A stretch of 64,000 bases of DNA, taken from Mugil cephalus. Lineage: Eukaryota > Chordata > Actinopteri > Mugiliformes > Mugilidae. Both the position numbers and the translations under genes were made by a program. The stretch spans positions 820,501-884,500 of the forward strand of contig NC_061791.1 in assembly GCF_022458985.1 (NCBI RefSeq), read 5' to 3'. Below the pieces are notes generated by a model. It searched no databases and had not been told where the DNA came from. It saw only the letters and a program-made list of their open reading frames with translations. This document shows positions 1 to 64,000 of this stretch, piece by piece; position 1 is the stretch's first letter, and every line of letters begins with the position of its first letter.

Positions 1-117
1 TCTGAGCTCACAAAAAAGCACAAAAGCTGATTGCTGTGAAATACTTGGAAATTTCAAACCTTAAGAGTGTTATTGTAGAGCACAAGGAGACTTTTTGCAA
101 AAATTTTTTGAATGTTC

Positions 118-433
118 CTGTGTTAAATCCAGATGAATGAATCTCCCATATCTGGTTCCTGGTCCTTAAACTAATGTAAACATGTATTTTTGACATTAGA
201 ACATCATCAACATCATCACATTAGAAACATTAGGACACTTGTTCTTCTTCATGGTTCCTAATAAACCAGTTCAGAGGGGGACCTTGTAGACCACATTAGA
301 CCCTGATTAGACCTGACAACATTTCCTTGATCTTCTCTGATTGGCTCAATGAAAACCACATGACAATAAACCTCACTGAGAGGAACCAGGACACCACGTT
401 ACCACATATGGTTCCTGGTCTGAGGAGGGTTAA
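118..433 (-). repeat. Dispersed TTAA-ended inverted-repeat element, copy 1
   Basis: Read on the minus strand this starts at a TTAA (430-433) followed by CCCTCC and then GAACC-rich sequence. The same sequence recurs on the plus strand at 34804-35530, and its far end is also seen near 15310-15370. The shared TTAA end suggests a piggyBac-type non-autonomous element. The rest of bases 1-511 shows no gene apart from the start of myrfl exon 1. Confidence 0.6.
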
Positions 434-511
434 CCTGAGGATTTTTTTTATTATTATTATTTATGTTCTCCAGACAGCCCCATCCCCTCTGATTCCTCCT
501 TGCTGGGCAGC

Positions 512-12683
<12,172 letters not shown>

Positions 12684-13876
12684 CCAAACATTCAAATTGA
12701 CATTTTGTATATTTTTCTGTCCCTACACTAAGACGACAGTCAGAGGAATCAGAGACGACTGTCGTCACTTCTTCTATAATATTATTATTATTTTTTATTT
12801 TATTTAGATCAGATCCGTAATATTGTGCTATTTAATGTGTTTTACGTTTTATTTCTTTTCTGCTTCGTTAGGCTTCACACAGACTATGGTGCGATTAAAC
12901 TCAGTATATGTCCCATAATTCACTAAAACAACAGGAATAATTACCAGGAGTCCGACATGAGACTTTAAAATCACTCAGATGATCCAAAAGAAAAACGTTT
13001 CTTCTGTTCAGAATAATTAATTCTTTCCCTCGTTTTTGTGTGTTTGTGTAATATTACCTCATTATGCTAAAAAAAACTCTAAAAGTAACGTCACAGACAC
13101 ATTATATCTGTGACCAGCCAATTGTGGGGAATTTAATCCTAAAACGTTTTGTTTTTTTATAAATTATGAAATTTGGAATATATGAAAAAAAAACTGTTGT
13201 TAAAGATGAAATTTAAAAATAAAACGAGTGTCAAGTTACTTATAAAAACAAACACTGATGTAGTTTGAGTCATTTCTGAACGTTAAGATGTTAAAATTTA
13301 TATTTTTTTTTCTAAGAACAAAACTGACTGATTCCTGAACTGCTTTAATAAAACACGTTAGAAAAAATCTGAGTCCGTGTCTCTACCATATAAATACACA
13401 CACACAGTATTTAATGATATTAAATTATTAGGAAAAACTACAATATAGACAACATGAGGTTTGTTTGCATAGAGTAATATCACATTAATATAAGGTAAGT
13501 ATGTGATCCAGTCAATATGAGACATTAGTTTGAAGAATATCATTATGAAATAAATCATAAATATGATGATAAGATGAAGAAGAGAGAGCACTAATGTGTA
13601 TAAATTGCTCAACAGGACTATTTCCATCAGACCAACAGACAAAAACATGTTGAACAATGAATTATGTGAAAATTTCCCTGCGAGTCTCACCACTTTCTCT
13701 TCGTTTCATCTTTTAGGTTTGACCTGAGCAGGTGTAACTCCTTCAGCCGAACACGGCTGCTGATGACTAATTCAGGTGGAGGAGGAACTAATTAGGTGTC
13801 TGAGGCAATCGGCCGCAGGGACCAAGGTAAAGTTGCAGGACGGAAACTAAACACACAGATCAGGAGCGAAACAGAG
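12684..13876. other. myrfl 3' UTR and intergenic spacer
   Basis: AT-rich sequence after the myrfl stop. An AATAAA at 13347-13352 is a plausible polyadenylation signal, which would give a 3' UTR of about 0.7 kb; an earlier AATAAA-like run lies near 13217. An open frame on the minus strand at 13358-13693 has no gene-like features. Nothing else is seen before the next gene. Confidence 0.5.
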
Positions 13877-16800
13877 ATGGACACTCAGCAAACGGTGAGT
13901 GGAAGACGCTTTTAAAGGGTTTTTAAGTTCAGATATGCAAGTTTGAAACAGAATAAATGAATGAATGAATGGTTCTGATCTGCTGCAGGAGTTTTCAGCC
14001 TGATATCAACATTTACCACCTGGATAAATAAAAGAGAAACCAGCTAAAGGGCGTTTAAAAGTAGAAATGTAATTGTAAAATTAATTGTTTGTGAATTTTT
14101 TGACGTTTCTAGTTCTGTTTGTGTCAACGTGTCCAACTCTTAACTTTAAATCTAAAACTATAATGAATCATTGAACCTGTCCTGGGCCCGTACGGGATCG
14201 TCCCTGTGCAGTTAATATTTATACTTTGACTGTTATATTAGAATGATTTAACTAGTTCACCTAAAACAACGCTAAGGCTACTTTATATTAACAACATTAT
14301 ACTGGAGGAAATAAATGTGAGTGTGGTGACAATAAACCTCCTCGTATCCGACCAATAGAAATGTAATTTAAAGAGACGTTTTAGTGATTGTTAGCAGTGA
14401 TTAGAAGCTAGGCTAGGAAGAGCTACTGTTAGCTGGGAGGCTAGGAGAAACTAATATTGGCTGGGAGGCTAGGAAGCACTACGGTTAGCCTGGAGGATTG
14501 GAAGACTTAGCTGGAAGGCTAGGAGGAGCTAGTATTCACTGGGAGGCTAGGAAGAACTAGTATTAGCTGGGGGGCTAGAGAAGCTACTGTTAGCTGGGAG
14601 GCTAGGAGGAACTGGTCTAAACTGGGAGGCCAGGTAGCACTACAGTTAGCCTGGAGTACAGGAAAAGTTACTGTTAGCTGGGATTCTAGGAAGAGCTAGT
14701 ATTAGCTGGGAGGCTTGGAGGAGCTAGTATTAGCTGGGAGGCTTGGAGGAGCTAGTATTAGCTGGGAGGTTAGGAGGAGCTAGTATTAGCTGGGAGGTTA
14801 GGAGGAGCTACTATTAGCCTGGAGGCGCCACGGCTGCAACGTGATAAAATTAATAATAATTAAAAAAGAAGAGCAGAATTTGATTCCAGACATTTTATTC
14901 ATTTTGAACGTTCAGGAGGACGGTGTCTTGTGAAGTTCTTCAGACCTGAAGCTCAGGTAACAGAAGCATCAGCTGAGTGGTTTTAGGGTCAGTGATGACG
15001 CGACAGACCCCTGCGGGTTAATTAGATTGGACCAGCGAGGTAAATCCAAACAAAACAAAAGAAGACAATGACCAGGTGTAGCGTTCCTAAGCTGATACAG
15101 GTAACTAATCTCCACTCAGCTATCAGTGTTAGCATCAGGGTGTCGTCTGTCAGCCCCAGAGACTGAGTGACGGATGGACGGGTGGACAAATAATAATAAT
15201 AATAATAATAGTAATAATAATAATAATAATAGTAATAAAAATAATAGTAATAATAATAATAATAATAATAACCTTTATTTAACCCTCCTATTCTTTGGGT
15301 CAATTTGACTTAGTTTAAGGACGAGGAACCAGATATGAGACCAGAACCAGATATGAGACATTCATTCATCTGGTTTTAACTCAGGAACATTAAAGAAATT
15401 TCAAAAATGTCACAAAACTAAAGACGTCTTCTTATGTCCTATGATACGTATTTTAATTAATGCTCTCTAAAGAGTTAAAGTACTGATAACATTTTCGGGT
15501 CTTGGCAGCCTCATGTAAATCCAAACTGCAAACAATGAAGTCCCGACGTCCTCAAACGAGTACTTGCTATATAGCAACATTGTGGCCTCTTGATAAAAAT
15601 TTGTTCAAACTAGAAACGATAATAAGAATAAATAAGTTTTAACCGTAAAGTTTCATGAGGTTTTGTCCTGTGATCGTCTGTAGAATGAATCATGTTTTCT
15701 CTGACTGGTGCATTGACCCTTTGCTGCCACTAGATGGCAGACTAAACCCTCCACTTAACGTCCCCATATGAGGACGCAGGGTCTCAGGAGGTTAATGTCA
15801 TTTTTGCATTTTTTATACAGTTATTCCTCTGTTTCACTCTGTTCTCTGTTAGTGAGAGCTGTGAACGCAACACTGAGACCTAGAACTAAACAGAACTTCT
15901 TTTTCTTCACATATGTCCAGTTGTTCGTTGCCTGTTTTATAATAATTCAGTTCATTAAACTTTTCTCATGTTCGTCTTTGCTTATTGTTATTTATAGGTT
16001 AATGTGCTGTTGTGTGACTAGTTCGGCCTCTTTCAGATCAAACTGGGCTGAATGTGGCCTCCAGACCGTCCTATAGATGGAGGGTAGAGGAGGCACGATC
16101 ACCTTTATGTATTATGTACAGATGCCTCCTGTCACCGCGGTAACTGTTGCCGTGGGGAACTTTCTCTCTCTCTCTCTGTCTCTGTATCTCTCTCCCTCTG
16201 TCCTCCTCCTCCTCCTCCTCCTCCTCCAGACTCCTGTAATTAACTGAAACTTTATCCTTTGTTTCAGGTCAGAGTCGGAGCTCGACTTCTCTCTCAGATT
16301 CAGGAGGAGTCAGACAGCAGAGAGCAAAGGTACCGAGACACGAGACCCGACCGTGATTCTTATTCTGACGAGGGATTAGACTTAGATAGAATTTAGTCGT
16401 CCACAAGATTAAATAGTTTGGTCACAGTAGATTAGTAGAACACTTTAAAAAACACAGGTAAAAGGAAAGATGAAATTAAATTGAAATATAGTTCAACTAA
16501 TTAGGAAATAGAGAAAGTTATTGTTGCTGTAGTGATTGTTCAATGATTGTTCAACGTTTTTCAGGCCCCAAACTGAAGCAGAGATTAAACAGAGATATGA
16601 TATGTAATATTGGCTCATTTTCCAGAATAAACTAATTCACTTATTTGTTTTCTATTTGTCTGAGTTTCAGGAAATTAAAATCTGTTGATGTTTTGAGTCG
16701 TTTTAAAAAACTTTTAAGTGAAACTATAATTATATCAAATCAAACATGTTACCAAGTTAAAGCTGTGATGGAAACATTGTTCCTGCAGAAGAAATGGAAA

Positions 16801-17893
16801 CTCTGTCAGGTCTGATCCGTGTGATGGTGCTGATAAGTGACCTGAGCGGATGAACGTGTTACTGTGTGGAAACCAGGTCACATGGACGAGGATGTGTGTG
16901 TTTGTCTGGACTCTGAGGACGTTCGTTTCTTTTTGATCTGGTTTTGTTTTTTTGGACGGACGAGGACGGAGCAGAAGGCCTGGTCCTCACAAAGACAGGA
17001 TTACAGACGTGTGTGTGTGTTCATTAGTTCTGTCAATCAGCTGCTCGACAAGATCACAACACGATGAAGTGAAACATGAACTCGTCTCTCCATCAGCACC
17101 TGTTTCCTGCCTCCCATCGTCCAGCAGCAGACGGGCAGACCAGGCAGACCCGGTGAACCAGGCAGACCAGGCAGACCCGGTGAACCAGGCAGACCAGGCA
17201 GACCCGGTGAACCAGGCAGACCAGGTAGACCCGGTGAACCAGGCAGACCAGGTCCAGCCCAGGTGAAGAGACAGAAAGTGAGGCGAGCGTCTGAACCAGC
17301 GTCTCTGGCTCTGTACGACCAGCAGAGGACGATGGAGGCCGACAGGAGTCTCCTGGAGGAGGTAATACACCAAATCACATCCCTTAATGCTTTTAAATGA
17401 AAGAGATCTGCACATGAATGGAGTTAAAATTAATCTCACGTTTACAAAAGACAAGAAAATAACAATACAACAATAACAATGCATCTGGCTTCCTTCCTTC
17501 CTTCTTTCCTTCCTTCCTACCTTTAGGTCCATCTGGAGACTTTATTTATTAGTCAGGTTGTGTATTTCTGCAGCATTTTAGGAATTGGTGGATTTAAGGA
17601 CTTTAAATAACATAGGTAGATATACTTTTGCACCCCCTTGTGGCAAAGCATGGAATTACCTCAACATATCTAATCGCAACGATGAGACTAATAGTAACTC
17701 TAAGGTGCGTTTGTTTCAGCTCACCCACATCGAGGCGGAGCTTCGTGAGTCTCTGCGTCTGGATGTGGAGCGACAGCAAGAAGCCGAATTCCTCCGTCAG
17801 CAGGAAAACAAGCTGCTGCAGCAGAACCTGTGTTACCTGAGTCTGAGCCAGCGAGTGGCCAAGTACGAAGAACACCTGCAAACACACACCTGA
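13877..17893 (+). CDS. Unrecognised coiled-coil protein with collagen-like Gly-X-Y stretch
   Basis: I do not recognise this gene. Model: 13877-13894, 16268-16329, about 17139-17361 and 17720-17893, which joins in frame to about 158 residues. The start MDTQQT is followed by a GTGAGT donor. Exon 2 is short and charged ([18 protein letters not shown]). Exon 3 carries GRPGRPGEP repeated four times and then a basic segment with VRRASEP. Exon 4 is a Leu/Gln/Glu-rich coiled coil (about 50 residues) ending LQTHT. There is no signal peptide, which is odd for a collagen-like protein. The acceptor of exon 3 is ambiguous because every GGCAG of the repeat keeps the frame, so the Gly-X-Y length in mRNA may vary. 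A weak donor before the stop (about 17860) could instead join the exon-like segment at 18057. Even spacing of intact frames and phases supports a real gene; function unknown. Confidence 0.55.
14395..14825 (+). repeat. Minisatellite, about 28-base unit
   Basis: Some 14 imperfect units of the type GGGAGGCTAGGAGGAGCTAG plus TATTAGCT, in intron 1 of the coiled-coil gene. Confidence 0.85.
15190..15272 (+). repeat. TAA trinucleotide microsatellite
   Basis: (TAA)n broken by a few GTA units; it creates a tyrosine-run frame on the other strand that is not a gene. Confidence 0.9.
15279..15795. mobile_element. TTAA-flanked MITE (piggyBac-like ends)
   Basis: Begins TTAACCCTCCT and ends AGGAGGTTAA, so the inverted termini sit on TTAA target sites, the hallmark of piggyBac-type insertion. 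The right half, including GTCCCCATATGAGGACGC, matches the right half of the element at 31172-31661. The left part carries the GAACCAGATATGAGACC words of the repeat at 34804. No coding capacity. Confidence 0.7.
17135..17254 (+). repeat. 27-base tandem repeat encoding GRPGRPGEP
   Basis: Four copies of GGCAGACCAGGCAGACCC plus GGTGAACCA, and a truncated fifth. In the frame shared with the downstream coiled-coil exon it reads as collagen-like Gly-X-Y triplets. The other plus frame (QADPVNQ) and a minus frame (GLPGSPG) are also open but do not connect to other exons. Confidence 0.85.
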
Positions 17894-18056
17894 GCGTCCA
17901 AGACGTTACTACCTCATTTTAAAGACACAAATAATACAAGTACACAGAGAGATGTACACTTTAATACCAAAAGTATTATAAAGCCAGGATTTATGGTGGG
18001 AGGAGACTTCTACTTAGAATAAACTCTGACTTTGTTTGAACTCTGTTTCCTGCAGA

Positions 18057-18165
18057 CCGTGGGTCAGCAGCTACTTCAGGAAGTTCCCCATGCACATCTA
18101 CTGCCTGCCCGTCCAGGCTGCCAATCACAAGGGCAGGAGGCGGAGCCTAATGAAGAGGCGATGAC
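18057..18165 (+). other. Exon-like segment downstream of the coiled-coil gene
   Basis: A strong acceptor (pyrimidines plus TGCAG ending at 18056) is followed by an open frame containing PWVSSYFRKFPMHIYCLP and ending MKRR-stop. An AATAAA lies at 18240-18245. It would be in frame if exon 4 of the preceding gene used a weak GTACGA donor near 17860. It may equally be 3' UTR or chance. Confidence 0.3.
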
Positions 18166-18249
18166 GTACAAATACGTTGAAAATATACTGTACATATTGC
18201 ATTGAGACATGAACCAGGTTTATGTAGGTTTGTTGTAAAAATAAATTGG

Positions 18250-19203
18250 GCAAGAAAATCGTTAAAATTCTGAGGTGCTACTAGCCTGGTAGCTAGCCCG
18301 AACTACGAGATTTTAGCGGAAGAAAAGTTGTTCAGGAGTCATTCTGTTCCTGTTTGGGGGCGGAGCTTAATGTGATGATGACCAGAGAGTAATAGTAGTA
18401 ACATAAAAATATCACTAATATCAACTGAACAATCTCTAGAAGTCAAAGTGTTACTTTAACGACTTTGTTGCATTTTTTGTCATTTTTTGCAAGTTTTATG
18501 TGTCAAGAAACTAAACAATTAAAATATCAAATGAAATCTATGAGCTCTGTTGGGGATGTCAGGTGCTTCCACTCTGCGAATTAATAAATGATCCTTAAGT
18601 CTTGAAAGTAGCACAGCTTATTAATGTGCTGGTGACTATTTATAATGTTTATTATTTAGAAAATACATCATTTTGAGATTGTTTACGTTTTTACAGGCGA
18701 CATTCGTGTGTTATACATTTATTTTATTTACTCACGTCTACATTTAAGGTGCAGATACACATATAGAAACAGTACAAACACACTTTAAACTGATATTCAG
18801 ATTTCATCAGCTGCGTTTCTGTTTCTGTTCATGTTCAGGACTTAAAAATAAAACCGTTTAATATGTTGTTACACAGTGATTGATTTATTATTATATACAG
18901 TGAAATAATCCCAGTGTGTGTCCACATATGAGCACGTTTTCTTTTCTCCAAAAACGACCCTCGTTTAAAGATAATACTTAGTTTTTCTACTTCTCTACGA
19001 ACCACAAACACCAAAGAGAAATTAAAAATACACATCGAAAAAAAAGCTGGGAAAATCAAAGAAATAATCATAATAAAAAAACAGTGGTGTGTTACCATGA
19101 TTGGCCTTGAACGCCACATCACGTTTTTACGTAATTACGTCACTGCCCCATCCTTTCCTTCTTCTGAGTGCGTGCACGGCTTCAGCCCAGAATCACATTC
19201 ATC
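18250..19203. other. Spacer before cct2
   Basis: AT-rich spacer with no supported gene. LRRC10, a single-exon gene next to CCT2 in human, is not found here or elsewhere in the window. Confidence 0.5.
19135..19142 (+). promoter_or_regulatory. CRE/ATF-type site in the cct2 promoter
   Basis: TTACGTCA sits about 60 bases before the cct2 ATG, in a TATA-less pyrimidine-rich stretch, with an inverted CCAAT (ATTGG) near 19099. This fits a housekeeping promoter. Binding is inferred from motif only. Confidence 0.4.
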
Positions 19204-22200
19204 ATGGTGAGTTTATTCTCAGATTTCCTCTTTTATTAAACCGATGGAGACGATTAAAACACGACATCTCTCTTCTGACCATGGTCGTGTTCATGTAGAT
19301 TCTGCTGCATCGCTTCTAAACTGCGCTGCTTTAATTACTTTTAAGTAATGTGGCTTTGTCTTAGCTAGCGGTGCTAACCGGTGAGAAAGCACATGGGCGT
19401 TATAAATGGGCTAGCGGCTAAGCTAACGGCCTTATTACAGATATGTGCTTCTAAACAGGATGTACGGACGCTCTCGGGTTTGAAGAAGCCGTCTTTGTAT
19501 TTACTTTATTGTTTAATAGCGTGTTTGCTGAAGTCTGTTCGTTATTCTGACTCGAAGTTAGCCCGTTAGCATGCTAGGCTAGCTTGTCACTTGGGCTTTG
19601 TGGTTGTCAGAGAGGAACAAATGAATAGTTAGTGGATAAATAATTATCGATGAATAAGAAGGAACAGACAGATGATTCATATTTAAATGTACTTTATCTA
19701 TACCCGCAGATTTAAGTAGTATTTTTAAGTTTTGTATTGTTTTTTTCGTCATTTGTCAAAAAGCTTCTAGCGGTTTCCAGGATGAAAGGGGCGGGGCTTC
19801 ACTGATGCTACCTTTAATGGTGCTCGGAATAAATAATGCGACCCACGCCCAGAATCCATCAACTCCATCGTAGCTTCTTCCTGTTTCTTAGTTTTTCGTA
19901 TTTATTTATTCTTGCAGCTTCTTTAAATTTAAATATTTGCTGGTTACCTTCGTTTTAGTTTAAGGCCAATTATATATATTTATTAATATATAGTATTTAT
20001 TTTCAAATGATAGTTTGTTTTATAGAGTCAGTATTGCAAATTCAACAGCAACTAAAACCTTAAAAAGGAGGCGTTTACTGACTCTCTGCTCCGTTAAACT
20101 TAAGTGTAATATATTGTGGTCATCATGGGTCATCGTGTGCATCTGTTCATGGTCCTGATTGGTTATTTTTTTTAGGCGTCCTTATCGATGGCCCCGGTCA
20201 ATATCTTCAGACATGGAGCCGACGAAGAAAAAGCAGAAACTGCTCGACTGGTGAGTTTATTCCTGATGTGTTGGTGATTTTAAATTTAAACACGTAAATG
20301 TCTGAAACGCTGCTTCATCTTTATCGTCGTCGTTGTTGTTTTTCCACTCAGTCGTCTTTCATTGGCGCCATCGCTATCGGAGATCTGGTGAAGAGCACCC
20401 TGGGGCCTAAAGGCATGGTGGGTCATTCACAGGAAGGATGATGATGATGTTAAACTGTGATGGTGTGAGGACAGGACGCTGTCTTGTGTTGTTAACCCCC
20501 CTCGTCCTCTCCGTCTCCAGGATAAGATCTTGTTGGGTGGAGGGAAGGGAGGGACGGTGACGGTGACCAACGACGGGGCGACCATCCTGAAAGCCATCGG
20601 AGTCGACAACCCAGCGGCAAAAGTTCTGGTTGGTGAGTGAAGACGAGACGGTCGATCTTTGTTTTGGTTCGTCCCCTCGTCTCCTTGTCCCCTCGTCCTA
20701 GTTATCAACCTTTGTGTCTCCAGACATGTCCAAGACTCAGGACGATGAAGTCGGAGACGGGACGACCTCGGTCACCGTCCTCGCTGCAGAGCTGCTCCGG
20801 GTAAATGTCCATTCTCTATCTGACGGACGTGTCCAGACGAAGAGTTTTGTCCTCGTTAGTAACCGTCTCTGTCCCCTATTGCAGGAGGCGGAGCTTCTGA
20901 TCGCCAAGAAGATCCACCCACAGACCATCATCTCTGGATGGAGGAAGGCGACGCAGGTGGCCAGAGACGCTCTGAGGGAGGCGGCCGTGGACCACAGGTC
21001 AGAGGACACGTCAATTAGATACGAACGATCTTCTGAGTTTCTACCAAATATTTTTTTGTAGTTTTTCATTATTGATGTTTTATTTGTGTTATAATCCAAA
21101 TAGAAAAACTAGGAAAGAAAAGATTAAAGGGATGAAATAAGGAAGGAAAGGAAGGGAAAAAGTAAAGATCGTGCCATCGTGTGGTCGCTTGAACGTTGCG
21201 TTCCTCCGGTCTCCATAGCAACGACCCGGCCCGTTTCCAGGAGGACCTCCTGAACATCGCCAGGACGACGCTGTCCTCCAAGCTGCTGACCCACCACAAA
21301 GACCACTTCTCCCAGCTCGCCGTGGACGCCGTCATGAGGCTGAAGGGCTCCGGGAACCTGGAGGCCATCCATGTCATCAAGAAGCTGGGCGGCAGCCTCA
21401 CCGACTCCTACCTGGACGAGGGTTAGCCCCGCCCCCTTTTCTTTTAACCCTCCTCTTGCTTCTGATTGGTGACTGGGCTCTGATTGTGTCCTCCTCCTCG
21501 TCCTCGTCTCTGTGTCCAGGTTTCCTGTTGGACAAGAAGATCGGAGTGAACCAACCGAAGAGGCTGGAGAACGTTAAGATCCTGATCGCCAACACCGGCA
21601 TGGACACCGACAAGATCAAGGTACGGACCCACATCCTGGACTCCAGTCTGGTCCAGTCTGGTTTCATTCAGATTAATCATCATCATTGTCGCGTTTGTGT
21701 CCGTCAGATCTTCGGCTCCAGGGTTCGCGTCGACTCCACAGCGAAAGTTGCAGAGATCGAACTGGCAGAGAAGGAGAAGATGAAGGAGAAGGTCGATCGG
21801 ATCCTGAAACACGGCATCAGCTGCTTCATCAACAGGTAAAAACCACCTCTAACGTGACGCCGGAGCTGGTAGAGCTCCCCCTGGTGGCTGGAGGTTGTAG
21901 TGTAGGTCATAAGCTCCACCTCCTCCGTGTTAGTGGGCGGAGCTCGGGCCGAACTAAAACATTAAAATATTTATCCATATTTATATACAGTCTATGGTGG
22001 AGTCCATATTTATATACAGTCTATGGAGGAGTCCATATTTCTATACAGTCTACAGCTGATTCTTTGTTTACGTCCAGACAGCTGATCTATAACTACCCGG
22101 AGCAGCTCTTCGCTCAGGCCGGCGTCATGGCCATCGAACACGCCGACTTCGCCGGAGTGGAGCGTCTCGCCCTCGTCACCGGTGAGTAAATGTTAATACT

Positions 22201-25200
22201 TGATACGATTGATGCTAATGCGATGCTAACGTCACGTGTTGAGTCTGAACTGTGACTCGTTTGAACCAGGTGGAGAAATCACCTCCACCTTCGATCACCC
22301 TGAGATGGTGAAGCTCGGCCACTGTAAGCTGATCGAGGAGGTGATGATCGGAGAGGACACGCTCATCCACTTCTCTGGAGTCGACATGGGTACGAGATGA
22401 ATGAATGAATGAATGAATGGATGCATCTGTTATTTGTCATTTAGATTTCCATCAAAATGAAACTTCAGAGCAAAGCAGAGACACTCAAACAGAAACACTA
22501 TGTAAAGGCAAAAACATTTAAAATAATATCAGTATCAATGTAAAACTGAGAAACATTGAATATAAACTGTAAACACAGTCTGAATATTCAGGAATTTACA
22601 ATAATTTTAAGCAGTTTAGTTAAATAAACGTAATGAACCTCTATATAAAGCTGCTGTGTCCAGTTAGATTTTACTGCAACAGCTTCAATTAATTTAATGT
22701 TAATGTTGAAACTTTAGTAAAAACATAAATTATATTCTTAACGTAGCCTCTTAATCCTCCTGTTACCTTTAAAAACCTTTAAATTTACTAACATCAGCAA
22801 TTTAAACCTCCACAATAATTATTACAAATTAAAAATTTCCCAAGTTTATGTGTCAGGTTCTTTTATATTTGTCTAAATGTCTTTTTAATAGAAATTTATA
22901 GATAAAATCTCACTGACTTTAAGTTAGAAATAAATGTGTTTATATCATTTCTAAATTCATATTCTCTCTATAACATTTCTGAATGAAAAACTATCATGTA
23001 GAATAATAAGATATATCAGTGTCCTCATTAAATTAGGAAAATTCACTAAATGTTATGTTAATTTATGTTTTGAGACGTTAACGGTTAAATATTGGCAAAA
23101 ATATCCCTTTAAAAAAGAACGGCGGCCATATTGGAAACGGCTTCCAAAGCTAGTGAGTGCAGAGCCTGGATGAATCCACCAGGGGGCAGACGACTCGTAT
23201 TTAAAGGGTCTGCAGCAGGTTTTAAGTGTTGATTGAACCGAGTCCGTCCCGCGGTTCGTTGAGGCTGTGACCTCTGACCTCTGACCCCTGGCTCCTCCCC
23301 CTCTCAGGTGAGGCCTGCACCGTGGTCCTACGAGGAGCCACTCAGCAGATCCTGGACGAGGCCGAGCGCTCGCTGCACGACGCCCTCTGCGTTCTGTCCC
23401 AGACGGTGAAGGAGCCGCGCACCGTCTACGGAGGAGGTAAAAACACAGAGTCAGGACCAGAACCAGGACCAGAACCAGAACTAGAACCAGAACCTTTAAT
23501 CCCTGTGCGTGTCCTTGTTCTTCAGGCTGCTCTGAGATGCTCATGGCCAAGGTGGTGACTGATCTGGCCAATAGGACACCAGGAAAGGAGGCGGTTGCCA
23601 TGGAGTCGTTTGCGAAGGCTCTGAGGATGGTTGGTACCAGGACGTCTGTGATGAAACGCTTGTATGATGTGAAACATTTCTCTGATCGCCTCCTCTTCTT
23701 CTTCTCCTCCTCCTCCAGCTTCCCACCATCATCGCTGACAACGCCGGCTACGACAGCGCCGACCTGGTGGCTCAGCTCAGAGCTGCACATCAGGAGAACA
23801 AGACCACGTATGGACTGAGTGAGTAGATGAAGAGAATCAAACACAAGGAGCAGGAACATTTAGAGGCTGGAGACGAACATCTAAAAAAAAAAAAAAAAGA
23901 CGACTGATTCACGTCTCAGGTGGCATTCAGGAACAATACGACACGTCGGTGCTGTAAATGTGGCATTTCATTCGAGGATGTTTAGTTGTGTAACTTTGAG
24001 AACTGTACAAAGAACCTTAGAGACAGAGACTTTACTATAATCCCACTCTAAAAAAACAACAACAAACCAAAAAACACACACACACACGGAAAATAAGAAT
24101 AAGTGCGTAGAAAAATATTCATGTTGTTCTGTTCTCACTGTTCATTGGTCTAAAGCATCTTTAACTTCTTTATATGAGCTACGTTACCTGGTTTATTCAG
24201 CGTATATATTCAGATTAATGAAAACTAATAATTCCATCATTTATTTACAACTATTCACTCAAATACCATAAATCTGATGGATTTATTTATTCTTTTACTA
24301 AGAAGTCTTTAAAAAGTCTTTTTAAATTTTAAATCATCTAAAAAGATTTTTATTTGTCATTTACAACCAAACAGAAGCCTGAGATGGAACGAAGTGATTA
24401 TTACTAGTAACTATAATGTATAAATACTAAGTAAAACTGTATAGATGGAAATAAAAGGAAGATAAATAAAGTAGAAATATAAATAAAAGCAGAGACAGAG
24501 CAGCGTGATTTATCAGAATCACTGCTTCTACTCAGTGTTCAGAACAGAGATAAGAAGAAAACTAAGAGTCAGATAATTATAGTCAAAATATACATAACAA
24601 CATGTACCAGTGTGAATGAACCTGTGCTGAGTTGTTGCTCTATAATAATAACAATAAATATATGAGGAAATATCTGTAAGACGTGACGAACAGAAGTGAG
24701 ACAGGTACAGATGAAGTTTAGAGATGAAAACAAACGTCTTTTATTAGTTGGTTTCACCCTGTGATCGTGACTGGTCCACTGATGTTGTCGGCCTGATGTG
24801 ACCTTGCAGACATGTCTGAAGGCACCGTGGGAAACATGGCGGAGCTCGGCATCACCGAGTCCTTCCAGGTGAAGCGTCAGGTGCTGCTCAGCGCCTCCGA
24901 GGCGGCCGAGATGATCCTGAGGGTCGACAACATCATCAAGGCTGCACCCAGGTCAGTCCGGCCTCCAGTGGCATCATTAGCGTCATTAGCATCATTAGCT
25001 TCAGTAGCATCATTAGCATCGGTAGCATCATTAGCTTCAGTGGCATCAGTAGCATCATTAGCGCCATTAGCTTCAGTAGCATCATTAGCATCAGTAGCAT
25101 CATTAGCACCATTAGCTTCAGTAGCATCGGTAGCATCATTAGCTTCAGTAGCATCATTAGCATCGGTAGCATCATTAGCTTCAGTGGCATCAGTAGCATC

Positions 25201-25301
25201 ATTAGCATCAGTAGCTTCAGTAGCATCAGCAGCGAATGTTTACTGATGTTTGTCTGTTGTTTGTTTGTAGGAAGAGAGTTCCCGACCATCACCCCTGCTA
25301 G
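19204..25301 (+). CDS. cct2: T-complex protein 1 subunit beta (CCT2), 16 exons
   Basis: Beta subunit of the cytosolic TRiC/CCT chaperonin, the ATP-driven double ring that folds actin, tubulin and many other proteins. Exons: 19204-19206 (the ATG alone), 20176-20250, 20352-20417, 20521-20632, 20724-20800, 20885-20997, 21219-21421, 21520-21620, 21708-21835, 22078-22181, 22270-22389, 23308-23436, 23526-23629, 23719-23818, 24810-24951, 25271-25301; 1608 nt, 535 residues, the same length as human CCT2. Visible: [19 protein letters not shown], the ATP-binding GDGTTSV (96-102), apical-domain segments, GGGCSEM (about 409-415), [11 protein letters not shown] and a C-terminus VPDHHPC. No frameshift or missing motif. 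The third-last intron holds a long AT-rich spacer (22390-23307). ATTAAA at 25373 and AATAAA at 25504 are candidate poly(A) signals. Confidence 0.98.
24966..25225 (+). repeat. Trinucleotide-based minisatellite in the last cct2 intron
   Basis: Units mixing GCATCATTA, GCTTCAGTA and GCATCGGTA run for about 260 bases directly after the donor of exon 15. Because the period is a multiple of three it stays open (AlaSerLeu/AlaSerVal), but a good GTCAGT donor precedes it, so it is intronic. Confidence 0.85.
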
Positions 25302-26171
25302 AGGAGGAGGAGGAGGAGGAGGAGAACATGGGAGGGATCAGTTGTGTTATTTATCACCTCTGTGTAGCTCAAATTAAAGTCCTTTTCTCTGTTGACTGTG
25401 GATGCACCGCGCAGGCTAGCAGGCTAACGCTAGAAGCTAAACATGGCTGGCTATGCTAACATTAGCCGATGAAAGTCTGGATGTTGTTTGTTTTGTTTAC
25501 TGAAATAAATGAACCGATCCTCATGAGATCAGCTGATTCGTTTTTATTTGTTGTTTTTTTGTTTGTTTTTTTAAACCATAAAAAAAGAACCAATGTGAAT
25601 CATCTTCTAATCATTTAACCCGTCGTCTGGTTGTGGTTCTTGTTTTTACTGCGTCAGGTCAAAGTGACCGAGACCTCAGAGAGTCAACAGACCAACGTTT
25701 ATCAGCCAGAGTCCACAGACTCTTTTCTGATGATTATTAGTTTAAAATAAGACTTTTATTATTACTTCCTCCTAAATATCTGATTATATTGGGAATTTAG
25801 AAACTCAAACTGGTAAAACATGAACATAATTTATTAGAATAAAGACTTTATTGATCCCAGAGAGGAAATTCAGAGCAGGACAAGTTAAAATAAAAAGATT
25901 ATATTAAAGTACAAACAAGATTTACAGTGAAATAAATTTATTCTCACTATGATTATTTTCTTGTGTTTAATTCCAACATCCACAAACGTATGTGTTTATT
26001 TAGTTTATTGTGGATTGGTTTGAATAATCATTTCCTGTAGTGTCTTAGTTTCTGATCCGAGTGTTTTTGGGGTGGATTTCCTCTCTGGTCCAATCAGAGT
26101 CGTAGTTCTGTCTGATAAACGTCCTCGGCTCCAACCAACCAGCAGAGTCCTGCTCTGATCCAGGTCCCGAC
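25302..26171. other. cct2 3' UTR and spacer with a retroposon tail fragment
   Basis: Contains a short GAG run, the cct2 poly(A) signals, and at about 25838-25930 a copy of the common fish repeat containing CTTTATTGATCCCAGAGAGG, usually the 3' end of an L2/CR1-like retroposon. No gene seen. Confidence 0.5.
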
Positions 26172-30803
<4,632 letters not shown>

Positions 30804-31905
30804 CCTCATTAATAACTGACAACTGCATGATCAATAAATAACAAACAATTAAAACGAATGTTGAGACCCAGCAACTAATCCAAGTCAACTTTTTATTTGA
30901 AAAAAAAAAAAAAAAAAAAGTGTGTTTATCAGCAGCAACAGATCGTGTTACATTCAGGTCTTCAGGTACATTCACAGAAACATGAAGACATTTTGTTCTC
31001 GACCCCTGAGAACCAGGTCCTTAGTGAATACTACATCCTGCAATGGCCACTAGATGGCGTCAGAGAATAACCTGATTTCTTTAAGTGGTTACAGCATCTG
31101 TAGCATTTTCCACATTTAAACTAATGTGCTTTGAGATTTGTTCCTGACTAGAAGCTGTTGTTCTTCCCATTTTAACCTCCTGAGACACAAGCGTTTCTCT
31201 GGAATGCATCTTAATTTCTTTAAGAAAAGATTAAGATCTTTAGGTATTTGGGATTAATACGACCTAAAAGTATAAAAAAAAAAATAACCATCATCTTTGA
31301 ACTGCAAGTAGTTTTTAAATAAATTATATGTTCACAGGGATTATTTCACTGTGATTAAAGTCACCAACGTGAATCAAAATATAAAACAATGTGCAAAAGC
31401 AGAATTGGAAATGATGAAATCCCGATGTCCTCAAATGAGTACTTGAGTTGAAATTGCGTGAATTTGTTAAATTTTCATGTCATATCAAACTAGAATAGGT
31501 AATAATAATAAATAAACAAGTGTATTGACCCTTCGCTGCCAGTACACAGCAGACTAAAGTGTCCCCCTATGGGGACAACAGGTCTAAATGAAGCAGAATA
31601 AGCTGCAACAAACCTAAAACGTAATGTCCCCATACGAGGACGCCGGGTCTCAGGAGGTTAAAGACGTTTCAGGGTTAAAGCATCAGAACCTTGTGTTCAG
31701 TGTTTCCTGTTAAAGTGTGACCAGGTGCTACCACAGTAGCATTAGCTGCGTTAGCTTGTACAGACTCTGGGAAACAAGGAGTTAAAAAACAGTGGCAGCT
31801 TTTTACCTGATTGGCTCCAAACATGAGTTCTGAGTCAGACTGAAGGTTGATGATGTTGATATCAGCTCTGAGGTGGGTTCTGTTGGGTCGGGCTGTGGCT
31901 GGCTA
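30804..31905. other. Convergent 3' spacer between nots and best3
   Basis: The two genes run tail to tail. The spacer holds the nots AATAAA (30833), a TTTATT at 30892-30897 that would be a best3 poly(A) signal on the minus strand, an A run at about 30900-30919 and the element at 31172-31661. Confidence 0.5.
31172..31661. mobile_element. TTAA-flanked MITE, second copy
   Basis: Begins TTAACCTCCTGAGAC and ends GTCTCAGGAGGTTAA, a perfect 15-base terminal inverted repeat whose outer bases are TTAA. The interior shares the ATGTCCTCAAA-GAGTACTTG and GTCCCCATA-GAGGACGC segments with 15279-15795. It probably lies in the best3 3' UTR. Confidence 0.75.
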
Positions 31906-43612
<11,707 letters not shown>

Positions 43613-44203
43613 CTTGACTCCTGTACGACCCGACGAGTCCCTCTGCTCTCTGGTTTCCAACACTACTGTGGCATCATGAAGCCAAACGGTCGGTGTCTTT
43701 ATTCCTCAGCACTGTGATTCATCTGGCTTCTCCTTTCCTGATTTGCTTTGTGCCAAATGCCAACCATCCAACCACAGCCTCCCTCCCTGCCTCCCCCTCC
43801 CTATCCTGTTGCCCAGTAATGCCAGGCAGCAGGCACACACACTCTGTCCAGAGTTATATTGATGAGGCGGCGTGCTAAATGTGGTCATGTTTCAGCTGGG
43901 TGTGTTGCCAACGTAGATAGCGGTGGAAGTAAACATGTCTAAAGAGAAACATGACGTGAGGCCAGTTTTATTTATTTAAGGTTAATTTGCAAAATATCAT
44001 ATAGGAGCAGGACCTTTAAAGAATTATATTTCTAAATATTAGTTTTTTCATTCACTTCTATTTAGTCAACCCTTGGTTTGGCGGCATCTAGTGGATGATA
44101 GAGGAACTGCATGTTGAGTTACGAAGTCTCCTAATATTATGGCGACCACATGTGGTGTCCAAGCTCCGAATGTTCCCGGATTTCATTTTACTTAATAGCA
44201 GAT
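43613..44203. other. best3 5' flank
   Basis: Upstream of the best3 start codon. The sequence is plain, with no clear TATA box; the 5' UTR exon, if separate, was not identified. Confidence 0.4.
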
Positions 44204-44805
44204 TTACTCTAACACAGGAAGAAGGCTAGGAAGAGCTGCTATTAGCTGCACCTTGAAAATCCTTTTAGCACAGAAGCCCTTAGTCTTGAATTTCAAAGAC
44301 AGTTTCTTCTTGGACTCCGGGCAAACAATTGAAGCCTGGCTCACTGCGAAGCTCTCGGTCTCTTCGTCAGACTCAGCTTCTTCATCTTCCACGACTATGA
44401 TCTCCAGGGAGGAGGGTTCCTGGTGTCCACATTCTGGAGGTGTTCTGTCGTCTGGTATGTGATGTTCAGGTACAACCACCCTCACAGCAGAGCCTTCCTG
44501 AAACTGCTGCTCAGGTACAACCAGCACCACAGCAGCAACATCTGGAAGCTGCTGCTCAGGCACAATGACCTTCACAGAGTTCAGCTGTGGGACGTCTGGT
44601 GACTGTGTTGATGCCACTGTGACTCCAGCACGAGGCTTTCTGAATAAAGGTTTCACAAAGAACCCTTGAATTATGCCTCCCATTCTCTTCAGGGACAGTT
44701 TGCACGTCCTGGATTTAGAAGTCTGGACCTCTTCATCTCCAGGCTGAGCAGCTTCATCCTCATCTACTTCAGCCTTAAAAGAAGATGAGTCTGGGACTGC
44801 TTCTC
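44204..44805 (-). pseudogene. Broken, inverted unit of the large repeat protein
   Basis: The minus strand encodes about 190 residues matching the EAVPD ... IFKV part of the internal repeat of the ORF at 46128-51578, including KLSLKRMGGIIQGFFVKP and SSLEIIVVEDE. It differs by about 14 extra residues (with DEDEAAQ) before GDEEVQ, so it is not simply a copy of a present unit. It has no promoter or domain ends and stops in unrelated sequence. Most likely a gene fragment left by rearrangement. Confidence 0.75.
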
Positions 44806-45010
44806 CTCGGAGCACTGCTCAGTCTGAGGCTGAAGAAGTTCAGGGTCTGAAAGAAACAGGTCCAAAGTCTAAGAAGAAGGAAGGAAGTGGGAACCATTTG
44901 TAGAGGCTTGTGTGTGAAACCACCTGCCCAGCTCTCACCAGAGGCCACCACCGTGGAGATCCCTGTACCTCAACAGCAGTCACCGAAAAACAAAGGACAG
45001 CATTGCTCTG
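44806..45010 (+). pseudogene. Second fragment of the repeat protein, forward strand
   Basis: From the first base after the inverted piece, the plus strand matches the SEAEEVQGL ... LSPEATTVEI ... QQSPK segment of the same unit, with one frame disruption near 44880. In the intact gene this segment lies downstream of the inverted one, on the same strand, so an inversion breakpoint lies at about 44805. Confidence 0.75.
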
Positions 45011-45025
45011 GAGGAGGAGGTGCTT

Positions 45026-45405
45026 ATTGATCTTATTGCACCTCACTGCACCCTATTACACATATTACTGCACGTTATTACAAGTTATTGCACAACTTAC
45101 TGCAACTAACTGCACATTATTAAACCTTATTGCACCTTATTGCACATCACTGCCCCTGACTGTTTCTTACTGCATCTTATTGCACACATTACTGGAATTT
45201 ACTGCACCATGTTGCATCTCACTGCACAGATTTCTGCACCTTATTGCGCCTTATTACAATGTATTGCACTTTATTGCACAGATTACTGCACGTTACTACA
45301 ACTTATTGCACCTAATTAATCCGTATTGTATCTTACTGCACCATATTGCAAACCTTACTGGACATTACTACACCCTGTTGCACCGTACATTGCACCGATT
45401 GAGCT
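45026..45405 (+). repeat. TTATTGCAC / TTACTGCAC tandem repeat
   Basis: About 30 imperfect units of 9-13 bases of the form CACnTTATTGCAC. It creates long open frames on the plus strand but has no gene features. Followed at about 45500-45550 by a run ending AATAAAGAAATCTTGAATCTTGAA, typical of a retroposon 3' tail. Confidence 0.85.
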
Positions 45406-45812
45406 GATTTATTAAATTACTACATCTTTCTCAGAAGGTTTTGTCTATTCTGTTTTATTTTTTGCCTTTGCATTTTGTTCACTCAGATTTTTAATCTCTA
45501 TATTCGGAACATGAAGGGAAATTGACAATAAAGAAATCTTGAATCTTGAAGACCTAATACAAAAACAGACATTTCATATTAAGCATAAATTGTTTTTAAT
45601 AGTTGGATAGTACCATAATTATGGACTTTTATTAAGACAGTAGAATCAGCCATCTTGAATCTTGAATCCTGACCTCACTGCTGTGGTGTTGCCATGGTGA
45701 TGATGTCACAGAGTCTCTGTGTTGCCATAGTGATTACGTCACTCAACACTTGATGTTGTGATGATGTCATATGATGGGATGGAATCTCCTAAGCCCCGCC
45801 CACAATTAGCAG

Positions 45813-45878
45813 AGATCAAAGGCACAGTTCCTTTGAGATCAAAGGCACAGTGCCTTTGATCTCAGAGACCTTAAATAG
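45813..45878 (+). promoter_or_regulatory. Promoter-like segment: three TCF/LEF-type sites, palindrome, TATA-like box
   Basis: AGATCAAAGG occurs at 45813-45822 and 45836-45845, and its complement CCTTTGATCT at 45853-45862. The last two form a 29-base palindrome, 14-base arms around one base (45835-45863). A fourth, weaker CCTTTGAG lies at 45830-45837. A GC box (CCCCGCCC) lies at 45794-45801 and TTAAATA at 45871-45877. The segment ends about 250 bases before the first ATG of the large ORF. AGATCAAAGG is the published TCF/LEF consensus; use as a promoter is inferred. Confidence 0.5.
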
Positions 45879-45879
45879 G

Positions 45880-46025
45880 AGCCGATTCATCAAAGAGTCA
45901 TCCGAGATTCATAAGAGATTCATTAGAGATTCACTAGAGATTCATCAGAGATTCACACGAGATTCATACGAGATTCATACGAGATTCATCAGAGATACAT
46001 ACGAGATTCATACGAGATTTATCAG
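45880..46025 (+). repeat. 12-base minisatellite in the presumed 5' leader
   Basis: About 12 units of GAGATTCATACG / GAGATTCATCAG. It lies between the TATA-like box and the ATG of the large ORF, so it is probably transcribed. Confidence 0.85.
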
Positions 46026-46127
46026 AGAGAAGAGTTAGATAGTTAAATCGCTTGATCTTCGATAAAAAAGCAACGCTATTCGGGCAACTTGAAACTTTCA
46101 AACCCGTCAACCTACACATCCAAGATT

Positions 46128-49100
46128 ATGTATCGTAATACGACAACAACAGGTCCAATGGACAGAGGGAGCTATTCCCAGACAGAGGAGATCCCACAGA
46201 TCACAATGGACACGGTTCGTCCGCTGATCGAATCCTTTTTCAGGAGCATCACAACAGACCAGTGGGCATGTTTGAGTTTAGGTAAACCAGACGATGTTAC
46301 CTGTTCTATGCTGGCACAGCTGCTGTCAGACTTGATAGAGCTCATTTCTAAATCATTGCTGGAAAAAATCAAACAGGGGCATCTTATTTCTGAGGAAGGT
46401 GTCTTGACCAGCGTGGGCAACACACTTCCTCAAACCTTTGCTCAAGTCCTGGACATTAAAGAAGAGGTCCGCTCTGAGACTTCAGAGGCGTTGACCAGCT
46501 TAATTGCTCAAGACGTGGTTGAGAACGTCAACTCCATCCTCTCTGCTGGCGAGGACACTGAAGAGCAGGAAGTCCAACGACACGTCACTCCCAAAAGAAG
46601 AATCAGACGTATGGTTCGTTACATCAGCAAGATGTTGGAAGAATTTATTGCAAAGATGACGCACAAACCCAGAAAAAATAAGAGGAAAAGGAAAAGTGTG
46701 GCCACCCCACTAGAAGACGAAGACACTGACAAAAAGTCAGAAGATCTGGAGTCTACAAAAACTAAAAGTGGCATTCAATCATTAGACGCATACATCCAAG
46801 AGACAGCCTCCATAGGAGACAAGGAGAGCTGCAAGACTAAAACACCAGAAACAGACATAGACAGAGAGGAGATCCAAGGAGAAGCAGTCCCAGACTGGTC
46901 AGGAGATGAAGAAGTCCAGACTCCTAAATCCAGGACATGCAAACTGTCCCTGAAGAGAGTGGGGGGCATAATTCAAGGGTTCTTTGTGAAACCTTTATTC
47001 AGAAAGCCTCGTGCTGGAGTCACAGTGGCATCAACACAGTCACCAGACGTCCCACAGCTGAACTCTGTGAAGGTCATTGTGCCTGAGCAGCAGCTTCCAG
47101 ATGTTGCTGCTGTGGTGCTGGTTGTACCTGAGCAGCAGTTTCAGGAAGGCTCTGCTGTGAGGGTGGTTGTACCTGAACATCACATACCAGACGACAGAAC
47201 ACCTCCAGAATGTGGACACCAGGAACCCTCCTCCCTGGAGATCATAGTCGTGGAAGATGAAAACGCTGAGTCTGACGAAGAGACCGAGAGCTTCGCAGTG
47301 AGCCAGGCTTCAATTGTTTGCCCAGAGTCCAAGAAGAAACTGTCTTTGAAATTCAAGACTAAGGGCTTCTGTGCTAATAGGATTTTCAAGGTGCGACCTG
47401 CTGTAGTCAGATCACCCTCTATGAGGTCATCAAAAGCTGCCTCTACAGATAGAGTTGGGTCTCAGCAGAAGGTCACTACTGTGGTGGTCACTGTTCCCGA
47501 TGAGGAATTTTCAGAGGCCATGGCTGTGGTGCTCCTAGATCCTGAAGTCAAACCAGCTCAAGACTTTGAGCAGCTGGAAACCTCCTCTCTGGACAGAGTA
47601 GTTGAGGACAGCACTGCTCAGTCTGAGGCTGAAGACGTTCAGGGTCTGAAAGAAACAGGTCCCAAGTCCCAGAAGAAATTGTCCCGGAAAGAAGTTGGAA
47701 CCATATGTAGAGGCTTGTGTGTGAAACCACCTGCCCAGCTCTCACCAGAGGCCACCACCGTGGAGATCCCTGCACCTCAACGCCAGTCACCGAAAGACAA
47801 ACCAGAAGATGTGGAGTCTAGAAAAACTAAAAGTGACATTCAAATATTTGACGCATACACCCAAGAGACAGCCTCCATAGGAGACAAGGAGAGCTGCAAG
47901 ACTAATACAACAGAAACAGACATAGACAGAGAGGAGTTCCAAGGAGAAGCAGTCCCAGACTGGTCTGGAGGTGAAGAAGTCCAGACTCCTAAATCCAGGA
48001 CATGCAAACTGTCCCTGAAGAGAATGGGGGGCATTATTCAAGGGTTCTTTGTGAAACCTTTATTCAGAAAGCCTCGTGCTGGAGTCACAGTGGCATCAAC
48101 ACAGTCACCAGACGTCCCACAGCTGAACTCTGTGAAGGTCATTGTGCCTGAGCAGCAGCTTCCAGATGTTGCTGCTGTGGTGCTGGTTGTACCTGAGCAG
48201 CAGTTTCAGGAAGGCTCTGCTGTGAGGGTGGTTGTACCTGAACATCACATACCAGACGACAGAACACCTCCAGAATGTGGACACCAGGAACCCTCCTCCC
48301 TGGAGATCATAGTAGTGGAAGATGAAGACGCTGAGTCTGACGAAGAGACCGAGAGCTTCGCAGTGAGCCAGGCTTCAATTGTTTGCCCGGAGTCCAAGAA
48401 GAAACTGTCTTTGAAATTCAAGACTAAGGGCTTCTGTGCTAAAAGGATTTTCAAGGTGCGACCTGCTGTAGTCAGATCACCCTCTATGAAGTCATCAAAA
48501 GCTGCCTCCACAGATAGAGTTGGGTCTCAGCAGCAGGTCACTACTGTGGTGGTCACTGTTCCCGATGAGGAATTTTCAGAGGCCATGGCTGTGGTGCTCC
48601 TAGATCCTGAAGTCAAACCAGCACAAGACTTTGAGCAGCTGGAAACCTCCTCTCTGGACAGAGAGGTTGAGGACAGCACTGCTCAGTCTGAGGCTGAAGA
48701 AGTTCAGGGTCTGAAAGCCACAGATCTGAAGTCCCAGAAGAAATTGTCCCGGAAAGGAACCATATGTAGAGGCTTGTGTGTGAAACCACCTGCCCAGTTC
48801 TCACCAGAGGCCACCACCGTGGAGATCCCTGCACCTCAACACCAGTCACCGAAAGACAAACCAGCCCAAGACTTTGAGCAGCTGGAGACCTCCTCTCTGG
48901 ACAGAGTAGTTGAGGACAGCATTGCTCACAACGTCCCACAGATCACTGTGGACATGGTTCGTCCACTGATCGAATCCTTTTTCAACGGCATCACATCTGA
49001 CCAGTGGGCATGTTTGAGTTCAGGCAAACCAGACGATGTTACCAGTTCTATGCTGGCACAGCTCGTCACAGACTTGATCATGCTAATCTCCAAATTCATC

Positions 49101-51578
49101 CTGGAGAAAATCAATCAAAGGCGTCATATTTCTGAGGAAGCTGTCTTGATCAGTGTGGGCGACACACTTCCTCAAACCTTTGCTCAAGTCCTGGACATTA
49201 AAGAAGAGGTCCGCTCTGAGACTTCAGAGGTGTTGACCAGCTTAATTGCTCAAGACGTAGCTGAGAGCGTCAACTCCATCCTCTCTGCTGGTGATGACAC
49301 TGAAGAGCAGGAAGTCCAACGACACGTCACTCCCAAAAGAAGAATCAGACGTATGGTTCGCTACATCAGCAAGATGTTGGAAGAATTTATTGGGATGATG
49401 ACGCACAGACCTCGAACAAATAAGAGGAAAAAGAAGAAAAGTGTGGCCACCCCCCTGGAAGACGAAGACACTGACAAAAAGTCAGAAGATGTGGAGTCTA
49501 CAAAAACTAAAAGTGACATTCAAATATTTGACGCATACACCCAAGAGACAGCCTCCATAGGAGACAAGGAGAGCTGCAAGACTAATACAACAGAAACAGA
49601 CATAGACAGAGAGGAGATCCAAGGAGAAGCAGTCCCAGACTGGTCTGGAGATGAAGAGGTCCAGACTCCTAAATCCAGGACATGCAAACTGTCCCTGAAA
49701 AGAATGGGGGGCATTATTCAAGGGTTCTTTGTGAAACCTTTATTCAGAAAGCCTCGTGCTGGAGTCACAGTGGCATCAACACAGTCACCAGACGTCCCAC
49801 AGCTGAACTCTGTGAAGGTCATTGTGCCCGAGCAGCAGCTTCCAGATGTTGCTGCTGTGGTGCTGGTTGTACCTGAGCAGCAGTTTCAGGAAGGCTCTGC
49901 TGTGAGGGTGGTTGTACCTGAACATCACATACCAGATGACAGAACACCTCCAGAATATGGACACCAGGAACCCTCCTCCCTGGAGATCATAGTAGTGGAA
50001 GATGAGGACGCTGAGTCTGACGAAGAGACCGAGAGCTTTGCAGTGAGCCAGGCTTCAATTGTTTGCCCGGAGTCCAAGAAGAAACTGTCTTTGAAATTCA
50101 AGACTAAGGGCTTCTGTGCTAAAGGGATTTTCAAGGTGCGGCCTGCTGTAGTCAGATCACCCTCTATGAGGTCATCAAAAGCTGCCTCTACAGATAGAGT
50201 TGGGTCTCAGCAGAAGGTCACTACTGTGGTGGTCACTGTTCCCGATGAGGAATTTTCAGAGGCCATGGCTGTGGTGCTCCTAGACCCTGAAGTCAAACCA
50301 GCCCAAGACTTTGAGCAGCTGGAAACCTCCTCTCTGGACAGAGAGGTTGAGGACAGCATTGCTCAGTCTGAGGCTGAAGAAGTTCAGGGTCTGAAAGCCA
50401 CAGGTCTGAAGTCCAAAAAGAAATTGACTCGTAAAGGAACCAAATGTAGACGCTTGTGTGTAAAACCATATGCCCAGCTCTCACCAGAGGCCACCACCGT
50501 GGAGATCCCTGCACCTCAACGCCAGTCACCAAAAGACAAACCAGCCCGAGACTTTGAGCAGCTGGAGACCTCCTCTCTGGACAGAGTAGTTGAGGACAGC
50601 ATTGCTCAGTCCATGGTTGAAGAATTTCAGGATCTGGAGACACATGTTCCACCCAAAACTTCAAGAAAGAGATGGTCTCTGAAAAGAGCATTTAGAGGCT
50701 TGTTTGTGAAATCACGTGCTGGAGAGGCATCAACGCAGTCACCAGACGTTACCCCCACTCGCCTCTCACCAGAGACCCCCACCATGGAAGTGACCAAACA
50801 TCACCAGTCACCGAAAGAGACACGAGCCCAAGACTTAGAGCAGATGAAACCCTCCTCTCTGCAACTTTCAATAGCTGAGGGTGGCACAGTTCAGTCTGAG
50901 GGCGAAAAAGTCCAGGATGTGGAGGAGACACCTACACCAGCGACACGTCCAAGAAAGAGATGGTCCTTGAAAAAACTCGGTAGCGCATTTAGAGGCTTGT
51001 TTGTTAGACCACGCGCTGGAGAGGCATCAACCACAGTAACATCTCCAGACGTTACCCCTGCCCGCCGCTCACCAGAGACCCCCATCATGGAAGTGACCAA
51101 ACGTCACCAATCACCGAAAGAGACACCAGGCCCAGACTCTAAGCAGAAGAAGCCCTCCTCTCTGGAGATCCCAGTAGTTGAGGACGACACTGTACAGTCT
51201 GAGCCAAAATTTACCGAGTCCTCAACAGACGAACAAGAAAGGTGCAAAACGTGTGTCAGCACTTTTGTTGAGTGCCTGGTTTTAAGGGCCTTTGCAAAAG
51301 CAAAAATACCATACGATTTCGACCAGTTTGAGGCCATCCGTTACCGACTGTACACGAAAATCTGGGCTGAATTCCAGCGTGAGAATATTAACATCCCCAC
51401 GAAAAGGTTCATGAAGCTCGACAAGGCCGTTTGGGAGGACCTGCACAGAAAGTGGAAGTCTGCACACGCTATTGTGTTTTTCATGGATCTAGGGCGACCA
51501 GTGATTGACAAAGTGATCGTGGCTTCTTTCAAAGAACATCTAATGAAGCCTAAACACAACACCAGCTGGTTCTTCTGA
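46128..51578 (+). CDS. Unrecognised 1816-residue repeat protein, apparently single exon
   Basis: I do not recognise this family. The uninterrupted ORF has its first ATG at 46128 (A at -3); the next is 46158. Layout by residue: helical domain copy 1 (about 26-205, with VRPLIESFF, LPQTFAQVLDIKEEVRSETS and RRIRRMVRYISKMLEEFI); 355-residue units at about 207-561 and 562-916; helical domain copy 2 (about 940-1121); a third unit (about 1122-1475); two shorter repeats (about 1500-1693, KRWSLK ... FRGLFV+PRAG); a unique C-terminal domain (about 1697-1816, with AIRYRLYTKIWAEFQ). Each 355-residue unit splits into three sub-repeats, each with an acidic SSLxxxVVED segment then a basic K+xSLK segment. No signal peptide or membrane span is seen; the basic clusters suggest an intracellular, perhaps nuclear or membrane-surface role. 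The DNA of the three units is nearly identical, so duplication or conversion was recent. The absence of stops over 5.4 kb argues for selection. Poly(A) signal at 51922-51927. Confidence 0.75.
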   Translation: MYRNTTTTGPMDRGSYSQTEEIPQITMDTVRPLIESFFRSITTDQWACLSLGKPDDVTCSMLAQLLSDLIELISKSLLEKIKQGHLISEEGVLTSVGNTLPQTFAQVLDIKEEVRSETSEALTSLIAQDVVENVNSILSAGEDTEEQEVQRHVTPKRRIRRMVRYISKMLEEFIAKMTHKPRKNKRKRKSVATPLEDEDTDKKSEDLESTKTKSGIQSLDAYIQETASIGDKESCKTKTPETDIDREEIQGEAVPDWSGDEEVQTPKSRTCKLSLKRVGGIIQGFFVKPLFRKPRAGVTVASTQSPDVPQLNSVKVIVPEQQLPDVAAVVLVVPEQQFQEGSAVRVVVPEHHIPDDRTPPECGHQEPSSLEIIVVEDENAESDEETESFAVSQASIVCPESKKKLSLKFKTKGFCANRIFKVRPAVVRSPSMRSSKAASTDRVGSQQKVTTVVVTVPDEEFSEAMAVVLLDPEVKPAQDFEQLETSSLDRVVEDSTAQSEAEDVQGLKETGPKSQKKLSRKEVGTICRGLCVKPPAQLSPEATTVEIPAPQRQSPKDKPEDVESRKTKSDIQIFDAYTQETASIGDKESCKTNTTETDIDREEFQGEAVPDWSGGEEVQTPKSRTCKLSLKRMGGIIQGFFVKPLFRKPRAGVTVASTQSPDVPQLNSVKVIVPEQQLPDVAAVVLVVPEQQFQEGSAVRVVVPEHHIPDDRTPPECGHQEPSSLEIIVVEDEDAESDEETESFAVSQASIVCPESKKKLSLKFKTKGFCAKRIFKVRPAVVRSPSMKSSKAASTDRVGSQQQVTTVVVTVPDEEFSEAMAVVLLDPEVKPAQDFEQLETSSLDREVEDSTAQSEAEEVQGLKATDLKSQKKLSRKGTICRGLCVKPPAQFSPEATTVEIPAPQHQSPKDKPAQDFEQLETSSLDRVVEDSIAHNVPQITVDMVRPLIESFFNGITSDQWACLSSGKPDDVTSSMLAQLVTDLIMLISKFILEKINQRRHISEEAVLISVGDTLPQTFAQVLDIKEEVRSETSEVLTSLIAQDVAESVNSILSAGDDTEEQEVQRHVTPKRRIRRMVRYISKMLEEFIGMMTHRPRTNKRKKKKSVATPLEDEDTDKKSEDVESTKTKSDIQIFDAYTQETASIGDKESCKTNTTETDIDREEIQGEAVPDWSGDEEVQTPKSRTCKLSLKRMGGIIQGFFVKPLFRKPRAGVTVASTQSPDVPQLNSVKVIVPEQQLPDVAAVVLVVPEQQFQEGSAVRVVVPEHHIPDDRTPPEYGHQEPSSLEIIVVEDEDAESDEETESFAVSQASIVCPESKKKLSLKFKTKGFCAKGIFKVRPAVVRSPSMRSSKAASTDRVGSQQKVTTVVVTVPDEEFSEAMAVVLLDPEVKPAQDFEQLETSSLDREVEDSIAQSEAEEVQGLKATGLKSKKKLTRKGTKCRRLCVKPYAQLSPEATTVEIPAPQRQSPKDKPARDFEQLETSSLDRVVEDSIAQSMVEEFQDLETHVPPKTSRKRWSLKRAFRGLFVKSRAGEASTQSPDVTPTRLSPETPTMEVTKHHQSPKETRAQDLEQMKPSSLQLSIAEGGTVQSEGEKVQDVEETPTPATRPRKRWSLKKLGSAFRGLFVRPRAGEASTTVTSPDVTPARRSPETPIMEVTKRHQSPKETPGPDSKQKKPSSLEIPVVEDDTVQSEPKFTESSTDEQERCKTCVSTFVECLVLRAFAKAKIPYDFDQFEAIRYRLYTKIWAEFQRENINIPTKRFMKLDKAVWEDLHRKWKSAHAIVFFMDLGRPVIDKVIVASFKEHLMKPKHNTSWFF
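46746..50540 (+). repeat. Three near-identical 1065-base coding repeats
   Basis: Units begin at 46746, 47811 and 49491 (each at TGGAGTCTA). The first two are directly adjacent; a second copy of the helical-domain segment (48944-49490, matching 46202-46745) separates the second from the third. Long runs of identical sequence join all three. The pattern implies duplication of a [domain + unit] block plus duplication of a unit alone. Confidence 0.88.
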
Positions 51579-51664
51579 TTTCCCAGTTCCCAGATCAGCC
51601 ATACGAGGAGACCTTCTGTTCTAGTGGTTTCAGCAAAACACAGACCAGTGGAGCAGGAGTTCCC

Positions 51665-51845
51665 TACAGTATTCATTTATTCCATTTATTTCTATTTACC
51701 TTCATTTATTCCATTTATTTCTATTATCTTCCTTTTGTTCCATTTCTTTCTGTTTAACTTCCTTTATTCCATTTCTTTCTATTTAACTTCCTTTTATTCC
51801 GTCTATTTCTATTTAACTTCCTTTTATTCTACTTAATTGTCTTCT
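51665..51845 (+). repeat. Minisatellite in the 3' UTR of the large ORF
   Basis: Imperfect units of TTCCATTTATTTCTATTTAA and CTTCCTTTTA type, period about 30 bases, starting some 85 bases after the stop codon. Confidence 0.8.
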
Positions 51846-51921
51846 ATCCAGTTTTATGTCATTTAATTCCATTGTATTCCATTTTAATCTATGTCATTGC
51901 AAAAAAAAAAAAACAAAAAAA

Positions 51922-51927
51922 AATAAA
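51922..51927 (+). terminator. Poly(A) signal AATAAA of the large ORF
   Basis: AATAAA about 345 bases after the stop at 51578, within an A-rich stretch (51901-51922) that may itself be a genomic poly(A) run. Confidence 0.5.
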
Positions 51928-51939
51928 GCATCATAAAAT

Positions 51940-52283
51940 AACATTTGAGTTATTGAATATCTCTTCTTTTTGTGTCTTTTTGAGTTCAGTTGTCGTTTAT
52001 AAATGAAGTTTTGCGCTTTGTAGGTTTGATTTCTCCTCTAAATATTGGTCATTGGTTCAGATAACTTCTAGTTGTTTCTCTATATTCACTAAATAGCATC
52101 AGTAGCTCCCAGGTTATGTTTAGAATTCACTAGAGGGGTAGACTGGGTGATCCCTCATAGAGTTTGTGGCTCAGGACAAAGATGTGAGGAATACCACGCT
52201 CAGCCTGTCGCCACTGCAGCTCAGCGTCAGAAGTAAATGTATGTGACCTGAGATATTTTTTGAGTTATTCTTATTAACAGGTT
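51940..52283. other. Spacer
   Basis: AT-rich sequence with no gene or repeat I can name. Confidence 0.4.
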
Positions 52284-52988
52284 TTATTTCTCATTCCTTG
52301 CACATCTCTTGAAATAATTGTGCTTACTTTCAAAGCACATTGTCCATAGTCTAATCAGGGGCCCAAATTTCAAAATCATTTCTGGGTAATGACGTAAATA
52401 ATGATGCTTTGGTTTCAGGCCACTTTCTGGGAATAGAGCTTTTCTCGACTCTAAATATTCTTGAATGAGAACATTAAGGTATGCAACCTGAGGGACAGAG
52501 ATTTTCTGAGCACATATCAGTGAACTGCCCCACATTATCTGCTGTATCTCACATGGTTTTGTAGAATAAATACTTAGGATAAAGTGCAACATCGTAAGAC
52601 AAAACACCCTCAAAGATGTGTGTCCCAGACAAGATAGCAAACCTGGCAGACAGACATTAAAGTATTTCAAAGAATTAAATACCGACTGAAACTTTACTCC
52701 TTTCACATCTGATGATGTATCTTCAGTCTGGAGGCGATCAACAGCAGAATTGTAGTTCTCAATGGTCTCTGGTCCACACAGATTTGGATCCCCCTGAAAG
52801 TCAGATGTGTTTATTAGGCAGAACCTACAGAAACAGTTTGAGGAGCTGAAACTGAAAGCAATACAACACAAGGTTCCCTTGACTGTTTCATTTGATACAA
52901 CAATCCCATTCTCCTCCAAGTCCTTCAAGTCAGAGAGGGTCTGAGCGATGAAGCCCATGCTGAAGTGCAAAAAACTGCAGTTCATCAA
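52284..52988 (-). mobile_element. 3' half of a fish transposon-like gene family, decayed
   Basis: The minus strand encodes FCRFCLIN, NSLKYFNVC, CLGH and then GLKPKHHYLRHYPEMILKFG and FESKHNYFKRCARN. These motifs belong to a multi-copy family of unnamed fish proteins with N-terminal C2H2 fingers, which behaves like a transposon-derived gene. The central part after CLGH is lost or scrambled (the usual DLFEG core is missing) and there is no full frame, so it is a remnant. Family assignment is from memory of the motifs. Confidence 0.6.
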
Positions 52989-54119
52989 GTGGTCGCTTGA
53001 GGCTGGCTACTAAACATTTTTATGGTTCAAAAAACGATTTTGGTCTCAATAGTTTATTTCACTATAGTGACAGGTGCTGCCAGAGGCCGCTAGCTGCTAG
53101 CCTTGGTCTCCCTGCTAGTCCTCACCTGAGCAAATGACAACCTTTTGGCTGAGTTTGAGGTTTTCCAATTTGGATCAATTTAACTAAAAACTACCACCTG
53201 TCTGCTTTGGTGCACCTCCTACAAGACCATCCGGTAAGTGAATTTGAAAAAATATTTTTATGGTCGGTGTCAGTGCCCAATATAGCCAGTCCTGTAGCTG
53301 AAGTTAACTATCTAATTAGCCAGCTAATGAATTAGCCTTAGGCTAGCCTTCCAGCAAGGCTCCGGTTTGTTAGCCAGGCTAACAGGAGGCTAACAATCGC
53401 CACCGAAGTCAGAACGTAAATAATAATTTGTGATATTTTTAAATAAAGTGTCTCAGTTTGGGAAATATTAATCCACCACGTAAAGTAGGAAACATTAATG
53501 TCTCCTTCACGTTACTTTTGACCACTGTTACGGTAACAAGGACAGACTTGGTTCGGTTTGATGTGTTGAGCCTTGTTCAGTTATATTAATATATTATTGT
53601 TATATTACATTATGAATCCAGACATAACGTTAGTCTAGAATGTTTAAACTAAGTTATATGCTAGTAACTTTAGTTTAGGTCAGACGGTGATGTAAATTAA
53701 GATCGAGGAACCAAGTGTTAATATTCGTAATAATATTCCGTACACATAACACATTATTTTACATCACATCATCACTACATCACTGATTTTAGCCCAGATA
53801 TGAAATGTGACACATAACTTGTAACAGAACTCTATTTTTTTTTTTTTTTTAATTAAAGACATTCATTTCTAAATCATAAGTGTATTTAATATATTATATT
53901 TTAGTCAGGACAAATGGCGTCAAACCAGTAGTGAGGCCACCGTGTTAGCTGACTGCTAGCGATTAGCCTAGCTCGGTAGCTAGCTATATCTGTTACATAG
54001 CTCAACAGACAGTAACAGACAGACCTATGTAAACGTAACACAGCATTATTACAAAGCTTTGTTTGCTGTCACACTGGAACAAATGCTTTACACATATTTT
54101 AAGACGACAATTTTACTTA
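52989..54119. other. Spacer upstream of the transposon-like remnant
   Basis: Mostly AT-rich, with GCTAGC-rich words. A plus-strand GTAAGT follows CCATCCG at about 53234 and a minus-strand GTAAGT lies just below 54120, both good donors without identified partner exons. No coding region supported. Confidence 0.35.
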
Positions 54120-54300
54120 CGTGCTCTTTAGTGCGTTGTGCTAAATCCTCTCCGAAGAAAAAATAACAGCAGAACCACCGCGCGGTTTGAACTGCGTGAC
54201 CGTTAGTTTTCGCGTGTTTCCTTGTGTGTGTGTGTGTGCGCGCGCGCGCGCGTCTCTGCGGCCGTTTGGCGGGCTTCACAGGTTCAGGCTGTTTGAGGAT
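54120..54300 (-). promoter_or_regulatory. CpG-rich, first-exon-like segment with TG/CG tract
   Basis: A local cluster of CG dinucleotides (CCGCGCGGTTTGAACTGCG, GCGGCCGTTTGGCGGG) in an otherwise CpG-poor stretch. On the minus strand it is followed by a strong donor GAGCAC|GTAAGT. It fits a transcription start and non-coding first exon for the minus-strand family member at 52284-52988. Inferred only. Confidence 0.35.
54222..54252 (+). repeat. (TG)n(CG)n alternating tract
   Basis: About eight TG followed by about seven CG steps without interruption; alternating purine-pyrimidine of this kind can adopt Z-DNA. Confidence 0.85.
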
Positions 54301-54906
54301 GAACTCAAAACGTACTCAAAAGTATACATCTGCTGAATCTGACATTAAGGTATTTCACATTATATTATTTTCGGTATCTGGTGTTTTACTGTCCATCCTG
54401 ACCCTGTCCACTCTTATTTATTTATTTTCAGATATTTTTACCATCTTACTTCTATATAAATTAACATGTAACATTACAATATTTCCCCGTTAATTTCACT
54501 AAAATTGTATATCTTCCAGTGGAAAATATAAAACATGGTGGTCACCAAAATCATCACATCTTGTTTCTATAGCATCAAATAACGAACTAAAACTAAACTG
54601 ACACATTCACCAACATTATATTAACTATCTAAAATGACACAAACCAAAAAAATATTTGACGTGTATTTTAGTGTTTTAGTTTGGCGCTAGTCCCGCCCAC
54701 TATCGTGGTGGAGGTGGAGCTTATGACCTATACTGCAGCCAGACACCAGGGGGAGCTCTACTTATTCTATATTTCATGTCCTGTCTGAACCTAAAGAATC
54801 AAACAAACCAGTGATTGATCATCCTGCTTTTATTGAAAGATCTGTTTTCTTTGACAGATTTTACAGGTTTAATCATCGAGAAAAGATCAAATCTTCTTCG
54901 TGTCCT

Positions 54907-55469
54907 TCAGAGGAAGACTGTGATGATGGACGAGGACACCAGGAGGAAGAGGACGCTGGAACCAGTTGGTGTTGCGCTGTTGCACAAGTCCGTGTTACAA
55001 CAAACCACAGGAGGTTCACATCCCTTCGTACAGCCTTTACTGACGAGACCTACAAGATATGATGGAAAAACCTCAGCTCCAGTAACATTGAAATCAAGAA
55101 TCCGTTCCGAGACATTTATCAACTCATCTCATGAACAGTTTTAATCACGTCAGCTGCAGATGATAAACGTACCGTCTGTTTTGTTGGACCAGCACTGGTA
55201 GTCGGCCTTGCGACCACAAGTCATAGTATTGTTGCAGGATTCAGGGGGGGATTTCACACAGGAGAAGCATTCTAATCCACACACTGTAAAGAAATATATA
55301 AATATGATTTAAATGATCATTTTAAATGTTCTGGTCCCACGAGAAGCTCAGGAAATTTCACAATAAGAAAAGGTGAAGACGCTAAATGAACTAGAGAGAG
55401 TGAATGAATGAATCTGCTTTTACCTGCGGACACCATCCACATCAGGATCAGAGCTCCGTAAAGCTTCAT
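54907..55469 (-). CDS. Ly6/uPAR-type GPI-anchored protein, three exons
   Basis: Small cell-surface protein with one three-finger (LU) domain. Minus-strand exons: 55424-55469 (signal peptide MKLYGALILMWMVSA), 55173-55283 and 54907-55049 or 54907-55076. The first acceptor (CTTGTAG) gives 99 residues and the second (CTGGAG) 108; both keep frame. The mature part has ten cysteines in the LU order, from LECFSC to CCNTDLCN, followed by a Ser/Thr-rich spacer and a hydrophobic tail (SSVLFLLVSSSIITVFL) as expected for GPI attachment. Sequons include NNT and NKT. The three-exon layout is the usual one for this family. I cannot say which Ly6 member it is. A TATA box stands upstream, and transposon debris surrounds the gene. 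Confidence 0.82.
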
Positions 55470-55537
55470 GATGGCTGGAGATGAGAACCAGGCAGCTTCT
55501 CAGTCTTCTCAGGTGGATTTCTACAGACTCTGGTCTC

Positions 55538-55543
55538 TTTATA
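55538..55543 (-). promoter_or_regulatory. TATA box of the Ly6-type gene
   Basis: TATAAA on the minus strand, 69 bases before the ATG; spacing leaves a short 5' UTR of about 40-45 bases. Confidence 0.55.
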
Positions 55544-55599
55544 CGTCTGTAAGAACATGATATGAGCTGGTTAACGCCCTGAACATCCTGAATGTGTCA

Positions 55600-55990
55600 C
55601 AACTCAGTGATTTCCTGTTTTATTTTGAAAAGTAACTCTCCTCTCGTTTCAGGACACTTGGCCTTCCCTCGTGTGTCTCTGGTGTGTCCTGCCTGATTGC
55701 TGAGTGTTTCCACCTGTTCCCCAGCTCCTGTCTGTGTGTTTATATTGGTTGTGTCTCCTCTTGTCATGTGCCCGAGTGTTTTGTCTGTTTGTCAGTGTTT
55801 ATGGCCACAGTTGGTCTCTGCATTGCACCACATATTCTTGCCTCATTATTTCCTTTGTACGTTGTAGTGATGAGGAAACTGAAGATTCCTGAAACACTGA
55901 ATCAATCTGAAGAAATTGTGTATGTCTCAAAGCATTTGATACGATTAAATGTGGATAAAAGTATGCATGACATCCGCAGTAAAGGGTCGT
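55600..55990 (+). repeat. Dispersed LTR/SINE-like repeat fragment
   Basis: TTTCCTGTTTTATTTTG and CACCTGTTCCCCAGCTCCTG type words are shared in style with 35050-35200. The open frames here are not gene-like. Class unresolved. Confidence 0.4.
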
Positions 55991-56189
55991 GAAACACTGA
56001 TTAACACTAAAAGATCTACAGTACGTGCATTTTCAAATGCATTGATAGAAATAATGAAAAAAATAACATGTGAAATGGGCTGTGGTGACCATGGTTGAAT
56101 AAAATGCTTGTGAAACTGTGTAAGGGACTTGGGCAGTTCAAGATTTTTTGTTAGTGTTAGTTCGGCATGTGATGCTCCTGCTGGTTCAC

Positions 56190-56600
56190 TGCACATGTAC
56201 ACTGTAAAAAATATAATAATATAAATTTTACAGTTAAAGAATGTAAACCATAACAGTTAAAAGCTGTAAATTGCAAATCAGTTTTAAACAGTGTCTTATA
56301 CAAATAATTACCGTAAATAAGTTAATTAGGTTTTTTCTCCAGAATATATACATTGCCCTGCTGTAATAAAAAAAATATTGTACTACTTTTAATGGTAATA
56401 TACTGTAATTTTATAGCAGCACATACTGTAATTTTGGCACTTATTTTTCCTAAAGAATACAGTTTGTAACTGTTAATGTGCATACAGTTGTGGCAATTGG
56501 AGAAATATGCAGCAAGGACTTGAATAGTCAATACTGTAATTTTTAGGTTTAATTCTTGTAAATTTACATACTCTCATTGTGATAACAGAAATACGCTGCA
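56190..56600. repeat. AT-rich element with repeated TTACAG / CTGTAA words
   Basis: ACAGTTAAAG, TACTGTAATTTT and related words repeat in both orientations, as in common fish MITEs. The ends are not defined. Confidence 0.45.
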
Positions 56601-56639
56601 AATTTCTGTAGTAGTTGATAGTAGTTGATATTGCAATTC

Positions 56640-56830
56640 TGGTCTGCTCGCACATGCGCAGTGGAACTCTGGCGGTATTTTGGAGGCGGCGGATTTGAAC
56701 GGGCCAATCAACACGCTGCACCTGAGGACCCGTCGGACTCGGAGGTTCATGTTTTTTTTCCACTGCCCGCTCAGTTCAGAGACTTCTCATCCAACCATCT
56801 CCATAAGAGCTGCTCTATTTCTCAGGTATG
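56640..56830 (+). promoter_or_regulatory. GC-rich promoter-like segment before the zinc-finger remnant
   Basis: ACATGCGCAGTGG (NRF1-like), GGCGGCGG and a CCAAT box (GGGCCAATCAAC) lie within 90 bases, about 300 bases upstream of the frame at 57031. TTTCTCAG|GTATGG near 56826 may be a splice site. This resembles the start of a transcribed member of the transposon-like family. Confidence 0.35.
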
Positions 56831-57030
56831 GAAACACTGAAGAACGTTTCAGAAAGCTAATAGTTTAAATTGCACAGAAAAGAAAGAAAGAACTGGCTGT
56901 AGCCTACATCTGCTTCGTGTCGCTATGTTGCTGTATGCTAACCGTCCTAGGCTAGCATACAGCAGAAACAGTTAAATCTGTTAAAGCTTTTGTTTTCCAT
57001 TGCAAACTCCATGGCAACGAACCGAGGTGT

Positions 57031-57830
57031 ATGTTCAAGTGTGTTGCAGCTCGTTGCAAGCAGGTGTGTACTGGTTATTCAGCATTAAAAGCGCACTTCT
57101 ACCGTCATCATGATACTCTGAACACAACTGTAACGAGACTAAAATGCACAGTTTCACTTTGTGAACGACAGTGTGAGGGGATAAAAGCTTTGTTTATATA
57201 TGTATATATAGTAACTTCCCCTGTGAGAGGGTGCCCCCGTGTGTTCAGGGTAAAATCTTCCTTTACCTCTCACATGTCCAGAAAACATTAAAACTGTTTG
57301 GAAAATGTGATTTGTGAAACAAGTGATGAAGATACTCAGAGTGTTGCCACACAAGTTTCCATCTGCCAGATGCAGAAGACAGAGTCACAGACCAAACTTA
57401 CAAACTGACCTTGTTTTACATAAAACTACAGGGATAGCATATACAACTTGAACTTGCTTCTTAAAGAAATGTCATTTGCAGATGAAGACATTGCAAAAAT
57501 CTGTGAAGCAAAGCAGTAAAGCAGTCGGACTTGTTCTCAGCCTGCCACACAGAGAGTCCACGACAGCCCAGAGTTTAAAGACATGTTCAAATATGGGGAA
57601 CTCAAAAAAGTGTTGTTGGGCAAAGATGAGGACAGAACAGACAGATTTGCACACTGTGTTCCTGTGCTAGATGCTTTAAAGGCGATGCTAGAATCCAGTT
57701 ATTGGCAGGGCCTAATGAGGTTTCAGATACTGATGTTTGTGACTGGTTTTTATGTCCAACACATACGTTTTCAGGAAGTTGTCTCAAGCTGGTTCTACAT
57801 CAAGACGCGTTCAAAGTTCTGAAACCATTG
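57031..57830 (+). mobile_element. 5' half of the fish transposon-like zinc-finger family, decayed
   Basis: The first frame (57031-57291) has C2H2-like fingers: C-x4-C ... H-x4-H in the first 30 residues and GCPRVFRVKSSFTSHMSRKH at the end. After frame breaks the same family's acidic region reappears (ADEDIAKICEAKQ) and then FKYGELKKVLLGKDEDRTD ... VPVLDALKAML (57583-57690). Several stops and shifts make it a pseudogene. Together with 52284-52988 it represents opposite ends of the same kind of gene, on opposite strands. Confidence 0.6.
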
Positions 57831-59039
57831 GGATCTGCAAAAAAAAATAAAAAATAAATAAAAGCACAAGGTCTTTGCTGTGTACTTTTCTCTACTCTAT
57901 ATGCCACCCAGTTGGCTAGGCTAATTAGCTGGTGTTTTATTTCTGTGGCTAGGCTAATTGTACCTCGTTTCTGACATAGGCAGAAGGAAGAGATGTCTGG
58001 TCCGAGTGTAGTTACATTCCCATCATCTCTGTTACCTACTGCTGCTGGCTAGGTGAGGTAGTAGCTGACCACTGGTCTGCTGGTTTGTTGGCTTCTAAAG
58101 GAGTTTTGCCTTAGATCATGGCACAAAAGATTGTAACATCTCGTCTTGTGTATTAATAAATATGTGCTTTTCATCAAACTACAATCAAACTGAAAATGAA
58201 AGGTGTGATGCAACAAGGTCAATTTTCAGTCATATTTCATGTTTGTTTATTTGACAATGACATAATGTAGAGCTTCTCATTTACACCTGGTAGTTCCTGG
58301 GCAGAGGCCCGACAACCGCCTGTTAGAAAAGGAAACACTACATTAACAGTTAACATTACACAGGTAACTTTGGTATCAGTAACACATGTACTTTCATACA
58401 ATAAGAACTTGATTTAGTTGATATGGACAATCAGTAAGATTTAATCTTTCAAGATAATTGCAGTATTCAGATTTAACCATATTGTGTATAATATCTTGTT
58501 TTGATAAACTTACTTTTTTACCAAAACATTTTATACTTAATGTTTTTTCAATTTCACTTGTTGTACCTTTCCAGACTCAACGGCTTCAACTTCAGTTGAT
58601 ATAAAAGGTTTATTATGTAGTGATTAGCCAAATAGCACCATCTAGTGTGTGTAGATCGTAATCACAATGACAAGAAATAATTACAGCTGCCTGGTTCACT
58701 GTGGATCCGTGTGTTACGTTTTGGACTAACATGACGTCATTGTCGAACCCGTCAAAATTTATAAAATGATTTAATTCAGACTAAATATAATTTTTCAAGG
58801 AAATGCTACACTTTCATTCTGCACCTCTCTAAAATGATGGCTTTTAATAATTATTCTACATAATCAACCTTTAATATTAACTAAATGGTCTTTACAGAAA
58901 CTGAAAACACTAGTAATTACAGGTACATGCCATCTGAAAGCTCTGCAGAGAGCGGATTGATTCTCCGACTGAGGGAAGAAATGAAAACCCGAAACAAATA
59001 TGATAAAATCTTTGGAAAGGTTGGGAGAGCGTCTTTTCA
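57831..59039. other. Spacer
   Basis: AT-rich sequence; an A-rich run near 57838-57862 could be a retroposon tail. I see no gene. Confidence 0.4.
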
Positions 59040-59350
59040 TTCATTGCTGATCTCTAGTTAGATGACTGCTGGTAATTTAGTTTGACTTCCTTGAACTCTC
59101 TTGTTTCCTCGGGTGGCTGGGCTGTTGTCATGTGTCCCTGTGGACAGGTTGTCTCTTTGAAATGTAACCAAGGGACTTCATTGATTTATTATTATCTTGG
59201 AAGCGCATGCCCAACATTCGCATTTATGACTTTGCGAGAGGACTGGCAGTGCATGCCAACCTTAGAGCCTGAGCAGGAAATAATCAAAGCCCACAACTTC
59301 TGTAGAATCATGTTTCCTGACTGTAAACTTTTATGTCATGTCTATTTTCA
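59040..59350 (+). mobile_element. Fragment of a GGWAVVMCPCG-type transposon-associated gene
   Basis: The frame from 59082 contains GGWAVVMCPCGQVVSLKCN, then an out-of-frame remainder with DWQCMPTLEPEQE. This motif is frequent in multi-copy fish proteins associated with DNA transposons and HMG-box genes. Short, broken and without flanking exons. Attribution from motif memory. Confidence 0.4.
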
Positions 59351-59554
59351 AACAAAGGGTTTTGTGGCCGTGCATGCATATTAGTGATGTAACGTCCCGT
59401 ACCGAGGCTTCGATGTGTGTGCTGGGTAGGGGAGGGGGCGTTTCCGCGATGCACGTATCGAGGTTTGCTTCATTTAGGGGAGGAACTGAAAATGATGACG
59501 TCCAAAGCCTCGCTGCCCGGCTGATACCACGTGACTGATTCAGGAAGTAATAAT

Positions 59555-59840
59555 AATAACAATAATAATACATTCTATTTAAAAGCGCCTTTCAGAGCCT
59601 CAAGGTCACTTTACAAAAAAATTAAGGTGAAATACAAGATAAAATAAACATGAAAACAATAATGGTTGAAGTGGTTCGCCTAAGACCTACCACAGTGGTC
59701 TTCAGTTTTATTTATATAGCGCCAATAACAATACAAATGTCTCAAGACGCTTCACAAAAACCAGCCTGAGGGAAAAACTCCCTTTTAACAGGAAGAAACC
59801 TTGATGTGTCCCCTAAACCATAATTACTGGCCTTACCTCA
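59555..59840 (+). repeat. Two common fish retroposon fragments
   Basis: TATTTAAAAGCGCCTTTCAG (about 59575) and TTTATTTATATAGCGCCAAT with AAAACTCCCTTTTAACAGG (about 59708-59797) are words of widespread fish interspersed repeats. Non-coding. Confidence 0.55.
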
Positions 59841-60789
59841 ACGTTATGTCCTCCCCCCCTTACTGTAAATGATCGTTTCCAAATAATCATTTTCCATACT
59901 CCCAGTATATATATATATATACACACACTGTATACTGCCATCACTACAATATACATGTTTTGCATACTTCGTCCAGTAGATGTCCTACTAGAGCAAATGA
60001 AGCTTATTGTGAACCAGTTGGATGAAAGGCTTCAATGCTTCATGAAGCTTGATCTGCCATCACTAATGCATATGAGGTGGTAACCTGGCTTCCTCCATAT
60101 CATGCTTCTCCCGTGGCTGAAATGCAGCAGTTTCTCAGCTTTAGCCTCATGTTCAAGCTCCTCTTGAACTTTTTGTTTTGCTCAGTGTGCCTTTGATCCA
60201 AAGATGTGCTGCTGCTTCCTGCCTGGCATCCTGGGCTCTGGACATTGTGTGAGAGTAAACGCACTTTGACGTGACTTTTTTTTCCTGAAATACTATGCTG
60301 TTATTGAACCCTCACCCATGCTTTGGTGGTATATCTCATGTATGACATCATATGTATGATATGCAAAACAATTTCAGGTCTACAGATCTAACCTACTTTC
60401 TCTGGATCTTTGCCCCGTTTTGGGTCCTGTGCTGACGGGTTTTACCATGCATCACAACCTTTCACTGAAAATGTTTTGGTCACGCTCAACATTAATTTGA
60501 ATGTAATTTGTTGTGAAATGGGACCTGAGCTGAATGAAGCTCCAACTTTTTCAGGGGTCTAAATATCGAGGATGGCTGCACTCATTTTCCTTGCTTTGGG
60601 CTCACGGATGGGAGACTAGTATCGTATCTGTCTCATCTTTGTCATGTGTGCATATTCCTTTTGGCATTTTGTATGTTGTCCCTTATGTGTATTTTTTTTT
60701 ATTTTAACCCCTTGGTACAGAAGATAGTATGTTTTTTGGTAAAGCTCCTTCATTAATTAAAGATGTAGACCATATATGGGTCCTAATAC
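59841..60789. other. Spacer with TA/CA microsatellite
   Basis: A short (TA)n(CA)n tract lies at about 59908-59928. The rest shows no gene. Confidence 0.4.
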
Positions 60790-61775
60790 CATAAAGCTGA
60801 TATCGTGGAATATAAAGGGTGTCTCAAAGTTAAACGCTATAAGATTATCTCACACCTGGAATCATTAGCATGTAATGTGGCAATGCTTCCAGAGGTCCAT
60901 TTAAAAGAAGCTGAGATGCCTAAATTAAAACACATGGGCACGACAAGTATTTTCTGCACCAGGAAGTGGAGCAGCGAGAGGTATCGGCATCCTGATAGCA
61001 AAAAGAATCTCATTTAAATTAACAGACCAAAATGCTGACAAGGATGGAAGGTACATTATAATATCACACTTCTTACAAAATCAAAAATATACATTTGTTA
61101 ACATTTATGCACCCAATTGTAATCAAGCTGTAGTTTTATAATTGTTACGTGTACTTTTATCAAAGTGTGCTGGAGATCCCATTCTGTTGGGAGGAGACTT
61201 TAATCCGACTATAGACCGCTCCAGCCGTCCCCTTCCATCACATGGAGCCCTCTCTACAGCCTTTACTGAACCAAAAAACTCATTGGCATTGATAGATGTT
61301 TGGCGCCTATTGAACCCTAATACCCGTGAATATACTTTCTATTCCATGGTTCATAATTCATATTCTCGTATAGATTATTTGCTGGTATCGAAAGCCTTAC
61401 TGGAGAGTGTGCTAGATTCTCAGATTCACAGTATTATCATATCTGATCAGGCACCTATATCAGTTCTTGACACATGCTTGACCCTCAAATTTCCAGTCTT
61501 AGGAACTCAGTTATTGCTAAAATCTGACTTGCAAGCAATGATACATGAAGAGACATCGTTGCCTTGTTTCAGTCACGCAGGAAATACTTTGAATCAGGTG
61601 AAATGGCTGGAAAAATGCTGGCACTCAGACTAAAACTAATGGAAAATCAACACTATATTCCAGCAACATATGACTGTAAGGGATCTTTAGTATGTGAGCA
61701 AAAACAAATGAATGCAGCCTTTCAGGAATTCTATTCTAATCTGCCCAAGTCAGAGTATTATTCCAATAATTGATC
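60790..61775 (+). mobile_element. LINE remnant (L1/Tx1-like endonuclease region)
   Basis: Across shifting frames the plus strand reads ISWNIKGV, RGIGILIAKRISFKLTDQ, GRYIIISHFL, FVNIYAPN, then ILLGGDFN (61184-61208) and SRIDYLLVS, the order of an apurinic endonuclease domain at the start of LINE ORF2. After another shift, ESGEMAGKMLALRLK and FQEFYSNL belong to the linker before reverse transcriptase. At least three frame breaks; inactive. It stops where the BEL/Pao remnant starts. Confidence 0.8.
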
Positions 61776-61839
61776 TACCGTCAGAGATGAACCAATGTCC
61801 CGCTCCCACTGTGACTTAGTTGAAATAGTGCTGTCAGGC

Positions 61840-64000
61840 TGTGATTAACTTAGTAACCTATACGTAGCTGAAACTGTTCCTCGTCCAGTAGCAGCCAATC
61901 TTAGTTTACTGTCAAGGGCAGTATTAGCTCCAGCTATGACTCCCTTCGATTTAATTTTTTTGAAAATAATTATTGGGCCCTGCAGAAGCTCGTTGTTCAA
62001 TGAGGTGCCTTGAAAACTAGCACCGCAGTTTCTTTTGAGGATGATAAACACCGTGATGTGGGACGTACTATAATTTACCATCATGGCTGGTTTAGCTGGT
62101 TTTGTGGGACTCCGACAGCTTAACCTTTTTTTAATCATATCCTTCATGAAGTCACTACTCTTGATGGAAGACAGGATTTCTGTTCAATTTCCTTTTCAGT
62201 GCAAGAGCTGTTGTTGTTGGGCATTATGACAACATATTTTTTCTTTGGTAGCCCTATGACATAATGACCATCAGCATGATATGTAGTGTCTTTCAGCCCA
62301 TGAACTGTTGATCCTCCCGTGACATTTCCATCTTGTCATCACACAGGCGTTCTGGAAAGTCCTGATTGTTTTGCTGTAACAAAAGCTGCTCCACATTCTC
62401 CACTGATATGCGGTTTACTGTAGCTTGTGAATATCCACAGTTCTGAGTCAGTGCTTGTGTGAGCTCTCTCTCACCATTGACTGTCCATCCGAGAACAATT
62501 TTGATGGCGTACGGCCCATTGCCTCTACTGCTGATCACATGACATGGCTCTAATGCTTCGTGCACGTTGCTCCCGATGTCCAACATCTGCATTGATACTA
62601 GGTATTCTGACTTCGCTGAGATGATGCCATTTTTCTATGTCTTGTGTTGTAATGTTTTCTGTTGACACTGGGATGCTTTTCTGTGTATAGACTTTGGGAA
62701 AGTCAATGAAGTCGTTGCTATCGATGCTGCTGACTTCCACATCTGTGAGCAGATAGCTTTCCACTTGATGCTGTTGTGTCAAATTATTCCAAAATAGCAG
62801 ACCCTTGTAAAAAATTGGTCCTTGAAAGATGTTCAATTCAGCCTGGAGATATCTTCTCTCTGGAGTCTCAAAAAATCATCAGGAGTCAAAGTCCAGAGCA
62901 TCAGAGTGATCTTTACTGCCGGCAAAAAAGGAGAGCAGCATCACAGCACAAAAAAATAGTCACCACAACCTCACTCTGAGGTACGAGGGCTGCTGTTCTT
63001 ATCTTTTATACCTTTGGGGCAGCCCCTTATTTTAACCAATTATACCCTTAGAAATTGTCTTCGTCACTGTTGATGAGCCACATGGCCCTGGAGCATCGTG
63101 ATCTAGTCCAAATACCTTTTCTTTTTTTTCCTCAGGTTCAAACACCTGCATTTACATCAGTAGTTTTGGAATTTCCCCAGGCTCCCAGTTTCACAGTTAC
63201 TCCCGTCCATTTTACACCCTTATCTTCTAGTCCACTCTTAAGCTCATTATTTTTTAAAAATAATAAAGTTTATTGCAAACAATCTGTGAACTTTACCAAG
63301 TGAGGAACACAGTAGATTTACTTTTGGTTCCAGTGCTCTGCCTCTGTTTTCTAGGAGCATATTCCTGGTGAAGGCATCATATCAAACTTAATGTTGTAAT
63401 CAAGCTAATGACATTATGATCGAACGTATCGTTGTAATTCAATCATAACCTTATAATCAAACATGACACCATAGTCATTCTGTTTGCATATATTTTCCCA
63501 TATCTTCTTTTCAGCACATCAGACGTTAAAATTACACCCTAATGCTTAGCGCTCATGATTTTCAGCTCCAGTTCAGTGTTTCGCCCTGAAGGTTCAACTG
63601 TTTGGCTAGTGTGTCGGTACGAATGTTGCAGAGCTACCTGGGTCCATTAAAGCATAGGTCTCCACTACCTTGCTGCCTTTCTTTGACTTGACCTGCACTG
63701 GTACGATTGAGAGAATGCAGTCACCTCTGGTCCCGGTATATGCACTTGTTTCGACGTTGGATGCCACTGACATGCTGGAAACTGTAGAGTGTGTGACAGC
63801 ATCTTTTTGCACCTTTGCCTCTGTTGTATTTACCTTGCTGAAACTCTCCTGCTTTTCAAAATGTAACACACTAGGATGTTTCAGAACACAAACACCACGT
63901 CATTCTTTTCTTACAGCCATTACTCACGTGTCCTTTAGTTAAGCATCCGAAACATAATCCTGCTTTACTGAGGAAGTCAGTTTTCTCCTTACGTGAACTT
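61840..64000 (-). mobile_element. BEL/Pao LTR retrotransposon remnant, runs off the window end
   Basis: Minus-strand order from high to low coordinate: zinc knuckle C-x2-C-x4-H-x4-C (about 63900-63960), protease motif LMDPGSSATF (about 63620-63650), a break, then the protease-to-polymerase region with DFPKVYTQKSIPV and NGPYAIKIVLGWTVNG (62836-62300), then the start of reverse transcriptase with GTSLNNELLQGP (about 62000). These are BEL/Pao features. Frameshifts and stops are many, and about 0.75 kb between 62790 and 63540 has no matching coding content, probably a later insertion. No LTR is within the window. Confidence 0.8.

Follow-up and report, generated by a model that had tools for sequence, protein, structure and literature searches.

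We conclude with high confidence that a 5.45-kb open reading frame (46128-51578, plus strand) in the 64,000-nucleotide stretch of DNA analyzed here (the window) is a real gene of a vertebrate lineage, probably teleost to judge from the gene content of the window, and that it is functional or was so very recently. As the original prediction had claimed, the frame lacks an internal stop: its 1,816 codons end in the sole in-frame stop (51576-51578), and the other five frames across the same interval hold 43 to 108 stops each (92 and 108 on the same strand; 63, 43, and 105 on the opposite strand). Position 46128 is the first ATG; the nearest upstream in-frame stop is at 46053, and a TTG lies in the same frame at 46089. 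Because composition predicts ∼5% stops per codon, the frame is not open by chance even with its repeats discounted (∼1e-21 for 940 codons, a rough figure for the non-redundant part of the frame). The stronger proposal, that this is the best candidate in the window for an undescribed system, held in part. A selected, repeat-built protein gene whose family was not recognized here is what stood; nothing shows a system, and missing Pfam, NCBIfam, or PDB matches are common among lineage-restricted repeat proteins. Orphan genes are themselves a common kind of thing, and the ordinary reading is an uncharacterized lineage-restricted repeat gene, with a new system undemonstrated.

Repeat comparison recovered the predicted layout of a helical domain, two large units, a second helical domain, a third unit, short repeats, and a C-terminal domain, in the order H1, U1, U2, H2, U3, D, E, and C-terminal helical domain (Table 1). 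At the DNA level, U1 and U2 are 96.4% identical, U2 and U3 are 97.1% identical, and H1-U1 matches H2-U3 at 93.4%. H1 and H2 share 88% identity over a 300-nt stretch and 83% in protein over ∼211 residues, and D and E share 76 to 90% in common stretches of 50 to 162 nt. The frame was also said to have survived internal duplication, and indeed no copy within it carries a lasting frameshift; the gaps between copies are of whole codons, partly by construction, as the alignments were made on proteins. A 45-nt subrepeat is present inside each unit. Pattern searches of the frame identified 11 basic-hydrophobic segments (three per unit, one in D, and one in E), each K/R-rich, followed by [WL][ST][LR]K and an ending such as GFFVKP, IFKVRP, or LCVKP, together with 8 acidic segments of the PSSLE/TSSLD type and 15 hydrophobic segments of the VVVPE type. 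Based on the recurrence of these three segment types inside the units, we infer that each unit is itself a set of older, diverged modules. The helical domain was modeled by AlphaFold as helices (two-row alignment; mean pLDDT, 49.1), and basic clusters lie after the two helical domains, one per domain, at residues 185 and 1099.

Table 1. Features of the open frame and its flanks, with positions in the window
Feature	Coordinates	Strand	Basis
Related-gene fragment, two head-to-head pieces	44245..44994		Sequence comparison
Imperfect palindrome, 88% over 52 nt, built of a 23-nt tandem repeat, with three AGATCAAAGG sites	45812..45863		Sequence scan
TATA-like box TTAAATA (putative)	45871..45877	+	Read from sequence; inference
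11-nt repeat GATTCATNNGA, ∼13 copies, in presumed 5' leader	45884..46028	+	Repeat search
Uninterrupted frame of 1,816 aa and a stop	46128..51578	+	Frame analysis
Helical domain H1, basic cluster KRKRK near its end	46188..46737	+	Repeat comparison; helices predicted, low confidence
Unit U1, 355 aa	46740..47804	+	Repeat comparison
Unit U2, 353 aa	47805..48863	+	Repeat comparison
Partial extra copy of a segment that recurs toward the end of every unit and past U3	48853..48928	+	Repeat comparison
Helical domain H2, basic cluster KRKKKK near its end	48930..49481	+	Repeat comparison
Unit U3, 353 aa	49485..50543	+	Repeat comparison
Short repeats D and E, with KRWSLK segments	50610..51209	+	Repeat and pattern search
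Unique C-terminal domain, predicted all-helical	51216..51575	+	AlphaFold, mean pLDDT 60.7, single sequence
T-rich 29-nt repeat in presumed 3' UTR	51676..51829	+	Repeat search
AATAAA poly(A) signal	51922..51927	+	Read from sequence

The copies suggest a history of internal duplication. H1-U1 and H2-U3 would represent an older duplicated cassette, produced when the H-U part of an ancestral H-U-D-E-C protein was duplicated in frame; one U unit may then have been duplicated again, in what we take as the probable order of events. Synonymous divergence (dS) was 0.22 for H1/H2, 0.087 for U1/U3, 0.063 for U2/U3, and 0.035 for U1/U2. H and U thus differ in synonymous change (Fisher p, 0.005), which points to partial homogenization of the U units by conversion or to unequal mutation rates. 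The pair U1/U2, being the closest at synonymous sites, fits a later tandem duplication. Against U1/U2 as the latest pair, U2/U3 is not much further apart in dS and is closer in overall DNA identity (97.1 versus 96.4%), which leaves any ordering of the U copies tentative.

As a stand-in for dN/dS between orthologues, we calculated dN/dS between internal copies by the Nei-Gojobori method. The values (with Fisher p) were 0.355 for U1/U3 (0.0009), 0.336 for U2/U3 (0.0025), 0.361 for H1/H2 (0.0008), 0.533 for D/E (0.025), and 0.846 for U1/U2 (0.48). Divergence was therefore mainly synonymous in three of the five pairs (dN/dS, 0.34 to 0.36), and Fisher p fell below 0.05 in four of five; units recur across pairs, so the comparisons are not independent of one another. 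An excess of third-position changes was significant in two pairs (U1/U3, p 0.0018; H1/H2, p 0.017) and not significant in the others (U2/U3, p 0.078; U1/U2, p 0.24; D/E, p 0.47). For U1/U2, no constraint was seen by dN/dS, Fisher test, or third positions. With that exception, the copy comparisons favor constraint on the protein. A gene that died only recently, or a young copy without function whose frame has yet to acquire stops, would be consistent with the U1/U2 value and with the broken relative that lies 1.1 kb upstream of the frame. We consider this improbable, given 1,816 codons without a stop and the retention of dN/dS 0.36 by H1/H2 at dS 0.22, which indicates that selection lasted past the H1/H2 duplication.

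The flanks contain the leader, promoter-like segment, and poly(A) signal that had been attributed to this gene. No ATG was found in 45868-46127, a TTAAATA box precedes the presumed leader, and AATAAA follows the frame. Because these parts and the upstream palindrome are present, a complete single-exon gene is plausible, though not proven; its intronless state is read from the open frame itself. The frame could also be a single, very long exon belonging to a spliced gene, long exons being known in vertebrates. We judge this equally improbable, as a TATA-like box followed by an ATG-free leader, and an AATAAA 344 bases past the stop, would complete a single exon. The 5' leader may still contain an intron. 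The palindrome has a predicted single-strand DNA fold of -22 kcal/mol (z, -8.8). All three AGATCAAAGG sites in the window lie within it (0.50 expected; a count of 3 arose in 1 of 100 shuffles), and these are copies of one repeat and so not independent. We take AGATCAAAGG to be a TCF/LEF-like site from its consensus. Scanning the upstream region for bacterial promoters, an approach not applicable to an animal gene, returned nothing.

Pfam searches with the whole frame and five parts, and NCBIfam searches with the frame and two parts, yielded only matches below the curated cut-offs. The lowest whole-frame Pfam E values were 3.3e-5 for DUF5918 (24.1 bits against a cut-off of 27; E 0.011 on a single unit), 6.9e-5 for ABC_N, and 5.4e-4 for PRP21_like_P, and the lowest from NCBIfam were 4.4e-4 and 5.4e-4; scores of this kind in repeated segments sum over copies, and these matches are taken as chance. 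Sequence searches of the PDB with the whole frame and with the helical profile gave no match, and the search with the C terminus gave two, at E 1.2 and 6.6. Foldseek with the C-terminal model gave 99 matches up to E 10 and none at or below 0.001, so the fold cannot be named. Searches of IMG/VR returned 5, 41, and 4 pattern stretches for the C terminus, helical domain, and unit, respectively, and GTDB returned 12 for the C terminus, with no relative among them; this says little, because the absence of viral or prokaryotic relatives is expected of an animal gene. In a narrow search of open-access papers, limited to titles and the starts of abstracts, we did not recognize this fish gene. Fish annotations presumably include unnamed predicted teleost proteins whose helical and C-terminal domains are similar to these.

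At least two members of the gene family have existed at this locus, because a related fragment lies beside the frame. It consists of a minus-strand piece from a unit (44245-44812), in which a longer linker keeps the frame, and a plus-strand piece from a later part (44811-44994), which is frameshifted. Compared with U1, U2, and U3, the minus arm shows differences at 9/493, 8/495, and 14/498 bases, and third positions account for 6, 6, and 10 of them, respectively. The order of the arms is consistent with an origin by twin priming of LINEs; the longest exact match between the fragment flanks, where a target duplication was sought, was 9 nt, and a poly(A) tail was also not seen. An array of short, TTACTGCACC-like repeats (45032-45374) directly follows the fragment, and AATAAA and TCTTGAA repeats occur beyond it, near 45.53 kb. 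A bestrophin gene on the minus strand, with its start codon at 43612-43610, is divergent from the frame and 2.5 kb away; four exon-like frames match Pfam Bestrophin above the cut-off. Between bestrophin exon-like frames, as seen here, a minisatellite-like array (38694-41366, minus strand) encodes peptide repeats. Two other minisatellites, at 24797-25374 and 36837-37403, likewise keep an open reading frame (SLASVA and NQPTNQ peptides). Elsewhere in the window, matches were found to an NDT80/PhoG-like DNA-binding domain (4046-4333), presumably MYRF, and to a TCP-1 chaperonin, an aspartyl protease, and an endonuclease/exonuclease/phosphatase domain at 61142 that we take to be from a LINE. A 234-residue open frame (52284-52988, minus strand) had no Pfam match above the cut-off and resembles transposon-derived fish proteins.

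This setting bears on whether the 5.45-kb frame belongs to an undescribed transposon as its coding region, or derives from one as a gene. The presence of more than one copy in the window is compatible with such an origin, as are the mobile-element-like sequence at 61142 and the transposon-like frame at 52284-52988. No mobile-element family reached the cut-off in the frame in Pfam or NCBIfam, however, and no terminal repeats or target duplication were recognized between 45375-46127 and 51579-52300, because the longest exact matches between these flanks, in a search for those of at least 10 nt, were 11 nt (direct) and a T-rich run of 10 nt (inverted). We therefore regard a transposon origin as a little less probable than either a dead gene or a long exon of a spliced gene.

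The whole is best explained, in our tentative view, as a single-exon gene that is, or until very recently was, functional, that grew by in-frame duplication, and that most likely encodes a mostly disordered scaffold. The scaffold mechanism itself we consider rather unlikely. Its product would be a large, mostly disordered intracellular protein, with disorder and expression both assumed, in which the helical domains and C terminus serve as folded anchors and the 11 basic-hydrophobic segments repeatedly bind one partner; candidates for it are a calmodulin-like protein and an acidic or membrane surface. Each helical domain is followed by a basic cluster, which suggests a nuclear location and might direct nuclear entry. 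Motif tests were run on a de-duplicated sequence of 903 of the 1,816 residues. Hydrophobic 1-5-10 patterns, as in classical calmodulin sites, in a basic context numbered 4, versus 0.22 in shuffles (0/2000 reaching this count), in a sequence-level test designed after the segments had been viewed, with residue classes and a charge limit of our own choice and with the four matches in related-looking segments. The calmodulin site of AKAP79, a hydrophobic 1-4-7-8 pattern starting at Trp (PMC5698441), had 0 matches at the 11 Trp residues.

A different function for the repeats, that of a SUMO-reading hub in which repeated LEIIVVEDEDAESDEE segments act as SUMO-interacting motifs in a PML- or DAXX-like manner, is very unlikely. 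PMC8616421 describes the SUMO-interacting core as hXhh/hhXh with an acidic flank, which the three copies of LEIIVVEDEDAESDEE fit. An initial count with all repeats included (19 versus 4.1) appeared strong, but the count on the de-duplicated sequence was not significant, with at least 2, 3, and 4 acidic neighbors reached by 871, 172, and 298 of 2000 shuffles, and we demoted the SUMO reading accordingly. Most improbable of all is a Wnt-responsive, lineage-specific intronless gene whose product is a nuclear multivalent scaffold with valency that varies between species through gain and loss of the H-U cassette, the Wnt element being proposed because the three TCF/LEF-like sites adjoin the TATA-like box.

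If expressed, the frame at 46128-51578 is a candidate for annotation and would clearly illustrate how a long single-exon gene can stay coding while its cassettes duplicate. Among known systems, AKAP79/AKAP12-type scaffolds, which have a Trp-led basic calmodulin site, show a likeness in the basic W-S-L-K-R/K segments of D and E. They differ in that the Trp-led 1-4-7-8 pattern is absent here, and Pfam listed no AKAP/WSK family. PML/DAXX-like SUMO-interacting proteins differ in that the number of cores here is not above chance once repeats are removed, and are alike in that acidic and serine residues come after a hydrophobic core, an arrangement that occurs here in three copies.
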